This document shows, piece after piece, positions 1-64,000 of a stretch of 64,000 nt of DNA. The notes beneath the pieces are model-generated. The model made no database searches, had not been told where the DNA came from, and worked only from the letters and a program-made list of their open reading frames with translations. Every line of letters begins with the position of its first letter. Positions within the stretch are counted from its first letter, which is position 1. The stretch is taken from NCBI RefSeq assembly GCF_004570605.1, contig NZ_SPPB01000003.1, forward strand, positions 1 to 64,000. The letters run 5' to 3'. The stretch is from Granulicatella sp. WM01. GTDB taxonomy: Bacteria > Bacillota > Bacilli > Lactobacillales > Aerococcaceae. The translations under genes were made by a program, and so were the position numbers.

Positions 1-102
1 TGAAATAGTATAGCCCTCGTTTAATAATATTTCAATTTGACTTCTTTCTTTATCACTTAAGTGTTTATAGTGTCGTTTTGTGGTATAATGTACTTCAGAC
101 AT
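1..102 (-). CDS. IS30-family transposase, N-terminal fragment cut by window edge
   Basis: The reading frame on the minus strand starts with ATG at 102 and runs off the left edge, giving 34 residues. It begins MSEVHYTTKRHYKHLSDKER and continues into an Ile-Glu-Ile-Leu-Leu helix. This matches the N-terminal helix-turn-helix region of IS30-family transposases, where the phrase HLSxxERxxIExLL is typical. The DDE catalytic domain would lie outside the window. Family assignment is by recall of the motif. Confidence 0.8.
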   Translation of the reverse strand, partial: MSEVHYTTKRHYKHLSDKERSQIEILLNEGYTIS

Positions 103-200
103 GAAAATCTTCCTATCTATTTGGTTTAGCAACTTTAGTATAGCTGATTTTCATGTTTTTTTGTTTATTTTTATTTGTTGCACTTCATTTTACAACACGG
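1..200 (-). mobile_element. left end of an IS30-type insertion sequence
   Basis: Upstream of the transposase start there is about 95 bp of AT-rich sequence ending near 176-200 with TGTTGCACTTCATTTTACAA. That phrase resembles the terminal inverted repeat of many Firmicute IS30 elements. Immediately beyond it the sequence switches to a fragment of a different transposase, so the IS end is placed near 200. The exact boundary and the target duplication cannot be seen because the other end is outside the window. Confidence 0.6.
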
Positions 201-281
201 GTTATTTTCTGAACCAAAACATCTACGAATACGCTCTAGCATAAACCAAGCTGTTTTTTGAGTAACATTGATCAAACCAAT
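201..281 (-). pseudogene. IS1595-family transposase shred
   Basis: Reading the minus strand from about 281 to 201 gives NVTQKTAWFMLERIRRCFG. This is the highly recognisable QKTAWFMLHRIR helix found near the N-terminal third of IS1595 (ISXO2-like) transposases. It is cut on one side by the IS30 end and on the other by the lipoprotein remnant, so only about 25 residues survive. It shows that an older insertion was later hit by IS30. Confidence 0.6.
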
Positions 282-653
282 ATGACGCTTTATAGCCTAA
301 CTAAAAATGGTATAAGAACATCTATTTTGTTGATTTCTGTAAAAGATGTTCTTATTAAACAAATAACGACGAATAAAATTATTTACAAAGATATAGGGAC
401 AACAAGAGAAAAGGCAGAAAAAATCATGACATCTCTTTCTGAATTATATCAAAATATAGCAGGGATTACTCAAAAGGTTGAATATAAAGACACTTATCTA
501 ATCGAAACAGTTGCCATTGATTACGCTAAATTAGATTTTGAAGCTGCCAAAAACATACCGAATGCCAACTTTGATGCTTCTAATAGTAAATATATCAGTT
601 TAAAAAGAACAATCGAGATGTTGGAGGCACAAGGTGCTAAAAAAATTCAATAG
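258..653 (+). pseudogene. DUF1307 (YehR-like) lipoprotein, 5' truncated
   Basis: The 131-residue frame has only a TTG start and no signal peptide. From about residue 9 it follows the pattern of DUF1307/YehR-type lipoproteins: a KxxIxYKxxG segment, a central Gly-Ile-Thr-Gln-Lys-Val-Glu-Tyr-Lys-Asp block, a VAIDYxKxD strand and a C-terminal 'LEAQGAKKI' tail. Intact relatives carry a lipobox that is missing here. The first residues overlap the IS1595 shred, so the N-terminus was removed by insertion. No ribosome binding site precedes the TTG, and the gene is most likely dead. Confidence 0.6.
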
Positions 654-679
654 CTACACGTATTAAAAAATATACACAT

Positions 680-730
680 ATAACTGGCTTTAACTCAGGG
701 GAAATACCCCTTTGCGTTAAAGCCAGTTAT
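680..730. terminator. bidirectional terminator between the lipoprotein relic and rsmA
   Basis: The arms 680-694 and 716-730 (ATAACTGGCTTTAAC and its complement) pair perfectly around a loop that itself contains GGGG/CCCC. A-rich and T-rich flanks lie on both sides. It would end the rsmA transcript on the minus strand. Confidence 0.8.
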
Positions 731-735
731 TAATA

Positions 736-1635
736 TTATATAGCACTTTTTGAATGTTCTTTTAATGTCCACAAGGCATTGGCAAGTTTAGCAAATTGTT
801 CAATAGCTAGTGCCTCTCCTCTTATAGTTGGTAAAATATCGGCTTGTGCCAATCCTTTAGCTAGCCATTCTTTAATATGCTCACTTTTACCATAATGATG
901 TTGCAAATTATTCCATAATGTTTTACGTCGCTGCACAAAACTAGCTTTGACCAATTCAAAAAAGAAATCTTCATTTGCCACATATACAAGTGGTTTTTCT
1001 CGTCGTTCTAATTTTAAGATAGCTGAATCAACATTAGGTTGTGGCGAAAAAACGGTTTTAGGCACAATAAAAGCAATAGTGGCATGCATGTAATATTGAA
1101 TGGCAATAGTCAAAGAACCATAGGCTTTTGTTTTTGGCTTAGCAGTCATACGTTCAGCAACTTCTTTTTGCATCATCATCACAAATGTATCAATCGGTAA
1201 TTGACTTTCTACAAATCTCATAATAATAGGGGTTGTAATATAATATGGCAAGTTGGCAACTACACTTAAAGGAACATCACTAGACATCTCTGCAACAATT
1301 TGTTCTAAAGGTGCTTTTAAAATATCTTGGTGTATAATGGTGACATTTGAATAATCATGCAATGTATCGTGTAAGACTGGAATTAAATAATCATCTATTT
1401 CAAAAGCAATAACTTGTTTTGCCACTCGTGCTAAGCGTTCCGTTAAAGCACCTATTCCAGGTCCAACTTCAATAACACAACTGTTCTCATTAATATTAGC
1501 CACATCAACAATACGAGTCAAAATATTAGGTTCAATTAAAAAGTTTTGTCCCAAACTTTTTTTCATGCTTAGTCCATACGTCTTTATAATCTCAGCCGTA
1601 CGACTAGGTGTTGCAATATCTTTTGATTTATCCAT
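736..1635 (-). CDS. rsmA: 16S rRNA dimethyladenosine transferase RsmA/KsgA
   Basis: This enzyme dimethylates two adjacent adenosines in the 3'-terminal helix of 16S rRNA, using S-adenosylmethionine, late in small-subunit assembly. The 299-residue product has KKSLGQNFL near residue 25, the SAM-binding loop [11 protein letters not shown] at about 56-66, an acidic FEIDD strand and the catalytic NLPYY motif at about 128-132. The length is normal for the family. It is the last gene of tatD-rnmV-rsmA and its start overlaps the end of rnmV by 8 bases, which suggests translational coupling. A strong hairpin follows the stop. Confidence 0.97.
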
Positions 1636-2191
1636 TCATTTCCTCCAATACTTGAGCAAGTGCATTTAATACTTGCTCTTTTGTTAAGCCAAACATATTC
1701 AAACGTTTCTCCAATTGCTTGCCGTTAACATGTCCAATACCTAATTTTACGCTTAAAGCATCTCTATAGCATTTTGAGTTTGCACCACCAACTAAAGAAT
1801 AACGCACCAAAAAAGATTGGGTAATACTTGCGTCTGTTTTAGTATATTCTTGAACAGTTTTGACTTGGCTTAAAGCACGTTTAATTGCCGTTTCGCTAGC
1901 ATGTTCAACCCCTAAACTTCCTTTTGATTTAGGTGGCAAAGCCTCCTCAACTGTTAAAAATGCGTGTTGAATAGTTGGTATTCTTTGTGTAATCAATTGA
2001 CGTATTCTCTCTCCTGGATAGTCTGGATCTGTCAAGACAATAACTTGAGCATGCTTGTGTGCTTTTTCAATGAGTTGTAACGTTTCCTCATCAAGAGCAG
2101 AACCTTTTGTTTCAATCGTTTGAATGTTCGGAAATATTTCTCGTAAACGTCTTGTGTCATCTCGTCCTTCAACAACAATAATTTGGGTCAT
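1628..2191 (-). CDS. rnmV: ribonuclease M5
   Basis: RNase M5 performs the final maturation of 5S rRNA in low-GC Gram-positive bacteria. The 187-residue protein opens with the TOPRIM signature [13 protein letters not shown], followed by the second TOPRIM acidic motif [13 protein letters not shown] at about residues 51-63. The C-terminal third has the [16 protein letters not shown] block typical of the family. It overlaps tatD upstream by 4 bases (ATGA type) and rsmA downstream by 8 bases. This gene order is common in Firmicutes, and the three genes are very probably one transcript. Confidence 0.96.
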
Positions 2192-2946
2192 AATTTAAAC
2201 AACTTTCTTGCATTTTGGCTAGTCTGGTGTGCAACGTCCTCAAACGAACAGCCTCTTAATTGTGCAATTTTTTCAGCAACATAATAAACGTAAGCAGGCT
2301 CATTTCGCTTACCACGATACGGCACAGGAGATAGATAAGGGGCATCTGTTTCAATCAATAATTTATCAAAATCTACCTGTTTAGCCACTTCATGCAAGTC
2401 GTATGCCTTTTTAAAAGTCACTACACCACTCAAGGAAATATACATTCCCAAATCTAAAAATCGTTGCATATCGTCAATATTTCCGCTAAAACTATGTATT
2501 ATTCCTCCCGGGAATCGTTCAGATTTCAAAATTTTGTATGTATCTTCCATAGCCTCTCGAGTATGAATACTAATCGGCAAATTCATTTCTCGTGCAATCG
2601 CAATCTGTCTACGAAACACATTCTCTTGTACGTCCTTAGGGTCATTATTCCAATAATAGTCTAAACCAATTTCTCCTAAAGCCACTACTTTTGGCAAGGC
2701 TAATTGCTCTTGCAATGTTCGCTCAATTTCACGAGTGTACTTTCCTGCTTCTGTTGGATGCCAGCCAATAATACTATAAATATTATCATACGTTTGGCTC
2801 AATTCTAAACTTTTTTTAATCGTCTTTGTATCAAATCCCACTACGGCTAATTGGCTCACCTTATGTTCATAAGCCCGCTCCAACACATCATCTACTTCTC
2901 CGTCAAATTGAGAAACATTAATATGCGTGTGTGTATCAAATAACAT
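2188..2946 (-). CDS. TatD-family metal-dependent hydrolase/DNase
   Basis: This is a TIM-barrel metal-dependent hydrolase of the TatD/YcfH type, a family with reported deoxyribonuclease activity. The sequence starts MLFDTHTHIN, where the HxH pair binds metal, and continues with GWHPTEA, a GEIGLDYYW strand with the acidic ligand, ISIHTRE, HSFSG, and LLIETDAPYLSP near the end. Length (252 aa) is normal. I chose the ATG at 2946 rather than the GTG three codons upstream because family members begin at MLFDTHTH. It is the first gene of the tatD-rnmV-rsmA operon. No metG gene precedes it, unlike in many relatives. Confidence 0.93.
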   Translation of the reverse strand: MLFDTHTHINVSQFDGEVDDVLERAYEHKVSQLAVVGFDTKTIKKSLELSQTYDNIYSIIGWHPTEAGKYTREIERTLQEQLALPKVVALGEIGLDYYWNNDPKDVQENVFRRQIAIAREMNLPISIHTREAMEDTYKILKSERFPGGIIHSFSGNIDDMQRFLDLGMYISLSGVVTFKKAYDLHEVAKQVDFDKLLIETDAPYLSPVPYRGKRNEPAYVYYVAEKIAQLRGCSFEDVAHQTSQNARKLFKL

Positions 2947-3152
2947 GTGTTTCACTTCTTTTCATTTATAGTTTATAAGTTTATTATATGAATTCCTATC
3001 ATTTTTTTCAATTAAAATGATGTTCTGCTTGCCTGTGAACCCCCTATATATCATCAATAAAATAGACGGTTTTATAATATAGACAATGCCTCTTCATTTA
3101 TCAAGATGTCTTATTCATTATCTCTATACATAAATACACTTCTCATATAAAA

Positions 3153-3186
3153 AAGCTAGAAAACAATAGGCATCATTTTCTAGCTC
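3153..3186 (-). terminator. terminator of brnQ
   Basis: The arms around 3153-3163 and 3176-3186 (AGCTAGAAAA and its complement) form a hairpin just past the brnQ stop. On the minus strand it is followed by a run of T. Confidence 0.75.
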
Positions 3187-3192
3187 TTTGTT

Positions 3193-4551
3193 TTAGTTAA
3201 ATTCTTCAAAGGAACTGGCACTTATTTTATTTGGAAGCACCAATGCTAATAAAATCCCCAAACATGCCGGAACTAACCATGCTAATGATTGATCACCTAA
3301 TGGGAAATAAGCCAAAAATTGTGTCAATGCAGGCAATTTGAATGTCACAGCAAGGGTATCAATTAAAGCAAACAAACTAACCAATCCTACTGTTAATTGC
3401 ATACCACGTTTGGATAAAGCTATTTTACGATTAATCGCAATTAACATCATATTGATAATAGTAATAGGATATAAGAATAATAGAACTGGTATAGACACTT
3501 TAATAATTGTAGTCAAGCCTAAATTAGAAATAGCAAACCCAATAATAGTAAACACTAAAACATACTGTTTATATGTCAACTTAGGATAAATTTTATAGAA
3601 AAATTCAGCCGTGGCTACAATCAATCCTACTGCTGTTGTAAAGCATGTCAACGTCACCATAATCGCTAAAAAGATTTGTGAAGGGGCACCGAATAATTGT
3701 TGAGTTGCTTGAGAAATAATATAAGACCCTTTATTCACATCAGATTCTAAAATGTGTTGTGGTATAGGAAACTTATTCCCTAAGTTTGCCAATCCTATAT
3801 ATAATAAACTAAATCCAATAGCCACAACAATTCCGGCACTCCAAATCGTTTTTGTATATTCTTTACGAGAAGAAAAACCAAATTGTTTTAACGTATTCAC
3901 TGCAACCACACTAAAAGCTACGGCTGCTAAAGCATCTAATGTATTATATCCTTCAGTAAATCCTGTACTAAAGGCTTGATGTGCTAAATATCCAGTTTGT
4001 GCAGCTATTGGTGCATTATTAGCATAAGCTATAGCACCTACAATAACTAAAATAACAATTAACACAGCAAAGATTGGTGTTAAAATTTTTCCAACACTTG
4101 TTAAAATAGTTGTTGGATTAAGTGCTAAAAGGTATGCTACTGCAAAATAAATTGCTGTGAACAAAAGAAGATACCCATTTAAAGTCACACTTCCTAAAGA
4201 AATTGTCCAATCACCTACTAAGGCTTTAATTCCCATATCATAAGCTGCTGTTGCTGTTCTAGGAATTGCAAAAAATGGACCAATTGTTAAATACAATAAT
4301 GCTAGAAAAATAATTGCAAAAACTGGAGATATTTTTGTTGAAATATCATCTAAATAGCCTTTTGGATTTTGCATACCTACAATTAGTGTAATGACTGCAA
4401 CTCCCACTCCCGAAATAATAAATCCTAAAATAGCTGTCCAAAAATTCTCTCCCGATAACGCACCTAAACTTGGTGGAAAAATCAAGTTTGCTGCGCCAAA
4501 AAACATCCCAAATAATAGTACTCCTGTTAAAAAACCTTTTCTATTTGTCAT
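3193..4551 (-). CDS. brnQ: branched-chain amino acid:cation symporter BrnQ
   Basis: This is a secondary transporter that brings in leucine, isoleucine and valine with Na+ or H+. The roughly 450-residue protein is almost entirely hydrophobic, with about 12 membrane segments. Its start, FLTGVLLFGMFFGAANLIFPPSLG, is the LIVCS-family signature. I prefer the ATG at 4551 (MTNRKGFLTG) because family members begin there. A TTG at 4572, with AAGGGG 13 bases upstream, is an alternative. It is monocistronic with its own terminator. A complete Liv ABC system lies 5 kb away, so the cell has two uptake routes for the same substrates. Confidence 0.95.
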   Translation of the reverse strand: MTNRKGFLTGVLLFGMFFGAANLIFPPSLGALSGENFWTAILGFIISGVGVAVITLIVGMQNPKGYLDDISTKISPVFAIIFLALLYLTIGPFFAIPRTATAAYDMGIKALVGDWTISLGSVTLNGYLLLFTAIYFAVAYLLALNPTTILTSVGKILTPIFAVLIVILVIVGAIAYANNAPIAAQTGYLAHQAFSTGFTEGYNTLDALAAVAFSVVAVNTLKQFGFSSRKEYTKTIWSAGIVVAIGFSLLYIGLANLGNKFPIPQHILESDVNKGSYIISQATQQLFGAPSQIFLAIMVTLTCFTTAVGLIVATAEFFYKIYPKLTYKQYVLVFTIIGFAISNLGLTTIIKVSIPVLLFLYPITIINMMLIAINRKIALSKRGMQLTVGLVSLFALIDTLAVTFKLPALTQFLAYFPLGDQSLAWLVPACLGILLALVLPNKISASSFEEFN

Positions 4552-4652
4552 AAATATGTATAGACTTAGCAAAGAGTGTATTAATCCCCTTTTTATACGG
4601 CACCTACCTATATTCTAGCGATTATTCTCTTACCTAAGCACTACCCTTTCCT

Positions 4653-5858
4653 CTATTTTTTAAATTGTAAATTCATTAATTCCATTGCTTCTTTATAAGC
4701 AGTCTGAATACGTTTTTTTGTATTCTCGTCAACTTGATTGACATATTTGCCATTATCTAAATAGTCTTCTGCTAAAAAGACTTGATAATCATAGGCTGGA
4801 TACCCTTGAACATCAGTATTTAACGGTGTCCGAGATACCCACGTTGGATGCAAAATAATGTCGGAAATACGTGTTTTTTGATTTTCCTTTGTGATTTCCA
4901 CTTCAACAATGACGCCTCGCTCTGTCCAATAGTCTTCTAAAGTTTCAAAACGTTGGTTAGATAATAAATTCCCCATAGAATAAATGATGAATTTCTGCTC
5001 GCCGTCTTTTTCAATAATTTCTGTAGGTTCAATCACATGTGGGTGTCCACCAAAAATAATATCCGCTCCCCAATCAATCATCTGTCGATAAAGTTTTTGC
5101 TGCTCTTCTGTTGGCGTTCTCCGATACTCCTCACCCATTTGAGGCATAACGATTGTAATATCTGCTTGCTTTTCTGCCGCTTCAATATCTGCCTTAACTT
5201 TTTCAGGTGATAAGTCTTTTAGATATGTGTTATATTCTTGAGTGCTTAATGTGCTTTCCATACCATTAAACCCATACGCATAACCTAAAATAGCAACTTT
5301 GATGCCTTTAACATCTTTAATTAATATGTCAGGATCACTTTCTTTTTCTTTAACACCAAATGTATCTAATCCCGCTTGCTTAAATGCTTGAATAGTTGAT
5401 TTCACACCGGCTAATCTACTGTCTAAAATATGATTATGTGCCAAATCAATCACATCAAACCCTGCCTTTTTAATGGAATCTACCACTTCAATCGGTGCAT
5501 TAAACAACGGATAACCTGCTAAATCGAATTCAGAAGAAATTGTCCCCTCAAAATCTCCTAAAGCCAAATCAGCACTTGAAATTAATGGCGTAATTTGTGC
5601 ATAATGTTTAGAGAAATCATACGTTCCATTTTTATACGCACTTCGATACACTGGAGCATGATAAAGCATATCGCCACTTCCTGTAATACGTGCAACAATT
5701 TTTTCTTGTGTTGCTTGTTCTGTTTGTTGCCCGGAATGTAATTGTGCCTGCTCACTTTTTTGTCCTTTAGGTAACATTGCTAAAATTAAATTAGCAATAA
5801 TCAAAATGAACAACACCGTTCCTGCAATAAACGTCCGTTTTAACCATTTATCTTGCAT
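4653..5858 (-). CDS. CapA-family membrane-anchored metallophosphatase-like protein
   Basis: The protein has a short basic N-terminus, a single membrane segment at about residues 9-29 and a large extracytoplasmic domain of the PGA_cap/CapA superfamily. Visible motifs are GSGDMLYHAPV, LALGDFEGTIS, DVIDLAHNHILDSRLAG, MPQMGEEYRR and FGGHPHVIEPTE, the usual metal-ligand positions. CapA proteins act in poly-gamma-glutamate capsule synthesis, but no capB or capC is nearby, so a poly-glutamate role is not supported. It may instead act on other wall polymers. The start at 5858 follows AAGGTGG at good spacing; an upstream GTG is less likely. It is a single-gene unit. Confidence 0.85.
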   Translation of the reverse strand: MQDKWLKRTFIAGTVLFILIIANLILAMLPKGQKSEQAQLHSGQQTEQATQEKIVARITGSGDMLYHAPVYRSAYKNGTYDFSKHYAQITPLISSADLALGDFEGTISSEFDLAGYPLFNAPIEVVDSIKKAGFDVIDLAHNHILDSRLAGVKSTIQAFKQAGLDTFGVKEKESDPDILIKDVKGIKVAILGYAYGFNGMESTLSTQEYNTYLKDLSPEKVKADIEAAEKQADITIVMPQMGEEYRRTPTEEQQKLYRQMIDWGADIIFGGHPHVIEPTEIIEKDGEQKFIIYSMGNLLSNQRFETLEDYWTERGVIVEVEITKENQKTRISDIILHPTWVSRTPLNTDVQGYPAYDYQVFLAEDYLDNGKYVNQVDENTKKRIQTAYKEAMELMNLQFKK

Positions 5859-6828
5859 TATAACCACCTTTCTTTGTATATTAAAAATAGTATCGCATAA
5901 TCTACCTGTAAAGGCAATGTTTTTTTAACAGAAATATAATAATTTTATTAACAATTCCACGTCTTGTTACGTATCCAAAAAACACAGTAATCATATAGTT
6001 ACACTTGCCAATCTTTAACTATTGTAGCACATTTTCTCTTTCTCATATCTATAGTTTATGTAAATCATATCTGACTATGTTATAGTTTTTTGTTTTCAGT
6101 TCCTAATAGATACCGTATTGCAGCGATTAAAAAGAAAAAGTTCCCTACATCCTAAAAAACAATCCTCCAATTATGCTAAAATATATGACCATTCACACAA
6201 ATAAAAAGCGATTAAACGTAATTTTTCAGACTTTATAGGGATTGTTTTGTACAATATAAAAAAGAGTTAAGATGCAACAGGCTATTGGTTATCGTATGTT
6301 GTACAAAACATAAAAAATGAAAAACAATCTGTCTAAAGACGACCTTTTTATAGGGACTGGGAAAAAACTAAAATTTTAGCCTTTCGATTAACATGTGAAA
6401 AATTGAAAACAGCTTAGAATCAACGTTTCTGATAACGTCATTATAAGCTGTTTTTTTATTTTTAAAACTTTTCCCAGTCCCTACACTCACTAGCTTTTTT
6501 TGAACATACTGGCAACACTTTGTTTGTGAACTAAAGTTTCGCCAACAAGACTCTAATTTCAAATAGAATTGGTCTATTCTTTTAAGAAGAATATTTTATG
6601 ATATTTCTATCCAACAAAAAAACTCTACATTCAGATTAATAAATTCCTTATGTAAAGCTTTTCCAGTTAATAAATGACAACTTAATCAAACAATAATCTT
6701 CTTATATCAAACAGAATTTTATCTTATTATACATCTTTTTAATTACTGTTTTGAGCATACTCATTTATGTAACCTCTTGGTAGCGTGTCATTCCCCATTT
6801 TCAAAAGTATTTCCGATATGTTTTTTGC
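5859..6828. other. gene-poor 970-bp gap between capA-like gene and liv operon
   Basis: No convincing coding frame was found. It contains one copy of the dispersed terminator-like element (separate entry) and an 11-bp inverted pair GTTTTGTACAA / TTGTACAAAAC at 6244-6254 and 6299-6309. The rest is AT-rich without recognisable content. Confidence 0.5.
6351..6483. repeat. dispersed ~130-bp terminator-like element, copy 1
   Basis: The element is bounded by TAGGGACTGGG and its exact complement CCCAGTCCCTA. Inside is a second inverted pair, AACAGCTT / AAGCTGTTTTTTT, that looks like an intrinsic terminator. Near-identical copies occur at 17790-17924 and 60298-60428. This copy lies downstream of the liv operon on the minus strand. 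Confidence 0.85.
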
Positions 6829-7473
6829 TTATTTTCCATTTTTTAGTAATGATGAAAGCACTTTATATCCGGCATGTTCAACCAATGTGTGAATATGTTC
6901 AGCATCTTGGCTATCTAATTGGATAACGACTTGAGCTTGATTATTTTCATGGTATACTGCAATTTGTTCAATATTAATATTTTCTTGTCTAAATAGAGCT
7001 AGCACTTGTTCAAAAATACCGGCTCTGTCTTCAATTTCAATCACTAGACGTACACCAGGTTTATAATACCCTAGCACATCAACAAAGGCATCAAATATGT
7101 CAGAGCTAGTGATTAGTCCGACAAGTTGATTGTTTTCAACGACTGGAAGTACACCTATTCGTTTTTCACGCATGATAACTGCGGCTTCTTCTAGTAAAGC
7201 ATCAGGATGAATAGTGACCACTTTCGTTTCCATAATATCTTCAATACGTGTTTTTGTCAGTAAGTAGTTCAATTCATGCATACTTAAACTGGTCGCTTGT
7301 GAAGGCATGTGTTCGGCAATTAGTTTGTCTGTCACTAACCCTACAATTCGACTACCTTTAACAACTGGTAAACGTTTAACGCTATGTGCTTTCATCACGT
7401 CTAGGGCTTCTAACACACGTACATCTCCTGTTACGCTAATAATTTCTGTTGTCATATATCTTCTTACGTCCAT
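6829..7473 (-). CDS. CBS-ACT domain protein (AcuB-like) of the liv operon
   Basis: The 214-residue cytosolic protein has two CBS domains (about residues 3-58 and 74-130) and a C-terminal ACT domain (about 138-212, VRLVIEIEDRAGIFEQVLALF). CBS pairs usually bind adenine nucleotides and ACT domains often bind amino acids, so a ligand-sensing regulatory role is plausible. It starts 4 bases after livF ends, so it is the last gene of livJHMGF. The same arrangement is found in streptococci. I infer that it senses branched-chain amino acids or energy state to control the transporter. The target cannot be seen. Confidence 0.88.
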   Translation of the reverse strand: MDVRRYMTTEIISVTGDVRVLEALDVMKAHSVKRLPVVKGSRIVGLVTDKLIAEHMPSQATSLSMHELNYLLTKTRIEDIMETKVVTIHPDALLEEAAVIMREKRIGVLPVVENNQLVGLITSSDIFDAFVDVLGYYKPGVRLVIEIEDRAGIFEQVLALFRQENINIEQIAVYHENNQAQVVIQLDSQDAEHIHTLVEHAGYKVLSSLLKNGK

Positions 7474-7476
7474 GTC

Positions 7477-8181
7477 TTATCCTCCTAAATATGCCTTTTG
7501 CACTTCTGGACTAGAAAGCAATTCTTGTCCGGTACCACTTAATACGATTTTACCTGTTTCTAATACATAGCCTCTATTTGAAATAGATAGTGCCACATTT
7601 GCATTTTGCTCAATTAAAAGAACTGTTGTTCCTTGTTTTTGAATATCTTGTATAATATTAAAAATTTCTTTAATGAAAATAGGCGCAAGTCCCATTGACG
7701 GTTCATCAAGCAACAGTAATTTTGGACGTGTCATTAAAGCTCTACCCATAGCTAACATTTGTTGCTCTCCACCAGAAAGTGTTGAGGCATCTTGATGTTT
7801 ACGTTGCTCTAAAATTGGAAAACGTTCAAAAACAGCCCTCAAGTCTTTTTGCACACCGTCCTTATCTTTCCGTAAAAATGCACCTAAGTCTAAATTTTCT
7901 TGCACACTCATGCCTTTGAATACATGACGCCCCTCAGGCACATGTGCCAAACCTTTTTCAACAATTTTTTTAGCAGATGTCTGTTCTATGGACTCTCCCA
8001 AATAAGTTATTTTTCCACTTTTTGCTTTAATTAATCCAGAAATAGTTCTTAAAATTGTAGATTTTCCTGCACCATTTGCACCAATTAAACTAACTACTTC
8101 TCCCTCATTCACATGAAATGACACCTGATTAACCGCTTGTATCATGCCATAATGAACGCTTAAATCTTCAACTTTTAGCAT
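7477..8181 (-). CDS. livF: branched-chain amino acid ABC transporter ATPase LivF
   Basis: This is one of two cytoplasmic ATPases that power the Liv importer. It has Walker A GANGAGKST (about residues 34-42), the signature LSGGEQQMLAMGRAL and Walker B LLLLDEPSMGLAP, in a protein of 234 residues as usual for LivF. It directly abuts livG upstream (1 base apart) and the CBS-ACT gene downstream. The call as LivF rather than LivG rests on length, gene order and the short D-loop region. Confidence 0.96.
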   Translation of the reverse strand: MLKVEDLSVHYGMIQAVNQVSFHVNEGEVVSLIGANGAGKSTILRTISGLIKAKSGKITYLGESIEQTSAKKIVEKGLAHVPEGRHVFKGMSVQENLDLGAFLRKDKDGVQKDLRAVFERFPILEQRKHQDASTLSGGEQQMLAMGRALMTRPKLLLLDEPSMGLAPIFIKEIFNIIQDIQKQGTTVLLIEQNANVALSISNRGYVLETGKIVLSGTGQELLSSPEVQKAYLGG

Positions 8182-8955
8182 CTATTCGCCTCCTAAATAC
8201 GCTTTGATAACCGCTTTATTTTGTTTAATTTCATCAGGTGTCCCGTGTGCAAGTAATCTTCCATATTCTAAAACATAGATGCGTTGACAAATCGACATGA
8301 CCAAAGACATATCATGCTCAATTAGAACAACTGTAATATTAAAATCTTGTTGAATTTTATGGATTAACTCTGTAAGTTCTGCCGTTTCTTGTGGATTCAT
8401 GCCAGCAGCAGGTTCATCTAAAAATAAAATACGAGGATTTGTTGCCAATGCTCTTACAATTTCAAGACGTCTTTGCTCTCCATAAGATAAATGTTTAGAC
8501 AAAACATCTTGTTTATCTTGCAAATTGAATAACGTCAATAATTCTAATGCTTGTTCACTCAATTCTTTTTCATTTTGATAATATTTAGATGTTCGACATA
8601 AACTATGCCATAATGATACGCCTTTTTTACTATGCATAGCAATTTTCACATTATCAAGTACACTTAATTCATGAAATAGACGTATATTTTGAAATGTACG
8701 GGTTAATCCTAAATCACTAATTTGATGAGGACTTTTTTGATTTAACACAACTGGTCCTTTATCAGTATCCAATGTAATTGTACCTTCACTTGGCACATAT
8801 ACACCTGTTAATAAGTTAAATAAAGTTGTTTTTCCTGCACCATTAGGGCCAATTAAGCCAACCAATTCATTTTTTTCAAACGTCATATCAACCATTGATA
8901 CTGCCGATAGCCCACCAAAGTTTTTCGTTAATTTTTTAATCTCTAATAAACTCAT
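8182..8955 (-). CDS. livG: branched-chain amino acid ABC transporter ATPase LivG
   Basis: This is the second ATPase of the Liv importer. It has Walker A GPNGAGKTT, the variant signature LSYGEQRRLEIVRAL and Walker B ILFLDEPAAGMNPQE. The Tyr in the signature and the 'AAGMN' D-loop are characteristic of LivG. At 257 residues it is longer than LivF, as expected. It overlaps livM by 4 bases. Confidence 0.96.
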   Translation of the reverse strand: MSLLEIKKLTKNFGGLSAVSMVDMTFEKNELVGLIGPNGAGKTTLFNLLTGVYVPSEGTITLDTDKGPVVLNQKSPHQISDLGLTRTFQNIRLFHELSVLDNVKIAMHSKKGVSLWHSLCRTSKYYQNEKELSEQALELLTLFNLQDKQDVLSKHLSYGEQRRLEIVRALATNPRILFLDEPAAGMNPQETAELTELIHKIQQDFNITVVLIEHDMSLVMSICQRIYVLEYGRLLAHGTPDEIKQNKAVIKAYLGGE

Positions 8956-9908
8956 CTGTCAACTCCTCCTTTCTTTGCTTTTAGAAATGTACTAAGCGAA
9001 AACTCTTTTTGCCCCAATAGTCCTTTTGGTCTGAAAATCATAACTAATAGCAATAAAACAGCATAAATAATCGTTCTCCAAACCCCAAGACTTTGTAAAA
9101 ACACATTAATAAGCCCTAATACAATAGAGGAAATCACTGATCCAGTCATACTTCCAATCCCTCCAAAAACAACGATAATTAACACATCTATTGAATTTTG
9201 GAATGAAAAATCGTTTGGTGTAATAACTCCAATATAACTACCATACAAAGAGCCTGCAATACTGGCACATATCGCTCCAAATACAAAGGCTATCACTTTA
9301 TATTTTAATATATGCACACCCATAACTTCTGCTGCAATCTCATTTTCACGAATAGCTAATGTCGCACGTCCTGAGCTACTGCGAATATAATTTGATACAA
9401 ACATAACCGTTAAAATCATAAATATAAAGACAATAGACCACGTTGCCGTATCGGGTATATTACTAATTCCGGCTGCTCCATTTGTAATATTGTCCGCATT
9501 AGAAATGATAATACGAATAATTTCAGATGTTCCTAAAGTTGCAATAGCCAAATAATCTCCACTTAAACGCAATGTTGGTATGCCCACACAAACGGCTAAA
9601 ACTCCTGCAAGAATTGCACCTACTAGTATACCTACAAGTAACCCTAAAACACCTGGCACTTGTTTATTAATAATTGCTCCAGAATAGGCACCAATCGCCA
9701 TAAACCCTGCATGACCTAAAGAAAATTGACCTGCAATACCAATGACCAAATTCAAACTAACTGCCAACATAATATTGATTAAAATACTCACTAATGTTAA
9801 TTCACTTGATTGTGTTAAAATAGATTGTGCGATTAATGTATCAATAAGCAACATACTAATTACTAGACTAACTACCCAAATGATATTTTGTTTACTGAAT
9901 AATTTCAT
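8952..9908 (-). CDS. livM: branched-chain amino acid ABC transporter permease LivM
   Basis: This is a membrane-spanning subunit of the Liv channel. The 318-residue protein has about eight or nine hydrophobic segments and the conserved LivM/LivH phrases NLVIGIAGQFSLGHAGFMAIGAY, LSGDYLAIATLG and ENEIAAEVMGV. FGGIGSMTGSVISSIVLG precedes the last helices. It lies 8 bases after livH and overlaps livG by 4 bases. It pairs with LivH to form the translocation pore. Confidence 0.95.
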   Translation of the reverse strand: MKLFSKQNIIWVVSLVISMLLIDTLIAQSILTQSSELTLVSILINIMLAVSLNLVIGIAGQFSLGHAGFMAIGAYSGAIINKQVPGVLGLLVGILVGAILAGVLAVCVGIPTLRLSGDYLAIATLGTSEIIRIIISNADNITNGAAGISNIPDTATWSIVFIFMILTVMFVSNYIRSSSGRATLAIRENEIAAEVMGVHILKYKVIAFVFGAICASIAGSLYGSYIGVITPNDFSFQNSIDVLIIVVFGGIGSMTGSVISSIVLGLINVFLQSLGVWRTIIYAVLLLLVMIFRPKGLLGQKEFSLSTFLKAKKGGVDR

Positions 9909-9916
9909 TTAGACAC

Positions 9917-10783
9917 CTACACTTTCTCTTTAACGGCTTTGCCTAGCAAACCAGCCGGTTTAACAATTAAAATAACGATTAAAATCGCATAAACAAGAGC
10001 ATCTTTATAAGAAGAAAACCCTAATACATTAACTACTGTTTCCAAAATACCGATTAAATAGCCACCTAACATTGCTCCTGGCACATTCCCAATTCCCCCT
10101 AAAACCGCTGCGATAAATGCTTTCAATCCCGGCTGCACTCCCATTAATGGCGATAACGAACCATAATACATACCAACGAGAACACCAGCAGCTCCTGCAA
10201 GTGCAGATCCTAATAAAAAGGTAAATGAAATCACATGATTGACATTAATGCCCATTAATTGTGCTGCTTCTTCATCTGTACTTACTGCTCGCATTGCCTT
10301 ACCCATTTTTGTTTTTTTAATGGTTAAGGTCAATACAATCATTAAAATAATTGTTACTACTAAGATAATGATTTGTTTTATACTTATCTGCGTTCCTAAA
10401 ATAGAAATCGCCGCATTTCCCAAAACATTTGGAAATGCTCTACTTTCACTCCCTACTGTTACCATCATCATATTTTCAATAAAATATGACACACCAATAG
10501 CTGTAATTAGCGCAGCAATGCGAGGGGATTTTCTAAGTGGTTTATATGCTACACGTTCTATAAGGACTCCACCCAATGCACAGATTAGCATTGTTAAAAT
10601 GAGAGCAGCAAAAAAATCAATCTTCAAAACTGTAATGAAAAAATAACCAATATATGTTCCAAGCATTAACATATCGCCGTGGGCAAAGTTAATTAAACGA
10701 ATAATTCCATAGACCATTGTGTATCCCAGTGCTACTAGAGCATAAATACTTCCTAATGATACCGCGTTAATAATTTGATCCAT
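9917..10783 (-). CDS. livH: branched-chain amino acid ABC transporter permease LivH
   Basis: This is the other membrane subunit of the Liv importer. It begins MDQIINAVSLGSIYALVALGYTMVYGIIRLINFAHGD, a textbook LivH N-terminus, and carries VLGGIGNVPGAMLGGYLIG near the C-terminus. The start at 10783 follows AAGGAGGAAACA. A longer open frame reaching 10855 would run through the hairpin between livJ and livH and is rejected. About eight membrane segments are visible. Confidence 0.95.
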   Translation of the reverse strand: MDQIINAVSLGSIYALVALGYTMVYGIIRLINFAHGDMLMLGTYIGYFFITVLKIDFFAALILTMLICALGGVLIERVAYKPLRKSPRIAALITAIGVSYFIENMMMVTVGSESRAFPNVLGNAAISILGTQISIKQIIILVVTIILMIVLTLTIKKTKMGKAMRAVSTDEEAAQLMGINVNHVISFTFLLGSALAGAAGVLVGMYYGSLSPLMGVQPGLKAFIAAVLGGIGNVPGAMLGGYLIGILETVVNVLGFSSYKDALVYAILIVILIVKPAGLLGKAVKEKV

Positions 10784-10803
10784 TGTTTCCTCCTTGTGCA
10801 TTG

Positions 10804-10850
10804 AACAAAAACGGCTACAAATCAACACTTTGGTGTGATTTATAGCTGTT
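10804..10850 (-). terminator. intra-operon hairpin between livJ and livH
   Basis: Arms of about 18 bases at 10811-10828 and 10832-10849 pair with few mismatches. On the minus strand they are followed by CGTTTTTGTT. This looks like a partial terminator that would let livJ be made in excess over the membrane genes, or a processing or stability stem. Confidence 0.7.
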
Positions 10851-10887
10851 TTCATTACTAATTTAGCTTTTTACCCAGCTTTTCATC

Positions 10888-12054
10888 TTATTTTGGGTTG
10901 ACAATTGTATAACTTGTTTCCTTTCCATTCACCAATTCAAGAACATAAGTTGATTTCACAACATTATGATTTTCATCAATACTAAATTTCCCTGTGACCC
11001 CTTCATAGTTTTTCACATTTGCCAATGCTTCTGTTATTTTTTGCGTATCAACTTCTCCAGCAGTTTCAATGGCACTTATCAACACACCTGAAGCATCATA
11101 AGCTAAAGCTGCAAATGCATCAGCCTCTTTATTATATTTTTCACGGTATGCTTTTAAGAAATTTTGGACTTTAGCATCTGTTGATAATGTAGTAAAATGA
11201 TTTGTATAAAATACTTTATTCACATTTTCTGCACCTGCCAACTCAACCAAAGTATCACTAGCAAATCCATCTCCACCTAAAATAGCTTTATCTATTCCAG
11301 TTGTTCGTGCTTGTTTAATAATCAATCCAGCCTCTTCATAATATCCTGCAACTAACAACACATCATAATCTAATGTTTTCAATTTTGTTAAAATCGCATT
11401 AAAATCTTTATCTCCTGCTTGGAAATTTTCTGTTGCGACAATCTCTCCTGAATAATTAGAAACAAACGCTTCTGAAAGACCTTTGGCATAGTCTGATGAG
11501 GTATCTTTTAAAAGAACAACTTTCTTAGCATGTAGTGTTTCATCAGCAAATGTTGCGAGTGCTTTTCCTTGGAAAGAATCACTATAAGCTACACGATAAA
11601 TGTAATTTAATACTTTCCCACTGCTATCCTTAATCACATTATCTCCTGTTGCAGCAGGTAAGACAACGGGTGTTTTTGCTTTAGTTGCCACTGGAACTTG
11701 TGCTAATGCATCTGCTGTTGTGGCAGGTCCTAAAATCCCTACAACGTTTTTCTCTGTTAGACTTGTTGCAACACTTGCGGATTCTTTTGTATCTGATTTA
11801 TTATCTAATTTAACAAGCTCAATTTGTTTCCCTAAAACACCACCACTTGCATTTTTTTCTTCTACGGCTAATTGAATAGCATCTAGCATTGGTGTTCCAT
11901 ACGAAGCTACTTTACCAGATAACTCTAAATTTGTTCCAATAGTAATCGTTGTTGCTTGACTTACTGATTTAGATTTTGTATTTGCTGCACTTGAGCAACC
12001 GGCTAATACTAGAGTTGCCAAAGCTATAACACTAACTATTTTTTTCTTTCTCAT
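10888..12054 (-). CDS. livJ: branched-chain amino acid-binding lipoprotein LivJ
   Basis: This is the extracellular substrate receptor of the Liv importer. MRKKKIVSVIALATLVLAGCSS is a lipoprotein signal with lipobox LAGC (Cys 19). The mature part is a type I periplasmic-binding fold, with GTNLELSGKVASYGTPMLDAIQLAVEEKNASGGVLGKQIELV and a VVGILGPATT segment. The start at 12054 is preceded by GGGAG; an upstream in-frame ATG ten codons earlier is less likely. It is the first gene of the operon, with an excellent promoter upstream and a hairpin downstream. Confidence 0.96.
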   Translation of the reverse strand: MRKKKIVSVIALATLVLAGCSSAANTKSKSVSQATTITIGTNLELSGKVASYGTPMLDAIQLAVEEKNASGGVLGKQIELVKLDNKSDTKESASVATSLTEKNVVGILGPATTADALAQVPVATKAKTPVVLPAATGDNVIKDSSGKVLNYIYRVAYSDSFQGKALATFADETLHAKKVVLLKDTSSDYAKGLSEAFVSNYSGEIVATENFQAGDKDFNAILTKLKTLDYDVLLVAGYYEEAGLIIKQARTTGIDKAILGGDGFASDTLVELAGAENVNKVFYTNHFTTLSTDAKVQNFLKAYREKYNKEADAFAALAYDASGVLISAIETAGEVDTQKITEALANVKNYEGVTGKFSIDENHNVVKSTYVLELVNGKETSYTIVNPK

Positions 12055-12106
12055 GTTAATGTAACTCCCATCTTTTCTTCTCATTTATTTTTAATAGATG
12101 TGTTTC

Positions 12107-12135
12107 ATTATAAAATAGTCAGACAATTTTGTCAA
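12107..12135 (-). promoter_or_regulatory. sigma-70-type promoter of the liv operon
   Basis: On the minus strand TTGACA (12130-12135) and TATAAT (12107-12112) are separated by exactly 17 bases, a consensus vegetative promoter about 50 bases upstream of livJ. Confidence 0.9.
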
Positions 12136-12143
12136 TTTTAAAT

Positions 12144-12172
12144 TTGCATTTTTTTTATTTTTCATGTATAGT
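12144..12172 (+). promoter_or_regulatory. promoter of the ArAE-type gene, divergent from liv
   Basis: TTGCAT (12144-12149), a 17-base spacer and TATAGT (12167-12172) form a good promoter on the plus strand. The predicted RNA start falls after 12172, which rules out the ORF start at 12164 and supports the ATG at 12203. Confidence 0.8.
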
Positions 12173-12202
12173 GAACGTAATTCAACATTAAGGGGATCCT
12201 TT

Positions 12203-12679
12203 ATGAAACATTTTAAAATTGGTTTACGCACATTTAAAACTGCTACAGCCGTTGCTATCTGTTTATTAATTAGTCATCTCATTTCTCGTGATAGCCCTGT
12301 TTTATCTTGTTTGGCAGCAGTTTATTGTCTACGAACAGATGCCGCCTCATCATATCATTTTAGTAAACACCGAATTTTTGGCACATCTATTGGTGTCTTT
12401 GTGTCTATTGGAGCAATCTTTATTCAAAATATATTGACTCGGACAATATTCAGCGACACATTATTAGTATTTATCGGTGTCATTGCCGTCATTATTTTTT
12501 GTAATATGACCAAGCACCCTGAGGGAATTATCACATCTGTGTCAACATTTTTAATTATTTGCTTTAATACACCTGCAACTGAAACAATCCACTATGCTTT
12601 TTTTAGAATTTTTGATGTCCTTATTGGTGCTAGTGTAGCCGTTTTAGTAGACTTCAGTTTGCCTGGAAAAAAATCTTAG
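12203..12679 (+). CDS. small aromatic acid exporter (ArAE/FUSC-type) membrane protein
   Basis: The 158-residue membrane protein has four to five hydrophobic segments. It begins MKHFKIGLRTFKTATAVAICLLISHLI, the ArAE_1 pattern, and contains the conserved phrase 'HRIFGTSIGVFVSIGA'. A similar 'RIFDVLIGASVAVLVDF' block lies at the C-terminus. It corresponds to the N-terminal membrane half of larger aromatic-acid exporters and lacks the C-terminal cytosolic domain, as in many short Firmicute versions. AAGGGGA precedes the ATG. It is transcribed alone and divergently from the liv operon. The true substrate is unknown. Confidence 0.8.
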   Translation: MKHFKIGLRTFKTATAVAICLLISHLISRDSPVLSCLAAVYCLRTDAASSYHFSKHRIFGTSIGVFVSIGAIFIQNILTRTIFSDTLLVFIGVIAVIIFCNMTKHPEGIITSVSTFLIICFNTPATETIHYAFFRIFDVLIGASVAVLVDFSLPGKKS

Positions 12680-12868
12680 CCAAGACATTAAAAACATCTT
12701 TAAACATTCCAGACACCCTATTATGTGAACTCATGATAAATATCATAACAATACGTCACATGCTACTCTCTACTATCTGATTGCTCGAATATAAATAGTA
12801 TCATACATCACATGAAAACTGTGACTTTGCCAAATACTATTGCTAAAAAATAGATTTTATATAAAAAC

Positions 12869-12905
12869 AAGCGTGTTGGTAAGAACAAAATTTACCAACA
12901 CGCTT
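12869..12905. terminator. hairpin of the GTGTTGGTAA family
   Basis: The 14-base arms AAGCGTGTTGGTAA and complement are flanked by A- and T-rich runs. Similar arms recur at 60248-60287 and 63460-63497. Confidence 0.7.
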
Positions 12906-13062
12906 TATTGTATTTTTGCAAACACATCTTTGCATCGAAAATGACTGAGGTATGTGAGTTTGTCACGTACTCGTTTTTTCACCCTACTTTTTCCTAAATA
13001 CTACATCACTCTCTTTTTATCATATTATCACTTTATATCTTCAAAAGAGTCTACAAACAATA

Positions 13063-13106
13063 AAAATCGCGATAAATCCATGTGAACATTGATTTATCGC
13101 GATTTT
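13063..13106 (-). terminator. terminator downstream of oppA
   Basis: Perfect 16-base arms AAAATCGCGATAAATC and complement surround a 12-base loop. On the minus strand the T-run is at the end of the second arm. Confidence 0.8.
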
Positions 13107-13220
13107 AAACAAACCCCTACATTCCACAAAGAACGTAGAGGGATAAGTCAAAGCATAATAAAAATCTTTTACTCTTTCATAGATTTATAATCTAGCCTTT
13201 TTAATCACAGTTTATTCGCA

Positions 13221-15020
13221 TTACTTAGTAGATTTAATAGGTTGATCTGCTAATAATTCTAACTTATGTAAATGGTTACCCCAGTTTTTATCACCGAATG
13301 ATACATCGAAAGATTTCACACGTTTATTAACACCTATAACAACTGTACGGAATTGTAGTGGTAACGTAAAGACTTCTTCTTGAGCAAATTTTTGCCATTC
13401 TTTAAAAGCAGCCACTTGTTTTTCTCTATCAAACATATCTTTTGAGTCAAATTTACTTAAAATATCACTATATTCTTTAGTCATGAAGCGTGAATAGTTA
13501 TTTGCTGTATCTCCCCATAATCTATTTGGATTTGGATTTCCACCTACGCTCCATGCAGCAACGTAAATATCAATACTTGGATCATCTCCTTGAACTAATT
13601 TATAGAATGATTTAAACTCAATTGTACGTCCATTCGTTAATTGAACATCTAAACCAACTTCTTTCCATTGTTGGATATAGTAGTTAGCTTGTGTATCTGA
13701 GTCTGCACTTGACATAAATCCTAATTGAATCGTTAATTTTTGTCCTTTTGGATCTTCACGTAATCCATCGCCATCAACATCTTTATAGCCTGCTTCATCT
13801 AATAGCTTGATAGCTTTTTCTTTATCATAAGCATATCCCGGCACTGTACTATCACGTAAATCTTTAAATGTTGGTACAATTAATGAGTTCGCTCTAACAC
13901 GTAAATCTCCATAGAATGATTGAGAAAACTCATCAACATTTAACGCGTAACTCATTGCTTGACGTAATGATTTATTTGACATTTTAGCCTCAGGATTGTA
14001 TGCCACTTTTTCAGCTTCTTTATCCCATGTTCCTGTTTTAAAGCCTAAGTATGTAATCACATTATTCCATCTTCCTAAGAACTCAACATTATCTAACTCT
14101 TTAAATGCTTCATATTTCTCTTTAGTTGTAGGAACAGTTATGATGTCATACTCACCTTTTTTAAATTCATCTGCAGCACTATTTGAGTTAACAACGCTAA
14201 CAATAACACCCTCTAATTTTGGTTTACCTTGCCAATAGTATTCATTTGCTTCAAGTGTAACAGACTCACCGGCTACAATACTTTTTAGTCTAAACGCACC
14301 TAAACCAACTGGATTTTTACGTACCGCATCTGAAGCAGCTTGTTGTGCAACTGGAATATTTCCAAAAATATGTTTTGGCAAAGCACTACTCCAGAATCCA
14401 CCACCTTGAATAACATCTGGTGTCATTTCAGTTAATTCAAATGTTACAGAATAGTCACTGTTTTTCTTAATTCCTGAAATGCTCTCAGCTTTACCTGCAT
14501 GATAATCTTCCATTCCAACAATATCTTTAACGGAACTATAACGTGTTCCTGTATAATCTTTATGACCAATCACTTCAAAAGCATAAATGTAATCATCAAT
14601 CTTGAAATCATGACCGTCAGACCATTTTAATCCTTCTTTGATTGTAACTGTTACTGTTTTTTTATCAATATCGTATTCTAATTTACCCATACCTTTATCA
14701 GTAATACGTTGATTATCATCATAGATAAACAAAGATTCATCTAAAAATTGAATAACTTCACTATCTGGGGAAGCTTCATAATAGTTTGCATTTAACAAGC
14801 CGTCAAATGGACTTTCTGATACAAGTGCATATTTTAATATACCACCTTTAATAGCTGTCCCTTCATTTTCTACTTTTAGAGGAAAATTAGATTTTAATGT
14901 TTCCGAATTTGCAGTATTATCAGAAGCTCCGTCTTTTGATGCATTATCTTGGTTATTTCCACATGCAGCTAATAAAACTGTTGCAGCTAACCCTAAAAAC
15001 CATTTTGCTTTTTTATTCAT
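13221..15020 (-). CDS. oppA: oligopeptide-binding lipoprotein OppA
   Basis: This is the extracellular peptide receptor of an Opp/Dpp-type ABC importer (SBP family 5). The signal MNKKAKWFLGLAATVLLAACGNN has lipobox LAAC with Cys 20. Family blocks include 'VTVTIKEGLKWSDGHDFKIDDYIYAFE' and 'NPVGLGAFRLKSIVAGESVTLEANEYYWQGKPKLEGV'. 'NKSLRQAMSYALN' and a C-terminal 'FTLPLQFRTVVIGVNKRVKSF' are also present. At 599 residues the length is normal. No oppBCDF genes are adjacent, so it is an orphan receptor that must work with permeases encoded elsewhere, as is common in lactic acid bacteria. It has a roughly 210-base leader with several stems (separate entry). Confidence 0.94.
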   Translation of the reverse strand: MNKKAKWFLGLAATVLLAACGNNQDNASKDGASDNTANSETLKSNFPLKVENEGTAIKGGILKYALVSESPFDGLLNANYYEASPDSEVIQFLDESLFIYDDNQRITDKGMGKLEYDIDKKTVTVTIKEGLKWSDGHDFKIDDYIYAFEVIGHKDYTGTRYSSVKDIVGMEDYHAGKAESISGIKKNSDYSVTFELTEMTPDVIQGGGFWSSALPKHIFGNIPVAQQAASDAVRKNPVGLGAFRLKSIVAGESVTLEANEYYWQGKPKLEGVIVSVVNSNSAADEFKKGEYDIITVPTTKEKYEAFKELDNVEFLGRWNNVITYLGFKTGTWDKEAEKVAYNPEAKMSNKSLRQAMSYALNVDEFSQSFYGDLRVRANSLIVPTFKDLRDSTVPGYAYDKEKAIKLLDEAGYKDVDGDGLREDPKGQKLTIQLGFMSSADSDTQANYYIQQWKEVGLDVQLTNGRTIEFKSFYKLVQGDDPSIDIYVAAWSVGGNPNPNRLWGDTANNYSRFMTKEYSDILSKFDSKDMFDREKQVAAFKEWQKFAQEEVFTLPLQFRTVVIGVNKRVKSFDVSFGDKNWGNHLHKLELLADQPIKSTK

Positions 15021-15244
15021 AATGTATAACTCCTTTTTTGTTTTGTGAATAAATGATTGACCAATCGAGTTTATTCGTTTTCGGGTGCCAACCCTTTGAG
15101 GTGTTCCACGTTAACGATATACTCTCCAACATGTGTATAAAACAGTATTTTATACATGTGTAATATTTTTGGCATAATATGCTACACAACACGATTATCC
15201 CGACACATTTTCGATTAAACTTTCTATTAATCGGCAAAGTATAA
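15021..15244 (-). promoter_or_regulatory. long structured leader upstream of oppA
   Basis: A possible -10 (TATACT, 15239-15244) lies about 210 bases before the oppA ATG. The leader contains a hairpin with ACATGTATAAAA / TTTTATACACATGT arms near 15130-15162 and a GGGT-ACCC stem near 15082-15093. A nested stem GAATAAA...GATTG GT CAATC...TTTATTC at about 15047-15075 sits just before the AAGGAG site. It looks like a regulatory 5' UTR. The GGGTTGGCACCC phrase is only T-box-like, and no standard T-box was recognised. Confidence 0.45.
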
Positions 15245-15378
15245 CATAAAACAAGAATAACTATACTCTACATGTATAATTATTAATACAGACAGCGGAC
15301 ACCCCTTTCTATTAAACTCAAGAGTTCATTTCATAAAATTATGAGAACTTTCTAATATAATAAACTATTTTTTAATTT

Positions 15379-16413
15379 TTAGCAACCCTTTTCTGAATTT
15401 TTTGTCAATTCTAATCCCGGTTTTGCATTTAAAGTCAGATTTGCCAGTCTATTTTGACAATAATTGTGGTATGCAGCAGCTCCTATCATAGCAGCATTAT
15501 CTCCACATAAACGAAAATCTGGCACACTAAATTGAACAGTAGGAAACTCTTTTTCAAATAATTCACTAAGAGCAAATCGCAAACCTTTATTGGCTGCCAC
15601 ACCACCAGCTAATATAAATTGTTTAACAGGGTATTCTAGTAATGCCTGCTTTGTCTTGTGTACCAACACATCAATTATACTAGCTTGAAAACTGGCTGCT
15701 AAATCTTCTGGATTTATTGTATCGCCTTTTTGTTTGGCGTTATGCACCGTATTAATGACGGCACTTTTTAAGCCACTAAAACTAAAATCATAATGATTGT
15801 CATGTATCATTGCTCTTGGAAAAGCAAGTGTGTCTTGCCCTTTTTGTGCCAATTCATCAATCGCTTTCCCTCCTGGATAAGACAAATTGAGAATACGTCC
15901 AATTTTATCATAGGCTTCGCCCACAGCATCATCTCGTGTTTCGCCAATAACTTGAAAATCATTATTCTTTTCCATATATACTAACTCTGTATGTCCCCCA
16001 CTTACCAATAGAGCTAATAACGGAAATTGTAATGGCTGATGCAACTGACTAGCATAAATATGCCCTGCCATGTGATTTACTGGAATGAGGGGTTTTTGAT
16101 ATGCCATAGCTAAAGCCTTGGCTGCACTAATTCCAACCAACAAAGACCCAACCAATCCCGGCCCTTCAGTTACAGCAAAAGCATCTATATCTTCCATACT
16201 CATATTAGCAATGCGTAATGCTTCATCAATCACTTGTGTAATTTGTTCAACATGATGTCTACTTGCCACTTCAGGAACCACACCACCAAACCGCATATGG
16301 CTTTTAATTTGTGAGGCTACAATATTTGAAAGTTGCTCATTGCCATTTTTCACAACCGATGCACTTGTTTCATCACAACTCGATTCAATCGCTAAAATAA
16401 ATACGTCTTTCAT
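15379..16413 (-). CDS. tsaD: tRNA N6-threonylcarbamoyladenosine transferase TsaD
   Basis: TsaD transfers the threonylcarbamoyl group onto adenosine 37 of ANN-decoding tRNAs, acting in a complex with TsaB and TsaE. The protein starts [19 protein letters not shown], has the metal-binding HMAGHIYAS motif near residues 110-118 and the SGGHTEL motif. A C-terminal [19 protein letters not shown]-type nucleotide loop follows. The start at 16413 is preceded by GGGAG and overlaps the stop of rimI as ATGA. It is the last gene of tsaB-rimI-tsaD. TsaE and TsaC are not in the window. Confidence 0.97.
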
Positions 16414-16832
16414 ACATTCTCCCATCTGTAAATCCATGCGTCTTCTATTGGATTTTTATAGTACCTTTTTCGTTCACTTATTTTCTTAAACCCTATTGTT
16501 TCATAGAATTGTTTGGCAGGCTCATTACTTGCTCTTACTTCTAAGTAACATGTCTGATAATGTTTTTGTTTCAGCTCACATTCTAATGCCTGCCATAATG
16601 CTTTAGCATAGCCTTGTCTTTGATAAGACTTTAAAATAGCTATATTAAGAATTTCCGCCTCATCATATAAAAGATGCGCCCCAATAAACCCTGCCTCATG
16701 AATAAAATATACGGCATAAGGTTGCTGCATATCTGTTATATAATCTTGCAAACTCCATGATAAATTTGCTTGTTGTGATACATGATAAATAAAAGGAGCA
16801 TGAGTTTGATTTGCCTTAATTATTTTCCCCAT
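16410..16832 (-). CDS. rimI: ribosomal-protein-alanine N-acetyltransferase RimI
   Basis: This is a GNAT-fold acetyltransferase of 140 residues. Motif A, '[19 protein letters not shown]' (acetyl-CoA binding, R-x-x-G-x-A), and the C-terminal '[30 protein letters not shown]' block are diagnostic of RimI. In E. coli RimI acetylates the N-terminus of ribosomal protein S18. It lies between tsaB (13-base overlap) and tsaD (4-base overlap), the usual Firmicute order, and is surely co-translated with them. Confidence 0.94.
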
Positions 16833-17551
16833 GCGACTCTCTCCACTAATATGTCATCTTTTTGAAGCTGTCCATTCTGTTTCTCCCAATTCACTTCTGC
16901 TTCAACTTTATTCAAATAAAACGGAGTAAGCACATGGACATCAGTTGGTTGTACTGTATGCATTAAAGGTAACATATACTTAGCCTCTGGATAGGCTTTA
17001 ACATACCGAATATGCTTACTTGCCATTTGAGCAATATAGTGTTGAAGAACAGTTTCATACACATCAATATCTGGACTAACAAACAAAATCGGTTTAGAAT
17101 AAGCACACACACGCTCCAACAACGCTTCAAAAGATAGATAACTATCTTGAACTTTAGCTTCTCCGTTACAGTACATGCCTGCATAAACATGTTGGCGTCG
17201 TGCATCAAAAAATGGCACAATTAATGTATCTTTTTGTCCTATACTTCCTTGTGCCAAAGCTGCTAAACTGGATACAGCATAAAGTGGGATATTCAATGCA
17301 TACGCAAGTGTTTTTGCAAACGTAACACCAATACGTAACCCTGTATATGAACCCGGCCCATTCGATACAATAATACGATTAATCTGTTTCACATCAAGAT
17401 GTGCTTTATGCAACACCGTATCAACAGCAGGTGCTAAATGAATACTATGTTGTAACGTATCATATTGTACATGATGTTCTAAACACACGTCTTGATGAAA
17501 CACAGCAACAGAAAGCGCCTTATTAGATGCCTCAATAATTAATGTATACAT
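16820..17551 (-). CDS. tsaB: tRNA threonylcarbamoyladenosine biosynthesis protein TsaB
   Basis: TsaB is the catalytically inactive paralogue of TsaD that scaffolds the t6A-forming complex. The sequence begins MYTLIIEASNKALSVAVF and has the typical NGPGSYTGLRIGVTFAKTLAYAL block near residues 69-88 and 'VPFFDARRQHVYAGMY'. The start at 17551 follows AAAGGAGAATGTT; a longer frame to 17575 overlaps that site and is rejected. It is the first gene of the t6A operon. Confidence 0.96.
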   Translation of the reverse strand: MYTLIIEASNKALSVAVFHQDVCLEHHVQYDTLQHSIHLAPAVDTVLHKAHLDVKQINRIIVSNGPGSYTGLRIGVTFAKTLAYALNIPLYAVSSLAALAQGSIGQKDTLIVPFFDARRQHVYAGMYCNGEAKVQDSYLSFEALLERVCAYSKPILFVSPDIDVYETVLQHYIAQMASKHIRYVKAYPEAKYMLPLMHTVQPTDVHVLTPFYLNKVEAEVNWEKQNGQLQKDDILVERVAWGK

Positions 17552-17789
17552 AACATTCTCCTTTATATTTTTCAATATTATAGCATAAATTATACAAAAG
17601 TGCTTTCTAAGATATATCAGATTGCATTTTACACAAACTCCTTATCTATAAACCAAAAAAGACTATAAAATCATCTAGTCACTCACCATCAAAATAAGCC
17701 TACAACATACTGTACTAATAAACCAAAAAATCTCATCAACACAATTTATGCCTACGTAAAATCATGTAGATTATAATACTCAAAAACAA

Positions 17790-17924
17790 TAGGGACCGGG
17801 AAAAAACTAAAATTTTAGCCTTTCGATTAACATTTGAAAAATTGAAAACAGCTTAGAATCAACGTTTCTGATGACGTCATTATAAGCTGTTTTTTTATTT
17901 TTAAGACTTTTTCCCAGTCCCCTA
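17790..17924. repeat. dispersed ~130-bp terminator-like element, copy 2
   Basis: This copy has the same boundaries and internal hairpin as copies 1 and 3, with one base change in the left end (GGGACCGGG) and an extra C at the right end. It lies downstream of the lectin gene on the minus strand. Confidence 0.85.
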
Positions 17925-17997
17925 TATGTTATAAAATTTATCCGTTTGCTTCTACTCTTCTGGCTCTTTTCAGTGTGCAAAACGTAAAATTTAAAGA

Positions 17998-18022
17998 GCG
18001 TTGGCTTTTCCTTTGCCAACGC
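17998..18022 (-). terminator. terminator of the lectin-type adhesin gene
   Basis: A GCGTTGGC / GCCAACGC stem with an AAAGGAAAA-type loop is followed on the minus strand by CTCTTTAAATTTT. Confidence 0.55.
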
Positions 18023-18085
18023 CCTTATATGTTATGTATATTACATAAAATTTGTCCGTTTGCTTCTAATACTTTGGCATGTCTT

Positions 18086-20338
18086 TTATTTTTCTGACGT
18101 ATGACGTTTTGAACCGTGAGAGCCTATTATTAAAAAGAGAATGCCTGATAAAATAAACGATATAGCTTGATATATGCTATGTTTCGGTGTATCTGCTCCT
18201 GTTTTTGGCAATAATTTTTCGTCACTATCTCTTTTATCGGCAGTTGTTTTATCATTGTTATTTTTATGTCTTTTATCATCATTTGCCTGATTAGTTGACT
18301 GTTCTGTTTTCTCTAAATCTTTTGGTGAACTAGGATTTGTTCCTATGGTTCCTTTATCTTCTTGGGCAGATACTTCTTCTTTTTTGTCGGTATCTTTATT
18401 AGTGTTATCTATCTTTTCTAATGAGCTTATTGGTTTATTCCCATTATTTTGAATTAATGGTGTCTTATGTTCCGGATTTTCTTTAGGAACACTATCGCGT
18501 TTATTCTCTGGTTGTTTTGCTTCACTTGGATTGGTTTTGCTTGATGAGGTATTCTCTTTTGTTTCTAACGGAATTGAACTATTATTTGGCGTTTCAGTAT
18601 CTTTATTAGAAATATTATCCTCTTTATTTTCTGGTTGCTCTGTTTCACTTGAATTAGCTTTGCTTGATGAGGTATTCTCTTTTGTTTCTAACGAAGTTGA
18701 ACTATTATTTGGCGTTTCAGTATCTTTATTAGAAATATTATCCTCTTTATTTTCTGGTTGCTCTGTTTCACTTGAATTAGCTTTGCTTGATGAGGTATTC
18801 TCTTTTGGTTCTAACGAAGTTGAACTATCATTTGGAGTTTCAGTATCTTTATTAGAAATATTATCCTCTTTATTTTCTGGTTGCTCTGTTTCACTTGAAT
18901 TAGCTTTGTTTGATGAGGTATTCTCTTTTGGTTCTAACGAAGTTGAACTATCATTTGGAGTTTCAGTATTATCATTAGGGGGTGTATCCATATGATTTGT
19001 ATCATTTGATAAAGGGCTAATCACTTGAATGGTAACATGTAAGTCTGCTGTTGTATTGTCCGGGTAAGTAATCTGGAGTGTAGCACTTTTTTCACCGATA
19101 GTACTTGTATTTGGAGCTTGACTCCATGCTATTGTCGTTCCTTGTGGAAAAGAATCTGCATTTTGCAATACTTCAGAAGCAGATAACGTATGATGTTGTT
19201 CAACTTGATTGGTTTCTTTAGCTAATGGCGGATATACCTCCTTGTAAATAGGAAGATATGTATATGTCACAGTTTGTGTACCGTTTAAAAGAGTCAATGT
19301 ATTTTCTGACTGAAATCCTTTAGCAGTAGCTAAATTATTTCTAACTAAACGATGTTTATCAACCATAATATCCGTTCCAATAATTTCTTTAGTAGAACCT
19401 AACAAACCTGTTAGTTCTCTAGGTTGTCTAATCTCTTCCCCTGTCAAATCATTGATATAACGGATAATAATTTTAGGGTTATTTACTGTATAGCCAAGTG
19501 AACTCAATTTAATTTGTTGTTTATTTGTTCCGTCAATAGTTGAGGCAAATACTCCAAAAGAACGCAGTTGTGCTTCCGATCTATTAAATCGGCTATCTAC
19601 AGTTTTAGTAAAAGTAGTTTCCCCATACGTGAACGTAAAAATTGGATTTTCTTTCCCACCATAAGTTAATGAGAAAGGTACAAAGGTATTACTTGGCGTT
19701 CCTTCGAGGAAATCTGCGCCAGTAGACGATACAAATCCTCTACTATTCGAGTAGATGAAACTTCCAAACGCTCTCCCTTTTGCACCAAATAAAAATGGGT
19801 CGCTCTCAGAATAACGATTTCCACTTGGATTTGTTGAATTATGATGGGTATCTAGTTTGAACCCAAATGAATTTTTTATTCCACCTAATCCTAAAGACTC
19901 TCCAGAGTGCCCAAAGTTCCCTACATTCGCATCAAGAAACAGAAAAGATATGCCATCACCTGCTTTAAATGTACTCGCTGAGTTTTGCGTTTTGACTTTA
20001 TCACCCAAATTAATTTGCCCAGCAATACTAAAAGGACGATGAATATCAATCTTTTCTGATAAATATATCCCTCCAACTTGATTTTCTCTATCTTCAGTCA
20101 AAATTAAAGCACCGTCTTCTCCTACATCTGCTTGACCATATAACCAAAGTGAATCATAAATTTCTTCTAGTGTCGTTACCTCGATAGCCTCTGGTTCTGT
20201 GTATGTCGCATCACTCAAATTTGTCTGTGCATAGACTATTGTCATTGCATTCATTGATGATACTACTGGGGGCATATAAGCATAGAACAAACTAGCTGAA
20301 ACTGTCAATACAGCACACCGTCTTTTGAAATTTCTCAT
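18086..20338 (-). CDS. LPXTG-anchored adhesin with L-type lectin, MucBP and Rib-like domains
   Basis: This is a cell-wall-anchored surface protein of 750 residues. A signal peptide covers about residues 1-37. An L-type (legume-like) lectin domain spans about 50-285, with the metal/sugar-loop phrases 'AGDGISFLFLDANVGNFG' and 'SFGFKLDTHHN'. A MucBP-type segment follows at about 288-365 (IIIRYINDLTGEEI...VTYTYLPIY), then a Rib-like domain at about 372-445. A low-complexity stalk at 458-621 is built of four 41-residue repeats (TETPN..ENTSS..KANSSETEQPENKEDNISNKD). The C-terminus has LPKTG at 710-714, a hydrophobic helix and a basic tail, so sortase A would attach it to peptidoglycan. The domains suggest binding to glycans or mucins. 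It stands alone. Confidence 0.9.
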   Translation of the reverse strand: MRNFKRRCAVLTVSASLFYAYMPPVVSSMNAMTIVYAQTNLSDATYTEPEAIEVTTLEEIYDSLWLYGQADVGEDGALILTEDRENQVGGIYLSEKIDIHRPFSIAGQINLGDKVKTQNSASTFKAGDGISFLFLDANVGNFGHSGESLGLGGIKNSFGFKLDTHHNSTNPSGNRYSESDPFLFGAKGRAFGSFIYSNSRGFVSSTGADFLEGTPSNTFVPFSLTYGGKENPIFTFTYGETTFTKTVDSRFNRSEAQLRSFGVFASTIDGTNKQQIKLSSLGYTVNNPKIIIRYINDLTGEEIRQPRELTGLLGSTKEIIGTDIMVDKHRLVRNNLATAKGFQSENTLTLLNGTQTVTYTYLPIYKEVYPPLAKETNQVEQHHTLSASEVLQNADSFPQGTTIAWSQAPNTSTIGEKSATLQITYPDNTTADLHVTIQVISPLSNDTNHMDTPPNDNTETPNDSSTSLEPKENTSSNKANSSETEQPENKEDNISNKDTETPNDSSTSLEPKENTSSSKANSSETEQPENKEDNISNKDTETPNNSSTSLETKENTSSSKANSSETEQPENKEDNISNKDTETPNNSSIPLETKENTSSSKTNPSEAKQPENKRDSVPKENPEHKTPLIQNNGNKPISSLEKIDNTNKDTDKKEEVSAQEDKGTIGTNPSSPKDLEKTEQSTNQANDDKRHKNNNDKTTADKRDSDEKLLPKTGADTPKHSIYQAISFILSGILFLIIGSHGSKRHTSEK
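18476..18967 (-). repeat. four tandem 123-bp repeats inside the lectin gene
   Basis: The units are 18967-18845, 18844-18722, 18721-18599 and a diverged 18598-18476. The first three are nearly identical in DNA. Each codes 41 residues rich in Ser, Thr, Glu, Asn and Pro. The unit keeps frame, so copy-number changes would alter stalk length without inactivating the gene. Confidence 0.9.
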
Positions 20339-20970
20339 AAGTATCTCCTTTTTTATATAATCATTTATATAGTCATATAAACAAGATTTATTATAGCAGA
20401 ATGATGTAAAATACTATGCAAAATTCTGTAAAGGTTTTGTAAATGATATAAAATATAACTTGACTCCCTCTATTTTATAACCCTATATTTTACTAGCACC
20501 TCATTAAAAATCTCTTAACCCTCACTCGTGCATACTTACTGTATATGTTTTTGTGCAATACTAGCTAAACATAAATATTACTCTTAACTATATCTGCTAT
20601 TTCACATCGGCGTACGCTCACTATAAATACAAGTAGATTCCAAATAGATGTGCAACCTTGTTTTAATACTAGAAATAGATTGTGTTTAAACACATACTCT
20701 ACTCATCATGCATTACAAACATTATCTTTCAAAGTAGATTTTTCTTTAATTCACTCAAATTCACTAAAAATGGATTGTATTTGAACATATACTCTACTCA
20801 TCATGCATTTCTCCCTAGGTATTCTAGTCAATATACTGACTAGAAATAAATTATTTAAACAGCCACTCTATTGCACTATAAACTAAAAACAGTAAGAAAC
20901 CACGTGTCAAAACTGTTGATTTCTTACTGCTATTTTTAAAAGTTTATTTTAAAATTTACGTTTTTAAGAC
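20339..20970. other. 630-bp AT-rich gap with a 40-bp direct repeat
   Basis: No gene was seen. Imperfect direct repeats of about 40 bases share the core ATACTCTACTCATCATGCATT and lie near 20679-20720 and 20766-20806. The purA terminator is at the right end. Confidence 0.5.
20890..20929 (-). terminator. terminator of purA
   Basis: CAGTAAGAAA-type arms at 20890-20903 and 20915-20929 are followed by T-rich sequence on the minus strand, about 40 bases after the purA stop. Confidence 0.75.
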
Positions 20971-22260
20971 TTATGCCCATACACTCTCTAAAACATTCGT
21001 CTGATCCCTATCAGGTCCAACAGAAAACGTCGAAATACGTACGCCGACTAGTTCAGCAATACGACGCACATAATTACGTGCATTTTCTGGCAATTCTTCT
21101 AATGTACGGCAAGATGTAATGTCTTCACTCCACCCCGGTAATGTTTCATAAATTGGCTTACAATCTGATAATTCTTTCAAACTAGCTGGATAATGTGTAA
21201 TACGTTCGCCATTAGATTTTTCATAAGCAACACAGATTTTTACTTCACTTAGTCCACTCAATACATCAATACTGTTCAATGATAAGTTAGTAATTCCAGA
21301 CACACGTTTAGAATGACGCATAACAACAGAGTCAAACCAACCTACACGACGTGGACGTCCTGTTGTCGTCCCATATTCACGACCAATTTCACGAATACGT
21401 TCGCCAATTTCATCAAATAATTCCGTTGGGAATGGTCCATCCCCTACACGTGACGTATAGGCTTTACATACGCCAACAACTTTGTCAATTTTACTTGGTC
21501 CTACACCACTTCCAATTGTCACTCCTCCAGCTACTGGATTAGAAGATGTTACAAACGGATATGTCCCTTGATCAATATCAAGCATAACACCTTGAGCCCC
21601 TTCAAACAATACACGTTTACCAGCATCTAAAGCATCATTTAAAACAACTGACGTATCACACACATATTTTTTTATTAATTGACCATAACCATAATATTCT
21701 TCGAAAATATCCTCAAACGCTAACGATTTTGCACCATACATTTTTTCAAACAAGCGATTTTTCTCATCTAAATTAATGCGTAAACGTTCTTCAAAAATCT
21801 CTTTATCCAATAAATCGGCAATACGAATACCTATACGTGCCGCTTTATCCATATAGGCAGGCCCAATACCTTTAATGGTTGTACCAATTTTATTTTCGCC
21901 TTTAGATTCTTCTTGCAATCTATCCAATTCAATGTGGTATGGCAAAATAACATGAGCACGATCTGAAATACGCAAATTACTTGTATCAATTCCTTTGTCT
22001 GCTAAATAGTCCAACTCTTTGATTAAAGATTTAGGATTGACTACGACACCATTTCCAATGACACTAATTTTTTCTGGAGAAAAAATACCTGAAGGAATAA
22101 GATGCAATTTATACGTCACACCTCCAAATTTAATGGTATGCCCTGCATTATCACCACCTTGATAACGTGCAATAACCTCTGCATTCTCGCTTAAAAAATC
22201 GGTAATTTTACCTTTGCCTTCGTCGCCCCATTGTGTTCCAACAACTACTACTGATGACAT
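20971..22260 (-). CDS. purA: adenylosuccinate synthetase
   Basis: PurA condenses IMP with aspartate using GTP, the first committed step from IMP to AMP. The 429-residue protein begins [25 protein letters not shown], the GTP-binding/catalytic loop. It contains [31 protein letters not shown] and [30 protein letters not shown], all diagnostic. AGAAAGGGTG lies upstream of the ATG. It is monocistronic, with the SRP RNA gene directly upstream and a terminator downstream. Confidence 0.98.
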
Positions 22261-22320
22261 AAACTACACCCTTTCTGGTCGGTAGATCTTTCTACACAAA
22301 AAATTATTTTCATAAAAAAT

Positions 22321-22398
22321 GTACCGCACATGGAGAATCCTACTTATAGCTGCTTCCTTCCAGATCTGACTCGATTCATAAGCTCTCCATTGCCGTAC
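22321..22398 (-). ncRNA. ffs: signal recognition particle RNA (small bacterial type, scRNA/4.5S)
   Basis: On the minus strand the roughly 78-nt segment folds into one long hairpin: GTACGGCAATGGAGA at the 5' end pairs with TCTCCATGTGCGGTAC at the 3' end. The apical part carries the universally conserved SRP domain IV sequence, CAGATCTGGAAGGAAGCAGC in this strand. A TATAAT box lies 7 bases upstream (22405-22410) and a T-run follows. The RNA pairs with Ffh to deliver membrane proteins to FtsY and SecYEG. Confidence 0.95.
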
Positions 22399-22746
22399 GT
22401 CTTGATTATACCAAACTTTCCTAAAGATAGCTAGTATTTTTTACTATTTTTCCACATTTTTCTATTCACTCTGCCAAGCAATACCTTTTTTCACAACATT
22501 TCAATCTTTATCTTGTGTCTTTTGATAAATTTTCAACTCATCATAAAAAGCACTCTCTCCAAACTTACTGCTTTTATCCTATTTTCCTTTTACATTTTGG
22601 CATACAATATCTGCACCTTATTCAAGACATGCATTTCATTTTTTATTGCTATCCTTAAAACAACTAGTCACTCCATTTTGCCCTCTCCCAAAACTACAGA
22701 TTTCTTTACGCATCACCATATCCAAAACTAAAACTCTATTTACATA
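22399..22746. other. non-coding stretch between ffs and the tandem array
   Basis: Apart from the ffs promoter nothing recognisable was found. A short plus-strand open frame here has no ribosome binding site and no recognisable product. Confidence 0.4.
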
Positions 22747-23611
22747 GAACACTCCATTAAACAACACCTCTACCGATAGTCTTGTACTCACAGTAAACTG
22801 CACCATACCTCGAACTGTACCTCTTTCAATATGTGGCATTCTATCAAACATCAACTCTATCAATAGGACGCTAATTACATACAACATTATACTCACAGTA
22901 AACTGCACCATACCTCGAACTGTACCTCTTTCAGTATGTGGCACTCCATTAAACATCAACTCTATCAATAGAACGCTAATTACATACAACATTATACTCA
23001 CAGTAAACTGCACTATACCTCGAACTGTACCTCTTTCAATATGTGGCACTCTATCAAACATCAACTCTATCAATAGAACGCTAATTACATACAACATTAT
23101 ACTCACAGTAAACTGCACTATACCTCAAACTGTACCTCTTTCAATATGTGGCATTCTATCAAACATCAACTCTATCAAGAGAACGCTAATCACACACAAC
23201 ACTCTACTCACAGTAAACTGCACTATACCTCAAACTGTACCTCTTTCAGTATGTGGCACTCTATTAAGCATCAACTCTACCAATAGAACGCTACTCACAT
23301 ACGACATTCTACTCACAGTAAACCGCACCATACCTCGAACTGTACCTCTTTCAATATGTAGCATTCTATCAAACATCAACTCTACCAATAGGACGCTAAT
23401 CACACACAACATTCTACTCACAGTAAACTGCACTATACCTCAAACTATACCTCTTTCAGTATGTGGCACTCTATTAAGCATCAACTCTACCAATAGGACG
23501 CTAATCACACAACACTCTACTCACAGTAAACTGCACTATATCTCGAACTGTACCTCTTTCAATATGTGGCATTCTATTAAGCATCAACTCTACCAATAGG
23601 ACGCTATCCAC
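22747..23611. repeat. array of about eight 105-bp tandem repeats
   Basis: The motif CACCATACCTCGAACTG or close variants starts at 22801, 22906, 23011, 23116, 23221, 23326, 23431 and 23534. The period is 105 bases, except for a 2-base deletion in the last unit, with a partial unit in front. Units differ by a few percent. Because 105 is divisible by 3, reading frames stay open by chance. One minus frame encodes a 35-residue hydrophobic repeat but has TGA stops in three units, and one plus frame is open but lacks start codons. I regard the array as non-coding. Confidence 0.9.
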
Positions 23612-23743
23612 GTACAGTATTCGCTCCACAATATGCTACATATATCTACAACAATGACTTTTGTATTGAGGAGTTTGAAATAATAGTTCTCCATTTTTTT
23701 GGTGCTTTGTGGTATGATAAAAATGGACGTAAAGGAGAATACT

Positions 23744-25615
23744 ATGGAAGATTTTAAAGTAATTGATTTACATAAGACGTACGGCATTAAAACATTGTTA
23801 AATGGTGTATCATTTACAATACGCCAAGGTGAACATGTCGGATTAATTGGACAGAATGGGACAGGAAAAAGTTCGTTGCTTTCTATTTTGAGTCGGCAGG
23901 ATTCAGCAGATTCGGGGATTATTGAAACATCATCACGCTATCGGATTGGTTATTTGAAACAAGATCCGGTACTTAACCCTGAGCATACTGTTTTTCAAGC
24001 TGTATATCACGAAGATACACCACTCCTTCAAACTATTACACGCTATGAACGGGCATTGGGTGACTTAGAAAAAGATGCCCATTCCTTGCAGTTTCAAAAA
24101 GCCTACGAAGAAGCTGAACAAATGATGACACGTTTAGACGCATGGCAATATGACGTGAAAATTAAAACTATTTTAACAAAATTAGGCATTACTCATCTAT
24201 CTCAAAAAATTTCTGAGCTTTCTGGTGGTCAACGTAAACGAATTGGTTTAGCACAAGTTCTCATTCAAGAACCTGATTTGTTGCTATTAGATGAACCGAC
24301 CAACCACCTAGATTATGATAGTATCGAATGGTTAGAGCAATATTTAGCTGATTACAAAGGAAGCCTACTTTTAGTAACGCATGACCGGTATTTTTTAGAG
24401 AGGGTAGTTAGTAAAATCTTTGAGTTAACGCAAGGAAGAATTGACGTTTATGAAGGAAATTATCAAACTTATCTTAGTCAAAAAGCTGAACGTATTGCAC
24501 TTCAAGAACGTTTCCACGAAAAACAATTAAAACGCTACACTTCTGAGTTGGAATGGATGAGAAAAGGTGCAAAAGCTCGTACGACTAAACAGCAAGCACG
24601 AATTGGACGTTTTGCCTCACTTGAAGAGCAAGTGAAACAAAAACAAACAACCAACACATTGGAACTCTCTTTGGAGGGATCCCGTCTTGGCAAAAAAGTG
24701 CTGACTTTTGAACAAGTCGATTTAGTAATGCATGGGCATTCCATTTTAAAACAATTTGACTATATTGTACAAACACATGATTGTATCGGAATCGTCGGCA
24801 ATAATGGTGTGGGAAAATCTACATTATTGAACGCTATTGCTGGACTTTTGCCATTTACAAGCGGCATTTACAGTATGGGAGAAACTGTCAAACTCGCTTA
24901 TTATAAGCAACTATCTGATGACTTACCTAACGAAAAACGTGTCATTAGCTATTTACAAGAAGTTGCCGAAGAAGTTGACTTAAAAGGAGGAGAAAGAGTA
25001 GGTATTGCTGAACTACTCGAAACGTTTTTATTTCCAAGAAGTACACACGGAACATTAATTAAAACATTGTCTGGTGGCGAAAAAAGACGTCTGTACTTGC
25101 TGCGGTTATTGATTGAAAAACCAAACGTTTTACTTTTGGACGAGCCGACAAACGACCTTGACATTGATACACTTTCTGTACTAGAAGATTACTTGGACAA
25201 TTTCTCAGGAGCTACACTTATCGTATCACATGACCGGTATTTTTTAGATCGTGTTACCGACAAGTTAATTATTTTAGACGGACAAGGTCACGTTGACACT
25301 TATTTAGGTTCAATGAGTGACTATTTACAAAGTAGACAAACTACAATTGAGTCTACCACTCCCATTAAAGAGGCAGAAAGACCTCGTCGTCGTGAAAACA
25401 AACGGAAAATGACCTACCATGAACAAAAAGAGTGGGAAAGTATTGAAGATGATATTATGCATTTGGAGCAAACTATAAACACTCTGCAAACTGAAATGGC
25501 ACAGTGTGGGAGTGACTTTGAAACATTACAGCAATTACATCTTCAACTCGATGCTTTAAATGATCAATTAGTTGAAAAAATGGAGCGTTGGGAATATTTG
25601 AGTGAATTAACATAA
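23744..25615 (+). CDS. ABC-F family ATPase (Uup-like)
   Basis: This is a soluble protein with two ATPase domains and no membrane segments, as in ABC-F translation factors. The first domain has Walker A GQNGTGKSS, signature LSGGQRKRIGLA and LLLLDEPTNHLD. The second has GNNGVGKST, LSGGEKRRLYLL and LLLDEPTNDLD. A C-terminal charged region of about 70 residues (from 'RENKRKMTYHEQKEWESIEDDI') is a coiled-coil ABC_tran_CTD as in Uup. ABC-F proteins bind the ribosomal E site. Resistance-type members cannot be excluded, but the CTD and general pattern favour housekeeping Uup. The start at 23744 follows AAAGGAGAATACT. It is monocistronic. Confidence 0.92.
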   Translation: MEDFKVIDLHKTYGIKTLLNGVSFTIRQGEHVGLIGQNGTGKSSLLSILSRQDSADSGIIETSSRYRIGYLKQDPVLNPEHTVFQAVYHEDTPLLQTITRYERALGDLEKDAHSLQFQKAYEEAEQMMTRLDAWQYDVKIKTILTKLGITHLSQKISELSGGQRKRIGLAQVLIQEPDLLLLDEPTNHLDYDSIEWLEQYLADYKGSLLLVTHDRYFLERVVSKIFELTQGRIDVYEGNYQTYLSQKAERIALQERFHEKQLKRYTSELEWMRKGAKARTTKQQARIGRFASLEEQVKQKQTTNTLELSLEGSRLGKKVLTFEQVDLVMHGHSILKQFDYIVQTHDCIGIVGNNGVGKSTLLNAIAGLLPFTSGIYSMGETVKLAYYKQLSDDLPNEKRVISYLQEVAEEVDLKGGERVGIAELLETFLFPRSTHGTLIKTLSGGEKRRLYLLRLLIEKPNVLLLDEPTNDLDIDTLSVLEDYLDNFSGATLIVSHDRYFLDRVTDKLIILDGQGHVDTYLGSMSDYLQSRQTTIESTTPIKEAERPRRRENKRKMTYHEQKEWESIEDDIMHLEQTINTLQTEMAQCGSDFETLQQLHLQLDALNDQLVEKMERWEYLSELT

Positions 25616-25643
25616 TAAGAAAACACTGCTCATAACATAAAAG

Positions 25644-25678
25644 AGGCACTATCCCCCAAGAGATATAGTGCCTTTTTT
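25644..25678 (+). terminator. terminator of the ABC-F gene
   Basis: The arms AGGCACTAT (25644-25652) and ATAGTGCCT (25664-25672) are followed by TTTTTT. Confidence 0.85.
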
Positions 25679-25727
25679 ATGTTGTTGTACCAATTCTACA
25701 ATCAAAACATATATTTTCTTTCAATAT

Positions 25728-26561
25728 TTAATCTTTATATTTTGATTGGATTAATTTTTTTTCTAAAAAATTATCATTGTAATGTGTCATATAAAAAACA
25801 AGTACTATTGTTAATACTGTTGCAAATCCATGTATTTGCAAAGCTGTTGGAATATCTATTCCCATAAATAAAATGACACACGTTAATAAAGTTGGCATAC
25901 CTAATGTATTTAAAATGAGATTAAGGCATTCTTTATATGTTTTAATTGTAAAAAGTTTAGATTGACGTGTAAGCCATAGAAAAAATGCCGCTCCCAAAAC
26001 AATCAATAACATATTAGTTGCAATAAGCATAGCACTTGAGAGCAAAATATAACTCACTGCATAGCCACGATTAGCTGTAAACCATTGTTTTGAAATAAAA
26101 TGCTTGATACTTTCCACATCTGTTAATACTTTTGTGTCCAAAGGCTGACTATACGGCACTTTAGATACTGTTTGTTCTTTTACTTTAATATAAAATCCAA
26201 TCGTATCAAAATAAATTCCTTTATCAACAGTATCTAGGAAACGTTCTTGTTCAGGCAACCACCCTGCAACTTGTCCTTTCTGAAACGCACTACCTTGTAA
26301 CGTATCGCCTTGAATAGTTACCTTTTGAAGTGGAGCAATTGCTTCATCAGTGATGCTATCTAATATATGTGGTACAAACACCTCTAAAGATACTGTATTG
26401 ATTTGAACTGTTCGTAATGTAATCGGAAACATTATGCAACTAACTAAAAAAACAAATATCATAAACATTGTCCCATAATTTAAAGTATTGCGTTGTTTAA
26501 ACATTCTCTTTGGAGAAAAAATACTACTAAAATAATGTATCATGTTTGATTGTTTCATCAT
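25728..26561 (-). CDS. malA: DUF1189 membrane protein, MalA-like
   Basis: The protein of about 277 residues has a cytosolic N-terminus, one membrane segment near the start, an extracytoplasmic domain of about 120 residues and a cluster of three or four membrane segments at the C-terminus (DUF1189 architecture). In Streptococcus pneumoniae a DUF1189 protein, MalA, lies after malD in the maltodextrin locus, and this gene occupies the same place. Its biochemical role is not established. Two adjacent ATG codons (26561 and 26558) follow AAGAGAG, and either could be used. A terminator separates it from malD, so it may have its own promoter. Confidence 0.78.
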   Translation of the reverse strand: MMKQSNMIHYFSSIFSPKRMFKQRNTLNYGTMFMIFVFLVSCIMFPITLRTVQINTVSLEVFVPHILDSITDEAIAPLQKVTIQGDTLQGSAFQKGQVAGWLPEQERFLDTVDKGIYFDTIGFYIKVKEQTVSKVPYSQPLDTKVLTDVESIKHFISKQWFTANRGYAVSYILLSSAMLIATNMLLIVLGAAFFLWLTRQSKLFTIKTYKECLNLILNTLGMPTLLTCVILFMGIDIPTALQIHGFATVLTIVLVFYMTHYNDNFLEKKLIQSKYKD

Positions 26562-26706
26562 ATTCTCTCTTTCTATATCATTTAAATAAATGGCATTCAC
26601 GTATCCATTAATGTATCATATTTTTTAGCATTCCGCAAAAGAATACACTAAACCTTTTCAAAACGATTGTGTCACATTTTACTCATTTTTACGCTTCAAA
26701 TGAATA

Positions 26707-26731
26707 AAAAGTGGTAGAAAGACCACTTTTT
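26707..26731 (-). terminator. terminator of malCD
   Basis: AAAAGTGGT / ACCACTTTT stem directly after the malD stop, T-rich on the minus strand. Confidence 0.8.
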
Positions 26732-26742
26732 TATCGCTTTTT

Positions 26743-27594
26743 TTATCCTTTTGTCCCACCTCTTGACAAACCAGACACAAAATGTTTCTGCAAGAAGAAA
26801 AACAATAAGGAAATTGGTACTGCTACAAATAACGCTCCAGCAGCAAATAGTGCCACACGTTCATTTTTAACATCTAAAATAAACGTTTGCAAACCTACAG
26901 CCACTGTGTATGTTTCTTTTGTACGTAGTAAGAAACTAGACAGAATAAAATCTCCAAACGGTCCCATAAATGCCCATAGTGCTTGAACAGCAACCATTGG
27001 TCGAACAAGTGGTAAGACGATTTGCCAAAATATTCTAAAATGACCTGCTCCATCTAATTTTGCAGCTTCATCTAAAGACCTTGGCACAGTATCGAAATAA
27101 CCTTTCATTAACCATGTATTCATTGGAATACCTCCTCCAACATAAATGAGGATAATAAACCAATTTTTATTTAATGCTCCTAGCATCAATGCCACAACAA
27201 AGAAAGCCGTTAACGCCGCCATAACGGGTACCATTTGTACAATCATAAAGAACATTAAACTCTTTTTACGCCCAACAAAATGGTAACGGCTAAATGCATA
27301 GCCTGTTAAAATAATCGTTATCGTTTGAATAATCATTGTTGAACCAGCAATAATCAATGTATTTAAATACCACTGTCCATATAATGTTTCCTCAAACAAA
27401 CGTCTAAAATTCTCTAACGTTAATTGCACATTAAAATCCAAAGAAAATGCTGCAACTTGTCCTGCTTTAAAAGCAGATAGTGCCGTAATGGCAATCGGAT
27501 ATAACACAATAACAGAGAAAAAAATCAGATAGGCATACGTTAATAGTTGTAAAATGAGTTTTTTTCTTTTACTAGATTTCATTTTTACTGCCAT
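26743..27594 (-). CDS. malD: maltodextrin ABC transporter permease MalD (MalG type)
   Basis: This is an inner permease subunit for maltose/maltodextrin uptake. The 283-residue protein has six membrane segments and the EAA loop '[25 protein letters not shown]' that contacts the ATPase. The end '[16 protein letters not shown]' is the usual MalG C-terminus. It starts 2 bases after malC ends. No malK/msmK ATPase is present in the cluster, so a shared ATPase encoded elsewhere is likely, as in streptococci. Confidence 0.95.
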
Positions 27595-27596
27595 AT

Positions 27597-28892
27597 TTAA
27601 TCCTCCATTTCAAATGCGTGTAATTTTTTAAACGTGACAAGTGAAATTCCAATCACGATAATCGAAATAATTAATGTTACTGCTGCAGCTAATGAAAATT
27701 GTGGCGATGTACTAGTTGTCAATTTATAAATCCATGAAATCAAAATATCTGTTGAACCAGCACCACCTCCAACTGACCCTGGGCCACCTTGGTTAAACAA
27801 ATAAATAACAGAAAAGTTATTGAAATTCCCTGTATACTGCGTAATCAAAGACGGTGCAGCTACAGCTAAAATTGTTGGAAACGTAATGTGTTTAAATTTT
27901 TGCCACGCATTTGCGCCATCAATCGTAGCTGCCTCATACAAATCATGTGGAATAGCTTGTAAAATACCTAAAGTTAGCACATAAATATACGGTGTTGCTA
28001 GCCATGCTTGAACAAAAATAACTGCAAATTTTGTCCAAAACGGATCTGTTTTCCACGGAATTATCCCAAAATCCAAAAATGGAAATAACGATTTTATAAA
28101 CGGTAACACTTGCGTATTAATCGCACCTAAACTATCGTTAAACATATTACTAAACGTTAAAATAGTAATAAATCCTGGAACTGCCCATGGGAGCAAAAAG
28201 ATAATCCCAAAAATTCGTTTTCCTTTAACAAAAGATTGATTAGCAACAACTGCTGTAAAAATCCCCATGACAATTTGTAATGTAGAAGCAGCCAAAGACC
28301 AAATAATTGTCCAGCCTAGTACAGACAAAAATGCATTTTGGAATGTACTCAATGCCCCAATTTTAATAAAATTGTCAAATCCTACCCAATCTAAAAGTTT
28401 TTGTGGAGGAATATGTTGAAAATCATAATTAGTCAGTGCAATTAGGATAGATACAATCACTGGGAATAAAATAACAAATATCATTAAAAGATAAGCAGGT
28501 GTTACTAACACATACGGAAATCCATGTTGATAAACATTTTTAAGATTTTCCTTTGGCGAAATTGCAACCTTTTCTCCATTATTCCACATTTTTGCAATTT
28601 TTCTTGCATCAATCACATTAACCACATGAAATATTGCATAAATGGCTATAATAAGACATTGTAATACACCTCTAATCAGCATAAATAATGAATTATCACG
28701 TCCTGCTTGGTATCCCAATGTGAATAATTCGTCTATATTGTACACACCATCTATTGCCATTTGATAGATAAAAAGCATACATATACTAGCAAACACAATT
28801 CCTTTGAACCATTGTCCATTATAAAATTGTCCTGCACCTGGGAAAAACGTAGACAATCCAATGGCTACTTTTTCATTTTTTTTCGTATTCAT
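27597..28892 (-). CDS. malC: maltodextrin ABC transporter permease MalC (MalF type)
   Basis: This is the larger permease partner of MalD. The protein is about 431 residues, with an N-terminal extension containing '[20 protein letters not shown]' and extra helices before the core six. The core has the EAA loop '[23 protein letters not shown]'. The start at 28892 is preceded by AAAGGAGAGGACACT; a longer open frame to 28952 lacks such a site. Upstream lie a TATAAT box and the 14-bp mal operator. Confidence 0.94.
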
Positions 28893-29031
28893 AGTGTCCT
28901 CTCCTTTAGTGCATAAATAATCTATTGCAACCATGTTGCATAAGGTTATCACTACCTAAGTGTTTTCTGTTACCTCTTTTTCATATATCCATTATACCAT
29001 GCCAATTTAGTTTTGTAATCGTTATCCTAGA

Positions 29032-29045
29032 TGTTACCGATAACA
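29032..29045. promoter_or_regulatory. mal operator, malCD promoter
   Basis: TGTTACCGATAACA is a near-perfect palindrome identical to three other sites in the island. It lies 13 bases upstream of a possible -35 (TTACAA on the minus strand, 29013-29018), which is 16 bases from TATAAT. It fits a LacI-family (MalR) site and also the general CcpA cre consensus. Confidence 0.8.
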
Positions 29046-29564
29046 ATTTGCACGATACATTTTTCCTATACTCTCTCCTCACATCTCGTTATATGCTCTC
29101 TAATTAAATAGTGCCTCACTAATACGTAAATATAGCATGATTACACATAAAATAATATATAGTATATACAAAGATTACTAAAAAAACGCATTTCTTTAAT
29201 TGGTAGACTTTTCAAAAGTGCCTTAATCTTATCAAGTGCAAGACTCCTTATTAAATAGGTGTATTGGATTGACTAGATACACTTATTAAACACGACGTCT
29301 CCTCAGTTGAGGTATATATCTTGTCTAAATGTTGAGAATTTTCAAATGCTTAAAAACAACTTTAACATTATAAAATGCATCCTTAATGTACAGTTATTTC
29401 AATTCATTATAATTTATTACAACCATAAAAACGCACTCATTCTATAAAACCTAGCACTTCACATGATTAGTCATACAAAGACATGTTGTTCAAACACACA
29501 CTCATTCAAACAAACTTCCCCTTACTCTTCTCAGAACTACCTTCACATATTGAAAGTAAACTAT

Positions 29565-29613
29565 AAAAACTGTATGATATTATTCCGTTTGGAAGATATA
29601 CCATACAGTTTTT
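29565..29613 (-). terminator. terminator of the LRR surface protein gene
   Basis: AAAAACTGTATG (29565-29576) pairs with CATACAGTTTTTT (29601-29613). The T-run on the minus strand is at 29565-29569. Confidence 0.75.
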
Positions 29614-29758
29614 TGTATTCACAATACATTTATGTTAAGGACTATTTCTCGTTATAAAATGCACGTTTATTCTATTGCATAAGCTATGATAAACTCAAAT
29701 TTAGTACACTATTTCTTTCATTTAAAGCACCCCTATGCTATCCCTTTTTTTAAACACA

Positions 29759-31645
29759 CTATGCACGTTTTCTTCTAAATAACCAGATACCTAAACTAAT
29801 AGCTCCTACACCCAATGTCAATGGAGCAGTTGCATTTGCTTCGCCTGTATAAGGTAATTCATTCTTCCCTTGAGATAATGGTTTTGATTGAGGAGATGAC
29901 GAAGCGTGGTGCGATGACTGTTTATTTTTATTATCATGTTTGTTATTAGATGATTGATTTTTGTCAGAAGCTGATTGTCCATCATTTCTATGAGATTGAC
30001 CTGTTTTATCTATATCCTCTCCTGCTTGTTTTGTATCATATTTATCTGTTGTTTGTCCTATGTTTGACCTATTATTCTCTTTTGACTGTTCTGTTTCTGA
30101 GCTATCATCAACTTTTGGTTGTCCTGCTTTTAAACCATCATCAGCTTTTGGCTGCTCTACTTTTGAACCGTCATCAGCTTTTGGCTGCTCTACTTTTGAA
30201 CTGTCATCAGCTTTTGGCTGCTCAGGTGTTTCTTTAGGAACTTCTGGTTTTTCTGGTGTGTCTTTTGGTTCAGGTAATTTAGGAAATCTATTTGGATCTG
30301 TTGGTGCTACTGATTTTGTAGTATCAATCTGCTCAATAATCACATTATGTTTATCCCCGAAAGCCTCTAGTAATTTGTCTTTAATCGCTGGGGTTTTCAC
30401 TTTAAAGACAACTGCATTAGGAACATCAAAACTATCTTTTTGTATACTAAAGTTATCTCCAGTATAATTGATATGAACCTCACGTAAATTATCTAAAGCA
30501 CCAGATAAAAATTGTGACGGCAATGTATGAACATTATCGCCTAGTGTCACTTTTTCTAGCTTTGGTAATCCACTTACAGCATAACGTTCAAAATCGTTCA
30601 CTTGATTTGGAAAATTCAACTCTTTTAATTCAACATTTTCAAAGAACGCTAGTTTTTCAACACTTTTCAATGTTTCAGGCATTTCTACATTTTTCAGCGT
30701 TTTTACACCAGAAAAAGCAAACATTCCTAGTTTTTCTAAGCCATGACTTAATACAATATGCTCTAATGAGGCTTGGTTTGCAAAAGCATACCCATCAATA
30801 ACTTTTGTTTCTGGTAATGTTTTAAACATTTTTCCTTCTTTTTGAGCTGGATAATAGATTAAACGTGATTTATTCTTAGTGTATAATACACCATCTTCTG
30901 TAGCGTATGTTTGATTGGCTGGATTGATAGTCACACTTTCTAAGCCTGTTGAGTATCTGAACGGATATTGTCCAATATGCTCTAACGTACTAGGCAATGT
31001 AATATGTTTTAACTTAGATAAATTTGAAAAAGCCTCATCTTCAATAGACGTCAATGTCGCACCGTCTTCAAAAGTTAAACTTTCTAAACGCTCACTAAAA
31101 TCAAACGCTCTTTTTCCTATCGTTTTTAGCGAGCTTGGTAATGTGATATGTTTCAACTCTGAATTTGCAAAGGCATTACTTTCAATACTATCCAATTGAC
31201 TTCCTTGTTCAAACATTACCGTATTTGCTTTACTGCCACTAAAAGCTCTTTTATGAATAATACGTACCGTACTTGGTAGCGTAATTTGACTAGGATAGTA
31301 CGTTACTGCACCCAATTCATCAGGATAGTAAGCCAATGCTTCTTCTCCAATTTCTGTTACTGTAAATTCTTGTTGTCCAATCATAAATGTCTTGGGTACA
31401 ATAAACGGTTTATCTCCTTGGTCTGCTTTAAATTGTACGGGAATACCATTTCCTAATTGTACAGTACCTTTATTATTTTCAAGACTTAATATTTTGTATT
31501 TGATATTGTCATATGTCACTACACTTCCTGTTTTTAATGGTGTTGACACATTAGCACTTGCTTCATTAGCTCTAACTCCTAACGGTAAAGTCTGTGGTGT
31601 CGCTAATAGAACCAGTAAACTCCCTACAATATACTTTTTCTTCAT
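29759..31645 (-). CDS. BspA-type leucine-rich-repeat surface protein with LPYTG anchor
   Basis: This is a wall-anchored protein of 628 residues. A signal peptide spans about residues 1-26. About twelve BspA/LRR_5 repeats follow between roughly 100 and 420, with the recurring pattern ITLPSxLxxIGxxAFxxSxxLxxLTF. A Lys/Pro-rich stalk contains five 11-residue repeats (QPKADDxSKVE). LPYTG at 597-601, a hydrophobic helix and RRKRA end the protein. BspA-type proteins are often adhesins. It sits between malX and malC, although transport of maltodextrin does not obviously need it. It is flanked by its own terminator and a long upstream gap, so it is probably transcribed alone. Confidence 0.9.
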   Translation of the reverse strand: MKKKYIVGSLLVLLATPQTLPLGVRANEASANVSTPLKTGSVVTYDNIKYKILSLENNKGTVQLGNGIPVQFKADQGDKPFIVPKTFMIGQQEFTVTEIGEEALAYYPDELGAVTYYPSQITLPSTVRIIHKRAFSGSKANTVMFEQGSQLDSIESNAFANSELKHITLPSSLKTIGKRAFDFSERLESLTFEDGATLTSIEDEAFSNLSKLKHITLPSTLEHIGQYPFRYSTGLESVTINPANQTYATEDGVLYTKNKSRLIYYPAQKEGKMFKTLPETKVIDGYAFANQASLEHIVLSHGLEKLGMFAFSGVKTLKNVEMPETLKSVEKLAFFENVELKELNFPNQVNDFERYAVSGLPKLEKVTLGDNVHTLPSQFLSGALDNLREVHINYTGDNFSIQKDSFDVPNAVVFKVKTPAIKDKLLEAFGDKHNVIIEQIDTTKSVAPTDPNRFPKLPEPKDTPEKPEVPKETPEQPKADDSSKVEQPKADDGSKVEQPKADDGLKAGQPKVDDSSETEQSKENNRSNIGQTTDKYDTKQAGEDIDKTGQSHRNDGQSASDKNQSSNNKHDNKNKQSSHHASSSPQSKPLSQGKNELPYTGEANATAPLTLGVGAISLGIWLFRRKRA

Positions 31646-32264
31646 AATAATTCATTTCCTACCATTCTAAACATAAGATTAATTTATGTATATTGATCAA
31701 TATATGACGTATTATACCATCGCATATTTTTTAAGTCAAATTAATTATTTTTTTAAATATAATTAACAAATGTATAGCTGCTATTTTTTTACATTTAATT
31801 ACCATTATTTAGCAAAAAAATATCCCCTCATATTCACTTACCTATCTTATAGACAACACTTTCCATATCCAATGCATACCTGTAAAATCCGTTATTTTAC
31901 AATCCCTATTCTATAAGTATGTTACACACATAAATAATATGCGTTACTCTACTTTACTTACTATCAATATACATATACTCTATCTTTACATTTCACATAA
32001 AATACAACTCATAAATGACTTTACTAGCAAGAACCATACGTTTCTGTACAATGAGAAACGTATGGCTGTATTGTCTGTATAAAATAAGTCATGTTTTATG
32101 AATTGTGTACACATTCAAAATACTCTATGCCAAATAGGATTTATAGTCACTTTATCTAGTTTTAAGAATATACAACTGTACTACAATCCTCTTATTTTGT
32201 ATAGATAAAAAATGGCTTTAAACTAGGAGATTCCCCCTCGCTTAAAGCCAATTCATTTATCTCA
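31646..32264. other. 600-bp gap upstream of the LRR gene
   Basis: AT-rich and without a gene. It contains a CCATACGTTTCT / AGAAACGTATGG hairpin at 32034-32065 without a clear T-run, and the malX terminator. Confidence 0.5.
32213..32250 (-). terminator. terminator of malX
   Basis: TGGCTTTAA and TTAAAGCCA arms surround a GGGGGA-containing loop, with a T-run on the minus strand. The sequence resembles the rsmA terminator at 680-730. Confidence 0.8.
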
Positions 32265-33533
32265 TTATCGTTGATGTTTTTGTTGAATTTGTTCTTTAAT
32301 AAATTTTATAGCATCATCAGCTGCTTGTTGAGCAGATTTTTTACCACTTGCATTTTCTAATAACATCGTTTCTCCTGCACCCCATACTTCACTCATTTCT
32401 GGAATACTTGGCATTGGTTCGTTGTATTTGAACTGTTCAATAACAGCATTGACAACTTCATTATTTTGTGATTTAGCATACTCTCGTGCTTTTAAGTTAG
32501 CTGGCACTTCATTTGTTTTATCAAATAATGTTTTTGAATTTTCTTCATTGGCTAAAAATGAAACAAGTTTTGTCGCCGCATCTTTATTTTTAGCCCCCGT
32601 TGGAACAATCCATGCTTTACCACCTGCAAATGCTTTATAATGTTCTCCATTAGGTAAAGTTGGAATAGTTGCTGCACCAACATTAATATTAGCTTCTTTC
32701 ATTTTTGCAACTGCCCAAGGTCCATCAATAACAACTGCTGTTTTGCCTTCCAAGAAACTACTTTGAATAAAATTATTTACATTGCTTACATCTTGTATCC
32801 CTTGTGGCCAAACATTATAAAATGTTTTTTGGTATTCCATCGCTTTAACAGCACCTGCGTTTCCCACACCAATATCACTTGGATCTGTCCCTTGTTTACC
32901 AAATACATAAGAACCATAACCTGACAATAAACCATAAGTATGGTAATAGTTCGTAAATGGTGCTAAAAATCCTGTGTATTTACCTGGTTCATTTGCAAAA
33001 GCAAAACGGTCTTCTTTATTGATTGCTTCTAAGTCTGCAAATGTTGTTGGAGCTTTAGACACTAAGTCTTTATTATACAGCATCACAACACTTTCAATAA
33101 CTGCCGGTTCAGCATAAATTTTACCGTCAATTGTTACTGCAGATTTCGTTACACTATCCAACTCATCTGCTTGTCCAAATGAAACATCTGTAATCGCACC
33201 AGAACGTGCCAATTTTCCAACATGATCATAAGGCACTAACATCACATCTGGAGCATTTCCAGATTGATTATCTAGTGGCAAGTTCTCAGACCCTTTTAAT
33301 GCATCTCCTGTTACAATGTCAACTTTAACATTATACTCTTTTTCAAACTTTTCTTTAATGCTTTCTAGGAATGGTTTATACCCTTCATCTACATAGGCTT
33401 TTACTACCCCCCCGACATTTTTTGAGGTTTGTTGTGATTCTGTTCCAGTTTGACTTGGACGACCACATGCTGCTAGTGCTAAAACTGCTCCTAATAGTGC
33501 TGAACTTTTTAAAATATTCTTTGTAAACGTCAT
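32265..33533 (-). CDS. malX: maltose/maltodextrin-binding lipoprotein MalX
   Basis: This is the extracellular receptor of the maltodextrin ABC importer. The signal sequence has lipobox LAACG (Cys 23), followed by a type I extracellular solute-binding fold. Family phrases include 'YDHVGKLARSGAITDVSF', 'AEPAVIESVVMLYNKDLV', 'GKTAVVIDGPWAVAKMKEANINVGAATIPTLPNGEHYKAFAGGKAW' and 'EVWGAGETMLLENASGKKS'. At 422 residues it is of normal length. It has its own promoter (TTGCAC - 17 - TAAGAT), operator and terminator, so receptor output is separate from malCD. Confidence 0.95.
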   Translation of the reverse strand: MTFTKNILKSSALLGAVLALAACGRPSQTGTESQQTSKNVGGVVKAYVDEGYKPFLESIKEKFEKEYNVKVDIVTGDALKGSENLPLDNQSGNAPDVMLVPYDHVGKLARSGAITDVSFGQADELDSVTKSAVTIDGKIYAEPAVIESVVMLYNKDLVSKAPTTFADLEAINKEDRFAFANEPGKYTGFLAPFTNYYHTYGLLSGYGSYVFGKQGTDPSDIGVGNAGAVKAMEYQKTFYNVWPQGIQDVSNVNNFIQSSFLEGKTAVVIDGPWAVAKMKEANINVGAATIPTLPNGEHYKAFAGGKAWIVPTGAKNKDAATKLVSFLANEENSKTLFDKTNEVPANLKAREYAKSQNNEVVNAVIEQFKYNEPMPSIPEMSEVWGAGETMLLENASGKKSAQQAADDAIKFIKEQIQQKHQR

Positions 33534-33644
33534 ACGTCATTCCTCCTAAATAAAAATATTAATTTCCAATCATTGAAATCGTATACATAAATCGTATACA
33601 CCTATCTTATGCCAACTTTTAAAGTTGTGCAATCTTTTTTAATC

Positions 33645-33658
33645 TGTTACCGATAACA
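33645..33658. promoter_or_regulatory. mal operator, malX promoter
   Basis: TGTTACCGATAACA lies exactly 12 bases upstream of the malX -35 box. Confidence 0.85.
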
Positions 33659-33823
33659 ACTTTTTTATTATCATGAAATTATCATTAATTCCATATTATT
33701 TACGCATAAATCTCTATTTCATCTGTATACGTTTACCAGTATGCTCCAATAAATCTGTCGTCATTCCATTAAAAACACTAATTTAACGTTTAGAAAAAAC
33801 TAAGCATTGTGAGGTATATATTT

Positions 33824-33872
33824 AAAACTGCGAGAAATCACCGCTTATAAACGAAAATTTCTCGCAGTTTTT
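33824..33872 (-). terminator. terminator of the neopullulanase operon
   Basis: The 15-base arms AAAACTGCGAGAAAT and complement end in TTTTT. A related hairpin follows malR at 38342-38389. Confidence 0.8.
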
Positions 33873-33901
33873 GTTATTTGCAAATCTTTTTCCAGATCCA
33901 T

Positions 33902-35665
33902 TTATTTTACATGTAACAGATTGCTGTTAACTTCTACAACACATTCAAATGGTGCTAAATAAGCCGTATGTTGTTGTGTTGAAAAATTACCGACTATATG
34001 ACATGGTAGAGTATGCTCTCCTAAATTGAAGTACCCCGTTAATGTTGTATGACCATCTTTTCTAGTCATACAAACCATGCCATTATTTTTCACTGTTATC
34101 TCCACATGACCTTTACCAATAACTGAAGAATAACGTTTTCTAAACGCGACTAATCGTTTGATAAAAGCTAACATCTGTTTATTTTGACGTGCTTCATCCC
34201 ACCACATCGGTTTACGGCAATCTGGATCCATATCTCCAGTCATACCAACTTCTGTCCCGTAATAAATACATGGTGTTCCTTGTTGTAAAAACATAAAGAC
34301 AAAGGCACATTGTACACGTTTCATATCGTTGTTTGCTACGGTTAAAATGCGTGGCGTATCGTGTGAATCTAACAAGTTAAACATCACTTCACTTGTTTGT
34401 TGGCGATACAACATACGTTGTGCTTGAAGCTGGGAAACCATTCTATCAGGTGTAATACTTCCTTTAACAATACACTCTTTAATACTATCAGTAAATGCAT
34501 AATTCATGACAGCATGAAATTCATCCCCATCTAACCAACGTTGTGAAGAATGCCAAATTTCGCCTAAAATATAAAAATCTGATTTCAAAGCAGTTGTTTT
34601 AGCATAAAACTTTTTCCAGAACTGATGATCAACCTCATTTGCCACATCTAATCGCCATGCATCAATATCACATTCTTTAATCCAATATGTTGCAATATGT
34701 AATAAATACTCTTGAACTTCTTTATTATCCGTATTTAATTTTGGCATATTCGCACTAAAAGCAAATGTTTCATATGGTAATTCTTTTGTATTTTCAATAT
34801 CTTCTATTTCCGTATTCCCTACTGGAAAGCGTAAAATATGAAACCAATCTGCATATTTTGATTGTTCTTGATTAACTAACACATCTTGCCATTGCATTGA
34901 AAAATGTCCAATATGATTAAATACTGCATCAATCATCACTTTCATCCCCCGTGCATGTGCTTGATCTACTAATGTTTTAAATAAAGTCTTATCTCCAAAA
35001 TGCTCATCAATGTCTAAATAATCAATCGTATCGTATTTATGATTTGTCCCTGCTTTAAATATTGGACAAAAATACAAACCATTTACACCTAATTGTTGTA
35101 AATAATCTAAATGGTCTAATACACCTTGTAAATCTCCACCGTAAAAATCCGTTCGTGTCGGTGCTTCTTCACTATCCCAAGGTAAAACGCCATCAGGCGA
35201 TATATCCGGATTTCCATTTGCAAAACGTTCCGGAAAAATTTGATACCATACCGTATCCTTAACCCATTCAGGAACTTTTACCCTATCAACCTCATGAAAA
35301 TACGGCAATTTAAAACATTGTAATCCTTTTAATTCCTCTTGGTTATAAGGGACAATGCCTTGATCAGCATATATCACTTGTTCACCATTATATCCAGTGA
35401 TCACAAAAGCATAAGCTAGACGATTATACTCTGCTCCCAATTCAATCTGCCAATAATCATGATACTGGGTTGTTGCAACTTTTATCATCTCACACGGTGC
35501 ATCAAACTGCCAATTGGTTTCCCACATTAAATATGGATCGCCATGCAACACACCTACACTTTTCACATCATCTTTTTTTGTTCTAAAGCGTAGATGCATG
35601 ACACCTTTTTCGTATAAATACGCATATTCACTTTCCGGTCTATGCAATAATGCTGATAATTCCAT
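33902..35665 (-). CDS. GH13 neopullulanase/cyclomaltodextrinase-type alpha-glycosidase
   Basis: This is an intracellular enzyme (no signal peptide) that opens maltodextrins and cyclodextrins to maltose and short products. The 587-residue protein has an N-terminal CBM34-like beta domain (about residues 1-125) and a GH13 barrel from 'WVKDTVWYQIFPERFANGNP'. The four catalytic regions are visible: DAVFNHIG, WRLDVANEVD (nucleophile Asp), ILGEIWH (acid Glu) and LLDSHDT. The N-terminal domain and barrel pattern place it in the GH13_20 group. It begins directly after the neighbouring glucosidase stops (no gap), so the two are co-expressed. Without a secretion signal it acts on imported dextrins. Confidence 0.9.
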   Translation of the reverse strand: MELSALLHRPESEYAYLYEKGVMHLRFRTKKDDVKSVGVLHGDPYLMWETNWQFDAPCEMIKVATTQYHDYWQIELGAEYNRLAYAFVITGYNGEQVIYADQGIVPYNQEELKGLQCFKLPYFHEVDRVKVPEWVKDTVWYQIFPERFANGNPDISPDGVLPWDSEEAPTRTDFYGGDLQGVLDHLDYLQQLGVNGLYFCPIFKAGTNHKYDTIDYLDIDEHFGDKTLFKTLVDQAHARGMKVMIDAVFNHIGHFSMQWQDVLVNQEQSKYADWFHILRFPVGNTEIEDIENTKELPYETFAFSANMPKLNTDNKEVQEYLLHIATYWIKECDIDAWRLDVANEVDHQFWKKFYAKTTALKSDFYILGEIWHSSQRWLDGDEFHAVMNYAFTDSIKECIVKGSITPDRMVSQLQAQRMLYRQQTSEVMFNLLDSHDTPRILTVANNDMKRVQCAFVFMFLQQGTPCIYYGTEVGMTGDMDPDCRKPMWWDEARQNKQMLAFIKRLVAFRKRYSSVIGKGHVEITVKNNGMVCMTRKDGHTTLTGYFNLGEHTLPCHIVGNFSTQQHTAYLAPFECVVEVNSNLLHVK

Positions 35666-37282
35666 TTATTTCCTCCTTAATACAATAGCTTCGTACGGTG
35701 CTAACACACCATCATACGTGATTCTATCCAATGTTGAAAGAATCACGTCTACATACTCACTCTCAAATGCTTGCTTTGTTGATGTCACATTACATATCAC
35801 AAGTGCATGTTCATCATTCAAATATCGTTCATAAACATACAACCCATCATGTGTCGGCATTAACGCCCATTCTCCTTTAGTAAACAATGATGTCTGCTTC
35901 AATCGTAATAATTGCTTATAATAGTGTAAAACACTCGTACTATCAATGCATTCTTGTTCGACATTATAATCTGCCTCCGCATGAGAAACTATCCACGAGT
36001 GTCTTGGTGTAGCCTCCCATTGCATCATTCCTCTGGCTGTATCTCTTGTTCCATAGCTTAAACTAGACAATATACGTTGTTTATCATAATGTTTGTGTTG
36101 TGCTTTTTGAATAAATTGTTGTGCTGAATTTTCTGTATAATCCGAAAAATGCTGCCATTGTACATTTCTCATTCCAATTTCTTCACCATAATATAAATAA
36201 GGAATGCCTCTTTGTAAATACATTAATGTTGCCATAAGTTTAGCTACACGTGTTCGGTATTCTCCCTCTTGAGCAAGACGTGTGACAATTCTTGGCATAT
36301 CATGATTATTCAAGTATAAGACTGGAAACGTGTATTGTTGCCACTCTGTCATAGCTTGTTTCAAATAGTCAAAATCCAATGCTCCACGTTGATATTGCAT
36401 CGGTAATGTATTGTCTTTTACTGAATCATCTTCAGCAAAATATCTAAATGTAATAGCCGAATGGAAAAAACCTGTTTTTTCATTTGTATAAGCATGACCT
36501 AATAATGCATCTGCTGAAGATGCCTCTCCAACAAAATATGTATTTGGGTATTCTTCTTTAATCTGCTCTACAAACTCATGCATCCATTCATTTACCTTAG
36601 GCAAATTAGCGTAATATTGTTCTGCCAAGACAAACGTATTATGTGTATCATCAGGCATATTTGGAAAATCTTTTTCCTTTGCAATATGGATAAATGCATC
36701 TACTCTAAACCCGTCTATCCCTTTAGCTAACCAATATTTTGCAATGTTTACCATTTCTTGTCTAACTTTTGGGTTCTCCCAATTCAAATCAGGCATTTCT
36801 TTTGCAAACAAATGAAAATAGTATTGATTACTTTCCCACTCCCAAACTGAGCCACCAAAAAAAGATGCCCAATTATTAGGTTCATTTCCTGACTCTTCAT
36901 CTTTATCTGCCCAAATATAATAATGACGATACGGATTGTCCTTGCTCTTTTTAGCTTCCAAAAACCAAGGATGCTTATCCGAAGTATGATTTAATACTAA
37001 ATCAAAAATCACTTTAATGTTACGTTTGTGTGCCTCATTCAATAAATCTTCTAAATCTTTTTGATTACCAAAGATTGAATCAATGTGATAATAATCTGAA
37101 ATATCATAGCCATTATCAACTTGTGGCGAAACAAAAATCGGATTAAGCCAAATCATATTGACACCTAAGTTAGACAAATAATCTAATTTCATTATTATTC
37201 CCCTTAAATCACCAATACCATCTCCATTACTATCACAAAAACTTTTAGGATAGATTTGGTACACTATCAAATTTTCGTGCAT
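35666..37282 (-). CDS. GH13 alpha-glucosidase
   Basis: This cytosolic exo-glucosidase has about 538 residues and the GH13_31-like opening 'LIVYQIYPKSFCDSNGDGIGDLRGIIMKLDYL'. Catalytic regions are DLVLNHTS, GFRVDAFIHI (nucleophile Asp), FVGEAS (acid Glu) and LNNHDMPRIV. The residue after the nucleophile is Ala, whereas the second glucosidase at 39464-41065 has Val, so linkage preference probably differs. The start at 37282 follows AAGGAGGGCGGAT; the seven-codon longer frame is rejected. It is the first gene of a two-gene operon with its own promoter and mal operator. Confidence 0.9.
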   Translation of the reverse strand: MHENLIVYQIYPKSFCDSNGDGIGDLRGIIMKLDYLSNLGVNMIWLNPIFVSPQVDNGYDISDYYHIDSIFGNQKDLEDLLNEAHKRNIKVIFDLVLNHTSDKHPWFLEAKKSKDNPYRHYYIWADKDEESGNEPNNWASFFGGSVWEWESNQYYFHLFAKEMPDLNWENPKVRQEMVNIAKYWLAKGIDGFRVDAFIHIAKEKDFPNMPDDTHNTFVLAEQYYANLPKVNEWMHEFVEQIKEEYPNTYFVGEASSADALLGHAYTNEKTGFFHSAITFRYFAEDDSVKDNTLPMQYQRGALDFDYLKQAMTEWQQYTFPVLYLNNHDMPRIVTRLAQEGEYRTRVAKLMATLMYLQRGIPYLYYGEEIGMRNVQWQHFSDYTENSAQQFIQKAQHKHYDKQRILSSLSYGTRDTARGMMQWEATPRHSWIVSHAEADYNVEQECIDSTSVLHYYKQLLRLKQTSLFTKGEWALMPTHDGLYVYERYLNDEHALVICNVTSTKQAFESEYVDVILSTLDRITYDGVLAPYEAIVLRRK

Positions 37283-37354
37283 ATCCGCCCTCCTTGAATT
37301 CATCTTACTTATCTATTTTACTATTTCAAAACATGATTTCAAACAATAATAAAC

Positions 37355-37368
37355 TGTTATCGGTAACA
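37355..37368. promoter_or_regulatory. mal operator, alpha-glucosidase promoter
   Basis: TGTTATCGGTAACA on the plus strand lies 12 bases from a minus-strand -35 TTGAAA (37337-37342), with -10 TAAAAT at 37315-37320. Confidence 0.85.
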
Positions 37369-37423
37369 AAAATAGCTTATTCAATATCTAAACGTCCTCA
37401 TACAGTCCCCCCAAAAAAAGAGT

Positions 37424-37560
37424 TGTGTTATACTGTAATCATAAGGGCATTTTGGAGACTACTCCAAAATGCCCAAAGTAGATCCGTTACAATTGGTGGC
37501 TCTTTTGATTAAACATAACCGTTATCTCACCAAAGATTTTAGACGGTTATTTTTTATTGT
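37424..37560 (+). pseudogene. decayed duplicate of the toxin-antitoxin locus
   Basis: The segment repeats the antitoxin RNA sequence (GGCATTTTGGAG hairpin, GGTGGCTCTTTTGATTAAA, terminator with ATAACCG / CGGTTAT arms) at roughly 90% by eye. It keeps TATACT (37429-37434), but the -35 position is TCCCCC, so its promoter looks inactive. On the minus strand beyond the terminator only the last residues of a toxin frame remain (YHAFFKDNKK then stop), matching the tail of the intact toxin. Confidence 0.65.
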
Positions 37561-37583
37561 CCTTAAAAAATGCATGATAGAAT

Positions 37584-37612
37584 TTGAACAAGAAAAACAA
37601 TTATGCTATACT
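37584..37612 (+). promoter_or_regulatory. promoter of the antitoxin RNA
   Basis: TTGAAC (37584-37589), 17 bases, TATACT (37607-37612), followed about 7 bases later by the predicted RNA start. Confidence 0.75.
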
Positions 37613-37618
37613 GTAAAC

Positions 37619-37736
37619 AGTGGAGGCATTTTGAAGATTACTCCAAAATGCCCAAAGCAGATCCGTTAAAACCGGTGGCTCTTTTGATTAAAAATAACCG
37701 TTATCTCGCCAAAGATTTTAGACGGTTATTTTTTGT
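37619..37736 (+). ncRNA. predicted antisense antitoxin RNA (RatA-like)
   Basis: A transcript of about 117 nt would start near 37619. It would form a GGCATTTTG / CAAAATGCC hairpin (37625-37651) and stop at the ATAACCG...CGGTTAT hairpin followed by TTTTTT (about 37693-37734). Its 3' half is the exact antisense of the toxin mRNA tail and terminator, the convergent 3'-overlap layout of TxpA/RatA-type loci. It is predicted from promoter and terminator only. Confidence 0.6.
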
Positions 37737-37830
37737 TGCCTTTTTTGAAGAGTGTATGACACAAACTTATTAATAGAATAGTGACTTCACTAAATCCTAA
37801 AATAGTTTGTATGACTTCAAACGCACCCAC
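37726..37830 (-). CDS. TxpA/holin-like type I toxin peptide
   Basis: A 34-residue frame with a GTG start sits 7 bases after GGAGG. The product, GAFEVIQTILGFSEVTILLI in its first part, is one hydrophobic helix followed by the basic tail KKGNKK. This is the pattern of the 'putative holin-like toxin' peptides related to B. subtilis TxpA/BsrG (xVYExLxxMxxFGxxxxxLI...KK). Such peptides insert in the membrane when their antisense RNA is lost. The gene is followed by a terminator shared with the convergent antitoxin RNA. Nine bases in the leader (GGTGGCTCT, minus strand, 37896-37904) can pair with AGAGCCACC just past the 3' end. A short Fst-type toxin was considered, but the motif fits TxpA better. 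Confidence 0.72.
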   Translation of the reverse strand: MGAFEVIQTILGFSEVTILLISLCHTLFKKGNKK

Positions 37831-38341
37831 ACTAGCTCCTCCTTTCTAAAGATTTTGATGAATTGCCCATAGGCATCACCTCTCTTTCAAAGTTTAGAGC
37901 CACCGTCTTCACTTATCTACTCTTTTAGTCTACCATATCCCATACATGTTACCTAGCTCTTTTGCCATTTTAGTTTCGCTATACCAAAATGGTTTAATAC
38001 ACACCAAATACGCTTATCTTCACTTATAAAACATGTGAAATTCATGATAACTAAGAATTTTTTTGACAATTTTTTCAATTTTTCATGATACATTATACAT
38101 ATCCCCCTAGATTTTACCTCATATTCTCTTGATACTCATTATCTTTTGCAACTTCTCCTTTGTCATCATATCCTGCAGTATACCGTCTTGTTTTGTGAGT
38201 GTAATTTATCTTCCTATAATAAACAAAAATAATTTTTACTTTTTGCTCATATATAAGCACAAACTACTCCCCTATCTTCATTAATTCTCTAATCTGATAA
38301 GGCTATTTCTTATGCACTTTTAAATATACACGATAATATCA

Positions 38342-38389
38342 AAAACTGTGAGACATTTCCGTTTATAAACGGAGATGTCTCACAGTTTT
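38342..38389 (-). terminator. terminator of the malP-pgmB-glucosidase-malR operon
   Basis: A continuous stem has outer arms AAAACTGTGAGACAT / complement and inner arms TCCGTTTATAAACGGA, about 100 bases past malR. Confidence 0.75.
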
Positions 38390-38497
38390 AAACATATCAC
38401 TTCAGGCAATTCTCTTTCTAGCCCCTAGTTGATGTGTCGGTAGGGTTTCTTTTTCACTATATCTTACCTTTAATTACTGTATGTGTGCCTATTTAAC

Positions 38498-39445
38498 TTA
38501 CTTTGTTGATTCAGCTATCACTAGTTGAGCTTGGAAATAATTTTCTCCACTTTGATAATCTGAATATTTAATTTTTTTCAGTAGTTCATCAGCACATGCA
38601 CGTCCCATCTCGGTTAACGGTTGCTTAATCGTTGTTAAACGTGGAGAAGCAATACGGTCCAGAAAAACACCGTCAAAACCAATAACGCCAAAATCTTGAG
38701 GAATACTATGCTGTTTTTCACGCAATGCACGAGTTACACCAAGTCCAATACGGTCTGTACTACAAATAAAGCATGTATTCTTAGGTACTCCTATTTCTAG
38801 CAATTTTTCCACATACTGTTTTGCTTTTGAGGAACGATTTTTAACACGATGAATCGTATATGATTTACCAGCTTTATCCATTTCCTCCATAAATCCTTTT
38901 TCACGTTGTAACTCAAATCGTTCATCTACATCAATACCAATATATACACAGTTTTCATACCGTGATAATGCGTACTCGGTTGCCATAGATATAGCCTTTT
39001 GATTATTTGTATCCACAAAATCAATGTGATGATTATTTTCCCCATATAAAATAATAGGTTTCTCTAACGATTTAATCCATTCATAATCACGTTCACGCAT
39101 ACCTGTAATAATATACCCATCAGCTTCACCGTCATCTTGCTCTGGATTAGCAAGCAATCTAACGGCATATTGATGTAAATTTAATTCCTGCGCAATCCCT
39201 GTCAACAGTGTCATATAATACGGTTCCACAACGTCCATTTCCTCTAGGATAACGACTTTCACAACATTTGTGCGATTGCGTGCCAATGCTTGTGCTATAC
39301 TATTTGGTGTATAATTCAACTCTTTCATAGCTTTATACACCGCTTCTTTTAATTCATCAGTGACTTTTTCAGGATGATTAATGACACGGGAAACCGTCAT
39401 CTTTGAAACATTCGCTTTTTTTGCAACGTCTGTTAAAGTAGCCAT
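38498..39445 (-). CDS. malR: LacI-family regulator MalR
   Basis: This is a DNA-binding regulator of 315 residues. The N-terminal LacI helix-turn-helix reads ATLTDVAKKANVSKMTVSRVINHPEKV, followed by the hinge 'NYTPNSIAQALARNRT' and a sugar-binding periplasmic-type core. 'DFGVIGFDGVFLDRIASPRLTTIKQPLTEMG' near the end is typical. Its place as last gene of the maltose phosphorylase operon makes maltose or a maltodextrin the likely inducer. The four identical TGTTATCGGTAACA sites in the island are its likely targets. Their position upstream of -35 suggests activation, as described for Lactococcus lactis MalR. CcpA binding to the same sites is an alternative. Confidence 0.88.
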   Translation of the reverse strand: MATLTDVAKKANVSKMTVSRVINHPEKVTDELKEAVYKAMKELNYTPNSIAQALARNRTNVVKVVILEEMDVVEPYYMTLLTGIAQELNLHQYAVRLLANPEQDDGEADGYIITGMRERDYEWIKSLEKPIILYGENNHHIDFVDTNNQKAISMATEYALSRYENCVYIGIDVDERFELQREKGFMEEMDKAGKSYTIHRVKNRSSKAKQYVEKLLEIGVPKNTCFICSTDRIGLGVTRALREKQHSIPQDFGVIGFDGVFLDRIASPRLTTIKQPLTEMGRACADELLKKIKYSDYQSGENYFQAQLVIAESTK

Positions 39446-39463
39446 TTTTTCTCCTTTACAGTA

Positions 39464-41065
39464 TTAAATTTCCTTATTGATAATATACGCCTCATACGGA
39501 CGTAAACAATCTGTCGGATTATCATAATTAGCAATTAATAATTCTCCCCTATCTCGTTTAAACGGCACATGTTCCGACGTTAAATTCGCCACAACTTGCC
39601 AACGCACGCCATTATAAACTCTCTCATAGACAAACAATCGCTCATCTGTTGGCACTAATTCATAATCTCCCCAAACCATAATATCATGTTCTTTTCTCAA
39701 AGCAATTAAGCGTTTATACGTGTAAAAAATCGAGCATTTATCCTCTAAAGCCTGTTTGACGTTTACTTCTTTATAGTTTTTATTTAGTGCTAGCCAAGGT
39801 GTAGCATTTGAAAATCCTCCATATTGACTGCTATCCCATTGCATTGGTGTCCGAGCATTGTCACGTCCCTTTGCATTAATTGAGCATAGGATTTCCTCTT
39901 TCGTATATCCGTTAGATAAACGATGGTGGTACATATTTATTGCCTCAATATCAGACACTTGACTAATATCTTCGGCAAGATAATTTGTCATTCCAATTTC
40001 TTGTCCTTGATAAATATAAGGTGTACCTTTCATTCCGTGTAATAAAATTGCAAACATTTTAGCACTTTCTATACGATACGTTGTATCATTCCCCCAACGA
40101 GAAACAACACGAGGAAGATCATGATTTTCAAAAAATAAGCTATTCCAACCTTCTTGCCCTAATTCAATTTGCCAACGGCTCATCACTTGCTTAAATTTAC
40201 TTAAATTTAATGGTTTTAAGTCCCATTTTTCTTTGCCCTCTTGTTGATCCAAACACACATGCTCAAATTGAAACACCATAGACAACTCTTTTCGACTAGG
40301 ATTAGAATACAATTTTGCAATTTCTGGTGTTGCTCCCCATGTTTCTCCAACGGTTAAAACATCATATTTTCCGAAAGTTTCACGATTCATTTCTTGCAAA
40401 TAATCATGGAGCTTTTCTCCATTATTTGTTATTCCTTTATCAATTTGCTTCCCAATTAAATCAATCACGTCCATACGGAAACCACCTACACCTTTTTCAA
40501 GCCAAAAATTCATCATTTCCCATATTTTTTGACGTAAAAGTGGATTCTCCCAATTCAAATCAGGCTGTTTTTTACTAAATAAATGCAAATAATATTGCTG
40601 TGTTTGTTCGTCCCATTCCCATGCAGAACCACCAAAAATAGACATTAACTCGTTTGGTACATGACCTTGTTTAGCATCTCTCCAAATATAAAAGTCACGA
40701 TACGGATTATCTTTACTCTGTCTTGCCTCAATAAACCACGCATGCTCATCAGACGAATGGTTGACGACTAGATCCATAATAATACGAATATTCCGCTTAG
40801 ATGCTTCGTATAATAAACTATCCATATCTTCCATAGTTCCAAACTCTTTCATAATGGCACAATAATCACTAATATCATATCCATTATCATCATTTGGAGA
40901 TTGATAGACAGGACTTAACCAAATCGCCGTAATGCCTAAATTAACTAAGTAATCTAAACGATTAATAATGCCTGGTATATCTCCAATGCCATCATGATTA
41001 GTATCTTGAAAACTACGTGGATAAATTTGATAAATAACAGCCGAATGCCACCATTTTCTTTCCAT
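39464..41065 (-). CDS. GH13_31 oligo-1,6-glucosidase / dextran glucosidase-type enzyme
   Basis: This cytosolic enzyme of 533 residues begins 'WWHSAVIYQIYPRSFQDTNHDGIGDIPGIINRLDYLV'. Catalytic regions are DLVVNHSSDEHAWF, GFRMDVIDLIGK (nucleophile Asp), TVGETWG (acid Glu) and FENHDLPRVVSRW. Val after the nucleophile is the residue usually seen in alpha-1,6-specific oligo-1,6-glucosidases and DexB, so removal of branch-derived isomaltosyl units is likely. It follows pgmB by about 100 bases and precedes malR by 18 bases, in the malP operon. Confidence 0.9.
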   Translation of the reverse strand: MERKWWHSAVIYQIYPRSFQDTNHDGIGDIPGIINRLDYLVNLGITAIWLSPVYQSPNDDNGYDISDYCAIMKEFGTMEDMDSLLYEASKRNIRIIMDLVVNHSSDEHAWFIEARQSKDNPYRDFYIWRDAKQGHVPNELMSIFGGSAWEWDEQTQQYYLHLFSKKQPDLNWENPLLRQKIWEMMNFWLEKGVGGFRMDVIDLIGKQIDKGITNNGEKLHDYLQEMNRETFGKYDVLTVGETWGATPEIAKLYSNPSRKELSMVFQFEHVCLDQQEGKEKWDLKPLNLSKFKQVMSRWQIELGQEGWNSLFFENHDLPRVVSRWGNDTTYRIESAKMFAILLHGMKGTPYIYQGQEIGMTNYLAEDISQVSDIEAINMYHHRLSNGYTKEEILCSINAKGRDNARTPMQWDSSQYGGFSNATPWLALNKNYKEVNVKQALEDKCSIFYTYKRLIALRKEHDIMVWGDYELVPTDERLFVYERVYNGVRWQVVANLTSEHVPFKRDRGELLIANYDNPTDCLRPYEAYIINKEI

Positions 41066-41169
41066 AGTTTTCCCTCTTTTCTAATAGAATTTAACAGACT
41101 ACTTTACAAAGCAGCTAGTTATTATCTAAAGGACTAAATATTATACCTTAAAAAAAGATTATTGTCATG

Positions 41170-41823
41170 CTACTTATTAGCATGGATTAACAAAGAATTT
41201 AAGTCTAGTTTCTCTGTTGTATCTACTAAATAATTTGCTGAATACAGAATATCTTCTTTTCCAATACCAACTGAAAACATACCTGCAGCATTAAGACCTT
41301 CAATTCCTGATTGTGCATCTTCTAATCCAATACATTCATAAGCTTGAACATGCAATTGTTCAGCAGCTTTACAATATATTTCAGGATCTGGTTTCCCTTT
41401 TGTCAGATGTTCTGGATTTACAATAGTATCAAAATAATCAGAAATACCTAATCTTTCTAAAATAAAGGGACCATTTTTACTTGCAGAAGCTAAGGCTATT
41501 TTCAACCCTTTTTCCCTTGCTTGTTTTAAAAGTGGCAGAATACCAGGTAATACGTCGTTTTCAGTCATGCGCTCTATCAAAGCCAAATACGTTTCATTTT
41601 TTTTCGTTGCCAGTAGTTCTTTTTCCTCTTGGCTCATGTGCTTATTCCCATACTCTAAAATTTTATTTAGTGAATCCATTCGACTGATACCTTTTAATTG
41701 CTCATTGAATGCTCTATCAAATGGAATACCAATACTTTCTCCTAATTGTTTCCATGCTTGATAATGGTATTCTGCACTATCTGTAATGACTCCGTCTAAA
41801 TCAAATACTAAAGCCTTTATCAT
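41170..41823 (-). CDS. pgmB: beta-phosphoglucomutase
   Basis: This enzyme converts beta-glucose 1-phosphate, the product of maltose phosphorylase, to glucose 6-phosphate. It is a HAD-superfamily protein of 217 residues with the nucleophile motif FDLDGVITDS (Asp 8, Asp 10). The cap contains 'QLKGISRMDSL', and 'LASASKNGPFILERLGI' and 'GLEDAQSGIEGLNAAGM' follow. It lies 65 bases after malP in the same direction, the standard metabolic pairing. Confidence 0.96.
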   Translation of the reverse strand: MIKALVFDLDGVITDSAEYHYQAWKQLGESIGIPFDRAFNEQLKGISRMDSLNKILEYGNKHMSQEEKELLATKKNETYLALIERMTENDVLPGILPLLKQAREKGLKIALASASKNGPFILERLGISDYFDTIVNPEHLTKGKPDPEIYCKAAEQLHVQAYECIGLEDAQSGIEGLNAAGMFSVGIGKEDILYSANYLVDTTEKLDLNSLLIHANK

Positions 41824-41888
41824 ATACTACCTCTCTTCCAAAATGAGATAGAGTATGGTTGCCCACATACTCTATCACTGTTTATTTT

Positions 41889-44153
41889 TTATAAAGAAAC
41901 AACTACCTTGTCTTGCAATTGATACATGTGTTGAGCAATTTGTATTGTTAAACTTTCTCCGCTTATTAATGTAACTACTGCTTCCTCTTTTGTCACGTGA
42001 ACAGATAATAAACGCTCTCTAAAATTAATTTTGAACGTATATCCTTCCCATTGTTTTGGAACAAATGGATTGAAGATTAACTTACCATGATAAACACGCA
42101 TACCTGCAAAACCTTGAACAATGGACAACCAACTGCCACTCATAGATGTAATATGTAGCCCGTCTTCTGTATCATTATTGTAATTGTCTAAATCTAAACG
42201 CGCTGTTCTTGCGTATAATTCAACTGCTTTATCTTCCTTTCCCAACTCTGCTGCCAAAATCGAGTGAATACATGGAGAAAGCGATGATTCATGTACTGTT
42301 AACGGTTCATAAAAGTTGAAATGACGTTCTTTTTCCTCTTGCGTATACATATCGTTAAAGAAATAAATACTTTGTAGTACATCTGCTTGTTTGATATATG
42401 GTGAACGTAAAATTTTATCCCAAGACCATTTCTGATTTAACGGTCTATCTTCCGGAGATAATGCTGAAACAGGCTGTAAATCTTTATCTAAAAATGTATC
42501 GTGTTGAACAAAAATACCTAATTCTTCATCATAAGGCAAATACATATTAGCTATAATATGTTCCCATTGTCCTATTTCCTGCTCAGTAATGTCTAATTCT
42601 ACTCGTTTATCATGGCTAATATCTTTTAAAATTTGGCATGTGTACATCAATGTCCATTTCGCAATATTATTTGTATGATAGTTATTATTCACGTTGTTTT
42701 CATATTCATTCGGTCCAGTCACACCATGAATCATGTATTGCTGATGACGTTTTGAAAAATGCACACGATCCGCCCAAAAACGTGAAATACCTACTAAAAC
42801 ATCAATCCCTTTCGTCAGCACGTACTCACTATTTCCTGTATAATTCGTATAATTATAAATAGCATACGCTATTGCACCGTTACGATGAATTTCCTCAAAT
42901 GTAATTTCCCATTCATTATGGCACTCTACACCTGTAAATGTCACCATTGGATAAAGTGCCCCTTTTAATCCTTGTTGTTTTGCATTATGTATAGCACCAT
43001 CTAATTGGTTATGACGGTACATGAGCAATTCCTTAGTGACTTGTTCATCAGCAACTGATAAATACATTGGCACAATATAGGCTTCTGTGTCCCAATACGT
43101 TGCACCACCATATTTTTCTCCAGTAAATCCTTTAGGTCCAACATTTAAACGATAATCTTCACCATAGTATGTCGAAAATAATTGAAAAATATTAAAGCGA
43201 ATACCTTGCTGTGCTTCATCATCTCCAAAAATGTCAACATCTGCTTTTTGCCAACGACTTTCCCAAACTTTTTGATGAGCATTTTTTAATGCATCAAATC
43301 CCAACTGTGTAGCCTCCTGTAACAAATGATTTGCCACTTCACATTGTTTATCCACTTCAACATCTCGGCTTGTCACAACAGCTACATATTTTGTTAATGT
43401 TAAACTTTCTTGTACGCTTAAACTAACTTGAACACTTTGTCTTGCCAAAAACTCTTGGACGTCCTCAGTCTGTGGCTCATGTGACCATTCATTATGCATG
43501 GCTGTTAATACTGTAAATCTCGGTGCTTCAAACGGATTTTCTACTGTTTGTGTTTGAATATAAAGAGGCTCCTTGCCAAAAGATACCGCTTGCCAAAACT
43601 GTTCATCATAATTACTATCTTCATTTCTTACATTTCCATCTAATTTTGACACCATTTTAATAGATACTTGATCGCCACTTAACACGCTAGCACTTACCTT
43701 AACAATAGCCAATTCTTTTTGAGCAACACTTAAAAATCGCTCAAATGTAAATCTCACCGTAGCATCAGATCTTATCAATGTAAATTCGCGTGTCAAAATA
43801 CCGTTCTTCATGTCTAAATCGAGAACAAAATCTTCAATAGTATCTACAGCTAAATCTAAATCCTGTCCATTTACTTCAATATCTACTGCAATAAAATTAG
43901 TCGCATTAATTACTTTTCCAAAATAATGCGGATAGCCATTTTTCCACCAGCCAACCCGTGTTTTATCAGGATACCAAACTCCAGCAATATACGTTCCTAA
44001 ATGTGTATCCCCAGAATATCTCTCTTCAAAATATCCACGCATTCCCATATAGCCATTACCAATAGATGTTAAACTCTCTTGTAGACGTTTATCTTCTTTT
44101 TCAAGTGTATGACTCCTAACATGCCAACTATCAATGTCAAATATTCTTTTCAT
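41889..44153 (-). CDS. malP: maltose phosphorylase (GH65)
   Basis: This enzyme splits maltose with inorganic phosphate into glucose and beta-glucose 1-phosphate. The 754-residue protein has the N-terminal beta-sandwich ('[19 protein letters not shown]'), a central (alpha/alpha)6 barrel and the catalytic acid motif [24 protein letters not shown]. '[22 protein letters not shown]', a substrate-binding phrase, is also present. Pairing with pgmB supports maltose rather than trehalose or kojibiose as substrate. It is the first gene of malP-pgmB-glucosidase-malR, with its own promoter and operator upstream. Confidence 0.95.
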
Positions 44154-44237
44154 AAATCAACACTCCTTGCAAAAAATCGTTTTCACTTTATACACCTATT
44201 ATGCCACACAAATAAATTTGTACAAGTCATTTGATAC

Positions 44238-44251
44238 TGTTACCGATAACA
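44238..44251. promoter_or_regulatory. mal operator, malP promoter
   Basis: TGTTACCGATAACA lies 12 bases upstream of the minus-strand -35 TTGTAC (44220-44225), with -10 CATAAT at 44198-44203. Confidence 0.85.
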
Positions 44252-44253
44252 AA

Positions 44254-44807
44254 AACAGGATGTGAGATGTCGTGCGTTACGAGCGATGAAAAAATTGTGC
44301 CAGAGCGTTCCATATTCAATGTGTCGCATAGCGACAACTGAATATGAGCGACTAACAACGTTTTTCAAGCGAGTGCGACATTGAACTCAACTATAACAGG
44401 ATGTGAGGAAAGGTATGCCACGAACGAAGCTAAAAGTGCTTGAGCGACTAAAATGCTACGTGTACATAACACACGGCATTTTGGAGCGAACACATCTTTT
44501 TCAAGTGAGTACCTTTCCGAACTCAACTGTAACAGGATGTGAGATGTCGTGCATTACGAGCGATGAAAAAATTGTGCCGGAGCGTTCCATATTCAATGTG
44601 TCGCATAGCGACAACTGAATATGAGCGACTAACAACGTTTTTCAAGCGAGTGCGACATTGAACTCAACTATAACAGGATGTGAGGAAAGGTATGCCACGA
44701 ACGAAGCTAAAAGTGCTTGAGCGACTAAAATGCTACGTGTACATAACACACGGCATTTTGGAGCGAACACATCTTTTTCAAGTGAGTACCTTTCCGAACT
44801 CAACTCC
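44254..44807 (+). repeat. two 277-bp tandem copies, each of two related structured sub-units
   Basis: Copy 1 (44254-44530) and copy 2 (44531-44807) differ at only two or so bases. Each consists of sub-unit A (about 141 bp) and sub-unit B (about 136 bp). Both begin AACAGGATGTGAG and end GAACTCAACT, and share GAGCGA and TTTTTCAAG blocks. Between these, A has outer arms ATGTCG/CGACAT and an inner hairpin ATATTCA..GTCGC/GCGAC..TGAATAT. B has outer arms GGAAAGGTA/TACCTTTCC and an inner hairpin AAAATGC/GCATTTT. The stems differ in sequence but keep pairing. A decayed further unit follows at about 44808-44870. The GC content is higher than the flanks. Confidence 0.85.
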
Positions 44808-44870
44808 AGGATATGAAAAATCGCTTGTTTATGAGTGATGAAAATGCCACCCTATCCGTTCATGAAACTA

Positions 44871-45090
44871 AAACTATGCACAAAAACTATGTATTAAAAC
44901 ATCAGCACTTTCCTATTCATTTAGTATCTTTTTCAATCCTTTAAACACTCCTAAATAGCAACCATATACTACAATCTCACATATACCATACATTTAGACC
45001 TATACTTTAAGAGTTGAATATGTTAAAATAATTTAGTGCATAAGTACTATCTGTTAAATGTATATAAAATATAATATAAGGAGAAAAAAT
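44871..45090. other. intergenic upstream of rpoY
   Basis: No gene. It should hold the rpoY-rnjA promoter; several TTGAAT/TTAAGA and TAATTT-like boxes near 45009-45037 are candidates, but none is convincing. Confidence 0.4.
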
Positions 45091-45303
45091 ATGATTTTTA
45101 AAATGACTTATCAAGAAACAAAACACGAAGCACCACGTCGTGAAAACACAAAAGCCCTTTATATTGAGGCAAGTTCAAAAGTAGAAGCTCGTCAGTTAGT
45201 TGAACAAAACACCCCCTATAACATCGAATTTATCCAACCTTTAGACGAGGCTCACTTAGCCTATGAGCAAAAAAATCCTGATTTCAAGCTAACGGTATTC
45301 TAA
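45091..45303 (+). CDS. rpoY: RNA polymerase epsilon subunit RpoY
   Basis: This is a small cytosolic subunit (70 residues) that binds core RNA polymerase in Firmicutes. The sequence [20 protein letters not shown] with '[37 protein letters not shown]' is the DUF1447 pattern. The start at 45091 follows AAGGAGAAAAAAT; the 11-codon longer frame is rejected. It ends one base before rnjA begins, the conserved rpoY-rnjA pairing. Confidence 0.95.
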
Positions 45304-45304
45304 C

Positions 45305-46981
45305 ATGAAAGTTAACTTACAAAATAATGAAACAGGAGTCTTTGCTTTAGGGGGACTTGGAGAAATTGGAAAAAACATGTATGGTGTCCAATTCCAAGAT
45401 GAAATTATTGTCATTGATTGTGGGGTAAAGTTCCCAGAAGATCATCTGCTCGGCATTGATTACGTTATTCCAGATTATAGCTATCTCATTCAAAATAAAC
45501 ACAAAGTTAAAGCACTTGTTATCACACATGGTCATGAGGACCATATTGGAAGTATCCCATTCTTATTGCGTGAATTGAATATTCCAATTTATGCTGGACC
45601 TTTAGCTTTAGCACTTATCCGTAACAAGTTAGAAGAACACGGTTTATTACGAGATGCCATTTTAAATGAAATAAATGCAGATAGCGTAATCAAATTCCGA
45701 AAAACAACTGTTAGTTTCTATTTAACAACACATAGTATCCCAGAGGCATTTGGTGTTATTATAAAGACACCATCTGGTATTATCGTATCTACTGGAGATT
45801 TCAAATTTGATTTTACACCAGTTGGAGAGCCAGCAGATTTACACAAAATGGCAAAACTCGGAGAAGAAGGTGTTTTGCTAATGCTGGGCGATAGTACCAA
45901 TTCCGAAATTTCTGGTTTTACCAAATCAGAAAAAGAAGTAGGTAATGCTATTAGAGAAATTATAAAAAAAATTGATGGACGCATCATTTTTGCAACATTC
46001 GCTTCTAACATTTCACGTTTGCAACAAGTGGTTGAAGTTGCTATCGAAACAAATAGAAAAATAGCTGTTTTTGGAAGAAGTATGGAATCAGCTTTTGTCA
46101 CAGGGCGCGAACTTGGTTATATTAAAGCCCCTAAAGATACCTTTATTGATGGACGAGATATATCAATGTATCCATCAAACGAAGTGATTATTTTATGTAC
46201 AGGTTCTCAAGGAGAACCAATGGCTGCACTTAGCCGTATTGCCAATGGAACACATCGACAAATTTCTATTCATCCAAATGATACAGTTATTTTCTCAAGT
46301 TCTCCAATTCCGGGAAATACTACAAGTGTGAATAAAGTTATCAATCTATTATACGCTGCAGGTGCAAATGTTATTCACGGAAAATTAAATAATATTCATA
46401 CATCTGGTCACGGTAGCCGCCAAGAACAAATGTTAATGTTGCGTCTTTTGAAACCAAAATATTTTATGCCTGTCCATGGTGAATTTCGTATGCAAAAGCT
46501 ACATGCCAATACAGCTGCAGAAGTTGGTGTTCCACTTGAAAATAGCTTTATTTTAGAAAACGGAGAAGTCCTTGCCATTACTGCAAATTCTGCTCGTAGA
46601 GCAGGACGTTTTATTGCCAATGATATTTATGTTGACGGTAGCGGCATTGGCGATATTGGAAATGTTGTTTTAAGAGATCGCCGCATTTTATCTGAAGAAG
46701 GCTTGGTTATCGTTGTAGCTACTATAGATATAGCAAATCGTACATTACTAGCTGGACCTGAAATGATGTCACGTGGTTTTGTATACATGCGTGAGTCTAG
46801 TGAGTTAATTAGTGATACGCAAAGTTTACTACGTCAAGTTATTTCTGACTACCTAGAAAGCGATGAAAACATTACAGAACGTCAACTAAAAGAATTATTT
46901 ATAAATACGCTTCAAGCACATTTATACGAACAAACTGGACGACGTCCAGTAATTATGCCAGTTGTTGTTTGTCTATCATAA
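45305..46981 (+). CDS. rnjA: ribonuclease J1
   Basis: This dual 5'-to-3' exonuclease and endonuclease is central to mRNA decay and rRNA maturation in Firmicutes. The metallo-beta-lactamase core has [11 protein letters not shown] (metal ligands) at about residues 77-87 and 'STGDFKFD'. The beta-CASP domain has '[19 protein letters not shown]' and '[11 protein letters not shown]', followed by '[12 protein letters not shown]'. The C-terminal domain is complete, and at 558 residues the length is normal. Pairing with RpoY identifies it as RNase J1 rather than J2. Confidence 0.96.
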
Positions 46982-47085
46982 AATAAACCAAATCATGTCA
47001 TTTAATAACTAAAACCAAAAGCTAAATATACACCTGACATGTATTCACATCTACAAAAAACAGTTCTATGCCAAATAGAGTTAAA

Positions 47086-47121
47086 AAAGAGGTTATGCAG
47101 ATAAGAACATAGCCTCTTTTT
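47086..47121 (+). terminator. terminator of rnjA
   Basis: AAAGAGGTTATG (47086-47097) pairs with CATAGCCTCTTT, then TTTT. The same text (AGAGGTTATGCAGATAA) recurs 70 bases downstream in a weaker hairpin. Confidence 0.85.
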
Positions 47122-47439
47122 CGTGGCTAAAACATAAATTTTCTCTCTATGACAAACAGAGGTTATGCAGATAAAAGCACTGCTTCTTTTTCGTGATTAG
47201 AAAATAATGCTTAACATTAATAAAGTTACTCACTTTCACAAAAGTAAATAACCGGTGCAAAAAAGAATGCGTTTTAGTTTTTTAATTTTAATATAGCACC
47301 AAAAATTCAATTGCTCTATTTTTGATATAGTTTAGTCCATATAATATTTTGATAATTTTTCAACTTAATTGCATTCTAATTACTCAATGCCATCACTCTA
47401 ATTGATATTCAAACTATATTATTAGGAAATAAAAAATAA

Positions 47440-47469
47440 GGTCTTTGCCACATTCTATTGACAAAGACC
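47440..47469 (-). terminator. terminator of the AAA+ operon
   Basis: GGTCTTTGCCA (47440-47450) pairs with TGACAAAGACC (47459-47469); the minus strand continues TTATTTTTT. Confidence 0.8.
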
Positions 47470-47594
47470 ATTAATAGTCTAACATGCTCACCCATGCAAA
47501 ATATTTCTCTACTCTTTTCTGGACAACTTATCGTTTACAAAAGTGTTTCATTTTTTCAAACATAACAGTACAAATAAATTTCATTTATTATATA

Positions 47595-48221
47595 TTACTC
47601 TCTAATCAACGTATAGTTATTCCCTTTCCCTACATCTGTGCCGTTAAAATAAGTCGTGCCATTGACTTCATAATGAACAGCATAAGTAATGCCTCCTCCG
47701 CCATCACGAATGCCTAAAATTTGCACTTCTCCTACTGTAGGAACGCTGAACACAACAGGTTTATTTTTAATCATAAACGGTTCAGTAATCGCTACTCCAT
47801 CAACTAAGACTTGAACATAATCACCGTCTTCAGCAGCATAATCCCAAACATAAATTTTAGCTTGTGCTTCTTTAGAACTGTGCTTAATGGTCAAATCTTG
47901 ATGAGATAGATTAGTATCCGATTGACTAATCCGTACACCTATTGGGAGTTGGGAGGATATTCCACTCTCTATTGCTGCATTGGCAGCTGACGAACTATTC
48001 ACACTCGCCAATTTTGGTAATGCAATAATAAATAGACCTAGTAACAACCACCCTGTAATCTTCAATTGCTTATCAAATCGTGATTTACGCTTATTTCTCT
48101 TTTGCTTTTTTTCTGTGGTAACATAAGCTTCTGGTGATTGATTCATCTCTTGTTCGGCATTACTATCCCACTCTACTTGATTATCTATCTTCTCTTGAAA
48201 TTCTCCTTGCTTATTATTCAT
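47595..48221 (-). CDS. single-pass membrane protein of the AAA+ operon, function unknown
   Basis: I do not recognise this 208-residue protein. Residues 1-50 are polar and acidic, then very basic (KKQKRNKRKSRFDKQ). A single membrane helix follows at about 53-70 (ITGWLLLGLFIIALPKLA). The rest should lie outside the cell and is beta-rich, ending in a compact domain of about 80 residues with DYVQVLVDGVAI and GGGGITYAVHYEVNGTTYF. The many Gly and Asp turns suggest an immunoglobulin-like or jelly-roll fold. Its start overlaps the previous gene by 8 bases, so it is translationally coupled. It may anchor or receive substrates of the AAA+ protein. Confidence 0.75.
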   Translation of the reverse strand: MNNKQGEFQEKIDNQVEWDSNAEQEMNQSPEAYVTTEKKQKRNKRKSRFDKQLKITGWLLLGLFIIALPKLASVNSSSAANAAIESGISSQLPIGVRISQSDTNLSHQDLTIKHSSKEAQAKIYVWDYAAEDGDYVQVLVDGVAITEPFMIKNKPVVFSVPTVGEVQILGIRDGGGGITYAVHYEVNGTTYFNGTDVGKGNNYTLIRE

Positions 48222-48657
48222 TGCTTTCCCTCACAACTCTCACTGTTTTTTTATGGCAGAAGATGCAAAATGCAAGACGGCTTACAATAAGCTGCACAAC
48301 CATTATCCAAAAGAACAGTGTATGCCTTGCTTCATTTTGCACTTGATACCCGTAATTCAATATTTCAATACCTACTGCTAAAATAGCTAAATTTACTGTA
48401 AGAATAATGATGTACGGATATAGCCAAGGATATTTATAAAAGTTTTTTCTAAAAAGCGGTACAAGCATTGTTATACCTGAAAATAAACTTACTATAGCTA
48501 ATATAGATAGAGCAACTTGTGTTGTCCCAAATCCAGACTGCAACACTGTATGTATACTGTCAAAAAGAGCAGGTATACTAATTGTTGATAATACAAGTAC
48601 TAAACTAATCACAATTAGCCATAATTTTTCAATAATATTTACAATCAGTTTGTTCAT
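48214..48657 (-). CDS. four-helix membrane protein of the AAA+ operon, function unknown
   Basis: This 147-residue hydrophobic protein matches no family I can name. Four membrane segments are visible at about residues 10-32, 42-66, 77-100 and 112-132. The C-terminus is basic (CHKKTVRVVRESNE) and contains a Cys-x-x-Cys pair (CIFCHKK). Its ATG overlaps the stop of the AAA+ gene by one base (TAATG), and the next gene overlaps its end by 8 bases. It is likely a membrane partner for the ATPase. Confidence 0.75.
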   Translation of the reverse strand: MNKLIVNIIEKLWLIVISLVLVLSTISIPALFDSIHTVLQSGFGTTQVALSILAIVSLFSGITMLVPLFRKNFYKYPWLYPYIIILTVNLAILAVGIEILNYGYQVQNEARHTLFFWIMVVQLIVSRLAFCIFCHKKTVRVVRESNE

Positions 48658-51600
48658 TATCCTAATACCTCCTTAATATCATCAACTGTAATTAATGGCA
48701 ATTCATCAGCACCCATCGTGCCAGAACGACTTAAGCGCACCGCTTGGGCATTTAAAGATCTTTCAAAAATATTTCTCACATATCTCCCATTTCCAAATTG
48801 TGCTTGCCTTCTAGCCTGTTCAAGCACTTGCTTCAATAGAACTGTTGCCTCTTGAGACAAAATATACCCTTGATTAGTATACATTTTTTCTGCAATACTA
48901 AATAATTCATCTGTTGAATAATCATCAAACTGAATTATATGTGGGAAGCGTGATCTCAAACCTGCATTTTGTTGCAAGAAATTTTGCATATCATCAGTGT
49001 ATCCTGCAAGAATAACCACTAGTTTATCTCGGTTATCATCCATCATTTTAACAAGTGTGTCAATAGCTTCTTGACCAAAATCGTTAGTTCCACCTTGTGC
49101 CAATGCATACGCCTCATCAATAAATAAGACACCATTGAATGCACTCTCAATAACTTCTCTTGTTTTAATCGCCGTTTGACCAACATATCCAGCAACTAAA
49201 CCTGAACGATCGGTTTCAACTAACTTATTAGTTGGAATGATGCCCATATTGGCTAACACATTTGCAATAGTTCGAGCTATCATAGTTTTCCCTGTTCCTG
49301 AATTACCTGTGAAAATCATGTGCAATGTTTGTGTGTCATCCACTTTCAAACCGTTCTTTTTACGTTCTTCTTGAACAATTAACCTTGCATTAAGACTACG
49401 AATATATTGTTTAACAGCATCTAAGCCTACCACTTTACTTAGTTCAGCTTCTAAATCATAATTTTTACCTGAAGGTATTTCTGGTTCAATATCTAATAAA
49501 GTAATAACACTTAACTCCTCATCACTCACGTCACTCATTGCAATACGAGTTGATTGGTTTCTAATAACTTCATCTAAAAAATTACGCACCATACGAGCAT
49601 TTCCCGATGTCACAGTAGCATGACGTTTTAAATGATATATAGCTTCTTTAAATGACAATATTGCATCATCACTAAAGACAAACCCCTTTTTATTCATCAT
49701 CTGTTTACCAATTTCAAACAGTTCATCAGCAGAATAATCAGGAAATTCAATCTTAAGTGGGAAACGAGAGTCTAAACCAGAATTTACTTTCATGAAATCA
49801 TTCATTTCTTTTTCATATCCAGCTAAAATAACAACAATTTCGCCACGATAGTCTTCAATGAGTTTCACTAAAACATCAATACATTCTTGCCCAAAAAGGC
49901 TACCGTCATTTGTAATAGCATACGCCTCATCAATAAATAACACACCGCCCAAAGCTGATTTAAATACCTCTTGCGTCTTTGTAGCTGTTTGTCCAACATA
50001 TTCTGAAATCAAATCTTTTTTATCAACTTCAACTAGATGACCTGATTTCAACACACCCATTGCATGAAACATATCCGCAACAACACGTGCCATAGTCGTT
50101 TTACCAGTACCTGGATTCCCACTGAAAATCATATTTAAAGATTGTGTTGTATCAACTGTTAAAGATGCCTTTTGACGCTTTTCTCTAGCACGAATAACAT
50201 GATATTGTGCTCTAATAAATTCTTTAACATTGTCAAGACCAATAATAGTTGATAGTTTTTCTTCAAGATTAAATGCTTCTTTTTCCAACAAGTCAAAATC
50301 TGCTACTGTTAATAATTCTAAATCTTGTGTAGTATCTTTAGCAATACGCTGTGATTGACTTAAAATAGCACTTTCAACTACATTACGTACAAGTCGTCCA
50401 TTACCGCTATCATTTTTTCCTTTAATTTGTTTTCGTTCAAATAAGTCAACCATTGCTGCATGGCACTCTTCACTAATACGATATCCCTTACTTTTAGCAA
50501 TAATGTTAGCAATATCATACATTTCTTGCGGCGTATAATCTTCGAACTCAATTATATGTGGGAATCTAGACTGTAACCCCGAATTTATTTTAAGAAAATC
50601 TGCCATCTCTCTAGAGTAACCGGCAAGAATTACTACTAAATCATCTCTATAGTCTTCCATACCTTTGACTAAAGCATCAATCGCTTCCAAGCCAAACACA
50701 TCATGTTTATCACGACACAGTGCATACGCTTCATCAATAAACAACACACCTCCAACTGCTGACTTAATTAAATCCATTGTTAATTTTGCAGTCTGTCCAA
50801 CATATTGACCTACCATATCCGCCCTGCTAACTTCCCTTAATTGACCGGAACTTAACACACCGATAGCTTTTAAATATTTAGCAACAATACGTGCAATAGT
50901 TGTTTTTCCTGTACCTGGATTTCCAGTGAAAATCATGTGCATAGAAAGACTTGCAGATTTTAACCCTTTTGCTGCTCTTAATTGTTGTACACTCAAGTTA
51001 TTTTCAAGATTGAACACATACTCTTTAACTGTTTTCAAACCAACAATTGAATTCAGTTCTTCCTTTATACTATCTAACGTTAAACGATTATAATGCCGCT
51101 CATAATTATCAAGTAACACCGATACATTATTCACATAAAGCATATAGTCTTCTTCATATTTTAGAACAACCTCATCTCTTTTGGTGACCTCATGTTGCAT
51201 AACATATTCAGACAACGGTTTGTAAATATTATCGTCTATATGTTCGACTAATCCCTTTACACCTTTTCTTGTATCATAAAAACGCATGATGGCATCAACA
51301 CAAGAATTGTCTAATTGTAAATTAATTCTCAGTTGCCGTTCTACCTTTTCATTCACATTGGTTAACAAATTCATAATGATTTCTCTTAATTCTAATTCAC
51401 TAAACGCATCAAGTACGATAATATCATTAATTTCTTGTGTAAATTCACTTCCAATATATTCTGTCACTTTATCAAATGAACCAGTAGCCGTAAAAATAAA
51501 ATATTTGCCGTTTGTGTTAAATTCAGAAATAGATGTTGTGTTTAACATCCCCGTTGAATCGACAAGTACATTATTTTGGAGTGAGTAACGTTTAGTCAAT

Positions 51601-52262
51601 TGATAGTTGCCGTTTTTAACCAATTGCATAACTACTTCCAAATAACGAAAGTTAGCTTTATCAACATGTTCAAACACCACAACATCTGATTGAGAATATA
51701 AACCTTTATACAAATCACTCATAAAGACGTCTTCTTCTGCACCTGTAGGGTATCTATCAAACACTACTTTAGGTACATCAACATAATCCAAAATCCCTCT
51801 TTCATTGAGCAATAAACACATATCCTTAACGGCTTTTACCTTACCATGACTATCATGTCCAATGATTAGAATGGTATTTCTAGGCATTGAATCATCAGTA
51901 CCCATAACAAACGGACGCTTGAATGCTTGGCATAATGCAGAAATATTACTCTCAGAGGCTACCCAAGATTGACGAAGCAACTGTTCAATGCCATCAAAGT
52001 TATTATCACTTTTATCTGTACGACTATTCATGCTAAATTCCACTTTATCGGATTTGGAACTTTTAGCTTGGTTTTCACTTGACGGACTATACGCATTTGT
52101 TTTATTTTGTACAATCGTATGTCCAAGAGTGCTATTATTTGTAAAAGGCATAGTAACTGATTGCTGCTTCTCTTTTACTATAAACCCCTCTTGCTTAATG
52201 GTATCGATAATTTGTATCTCAGGGAATAAAAATCGCAATGCAGATTTTATTGAAAATGTCAT
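48657..52262 (-). CDS. giant AAA+ ATPase: degenerate Hsp100-like module plus three CbbX/SpoVK-type modules
   Basis: This 1201-residue cytosolic protein has a poorly conserved N-terminus of about 90 residues. Residues about 125-355 resemble a Clp/Hsp100 AAA module with a broken P-loop (GHDSHGKV, 135-142) and a broken Walker B (VVVFEHVDKA, 194-203), so that module is probably inactive. Three CbbX-like modules follow. Walker A is GNPGTGKT at 447-454, GNPGTGKT at 715-722 and GNSGTGKT at 986-993. Each is followed by GVLFIDEAYA, a YVGQTA pore-loop phrase and a GLxSRFP arginine-finger-type motif. CbbX-type modules remodel proteins, for example Rubisco activation or the EccA part of mycobacterial type VII secretion. 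The substrate here is unknown. It is the first gene of a three-gene overlapping operon. AAAGGAAG lies before the ATG. Confidence 0.88.
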   Translation of the reverse strand: MTFSIKSALRFLFPEIQIIDTIKQEGFIVKEKQQSVTMPFTNNSTLGHTIVQNKTNAYSPSSENQAKSSKSDKVEFSMNSRTDKSDNNFDGIEQLLRQSWVASESNISALCQAFKRPFVMGTDDSMPRNTILIIGHDSHGKVKAVKDMCLLLNERGILDYVDVPKVVFDRYPTGAEEDVFMSDLYKGLYSQSDVVVFEHVDKANFRYLEVVMQLVKNGNYQLTKRYSLQNNVLVDSTGMLNTTSISEFNTNGKYFIFTATGSFDKVTEYIGSEFTQEINDIIVLDAFSELELREIIMNLLTNVNEKVERQLRINLQLDNSCVDAIMRFYDTRKGVKGLVEHIDDNIYKPLSEYVMQHEVTKRDEVVLKYEEDYMLYVNNVSVLLDNYERHYNRLTLDSIKEELNSIVGLKTVKEYVFNLENNLSVQQLRAAKGLKSASLSMHMIFTGNPGTGKTTIARIVAKYLKAIGVLSSGQLREVSRADMVGQYVGQTAKLTMDLIKSAVGGVLFIDEAYALCRDKHDVFGLEAIDALVKGMEDYRDDLVVILAGYSREMADFLKINSGLQSRFPHIIEFEDYTPQEMYDIANIIAKSKGYRISEECHAAMVDLFERKQIKGKNDSGNGRLVRNVVESAILSQSQRIAKDTTQDLELLTVADFDLLEKEAFNLEEKLSTIIGLDNVKEFIRAQYHVIRAREKRQKASLTVDTTQSLNMIFSGNPGTGKTTMARVVADMFHAMGVLKSGHLVEVDKKDLISEYVGQTATKTQEVFKSALGGVLFIDEAYAITNDGSLFGQECIDVLVKLIEDYRGEIVVILAGYEKEMNDFMKVNSGLDSRFPLKIEFPDYSADELFEIGKQMMNKKGFVFSDDAILSFKEAIYHLKRHATVTSGNARMVRNFLDEVIRNQSTRIAMSDVSDEELSVITLLDIEPEIPSGKNYDLEAELSKVVGLDAVKQYIRSLNARLIVQEERKKNGLKVDDTQTLHMIFTGNSGTGKTMIARTIANVLANMGIIPTNKLVETDRSGLVAGYVGQTAIKTREVIESAFNGVLFIDEAYALAQGGTNDFGQEAIDTLVKMMDDNRDKLVVILAGYTDDMQNFLQQNAGLRSRFPHIIQFDDYSTDELFSIAEKMYTNQGYILSQEATVLLKQVLEQARRQAQFGNGRYVRNIFERSLNAQAVRLSRSGTMGADELPLITVDDIKEVLG

Positions 52263-52919
52263 ATTATCTTCCTTTCTATCACTATATTAATAGAATACAC
52301 TATATCTGTTTATTTTATACTAATCTGTATTATGCTAAGGAACACTCTAATCAACAATAAAAAATACTTTCCCAACTATTTATATTGTTATTATCAAATA
52401 TCAAAATGTAATGTATTATATACAATTAAAACTCTTTAAATACTGCCACTTTCATATAGTCATACTTAGACTAAAAAGGAACAATACATCATTCACATAT
52501 TAAAAAGCTTTATGAATACTTTTTAGTATTTATGACATTACTATTATAGTATACTCATAACTAATTTAGAAGAGAAAACGAAAAATAATACTAGAAAAAT
52601 TGTAGCATTACAACAGCTGCGTGACAAAAATAAAAGGATATAGTTTTTATGAAACCTGTCGTACACCATACACAACGTTATTTGCTACATACAATTGAAA
52701 CAGAATCCATGCCGTTCAAACATATAGTAAAGGAATTATTTTAACAAATAATACTACTATTAACTAACTGATAGCATTAAGATAAGTAACAATACGATTG
52801 ATAGCTCTCATATAAACTGTTGGATATACTTTACAGCCGTAGATAGTTTCTAGGTACGTTACTAAAATAAACGATAGTTTAGCAGTATGGCTCAATACAT
52901 ATATGCATTATTTTTTCAA
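52263..52919. other. upstream region of the AAA+ operon
   Basis: It should contain the AAA+ operon promoter (TATAAA or TATAGT boxes at about 52290-52312 on the minus strand). A 31-codon plus-strand frame at 52649-52744, with AAAGGA in front, has no recognisable product. Otherwise nothing was identified. Confidence 0.4.
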
Positions 52920-53432
52920 GAAATCTCCAAATAGAAAACTAAATGATATACTTCTTGAAGTTGATAAATCTAAAGTTTAAGTAGGGAAAGCTAAAAATTG
53001 TAATGGTAAATATCCATTTTTTACAAGTGGTTCTTCAATACTAACCTAGAACGAATATTTTGTAGATGGTAGATACTGCTTCCTTAATACTGGTGGTAAT
53101 GCTGATGTAAAATTTTATGTAGGTAAATCTGCTTACTCAACTGATACGTGGTGTGTTTATGCAGTTAATGATATGACGGATTATCTATACCTCCTTTTAA
53201 CAACCATAAAAGAAAAATTAAATAAAAAGTATTTTCAAGGAACAGGACTTAAACACTTGCAAAAAGCCTTATTAAGAAATTTAAAAATATTTATATACCT
53301 ACAACAAACGAATTATTAAATTTTAATAAAATTATTCAACCTATGTTCTATACAATCTCAAAAAATACAAGAGAAATAGAAAAATTAGTTTCTCTTCGTA
53401 ATTTTCTACTACCATTGCTTATAAATGGTTAA
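52920..53432 (+). pseudogene. type I restriction specificity subunit (HsdS) relic
   Basis: Plus-strand translation reads KLNDILLEVDKSKV, stop, GKAKNCNGKYPFFTSGSSI, then FVDGRYCFLNTGGNADVKFY. Next comes STDTWCVYAVNDMTDYLYLL, then YFQGTGLKHLQKALLRN. After a frameshift it continues REIEKLVSLRNFLLPLLING. These are the successive landmarks of one HsdS target-recognition domain and the distal conserved helix. Two in-frame stops (near 52978 and 53047) and at least one frameshift make it non-functional. No hsdR or hsdM is in the window. Confidence 0.8.
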
Positions 53433-53572
53433 GCGACCATAGAGTAAAACGATAAATTATCGTTTATCTTATTATCAATAACTTTTAAAATATAAGAAAC
53501 TTTCATTTGAAATTCATATTCTGGAATATTAATAACAATTGTTCTTTCTTTGATTGTAAAAAATACGGTAAT
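53429..53572 (-). pseudogene. second HsdS relic, inverted relative to the first
   Basis: On the minus strand the frame ending at 53429 reads INIPEYEFQMKVSYILKVID then NKINDN. This fits the 'IPPLxEQxKIxxILxxIDxKIxxN' conserved region of HsdS proteins in degraded form. It faces the other relic tail to tail. Its N-terminal portion is missing and the TPR gene lies immediately upstream. Confidence 0.5.
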
Positions 53573-53588
53573 TCTCTCCTTCAAATCA

Positions 53589-54701
53589 TCAAAAATTATG
53601 CCTAATACAATCTACTAAATAACATCCATATTCTGGATATAGATTTAATTTTTCAATAGGCTTATAATTTTCATTTTTTATTTTGTGTTCCATTTGGATA
53701 AGTATTTCCAGATCTTCTTGATAACTTTTAATGCATTCTAGTCTATCTTCTTCATCTGTATAATTTTCATTAACCTTTGTTTCTTCTATCCAAGAGAGAA
53801 TTTTTTGTTGATTTTTTGCAATTGCTTCATTAAATTTTGTGTACTGCTTTGTAACCCAAAGGGCATAGTAATAAGTATAACGATTAGATTGACAGTAATC
53901 GAATATTACTTTTTCACTCAATTCTATAAAGCTCTCGTACTCTTCTAAAACATAATAAGCATCATAGATTTGACAATCTTCAATATCATCTGTACTTAAA
54001 TGATAATTTTTGTCCTCTCCGTCTTTCACTTGTTTCAAATAAAATACCGCTTTTTCTCTATTTTCCAAACAGATTTCACAATATGCAATACTCAATAACA
54101 ATCTCATTCTGTTTGGGTATTTAATAAGTAATTTTTCAAATACTTCCTTCGCCTCTTTAAATCTTTTAAACTCAAATAAGCATACTCCATAACCAAACAT
54201 CATTTCGTAGTTGTCATTATTTATTTCTAATGCTTTTTCAAAAACAATTAAACTTTTCTCTAGGTTTGCAGTATTTTTATCAAACTGATATTTAGAAAAA
54301 TAACTCAGCCCTAGCCCTTTATATGTTTCAATAAAAGGTGATTTTAATTTTTCTGCTTCTAACAAATATTGTATTTCTTCTTTACATTTAGCATTATAAA
54401 ATGCTAGATTCGTATAAATCCTTGCTTTGTTTGTATCAGAAAGTTTTTCTTCATAAGTTTTAATAAAATCTTCTAATAGTTTAACTGAGTCTAGATTATC
54501 TGCTAATTCTTGCATTATTGTTGCCAAAGCACATACTATATCCACATTACAGGGGTCCTCTTTCAAATTTTTTTCTAAATACACCTTAAATTTTTCTACA
54601 AAAGGTTTTGAAGTTTCATAACTAGTAAGTATAAGTTCACCATATTTATTTTTGTATTCTAATTTTAAATTGTTCCAATATTTTTTTATCAATTCTTTCA
54701 T
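53589..54701 (-). CDS. tetratricopeptide-repeat protein, function unknown
   Basis: This is a 370-residue cytosolic protein with no signal or membrane segment. Helical repeats of about 34 residues are visible from residue 90 to 240, such as 'AFYNAKCKEEIQYLLEAEKL', 'ALEINNDNYEMMFGYGVCLFEFKRFKEAKEVFEKLLIKYP' and 'LLLSIAYCEICLENREKAVFYLKQV', with TPR-like Gly/Ala/Tyr spacing. TPR proteins scaffold protein-protein contacts. The gene is more AT-rich than its neighbours and lies beside restriction-gene relics, suggesting a horizontally acquired patch. No specific function can be assigned. Confidence 0.7.
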   Translation of the reverse strand: MKELIKKYWNNLKLEYKNKYGELILTSYETSKPFVEKFKVYLEKNLKEDPCNVDIVCALATIMQELADNLDSVKLLEDFIKTYEEKLSDTNKARIYTNLAFYNAKCKEEIQYLLEAEKLKSPFIETYKGLGLSYFSKYQFDKNTANLEKSLIVFEKALEINNDNYEMMFGYGVCLFEFKRFKEAKEVFEKLLIKYPNRMRLLLSIAYCEICLENREKAVFYLKQVKDGEDKNYHLSTDDIEDCQIYDAYYVLEEYESFIELSEKVIFDYCQSNRYTYYYALWVTKQYTKFNEAIAKNQQKILSWIEETKVNENYTDEEDRLECIKSYQEDLEILIQMEHKIKNENYKPIEKLNLYPEYGCYLVDCIRHNF

Positions 54702-55154
54702 AACATCCTCTTTTTAAATTAATTTAAAAGTTTACTAAATAACAATACTCAATAAAAAATTTATCTTTGATATATTAAATCATCTCTGTTTTTCCATATT
54801 AATTATACTATTTTGATATATCCTTATAAAGCGAGATGATTTACACATCCTACATCAACACTACCATCTAAGATGTTTTCTACAAAATATCTGACTTGAT
54901 TAAATGATGAAAATAGTAAAAATTCAAATTTTACATTTTGCTCTTTCAAATAGTTTTTTCTATTTTTAAGTTTCAAAAAACATCCTCTTTCTTTCCACTA
55001 ACAAATTGTTTTTCAATTCTCTTTATCTTCATTCCTTATCAGGATTGAGATCCCTAAAAACAAAGCAGATACTTGGTGGGCTAGCCCACCAAGTATCTGC
55101 GAATTATCTCTTATTCTTAGACTTTATACTACTATTAATAATTTTTTGTAAGCA
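54702..55154. other. intergenic with a fragmentary frame and a perfect palindrome
   Basis: On the minus strand, 54824-54976 is a 50-codon frame (TTG start after AGAGGATG) containing NYLKEQNVKFEFLLFSSFNQ. It may be the tail of a decayed gene, but I cannot name it. The 36-bp palindrome at 55065-55100 is listed separately. Confidence 0.35.
55065..55100 (-). terminator. 36-bp perfect loopless palindrome, likely terminator of the YaaH-type gene
   Basis: GCAGATACTTGGTGGGCT is followed directly by its complement with no spacer. On the minus strand it is followed by TTTGTTTTTAG, about 55 bases after the stop of the acetate-transporter-type gene. Confidence 0.65.
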
Positions 55155-55766
55155 TTATTTTTTTACAAATATACCAAAAGGTTTTCCCAATGGTAAGAAC
55201 TCGTATTTAAAATGTTTGTTTAAAATATTCGCTGCAAATCCATAAAAACTCACAACAGCAATCGCCAATTCACTATACGCAGCTAATGTGTGCATGCTAT
55301 GTTCAGCAACGCCAAATGAAGATAATGTCAATCCTATAAATAAGAAATCAATAAGTACAAAGATAACAAATAACACTTTGTTTGTTTCAAGAGAGCCTAT
55401 TGTCATCACTAATGTGAAAATTAAATAGCCTAAAAAAGCAAAACCTAATTGATGAACATCTGCTCCTTTTGCTAATTTTTCTCCAAAAACACCATTTTGT
55501 ATCATCCATGTTCCTGCAACTCCAAACCAAAATAGTGCATATCCACCAAAAGCTGTTGTCCCAAAAACATTTTGTTTTTTTGCATCATGAATAGCAGCAA
55601 ATAATTGAGCAAATGCACCTAAAAAAATCGCCCACGGAATAACTAAAGACACCCCTTGCGTTAACCCTAATTTTTGTGATGATGCCACTAATGTCACAAT
55701 CGCTAATCCAAATAATCCTAAAGCTGATGGGTCGATAGTTGACACTTTTACTTCTTTTTGTTCCAT
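55155..55766 (-). CDS. GPR1/FUN34/YaaH (SatP)-family acetate/succinate uptake channel
   Basis: This 203-residue membrane protein has six hydrophobic segments, normal for the AceTr family. The N-terminal 'DPSALGLFGLAIVTLV' stands in place of the usual NPxPxGL motif. 'GAFAQLFAAIHDAKKQNVFGTTAFGGYALFWFG' is the conserved block of the family (GxxQLxxGxxEExxGNTFGxTAFxxYGxFW). The family conducts acetate, succinate or related acids across the plasma membrane. It stands alone. AGGAGG precedes the ATG. Confidence 0.88.
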   Translation of the reverse strand: MEQKEVKVSTIDPSALGLFGLAIVTLVASSQKLGLTQGVSLVIPWAIFLGAFAQLFAAIHDAKKQNVFGTTAFGGYALFWFGVAGTWMIQNGVFGEKLAKGADVHQLGFAFLGYLIFTLVMTIGSLETNKVLFVIFVLIDFLFIGLTLSSFGVAEHSMHTLAAYSELAIAVVSFYGFAANILNKHFKYEFLPLGKPFGIFVKK

Positions 55767-56181
55767 ATTGTCCTCCTAAAAATAAATACTTATATAGACT
55801 ACCAAAAATATACGTTTTGTCAAGGATTTTTTGCCTATTTATACACAACTTGTGAGGGTGTGTTTTTATTTAGAAAGCACCTTTCCTGTTTTGCAGCAAA
55901 CACCATTATTTGTAGTCATTTATCACAAATTGTACATTGTACATCTTAACAATTAGAACGTGCAAACATAATTTATTGCAGTCATTCAAACAGACAAAAA
56001 TAAATAAAATATTTTACATATTTCTAAAAATACTTTAACTTACAAGTTATCATTTTTCACCTAGAACACTGTCATTTGACATAGGCTTACATTCACTACT
56101 AAATACTAAGACATGTATAACAGCACCATATAAATATGTATTGTTATACACGTCTTTTTGTATTGTAAATTTAATTTTTAT
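55767..56181. other. intergenic between fruA and the acetate-channel gene
   Basis: AT-rich with no gene. It contains the fruA terminator at 56108-56156 and presumably the promoter for the acetate-channel gene. Confidence 0.5.
56108..56156 (-). terminator. terminator of the fru operon
   Basis: AAGACATGTATAACA (56108-56122) pairs with TGTTATACACGTCTT (56142-56156) with one mismatch. Confidence 0.7.
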
Positions 56182-58137
56182 TTAGTTCGCTTTTCTTTTT
56201 GAAAATCCCATAAATGCAATCAATAATCCTGCACCAATAAATGAGCCAATTAACCAAACTAGAATATAAAGTGGAGCATTTGAAATTCCGTTTACCATCG
56301 TAGCAAACAATCCACCATGTGGCACCACACTACGAATACCAAAGAGCATGCTCAATGCTCCAGCAACTCCACTACTAATGGCTAAAGCGGGGATAACACG
56401 TAATGGGTTAGATGCAGCAAATGGAATTGCCCCCTCCGTAATAAAGGCAGCCCCCATAACGCAGTTCACTAAAGCACTATCACGTTGTGATTCTGGCCAT
56501 AAGTCACTTTTTATTAAGGCAGATAAGAAAATTGCCATAGGAGGCACCATACCACCAACCATAACTGCTGCCATGACATCTGAGCCAACTCCACTAGCTG
56601 CTGCTGTAACCAAAGCTGTCCCAGTTGCATAAGCTGCTTTATTAATTGGTCCACCCATATCAATTGCCATCATACCTCCAACAATGAATCCAACAACAAC
56701 TTTCCATTCAGTTGGAATGGAGTTAATAAATTCAATTAAACTTGTTGTTATCATTGCCATTGGTGCATTAAATACTAAAATCATTAATACTCCCATCAGC
56801 AATGTCCCTAAAATTGGGAACAAGAAGATTGGTTTCAAACCTTCTAGTGATTTAGGTAAAACACTAAATACTTTACGTAAAACGATAATAATGCCCCCGG
56901 CTAAAAATCCGGCCACTAAAGCTCCTAAAAAACCAGACGGACGCATATCCAATGCTTTGACTAAATCTGTTGAACCTGACAATACACTAGGATCTGCTAA
57001 AATACCTCCCATAAATCCAACAACTAAGCCTGGACGATCAGCAATAGAATGTCCAATAAATCCTGCTAAAACTGGTAACATCATTGCCATTGACAACTTA
57101 CCAAGTGTAAATAATGTGTGCGCAATGATATTGTATGACGGATGATCCGGATTAAATGATTCAATTCCCCAGAAGAATGAAAGGGCAATTAAAATTCCTC
57201 CAGCTACAACAAATGGTAACATGTGAGAAATTCCATTCATCAAATGCTTATACGCACGTCTTCCTAAACTTTCTTGAGAAATATCTTGTCCTAAGACTTC
57301 TCTAGTATCATCTGCTTTATAAATCGGTGCCTGTCCCTTGATCGCCTGAGCAACCAATTCGTCTGCTTTATGAATACCATCAGAAACTTTCGTAATAATG
57401 ACTGGTTTCCCATTAAAACGTGCCATTTCTACATTTTTATCGGCTGCTACAATAATGGCTGTTGCCTGTTTGATGTCTTTAGCACTTAATTTATTCCCTA
57501 TGCCACCTTGTCCATTTGTTTCTACTTTAATAGCAACACCTGCTGCTTTTCCTGCCTGTTCTAATTTTTCTGCTGCCATAAAGGTATGTGCAATTCCCGT
57601 TGGACACGCTGTTACAGCTAAAATATACGGTTTATGCTCGTCTTCTTTAGATACATTTTCTTCTAAGATTTCCTCTTTAGCTACTTTATCATATTGTTGA
57701 ATGATTGCTATTATTTCCTCTGGTGTTTCTGATTGTAATAACAATTCTCTTGCTTGTTCATTCATCAGCACTTTCGATAAACGGGCTAAGGCTTTTAAAT
57801 GCTCTGCTCCTGATCCCTCTGGAGCTGCTATCATGAAAATTAACTTTGCTGGCTGGTTATCAAATGATGCCCACTCAATACCTTCTTGACTACGTCCAAA
57901 AATAATTGATGCTTTTTGAATAGATTCATGTTGTGCATGCGGAATAGCAATATTATCCCCTACACCTGTACTAGATTGAAGCTCACGTTGTTGTAAGTTA
58001 GCCACATACCCTTCTACATCACTAAGACCTCCCGTTTCAGCAAAACGAGTAGCCAAATATTGTAATGTGTCATTTTTAGTCTTTGTGTGTAAATCTAAGT
58101 CGATAATATCTTTTATAAATAATTCAGATAATTGCAT
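56182..58137 (-). CDS. fruA: fructose PTS transporter EIIABC
   Basis: This protein imports fructose and phosphorylates it to fructose 1-phosphate. The 651 residues are arranged EIIA (about 1-150, with phospho-His 67 in AIPHAQH), EIIB (about 170-270, with Cys 178 in TACPTGIAHTFMAAE) and EIIC (about 295-640, with the membrane segments and 'GGPINKAAYATGTALV'). The order and length match FruA of lactic acid bacteria. It is the last gene of fruR-fruK-fruA, 13 bases after fruK. Confidence 0.96.
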   Translation of the reverse strand: MQLSELFIKDIIDLDLHTKTKNDTLQYLATRFAETGGLSDVEGYVANLQQRELQSSTGVGDNIAIPHAQHESIQKASIIFGRSQEGIEWASFDNQPAKLIFMIAAPEGSGAEHLKALARLSKVLMNEQARELLLQSETPEEIIAIIQQYDKVAKEEILEENVSKEDEHKPYILAVTACPTGIAHTFMAAEKLEQAGKAAGVAIKVETNGQGGIGNKLSAKDIKQATAIIVAADKNVEMARFNGKPVIITKVSDGIHKADELVAQAIKGQAPIYKADDTREVLGQDISQESLGRRAYKHLMNGISHMLPFVVAGGILIALSFFWGIESFNPDHPSYNIIAHTLFTLGKLSMAMMLPVLAGFIGHSIADRPGLVVGFMGGILADPSVLSGSTDLVKALDMRPSGFLGALVAGFLAGGIIIVLRKVFSVLPKSLEGLKPIFLFPILGTLLMGVLMILVFNAPMAMITTSLIEFINSIPTEWKVVVGFIVGGMMAIDMGGPINKAAYATGTALVTAAASGVGSDVMAAVMVGGMVPPMAIFLSALIKSDLWPESQRDSALVNCVMGAAFITEGAIPFAASNPLRVIPALAISSGVAGALSMLFGIRSVVPHGGLFATMVNGISNAPLYILVWLIGSFIGAGLLIAFMGFSKRKAN

Positions 58138-58150
58138 TGTGTTTCCTCCT

Positions 58151-59068
58151 CTAAACTGTTGTCACTTTAATTTGTGGCAGTAATGTTTCGATTAATTCTT
58201 TTTGTGTAATTCCCATTGAAAAAGCAGTGGCACTGCCGGTTGCTGCTCCTTGCTGCAATGCTTTTTTATAACAATGAGAATGTAAATATTCCGCTATAAA
58301 GCCGGCTAACATAGAATCTCCTGCACCCACTGAATTAATCACTTGTCCTTTCGGTACATTGGCAATATACTTGTCACCATTTTCTGTTAATAAAAAAGAG
58401 CCCTCTCCCCCTCTTGACACAAGGACATTTTTTGCACCCTGTTCTTGTAGTTTTTGAGCATAAGTGATGCAATCATGTATTGTAGTAATGCTCACACCAA
58501 ATAACTCACCCAACTCATGATGATTTGGTTTTATAATGAATGGTTTATAGGCTAAACATTGTTGTAACAATTCTTTAGTCGTATCCAATACTAGATTAAC
58601 CTCTTTATCACGACATAATTTCGCGATTAATACATAATGATGTTCTGTCATACCAGGCGCCTTATTTCCTGCCAAGAAAAGCGTATCACCTTGACGTAAA
58701 CGTATGTCAAGAAAATCATATAAACGATTAAAATTCTCTGGAGAAATAAATGCCCCATTTGCATTACATTCTGTTTCTACTTCACCCTTTAATTTCACAT
58801 TAATACGTGTAACATTCTCTACAGGAATATTATAAACTGTAATACCGTCTTTTTCTAACTCTGATTTTATGTACTCACCTGAAAACCCACCTAAAAATGT
58901 AATAGCCGTATTTTTCCAATTAAGTCGATTAAGTACAACAGACATATTAATGCCTTTCCCACCAATAATATAGTGTTCGGATTTAGAACGATTTAATTCA
59001 CCTAATGTTATCGTATCCATCTGCATCACTAAATCAATAGCAGGATTAAATGTAATGGTATAAATCAT
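58151..59068 (-). CDS. fruK: 1-phosphofructokinase
   Basis: This enzyme phosphorylates fructose 1-phosphate to fructose 1,6-bisphosphate. It is a PfkB/ribokinase-fold protein of 305 residues. It has the N-terminal 'TFNPAIDLVM' and 'GGKGINMSVVLNRL', the 'KPNHHELGELFG' motif and the catalytic loop 'NSVGAGDSMLAGFIAEY'. Position between fruR and the fructose PTS gene decides in favour of FruK over tagatose-6-phosphate kinase. Confidence 0.95.
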   Translation of the reverse strand: MIYTITFNPAIDLVMQMDTITLGELNRSKSEHYIIGGKGINMSVVLNRLNWKNTAITFLGGFSGEYIKSELEKDGITVYNIPVENVTRINVKLKGEVETECNANGAFISPENFNRLYDFLDIRLRQGDTLFLAGNKAPGMTEHHYVLIAKLCRDKEVNLVLDTTKELLQQCLAYKPFIIKPNHHELGELFGVSITTIHDCITYAQKLQEQGAKNVLVSRGGEGSFLLTENGDKYIANVPKGQVINSVGAGDSMLAGFIAEYLHSHCYKKALQQGAATGSATAFSMGITQKELIETLLPQIKVTTV

Positions 59069-59142
59069 CTATTTCCTCCTCTTTCTTTATATAATGTCTT
59101 TTTAAGGAAAAATTTTTCCTACTTTTTGTTATGACAACCCAA

Positions 59143-59895
59143 TCATTTCGTATGCCACTTATTTAAGCAATGCACTTGATTAAAATGACGATACATGACT
59201 GGACAATCTACAGTCACAATCTCAACTTGTTGAATTGTTGCAAATTGATGAAAAGACTGGGTATCAAATTTTGCATATTCAGCTAGTACAATAGACTGCC
59301 GTGCTTGTTGAATTGCCATTTGTTTGATAAAGGCTTCCTCTGAATCAGGAGTCGACAATCCAAATGTGTTATCAATACTATTCACACCTAAAATTGCACT
59401 ATCAAAATGATAGTGTTGGATTTGTTGCACTGCCATGCTCCCCACAATAGCTTGTGTTCTTTGTTTTAATTTCCCACCAATTAAAGTGGTGGAAATATTA
59501 TACTTGACTAGACGTTCTAAATGATGTGCTCCATTTGTAACAACATGATGTTTCTTAGCATTGAGAAAGGGAATTAATTGATGTGTGGATGATCCTGCAT
59601 CTAAAAAAATACATTGCCTTCCGTTCAAAAAATGTTGAGAAACATATTTAGCTAATTGGATTTTACCTGTTTCACCATGCTTTAATCTCTCTTTAAGTAG
59701 ACTATCTTGACTAAGCGTAGGCAAAATAGCTCCCCCATGTACACGCTTTAATTGATGTTGTTGCTCCAATATATCTAAATCACGTCTAATAGTAGCTTGA
59801 GAACAATGTATTGCCTCAACAATATCTACTACTTTTATACTCTGATGTTTAGCTAATTGATGCAATATATACTGGTGTCGTTCTGCTGCCAGCAT
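59143..59895 (-). CDS. fruR: DeoR-family regulator of the fructose operon
   Basis: This is a DNA-binding regulator of 250 residues. The N-terminal DeoR helix-turn-helix reads 'ERHQYILHQLAKHQSIKVVDIVEAIHCSQATIRRDLDILEQQHQLKRVHGGA', followed by a sugar-phosphate-sensing domain with 'FLDAGSSTHQLIPFL'. It is the first gene of the operon and sits beneath tandem repeats that are likely its own operators. In relatives, fructose 1-phosphate relieves repression. AGGGGGA precedes the ATG. Confidence 0.93.
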   Translation of the reverse strand: MLAAERHQYILHQLAKHQSIKVVDIVEAIHCSQATIRRDLDILEQQHQLKRVHGGAILPTLSQDSLLKERLKHGETGKIQLAKYVSQHFLNGRQCIFLDAGSSTHQLIPFLNAKKHHVVTNGAHHLERLVKYNISTTLIGGKLKQRTQAIVGSMAVQQIQHYHFDSAILGVNSIDNTFGLSTPDSEEAFIKQMAIQQARQSIVLAEYAKFDTQSFHQFATIQQVEIVTVDCPVMYRHFNQVHCLNKWHTK

Positions 59896-59947
59896 ACATT
59901 TTCCCCCTAAAATATTATATTTGTATAATCCATTTTAACCTATAACT

Positions 59948-59983
59948 CAATCATTTTCAATCAAAAACAATCATTTTCAATCA
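59948..59983. promoter_or_regulatory. tandem FruR operator candidates
   Basis: CAATCATTTTCAATCA occurs twice, at 59948-59963 and 59968-59983, a 20-base period that places both on one face of the helix. A partial third copy follows. They lie about 50-90 bases upstream of fruR, near TATAAT-like boxes. Tandem direct repeats are usual for DeoR-family operators. Confidence 0.7.
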
Positions 59984-60247
59984 TTCAATCTCTATTTTTA
60001 CTACGGCTACATGATTTATCATATTGAAAACACCCTCATATACATAGATATAACTTTTCCAAACTTTATGTTTATTACATTTTATAAACTATGTATCCTG
60101 CTCTCTAATCAATAAGTCCACAGTCTAATTATTATCTTTATTAAGATACAGTATGATATACATGGTTCGTTTATTATATCTTTTAATATACATGAAAAAT
60201 TGAATACTTGTTGAAAAATAGATTTACTCTACTGAACAACATCAAAA

Positions 60248-60287
60248 CAATCGTGTTAGCAATTTTTTATTTACCAACACGATTGTA
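60248..60287. terminator. hairpin of the GTGTTGGTAA family
   Basis: ACAATCGTGTTAGCAA-type arm and its near complement TTTACCAACACGATTGT surround a T-rich loop. The sequence is shared with hairpins at 12869 and 63460. Confidence 0.6.
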
Positions 60288-60297
60288 TACGCAAAAA

Positions 60298-60428
60298 GGA
60301 ACTGGGAAAAAACTAAAATTTTAGCCTTTCGATTAACATTTGAAAAATTGAAAACAGCTTAGAATCAACGTTTCTGATAACGTCATTATAAGCTGTTTTT
60401 TTATTTTTAAGACTTTTTTCCCAGTCCC
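60298..60428. repeat. dispersed ~130-bp terminator-like element, copy 3
   Basis: The ends are GGAACTGGG and CCCAGTCCC (one mismatch). The interior is nearly identical to copies 1 and 2. It ends 8 bases before the recR stop codon on the minus strand, so it is placed as the operon terminator. Confidence 0.85.
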
Positions 60429-60436
60429 ATTATGTA

Positions 60437-61036
60437 TTATAAAGTTCTTCTGCCTTCAATAGCACGTAATAATGTCATTTCATCTGCGTATTCAATATCA
60501 CTTCCAACAGCCAGTCCATGAGCAAGTCGTGTAACCATAATATTTGCTGGTTTCAATAACCTTGCAATATATTTTGCGGTTGCCTCTCCCTCAGCAGTAG
60601 GATTAGTTGCAATAATGATTTCTTGCACATCTTCTGCATCTTGCAGTCGTTGAATTAATGACGAAATACTCAAATCATCTGGCCCAATTCCATCCATTGG
60701 AGATAGTACTCCACCTAGGATATGATAAAGCCCTTTATATTCTCCCATTCGCTCCATTGAAATCACATCTTTAGAATCTTCAACGACTAAAATTTGCGTA
60801 CGATTTCTTTGCTCATCACAACATATTAAACACGGGCTTTCTTGCGTAATATACCCACATATTGAACAATGCGTTAAATCTCGCTTGACACTAATAAGTG
60901 CATTAGCAAACTGCAACACATCTTCTTCTGGCATATCCATACTAAAAAAAGCCAACCTAGCAGCCGTTTTTGCACCAATTCCAGGTAAACGTCTATAACT
61001 ATCTATTAATTTTTCAATTGGTAATGGATATTGCAT
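60437..61036 (-). CDS. recR: recombination mediator RecR
   Basis: RecR works with RecO and RecF to load RecA at gaps. The 199-residue protein has the N-terminal helix-hairpin-helix '[14 protein letters not shown]'. A zinc site follows with Cys pairs [17 protein letters not shown] (about residues 57-73), then a TOPRIM domain starting [10 protein letters not shown] with '[17 protein letters not shown]'. It ends the dnaX-ebfC-recR operon, a conserved order. Confidence 0.97.
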
Positions 61037-61058
61037 GTATTATAACCTCATTCCTCCA

Positions 61059-61370
61059 TTAAAATGGCAAATGTTGTGTATATTTACCCATGACTTCTTG
61101 AGTACGTGTTTCAACTTTTTTAAGCGCATCATTCATTGCCACAACTAATAGATCTTGAAGCATATCAATATCTTCTGGATCAACAATTTCTGGTTTGATG
61201 ATGACATCAATCACTTCTTTTTTCCCAGTCATTTTTACTTGAACAAAATCATTGGTTGATATACCTACAAATTCTTGCTCATTCAAATAATCTTGAGCTT
61301 TTTCCATTTCTTTTTGTAATTTTTGCATTTGTTTCATCATACCTTGCATATTTCCCATGCCACGCATCAT
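61059..61370 (-). CDS. YbaB/EbfC nucleoid-associated protein
   Basis: This small dimeric DNA-binding protein of the nucleoid has 103 residues. A Met/Gly-rich start ([23 protein letters not shown]) is followed by the family core '[43 protein letters not shown]'. It lies 4 bases after dnaX, whose last codons contain its GGAGG site. Residence between dnaX and recR is nearly universal for this family. Confidence 0.95.
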
Positions 61371-61373
61371 TAT

Positions 61374-63107
61374 TTATTCCTCCACTTCTACAACATCACC
61401 AAATAGTTCTGTTGCTTTACTAATAATTTCTGGTATTTCTTCTTTAATTTCTGTAATTGCCTCTTCTAGTGGCTCTAAATGTTCACTAGAACGTGCTGTT
61501 TGTGGTTCCAATTCTTCAACTAAAGTTGGGTGTAAATACTGTTCAAGTGTTCCCATTTTTTTAGATTGAACAAATTTATCTCTAATCGTTTGCCATTGAC
61601 TTAACGGCACACACTCAATACGACACGGGTGTTTAATCAAACGCTCTCCGTGTTGGCTTAAATCTTGTTGTAACGAGGTGTCTGTGGCCGTCATCTGACA
61701 AAGTACATCATACTCAAATCCCAAAACAATCCCATGTGGACTTGCTGCTAAAACGACTGATGAATTCAATTTACCTTGTTGTGATACACTCAAACATGAC
61801 ACAATATCGTGCCATTCCTCTTGAACAAGCTGTTTGTCTTTAGCTGTTGCTTGAGCTAAAACACTAAATACTTTTGACAAATTAGGTGTAAACTGCTTAT
61901 TATTTTGTCGTTTAGGAACATCTTTAATAGGCACTTTTTGAACATTTTCTTGTTTTTGAAGATGCTCAACTTGTTTCTTTAGTTGCTCCACAGTTTGCCA
62001 CAAGTCTTGAATTAAGGCATTATCGGCACTATTGCTAGCTTTCTTGTCCAATGCTTTTGCCATTTTGAGCGTAAATGTTTCAAGGTAAATATCTTTTTGT
62101 GTAGTTACCTTTAATGCCTGCTGAGTTAATGTTAATTCCTCAATCATTGCATAAATAAACTCGGAAGATATACTCGGCATAGAATCCAAAACATCTACTA
62201 ATGTGCCATCTGGTGATACAACTTGACTAATCAACATATCTCTAGCAAATATTAACAGTTCTTCAACAAAACGCCCTGCTTCTTTTCCATCACGTAACAC
62301 ACAGTGTAAGTCCTCTAAAGCTTTTGATGTATTCTGTTCATAAATGTTTATCACATAACTAAGCATCTGTTCATGAGATATGCTACCAGACACTTGTAAA
62401 GCATCCTCATAACGAACACCTTGATCACCATAAGAAATAGCTTGATCCAGCAAACTAAGTGCATCCCTCATGCCTCCATTAGCACTTTTAGCTATAATTT
62501 GCAATGCTCTATCGTCATATTCAATCTGTTCTTGTTCAAGAATATAGGTTAAACGCTCTTGAATATGTTGTCTTGTAATCCGCTTAAAATCAAATCGTTG
62601 AGCTCTTGAAATAATCGTCGCCGGAATTTTATGTGGTTCTGTTGTTGCCAAAATAAATATGACACTTTGTGTAGGCTCTTCCAACGTTTTCAATAATGCA
62701 TTAAACGCTCCAGTCGAAAGCATGTGTACTTCATCTATAATATACACTTTATACTGAACTTGTGTCGGTGCATATCTAGACTTATCCCGAATATCTCTAA
62801 TTTCTTCAACACCGTTATTACTAGCTGCATCAATCTCGATTACATCACCAAGGGTACCTTGTGTGATACTTTGGCAAACATCACAAACGTTACATGGCTC
62901 TCCATTCATTTGATTAGGACAATTTATCGCCTTTGCAAAAATTTTAGCCGCACTCGTTTTCCCTGTCCCTCTAGGTCCAGTAAATAAATATGCATGACTA
63001 ACTTTGTGAGATAAAATGGCATTTTTTAACGTTTGGCTAATCATATTTTGTCCCACAATATCTTCAAACTTTTGTGGTCTCCATACACGATACAACGCTT
63101 GATACAT
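61374..63107 (-). CDS. dnaX: DNA polymerase III gamma/tau subunit
   Basis: This is the ATPase of the replicative clamp loader and organiser of the replisome. The start MYQALYRVWRPQKFEDIVGQ is canonical. Walker A is GPRGTGKTSAAK, the zinc site CPNQMNGEPCNVCDVCQ and Walker B IIDEVHML; sensor 1 and arginine-finger regions follow. The C-terminal part from about residue 370 is the tau-specific extension. The start at 63107 follows TTGGAGGGAAAGC; a longer frame to 63131 is rejected. Confidence 0.97.
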   Translation of the reverse strand: MYQALYRVWRPQKFEDIVGQNMISQTLKNAILSHKVSHAYLFTGPRGTGKTSAAKIFAKAINCPNQMNGEPCNVCDVCQSITQGTLGDVIEIDAASNNGVEEIRDIRDKSRYAPTQVQYKVYIIDEVHMLSTGAFNALLKTLEEPTQSVIFILATTEPHKIPATIISRAQRFDFKRITRQHIQERLTYILEQEQIEYDDRALQIIAKSANGGMRDALSLLDQAISYGDQGVRYEDALQVSGSISHEQMLSYVINIYEQNTSKALEDLHCVLRDGKEAGRFVEELLIFARDMLISQVVSPDGTLVDVLDSMPSISSEFIYAMIEELTLTQQALKVTTQKDIYLETFTLKMAKALDKKASNSADNALIQDLWQTVEQLKKQVEHLQKQENVQKVPIKDVPKRQNNKQFTPNLSKVFSVLAQATAKDKQLVQEEWHDIVSCLSVSQQGKLNSSVVLAASPHGIVLGFEYDVLCQMTATDTSLQQDLSQHGERLIKHPCRIECVPLSQWQTIRDKFVQSKKMGTLEQYLHPTLVEELEPQTARSSEHLEPLEEAITEIKEEIPEIISKATELFGDVVEVEE

Positions 63108-63565
63108 GCTTTCCCTCCAATCTACTACCATATCTTTTACATTATAATCTATTTACAAAAAAAATAATAGTAGTAGCTCTGTTTTAAAATATATCGCACA
63201 TAGCTAAGACTATATTTTGCCACATTATCACAACATATAAATACATATTACACTTGCTACAATAAACAAAATAACATGTTGCTTCCATTTAAACTATTTT
63301 TGACATAGACCAAAAAGATTACTCACACTTTGAATATACCTTGCTCTTAAACACGCTTATAACAACATTATATTTCTACTTTAATCCAATTAAAATAGTA
63401 GATTATCATCACATCCTCTTGATGAGAAAGAACATTTGCTTTACTAAGGATATAAAAACAATCATGTTGGCAAACTTTTTTGTTTACCAACACGATTCAT
63501 TGTACACTCAACTTCATATTTAGAACACTAGTGTTATACTATTTTTATTCCTAATATGAATAGAA
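63108..63565. other. intergenic upstream of dnaX
   Basis: No gene. It contains the dnaX promoter region and the hairpin at 63460-63497, probably the nagB terminator. Confidence 0.5.
63460..63497 (-). terminator. terminator of nagB, GTGTTGGTAA family
   Basis: AATCATGTTGGCAAA (63460-63474) and TTTACCAACACGATT (63483-63497) lie about 70 bases past the nagB stop. Confidence 0.65.
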
Positions 63566-64000
63566 CTAATTTAACAATTCAGCAGCATCTTTATCAATAA
63601 TAATTGTCACACGCTCATGTTTTTGTAAAATACTTGCCGGAACGCTTTCTGTAATTGGTCCTTCTACTAAATCTTTAATAGCTTGTGCCTTAGCTTTTCC
63701 AAATGCCATTAATATAATTTCTTTAGCATCCATGATAGACTGCAATCCCATAGAATAGGCATGTGTTGGCACATCTTCTTTTTTCTCAAAGAAACGTTGG
63801 TTAGCTTGAATTGTAGCCTCTGCCAGCTGCACTTTATGTGTTCTCTCCTCAAACGATGTTCCAGGTTCGTTAAATCCGATATGAGCATTAGTGCCTAATC
63901 CTAAAATTTGCAAATCAATAGGGTATTGTTTCAATAATGTTTCATATCGTGAAATTTCCGTCTGCTCATCTTGCTCTAAACCATTAGGAACAAAACTTTC
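63566..64000 (-). CDS. nagB: glucosamine-6-phosphate deaminase, C-terminal part (cut by window edge)
   Basis: NagB converts glucosamine 6-phosphate to fructose 6-phosphate and ammonia. The 144 visible residues begin [20 protein letters not shown] and contain the substrate-binding phrase '[23 protein letters not shown]'. '[28 protein letters not shown]' and '[15 protein letters not shown]' follow near the end. The frame is open to the right edge, so the start and roughly the first 90 residues are missing. Confidence 0.95.

Follow-up and report, generated by a model that had tools for sequence, protein, structure and literature searches.

The tandem array described here is best read, at a probability of about 0.68, as stacked copies of a small non-autonomous mobile element that consists of a single hairpin and whose fold is under selection, probably on the transcript strand. 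It lies in a window of 64,000 nucleotides (the whole stretch of Granulicatella DNA that was analysed). Hairpins interspersed in bacterial genomes are usually recognised by conserved sequence; here the shape is kept and the arm sequence is nearly free. The hairpin family is apparently undescribed so far, and a literature search (PMC) for this repeat found no description. The features of the array and its neighbours are given below, where R1 stands for a covariance model with rough E-values, derived from two other genera in the taxonomic family.

41889 to 44153, minus strand: family-65 glycosyl hydrolase gene, divergent from rpoY (flanking context).
44254 to 44807, plus strand: tandem array, two 277-bp periods with spacers (period detection).
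44257 to 44392, plus strand: unit 1, a 136-nt hairpin (R1 E 1.2e-6, and fold); GA/GA at 44264-44265 and 44383-44384, outer stem arms at 44266-44275 and 44373-44382.
44398 to 44528, plus strand: unit 2, a 131-nt hairpin of another stem type (R1 E 2.6e-8, and fold); GA/GA at 44405-44406 and 44519-44520, outer stem arms at 44407-44416 and 44509-44518.
44534 to 44669, plus strand: unit 3 (136 nt), a copy of unit 1 with two base changes (R1 E 4.8e-7).
44675 to 44805, plus strand: unit 4 (131 nt), a copy of unit 2 (R1 E 2.6e-8).
44808 to 44849 (end approximate), plus strand: truncated fifth unit, left border AGGATATGAA and the start of the 5' half, assigned by eye against the third unit of contig C147 of the same genome.
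45091 to 45303, plus strand: rpoY (PF07288; flanking context).
45305 to 46981, plus strand: rnjA (flanking context).

The two copies of the 277-bp period, at 44254-44528 and 44531-44805, mismatch at 2 of 275 positions (44276, G/A; 44302, A/G), in keeping with the roughly two differences given by an earlier note on this DNA. That note had also seen in each copy two sub-units that share their borders and differ in their self-complementary stems, and four such units are indeed present, all of which fold. They run head to tail, each a single long interrupted hairpin with AGGATGTGAG at its start and GAACTCAACT at its end, and units 1 and 2 have borders and layout in common while their arms differ. 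Against dinucleotide shuffles (200 for each unit), fold z-scores for units 1 to 4 were -3.08, -3.88, -2.90, and -3.88, with 0, 0, 1, and 0 shuffles folding equally well. GC content in the array is 0.433, above both flanks as the note had said (0.337 at 43850-44250 and 0.244 at 44871-45091; 0.338 in the whole window), and the decayed extra unit it placed behind the array is the truncated fifth unit that starts at 44808. The neighbours it named are confirmed for rpoY and rnjA on the plus strand, while its malP is assigned here at the level of a family-65 glycosyl hydrolase. The left border AGGATGTGAG may bear some likeness to a Shine-Dalgarno sequence.

Covariation across units from many loci supports the fold, which the note had taken to be a selected RNA or DNA structure. 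We extracted 46 distinct units, 32 of them in the 115-119 nt class, and picked 15 of these for diversity as alignment A3, which is gap-free once the apical loop is masked and was read against one structure of 32 pairs. In A3, 80.8% of cells are paired versus 56.8% when shuffled, and double-changed cells number 126 versus 43.8 in shuffles (sd 4.9) and 60 in the best slid control; the covariation score is 0.621, versus 0.197 shuffled and 0.230 for the best slid control, and only 2 of 500 shuffles had an equally high number of pairs with a double change. Two larger sets, which were aligned to the model and so lean towards it, gave 397 double-changed cells versus 125.8 shuffled (slid controls at most 125) in 45 distinct rows from 36 other loci, and 387 versus 120.6 (slid controls at most 148) in 53 units of genome G063. 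Covariation thus exceeds the controls in all three alignments, as the covariance check proposed in the note would have it. Helix S3 is weakly supported, with 48.4% and 42.8% of its cells paired, and in the 53-unit set the number of further pair types is not above shuffles (195 of 500 as high).

Several unpaired elements are as constant as the arms are variable. A tandem G.A mismatch (GA/GA) between border and outer stem is fixed in 136 of 147 aligned rows, a count that includes the same or identical units (49 of 53, 36 of 39, and 51 of 55 rows by set, the other four of the 55 being gaps). A GGA/GAA loop separates two inner stems in 47 of 53 G063 units, and a one-sided bulge keeps its place while the arms vary. 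Because these mismatches stay constant as the arms change, they point to selection on a shape. The border pairs themselves covary: in the 45-row set, column 6 is G-C (23 rows) or A-U (21) and column 7 is C-G (21 rows) or U-A (13), and column 4 is G-C in 47 G063 units and A-U elsewhere. In the arms, G.T outnumbers A.C by 123 to 74 cells in alignment A4 and by 67 to 38 in a further count, cells that are non-independent, with one column pair supplying 37 of the 123. This slight excess suggests that folding takes place on the plus strand, the one that corresponds to the mRNA where units follow genes.

Two Trichococcus species and Lacticigenium (loci L218, L235, and L237) carry units with the same inner layout and other borders (AGAGTGCGAC ... 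GGAGCACGTTT, AGAGCGAGAT ... AGAACGCGTTT, and AATGGGTGAT ... AGAACCGTTCT); here too the border bases are mutually paired. At another locus, L129, the unit at 1396-1510 on the reverse strand is a chimera whose 5' half is of one type and 3' half of another, as expected from recombination between neighbouring units; its outer stem is unpaired in the predicted fold.

The hairpins proved to be widely dispersed, and searching related genomes with a covariance model, as the note had suggested, uncovered a large family. The same genome carries further arrays of this sort on contigs C44, C147, C153 (at another place there), C156, and C111. A plain sequence search of 60 genomes (this one and 59 relatives) found only a single 25-bp two-unit junction elsewhere, in another genus; with arm sequence so little constrained, the family escapes ordinary repeat searches. 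The junction pattern GAACTCAACT-N(0-8)-AGGATGTGAG, by comparison, is found in 6 genomes, this one included, among 76 of the taxonomic family, and the reversed control pattern in 0; units at these loci are mostly 115-119 nt long and have the same borders and very different arms, with several types per genome. R1 matches all four window units (E 2.6e-8 to 1.2e-6) and, at E <=0.01 with at most 54 candidates scored per genome, 44 of 76 genomes and 12 of 21 genera of the taxonomic family. Within a single genus (g9), matches range from 45 in the unit-rich genome G062 to 0 in G061. At E <=0.001, with 14 candidates scored per genome, a sample of 295 genomes of the order yields matches in 44, belonging to 20 of 75 genera; 16 of the 44 lie outside the taxonomic family, as counted by model score rather than by inspection of the sequences. 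The 53 units of G063 were found in 400 kb (weakest E 4.5e-6), which would amount to about 270 in its 2.03 Mb if evenly spread, and two further genomes gave 39 matches in 800 kb; some genomes probably hold hundreds of copies. Named genomes with matches number 6 of 24: three Trichococcus species, Lacticigenium naphthae, Ruoffia tabacinasalis (one match), and Enterococcus columbae (weak, E 0.002). The Enterococcus columbae locus, L219, has a AGGATGTGAA start around a different long hairpin, which could be a distant relative.

No match was found by R1 in two other genomes of the window's genus or by a DNA search of plasmid and phage collections, and the border junction had no exact counterpart in viral contigs. 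At gathering score, Rfam matched neither the array, in a scan of the window, nor 10 further loci; at E <=1, five loci yielded one match, to a miRNA family, at 26 bits versus a gathering score of 108.

Many copies sit at the 3' ends of genes, where the mRNA would include them. A placement sample took 400 kb each from G063, G072, and G010, with genes called by a rule that simply takes the longest frame. Of its 59 arrays, 29 begin within -2 to +7 nt of the stop codon of a co-oriented gene (the range tested being -4 to +8), as against 1.8-2.0% of random intergenic positions; G072 and G010 have many sites in common, so the 59 arrays are not independent cases. Only 1 of 59 has its 3' end adjoining a convergent stop. 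Of the 6 arrays in the genome from which the window comes, 2 sit flush against a stop codon, and in one of these the stop lies inside the border. In the Trichococcus group (the genus around G092), a border-like start immediately follows the stop codon at 29 of 29 loci examined, judged by eye, at three genes that we take from their translations, likewise by eye, to be ychF, groEL, and a third; R1, run on 28 of these loci, matches 23. The loci differ in how many units they hold, of which types, and in which order, and the first unit is a remnant or interrupted in at least two.

This placement invites the reading that the hairpin is a host-useful structure of 3' untranslated RNA that sets mRNA decay, processing, or termination and was spread by ordinary recombination. 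The sense-oriented arrays flush behind stop codons, the border-like starts behind the Trichococcus-group genes, the excess of G.T over A.C on the plus strand, and the fixed internal motifs all accord with it, and if units are kept for such a role they add up to an extensive level of 3' RNA structure as yet uncharted in this group. We nevertheless consider it unlikely, as the number, type, and order of units vary between species at the same gene, 30 of the 59 sampled arrays do not begin flush at a stop, R1 matches nothing in the two same-genus genomes, and units in G063 lie inside another repeat. The window array itself lies between divergent genes and so is not flush with a stop; it is probably a passenger there.

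The evidence for movement comes mainly from that other repeat. G063 carries a second, larger repeat, of which 5 of 32 listed copies hold a hairpin unit at one exact point and 27 are empty, and two more filled copies lie outside the 32 listed. Empty copies have the sequence AAGCAAGC-GATGTGAATT or AAGCAAGC-GAAGCGAATT, or depart from these slightly. By eye, the inserts belong to three types; their left end varies by a few nt, and their right end abuts the border-like core GATGTGA or GAAGCGA in 7 of 7 filled copies. Comparison of filled with empty copies revealed no visible target duplication, for this one kind of site with its variable left end. The filled copies could represent fewer events followed by swapping of types, and the 27 empty ones could, strictly speaking, reflect precise excision instead of insertion. 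The earlier note had left the choice between a structured RNA and a mobile hairpin; these filled and empty copies in one genome favour the mobile hairpin. The second repeat itself (at L173:5190-5520 and elsewhere on C1 of G063) reads GAGCAGGAGTGGAGC ... GATCGTTAGCCATG ... CATGGCT and numbers at least 32 copies in 400 kb. Its fold seems to be branched, and at gathering score Rfam matched none of three loci that contain it (L180, L182, and L183).

A comparable site recurs at the ends of arrays. In 39 of 59, the array is followed by a further left-border-like sequence that scores above the 95% point of control positions, and within arrays the next unit's own left border occupies the place of this core. 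Units within G063 arrays run head to tail with spacers of 2-5 nt in 21 of 21 cases. Arrays were defined here by a shared strand; one inverted pair, formed by two classes, lies at 61635/61801. The first spacer base is A in 21 of 21 spacers in G063 and 5 of 5 in G072 and is T in 3 of 6 in G010, where one T-starting spacer is 9 nt long.

Closely related genomes show change at existing sites. No clean new insertion emerged between two species whose aligned pieces, 329 kb in all, are about 94% identical; at shared sites they differ in unit number, unit type, and a 48-49 nt inner piece, and internal deletions leave border scars. In one such pair of loci (L250:2572-2686 versus L279:10673-10835), about 49 nt inside a unit in G010 are absent from G072, with TAAT on both sides. 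An empty counterpart of the window array was not found, the two same-genus genomes carrying other sequence, without a unit, upstream of rnjA.

From these observations we suggest how the mobile hairpin may spread. An enzyme acting in trans would recognise the borders and G.A motifs of the single strand in its folded form rather than its arm sequence, so the arms could drift freely as long as they stay paired. New copies would be placed just upstream of the left-border-like core GATGTGA; repeated insertion there would stack copies in a single direction and leave the oldest unit, often truncated, at the right-hand end, as may be the case at 44808 in the window. Copies would persist mainly in sense orientation behind stop codons, where a stable hairpin in 3' untranslated RNA may be tolerated or mildly useful. 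A broader version, in which a hairpin superfamily present in several families of one order depends on an undescribed mechanism that reads shape, borders, and tandem G.A pairs instead of arm sequence, inserts upstream of a border-like core, and ties insertion or survival to stop codons of the same-sense gene, is possible yet doubtful. The mechanism would be an undescribed one because neither a Y1 transposase nor a reverse transcriptase was found in all carriers.

Among candidate mobilisers, the Y1 transposase (PF01797) was present in 16 of 30 genomes searched and missing from seven unit-rich ones (G062, G063, G064, G071, G072, G073, and G027), and reverse transcriptase was missing from nine carriers among 27 genomes searched, the window's own genome included; both were thus rejected as general mobilisers. 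A search of 1.2 Mb for a long copy with a gene inside, defined by matching borders and outer stem within 6 kb, found none: it returned nine pairs in G063 and 0 each in G072 and G010, versus five in a reversed-order control, and the nine were rejected since each joins one known unit's left end to another's right end (one spans 4.3 kb).

Among known repeats, REP elements come close. As described in PMC8266576, a REP is a palindrome of 20-50 nt that follows a tetranucleotide, mostly GTAG, is associated with the Y1 protein TnpAREP, and is often paired in inverse orientation as a BIME. The present units resemble REP/BIME elements with TnpAREP (RAYT) in their many intergenic copies, single-strand hairpins, some conserved mismatches, and tandem groups. 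A REP-like identity, with movement by a RAYT/TnpAREP-type Y1 (HUH) transposase, would fit these mismatched, high-copy, intergenic, and grouped hairpins and the distribution of PF01797 in over half of the genomes searched. This is very improbable given the seven unit-rich genomes that lack it, even if a Y1 gene could have been lost after the spread; moreover, the units have the border AGGATGTGAG and no GTAG at the foot, are 115-138 nt long, vary freely in their stems, and stand head to tail rather than as REP/iREP pairs. All REP-defining features compared (size and tetranucleotide, Y1 protein, and inverse pairing) are therefore lacking, and the REP-type identity that the note had named as grounds against its claim was not found.

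Least probable is drift with self-templated repair, in which template switching copies one arm onto the other and the fold is under no selection: replication template switching is a known mutational route for quasi-palindromes and the arms here match well, yet such repair would erase mismatches, and the GA/GA and GGA/GAA mismatches and the one-sided bulge are fixed while the arms vary.

Other small repeats share features with the hairpin array. PMC3049150 describes BOX, RUP, and SPRITE of pneumococcus as small, interspersed, highly structured, and probably parasitic repeats with changing module copy number and possible co-transcription with genes; BOX modules are arranged as boxA-boxB(n)-boxC, and the terminal inverted repeats of RUP resemble those of IS630-Spn1. 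The present units are likewise small, interspersed, highly structured, and probably parasitic, change in module copy number, and may be co-transcribed with genes. Unlike RUP, they show no terminal inverted repeats of the IS630-Spn1 kind, and, to judge by description, they are set apart from BOX by stacking whole units where BOX multiplies its middle module. The sequences of all three presumably differ from those of the hairpin units.

MITEs, according to PMC3049150, are AT-rich and have terminal inverted repeats and target duplications. Here the left border AGGATGTGAG and the reverse complement of the right border, AGTTGAGTTC, do not correspond by eye, and array GC exceeds that of the window (0.433 versus 0.338), whereas the highly base-paired secondary structure is present, as folds and covariation indicate. 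Of four MITE features, two are absent (inverted repeats and AT-richness) and one is present (structure). ERIC and Correia-type MITEs are palindromic inserts of about 100-160 bp in spacers, and the units resemble them in this. Integron attC sites are hairpins with variable arms and conserved ends that stack in one direction at a core; the units are alike in variable arms, constant ends, and one-directional stacking, and differ in having no cassette genes between them and another core. The repeat is best filed among interspersed hairpin repeats of the REP, BOX, and MITE kind, as a variant of its own.

A few further repeats and structures were noted in passing. Short modules occur within or between units at L323, L324, L297, L300, and L321 (e.g., with GTGACCGTACCGGTCA or with CAAACGTCACAGTGCGACGTTTG), where hairpins appear to be nested in hairpins. 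Elsewhere in the window, tandem repeats lie at 22785-23606 (105 bp, 7.8 copies) and 18500-18969 (123 bp, 3.8 copies), and positions 37760-37942 match the Listeria sRNA family rli28 at 73.9 bits, above its gathering score of 45.

Follow-up and report, generated by a model that had tools for sequence, protein, structure and literature searches.

Background

The question raised by this locus is what is done by an operon in which an AAA+ ATPase with four modules in one chain is encoded, in overlapping genes, together with two membrane proteins. ATPases of the CbbX clade are known for the most part as dedicated chaperones with one module, and their known clients are few. A sequence-only reading of the window (the whole stretch of 64,000 nucleotides that was analyzed, from Granulicatella sp. 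WM01) had taken the three genes for a cytosolic motor coupled to a membrane complex, with secretion, surface assembly or phage defence as candidate roles.

Organization of the locus

The following features were assigned in and beside the operon.

48657-52262, minus strand: gene 1, a 1201-residue multi-module AAA+ ATPase (open reading frame, Pfam and NCBIfam matches, orthologues)
48214-48657, minus strand: gene 2, a 147-residue membrane protein of no known family with four transmembrane (TM) segments (open reading frame; homologue at 38 of 38 loci)
47595-48221, minus strand: gene 3, a 208-residue single-pass protein with a predicted extracytoplasmic beta domain (open reading frame, prediction; homologue at 38 of 38 loci)
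47440-47469, minus strand: a hairpin like an intrinsic terminator, 3' of the operon (one found, against a mean of 1.8 in shuffled sequences; alone not significant)

Genes 1 and 2 overlap by one base and genes 2 and 3 by eight bases; these overlaps, the gene lengths and the domain layout given by the sequence-only reading were all recovered with the open reading frames, Pfam and NCBIfam, profiles and predicted folds. The neighbors of the operon in the window are genes for sugar metabolism, RNase J, a TPR protein and transporters, and the earlier statement that no WXG100 or EssC-type gene lies nearby was confirmed. The gene 2 and gene 3 proteins had no match in the Pfam, NCBIfam or PADLOC families.

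Three further elements were noted in the window. Upstream of the operon (52930-53430), broken frames are a putative end of HsdS, the specificity subunit of type I restriction systems (KNCNGKYPFFTSGSS, RNFLLPLLING); in the interval from the TPR gene to the acetate transporter gene (55065-55100) there is a gapless perfect inverted repeat with two 18-base arms, possibly a terminator; and downstream of RNase J (47084-47207) there are two 54-base direct repeats, 81% alike, each of which contains a hairpin-like GAGGTTATG..CATAGCCTC stretch.

Occurrence of the three genes in other genomes

The gene 3 alignment profile was scanned against 84,980 species genomes, and 38 good loci were obtained; as the loci were found via gene 3, the counts are those of co-occurrence given gene 3. 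Both membrane genes were present at all 38 loci by profile, and the ATPase lay directly upstream at 36 of them, the exceptions being L142, which is cut by the contig start, and L115, which is truncated. The hosts, as titled, were Lachnospiraceae, Eubacterium, Mogibacterium, Selenomonas, Anaerovibrio (strain RM50 carries the exact three-gene operon), Mitsuokella, Clostridium, Bacillus, Mesobacillus, Sutcliffiella, Paenibacillus and Sporosarcina and, outside Bacillota, metagenome-assembled genomes (MAGs) labelled Campylobacterota (Campylobacteraceae), Synergistota (Synergistes), Fibrobacterota (Fibrobacter) and Holophagales. In the main clade, the ATPase homologues do not occur mostly without the membrane genes, three dead-D2/CbbX chains (L082, L083 and L112) do lack them, and no description of the three-gene set was found in the databases and literature searched. 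The three genes form a genuine, conserved system rather than a peculiarity of this one locus. That it should be a chance cluster or a decaying remnant with no joint function, as the few truncated or fragmented loci (L115, L128 and L149) might be read, is hardly credible in view of the strict synteny and the intact motifs over several phyla.

Clustering of the neighbors gave no constant fourth partner; most neighbors were ordinary metabolic genes that vary by locus. Only a DUF4236 protein, which has phage relatives (phrog_38135), recurred, at five loci directly upstream of the ATPase (L119, position 1377; L121, 2669; L131, 2720; L136, 2646; L139, 2649). At L149 (8016-8540) the gene 3 frame overruns its usual end and the ATPase is in fragments, so this locus is probably decayed or misassembled; one member of the gene 3 alignment, probably that of L149, matched a rifampin ADP-ribosyltransferase (Arr-ms, 7e-24).

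The set is sporadic and, as judged from sequence comparison, horizontally transferred. Gene 3 was found in 2 of 398 Bacillota genomes (about 0.5%), the window's own included, plus one weak domain match, and was absent from 75 other genomes of the same taxonomic family. Over its length, the window ATPase shares 71% identity with that of a Eubacterium MAG, a point in favor of horizontal transfer. A clean empty site was looked for beside RNase J in three members of the genus, and none could be demonstrated because the adjoining region differs in all three species.

CbbX-type modules of the ATPase

Three AAA (PF00004) and three AAA_lid_6 (PF17866) stretches were found in the 1201-residue chain with Pfam, and the best NCBIfam models were SpoVK, CbbX and EccA. 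The modules were placed as follows.

50283-51077, minus strand: CbbX-type module 1, residues about 396-660, intact (Pfam, motifs, position-specific cluster)
49473-50273, minus strand: CbbX-type module 2, residues about 664-930, intact, absent from two-module relatives (motifs, tree)
48669-49463, minus strand: CbbX-type module 3, the last, residues about 934-1198, intact (motifs; last-position branch 97/97)

Inspection of the motifs agreed with the earlier assignment of three intact CbbX/SpoVK-type modules in one chain: Walker A and B, the GY of sensor 1, the N-x-G-L-x-S-R finger and sensor 2 are intact in each. Chains of the family consist of a dead Hsp100 D2 module followed by two to four intact CbbX/SpoVK modules; in 30 chains, Walker B, the AGY of sensor 1 and sensor 2 were kept in 85 of 85 CbbX modules and the NxGLxSR finger motif in 84, and the mean pairwise identity of these modules was 66-73%. 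In the maximum-likelihood tree of modules, those of the last position form one side of a branch (97/97), and the first and middle modules cluster by position almost as cleanly; two-module chains have the first and the last without the middle, and the four-module chain has two middle modules. Such clustering argues that the positions have separate, long-lived roles. We infer that separate roles fit stacked rings better than one hexamer of whole chains; a hexamer completed from whole chains (two chains of three modules) is disfavored, since relatives have two, three or four modules and the positions are clade-specific.

Dead Hsp100 module and N-terminal motif

The N-terminal part of the chain contains two further features.

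51108-51998, minus strand: dead Hsp100 D2-like module, residues about 89-385 (profile, predicted fold; catalytic motifs lost)
52173-52262, minus strand: conserved N-terminal motif, residues 1-30 (..LRFLFPExQI..I..xGFI..), putative docking segment (alignment; the docking is deduced)

That residues 90-380 are a domain of the family emerged from relatives located on a Subdoligranulum plasmid and on a fecal contig. A profile of 28 relatives of this region matched the D2 domains of ClpC and ClpB in the PDB (best 2e-21, to ClpC), and the predicted model (mean pLDDT 81) matched ClpB NBD2 with Foldseek (8e-16). In the window protein, Walker B reads VVVFEH in place of VVLLDE, the pore loop is lost and the Walker A threonine is replaced; across the family, most modules have FE at the Walker B pair with N, H or D next, lack the pore loop and usually have another residue for the threonine. 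As the catalytic motifs are lost throughout, the module is judged to be dead, and the sequence-only description of a catalytically broken Hsp100-like module thus holds. Its mean pairwise identity is 34%.

The N-terminal motif (FLFPExQI..I..xGFIA) precedes a variable linker (11% mean identity), which leads into the dead module. It is conserved in the operon chains that are complete at the N-terminus and occurs only in ATPase chains with membrane partners; at L082, L083 and L112, dead-D2/CbbX chains lack membrane genes in the examined stretch and lack the motif too. At L144 (4830-7418, Synergistes MAG), the dead module is lost and the motif, three CbbX modules and both membrane genes are present; therefore the motif, and not the dead module, tracks the membrane partners, and it may dock on them. 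The coupling of a cytosolic motor to a membrane complex is strongly supported by this restriction of the motif to membrane-partnered chains, together with strict three-gene synteny across very distant hosts. The third CbbX module of the L112 chain (8490-11864) is, moreover, degenerate (GGMGTGKN); this chain appears to be a derived form that has become detached.

Membrane proteins and the outside domain

The predictions bore out a four-helix protein and a single-pass protein with an outside beta-rich domain, the beta-sandwich with high confidence.

47598-47909, minus strand: beta-sandwich of gene 3, residues 105-208, with invariant WDxAAEDGDxV and DGxGGIT loops (alignment, predicted structure)

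The gene 3 protein begins with a hydrophilic, variable, positively charged tail, followed by one TM helix and the beta-sandwich; the positive charge before the helix argues for an N-in, C-out orientation. The core of the beta domain has a mean pairwise identity of 67%, against 11% in the cytoplasmic tail; that of the four-TM protein is 35%. On these alignments the predicted outside beta-sandwich is among the most conserved parts of the set, and the core of its two loops survives even in remote versions of the domain. A metal- or glycan-binding site in the acidic loops would be a reasonable guess only. The best structural neighbors of the domain were CBM60/CBM36-type modules (Z 6.2 over 85-87 residues, a Z typical of common arrangements), for which no support by sequence was found. 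Foldseek searches with the outside domain gave no match at E below 1e-3, and the same was true for viral models.

Related arrangements

A strong CbbX-type match was found in 68 of 395 Lactobacillales genomes. Many of the matches fall in chains 600-1000 residues long that carry one or two modules; the N-terminus is a beta-helix or TPR in some of these chains, and some adjoin a small multi-TM gene and a gene for an LPXTG protein. They resemble the operon chain in having several CbbX modules and, at some loci, a small multi-TM neighbor; unlike it, they have no clear dead Hsp100 module, and neither gene 2 nor gene 3 was found at 20 sampled tandem-CbbX loci. Tandem modules as such are thus not rare, contrary to the earlier claim, since many Lactobacillales have two-module chains whose N-termini are of other kinds; the special part is the combination. 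At three loci (L063, 4828-11314; L066, 1319-8379; L077, 2293-8753), ATPases with a beta-helix and two CbbX modules lie beside a small multi-TM protein and an LPXTG surface protein, which is a G5-domain protein with a HELSH-type motif or a MucBP protein; this looks like a second, unrelated-looking motor-membrane pairing in Lactobacillales.

When phage and plasmid records were searched with gene 3, only the Methylorubrum plasmid pB146-2 matched; a search of plasmids with gene 2 gave no match. On pB146-2, the gene 3 domain lies directly next to an Hsp100-type AAA ATPase with one TM segment, and MobQ and T4CP genes are near. The likeness to the operon is the same beta domain beside a membrane-linked AAA ATPase; the differences are the lack of CbbX modules and of a four-TM homologue and the MobQ and T4CP surroundings. 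In a further genome (L158, 4353-9912; G964:C24), a gene 3-domain protein has as its neighbors a 452-residue frame, a 249-residue TM protein weakly matched to NPCBM and a type IV secretion system (T4SS) coupling protein. The frame joins four TM segments to a single CbbX module, whose closest likeness is to the last modules of the family. The TM part of this fusion had no match to the four-TM profile, and the resemblance is one of analogy and not of homology. From these settings and the operon, the gene 3 domain pairs with membrane-linked AAA ATPases in three arrangements.

The occurrence of the domain near T4SS coupling proteins in two other settings, and the link of the CbbX clade to EccA and type VII secretion, would suit a motor for secretion, surface assembly or DNA transfer that moves protein or DNA across the membrane. 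We regard this as improbable, as the three-gene set has no recurring pore, relaxase, coupling protein, WXG100 or secreted partner, and its four-TM protein is small.

Possible roles in phage defence or envelope protection

Scans of viral sequences that used only gene 3 or an early N-terminal alignment gave no match at first. An orphan relative of gene 3 is carried by a 49-kb virus contig with portal and integrase genes (L161, 3446-12387; IMGVR_UViG_3300042934_001053), between homologues of PD-T4-7 (2e-80) and PD-T4-3 (1.5e-109), in the cargo region of a temperate phage. The same region also holds weak matches to PD-(D/E)XK and AbiU2-like HEPN, together with a LexA-type repressor and several unknown genes. 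PD-T4-7 was obtained in a functional selection for anti-phage genes and defends by abortive infection (PMC9519451). The phage-borne orphan sensor is a suggestive, real pointer to phage conflict, but a single one, and it is on this phage that the defence reading mainly rests.

In that reading, gene 3 would sense an infection-linked envelope event, the AAA+ motor would disarm a phage component or trigger membrane arrest, and the orphan sensor of the prophage would be a decoy or an exclusion factor of its own. The sporadic, horizontally spread operon, the phage relatives of the DUF4236 partner at five loci, type I restriction genes near one locus and the HsdS-like remnant upstream in the window are in its favor. 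Against it, genes 2 and 3 have no PADLOC model, and an arms-race sensor would be expected to vary, yet the outside domain is among the most conserved parts. When PADLOC was run on 103 nearer and 95 farther neighbor proteins, the outcome was chiefly a single type I restriction locus plus generic matches; with so little enrichment of defence genes around the loci, the defence-island idea was rejected. Thus, of the earlier suggestion of a phage-defence role, one suggestive phage case stands beside little enrichment of defence genes, and we hold the role to be possible and rather unlikely.

The invariant loops of gene 3 suggest a fixed chemical ligand, and the domain weakly resembles a carbohydrate-binding beta-sandwich at the fold level. 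Characterized members of the SpoVK/CbbX/EccA clade are dedicated chaperones, several of them tied to the envelope (PMC10659427), and a dedicated client is therefore expected here. The motor could then be a dedicated envelope chaperone in the style of SpoVK and MurG, which activates or extracts a cell-wall or membrane enzyme according to the wall state sensed by gene 3. The set is rare and patchy, unlike a core envelope function, its hosts are both monoderm and diderm, and no envelope gene recurs nearby, so that we entertain this reading only tentatively. The evidence favors neither phage defence nor envelope protection over the other.

Proposed mechanism

The broader reading that we prefer, with confidence about evenly balanced, is that of a single membrane-docked AAA+ machine for remodelling, encoded by the three genes and equipped with an outside sensor, as a mobile, accessory means of envelope protection against stress or phage. 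Each CbbX module type would form its own ring, and the chain would thereby build a stack, docked on the four-TM protein by the N-terminal motif and perhaps also by the dead module. Gene 3 would, with its outside domain, sense or bind an invariant ligand within the cell wall or close to it, possibly via a metal- or glycan-binding site formed by the acidic loops of that domain. The signal would cross the membrane, and the CbbX rings would pull a dedicated client with ATP and their YVG pore loops, as CbbX does on Rubisco. The biological role would most likely be an accessory one, protection of the envelope against stress or phage, spread horizontally.

A more specific proposal, which we put forward as a doubtful speculation, is a new class of membrane-embedded AAA+ anti-phage envelope surveillance, with a stacked CbbX motor, docking by the dead Hsp100 module on a four-TM platform, an invariant outside sensor and the lone sensor of the temperate phage as decoy or exclusion factor; if the operon is a defence system, its mechanism would be one so far undescribed. 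The preferred reading of a remodelling machine would mean that a whole membrane complex is encoded with a CbbX-clade motor in a compact three-gene unit, that the clade is linked to an extracytoplasmic signal, that two unnamed protein families find a place and that a dead Hsp100 module is reused as a non-catalytic part.

Comparison with known systems

No system-specific protein of the known anti-phage systems in PADLOC was matched; the ATPase gave only generic AAA matches such as IetA, TRIP13 and DolB. The calcium-dependent CBM60/CBM36 carbohydrate-binding modules are the best structural neighbor of the outside domain, weakly so at a Z within the range of common arrangements, and gave no match to it by sequence. 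The D2 of ClpC and ClpB shares fold and profile with residues 89-385 of the ATPase, which unlike it has lost Walker B, the pore loop and the Walker A threonine, has no D1 and is joined to CbbX modules; since the family as a whole has lost the Walker A/B and pore loop motifs of a catalytic D2, identity with an Hsp100 Clp ATPase was rejected. Type VII secretion, which the sequence-only reading had raised through EccA, was set aside, because neither an FtsK-type EccC/EssC nor WXG100 was found among the recurring or window neighbors (EccA/ESX, Ess) and the CbbX-type fold alone is in common; the N-terminal TPR domain of EccA is missing, the N-terminus here being the dead Hsp100 D2 module. SpoVK proper is confined to sporulating Firmicutes and has a short N-terminal domain and a single AAA module, in place of the three modules and different N-terminus found here, and the family also occurs in hosts labelled Selenomonas, Campylobacteraceae and Fibrobacter; by these features the ATPase is not SpoVK.

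The signature of the SpoVK/CbbX/EccA clade is a GY at sensor 1, an Asn four residues before the first Arg finger and a sensor-2 Arg (PMC10659427). The window ATPase has this signature with three copies each of the AAA core and AAA_lid_6, and shares with the clade the variable N-terminal recruitment domains. It differs from the clade in that the operon chain has two to four position-specialized modules, with a dead Hsp100 module as the N-terminal domain, and in that the operon adds two dedicated membrane partners of unnamed families.
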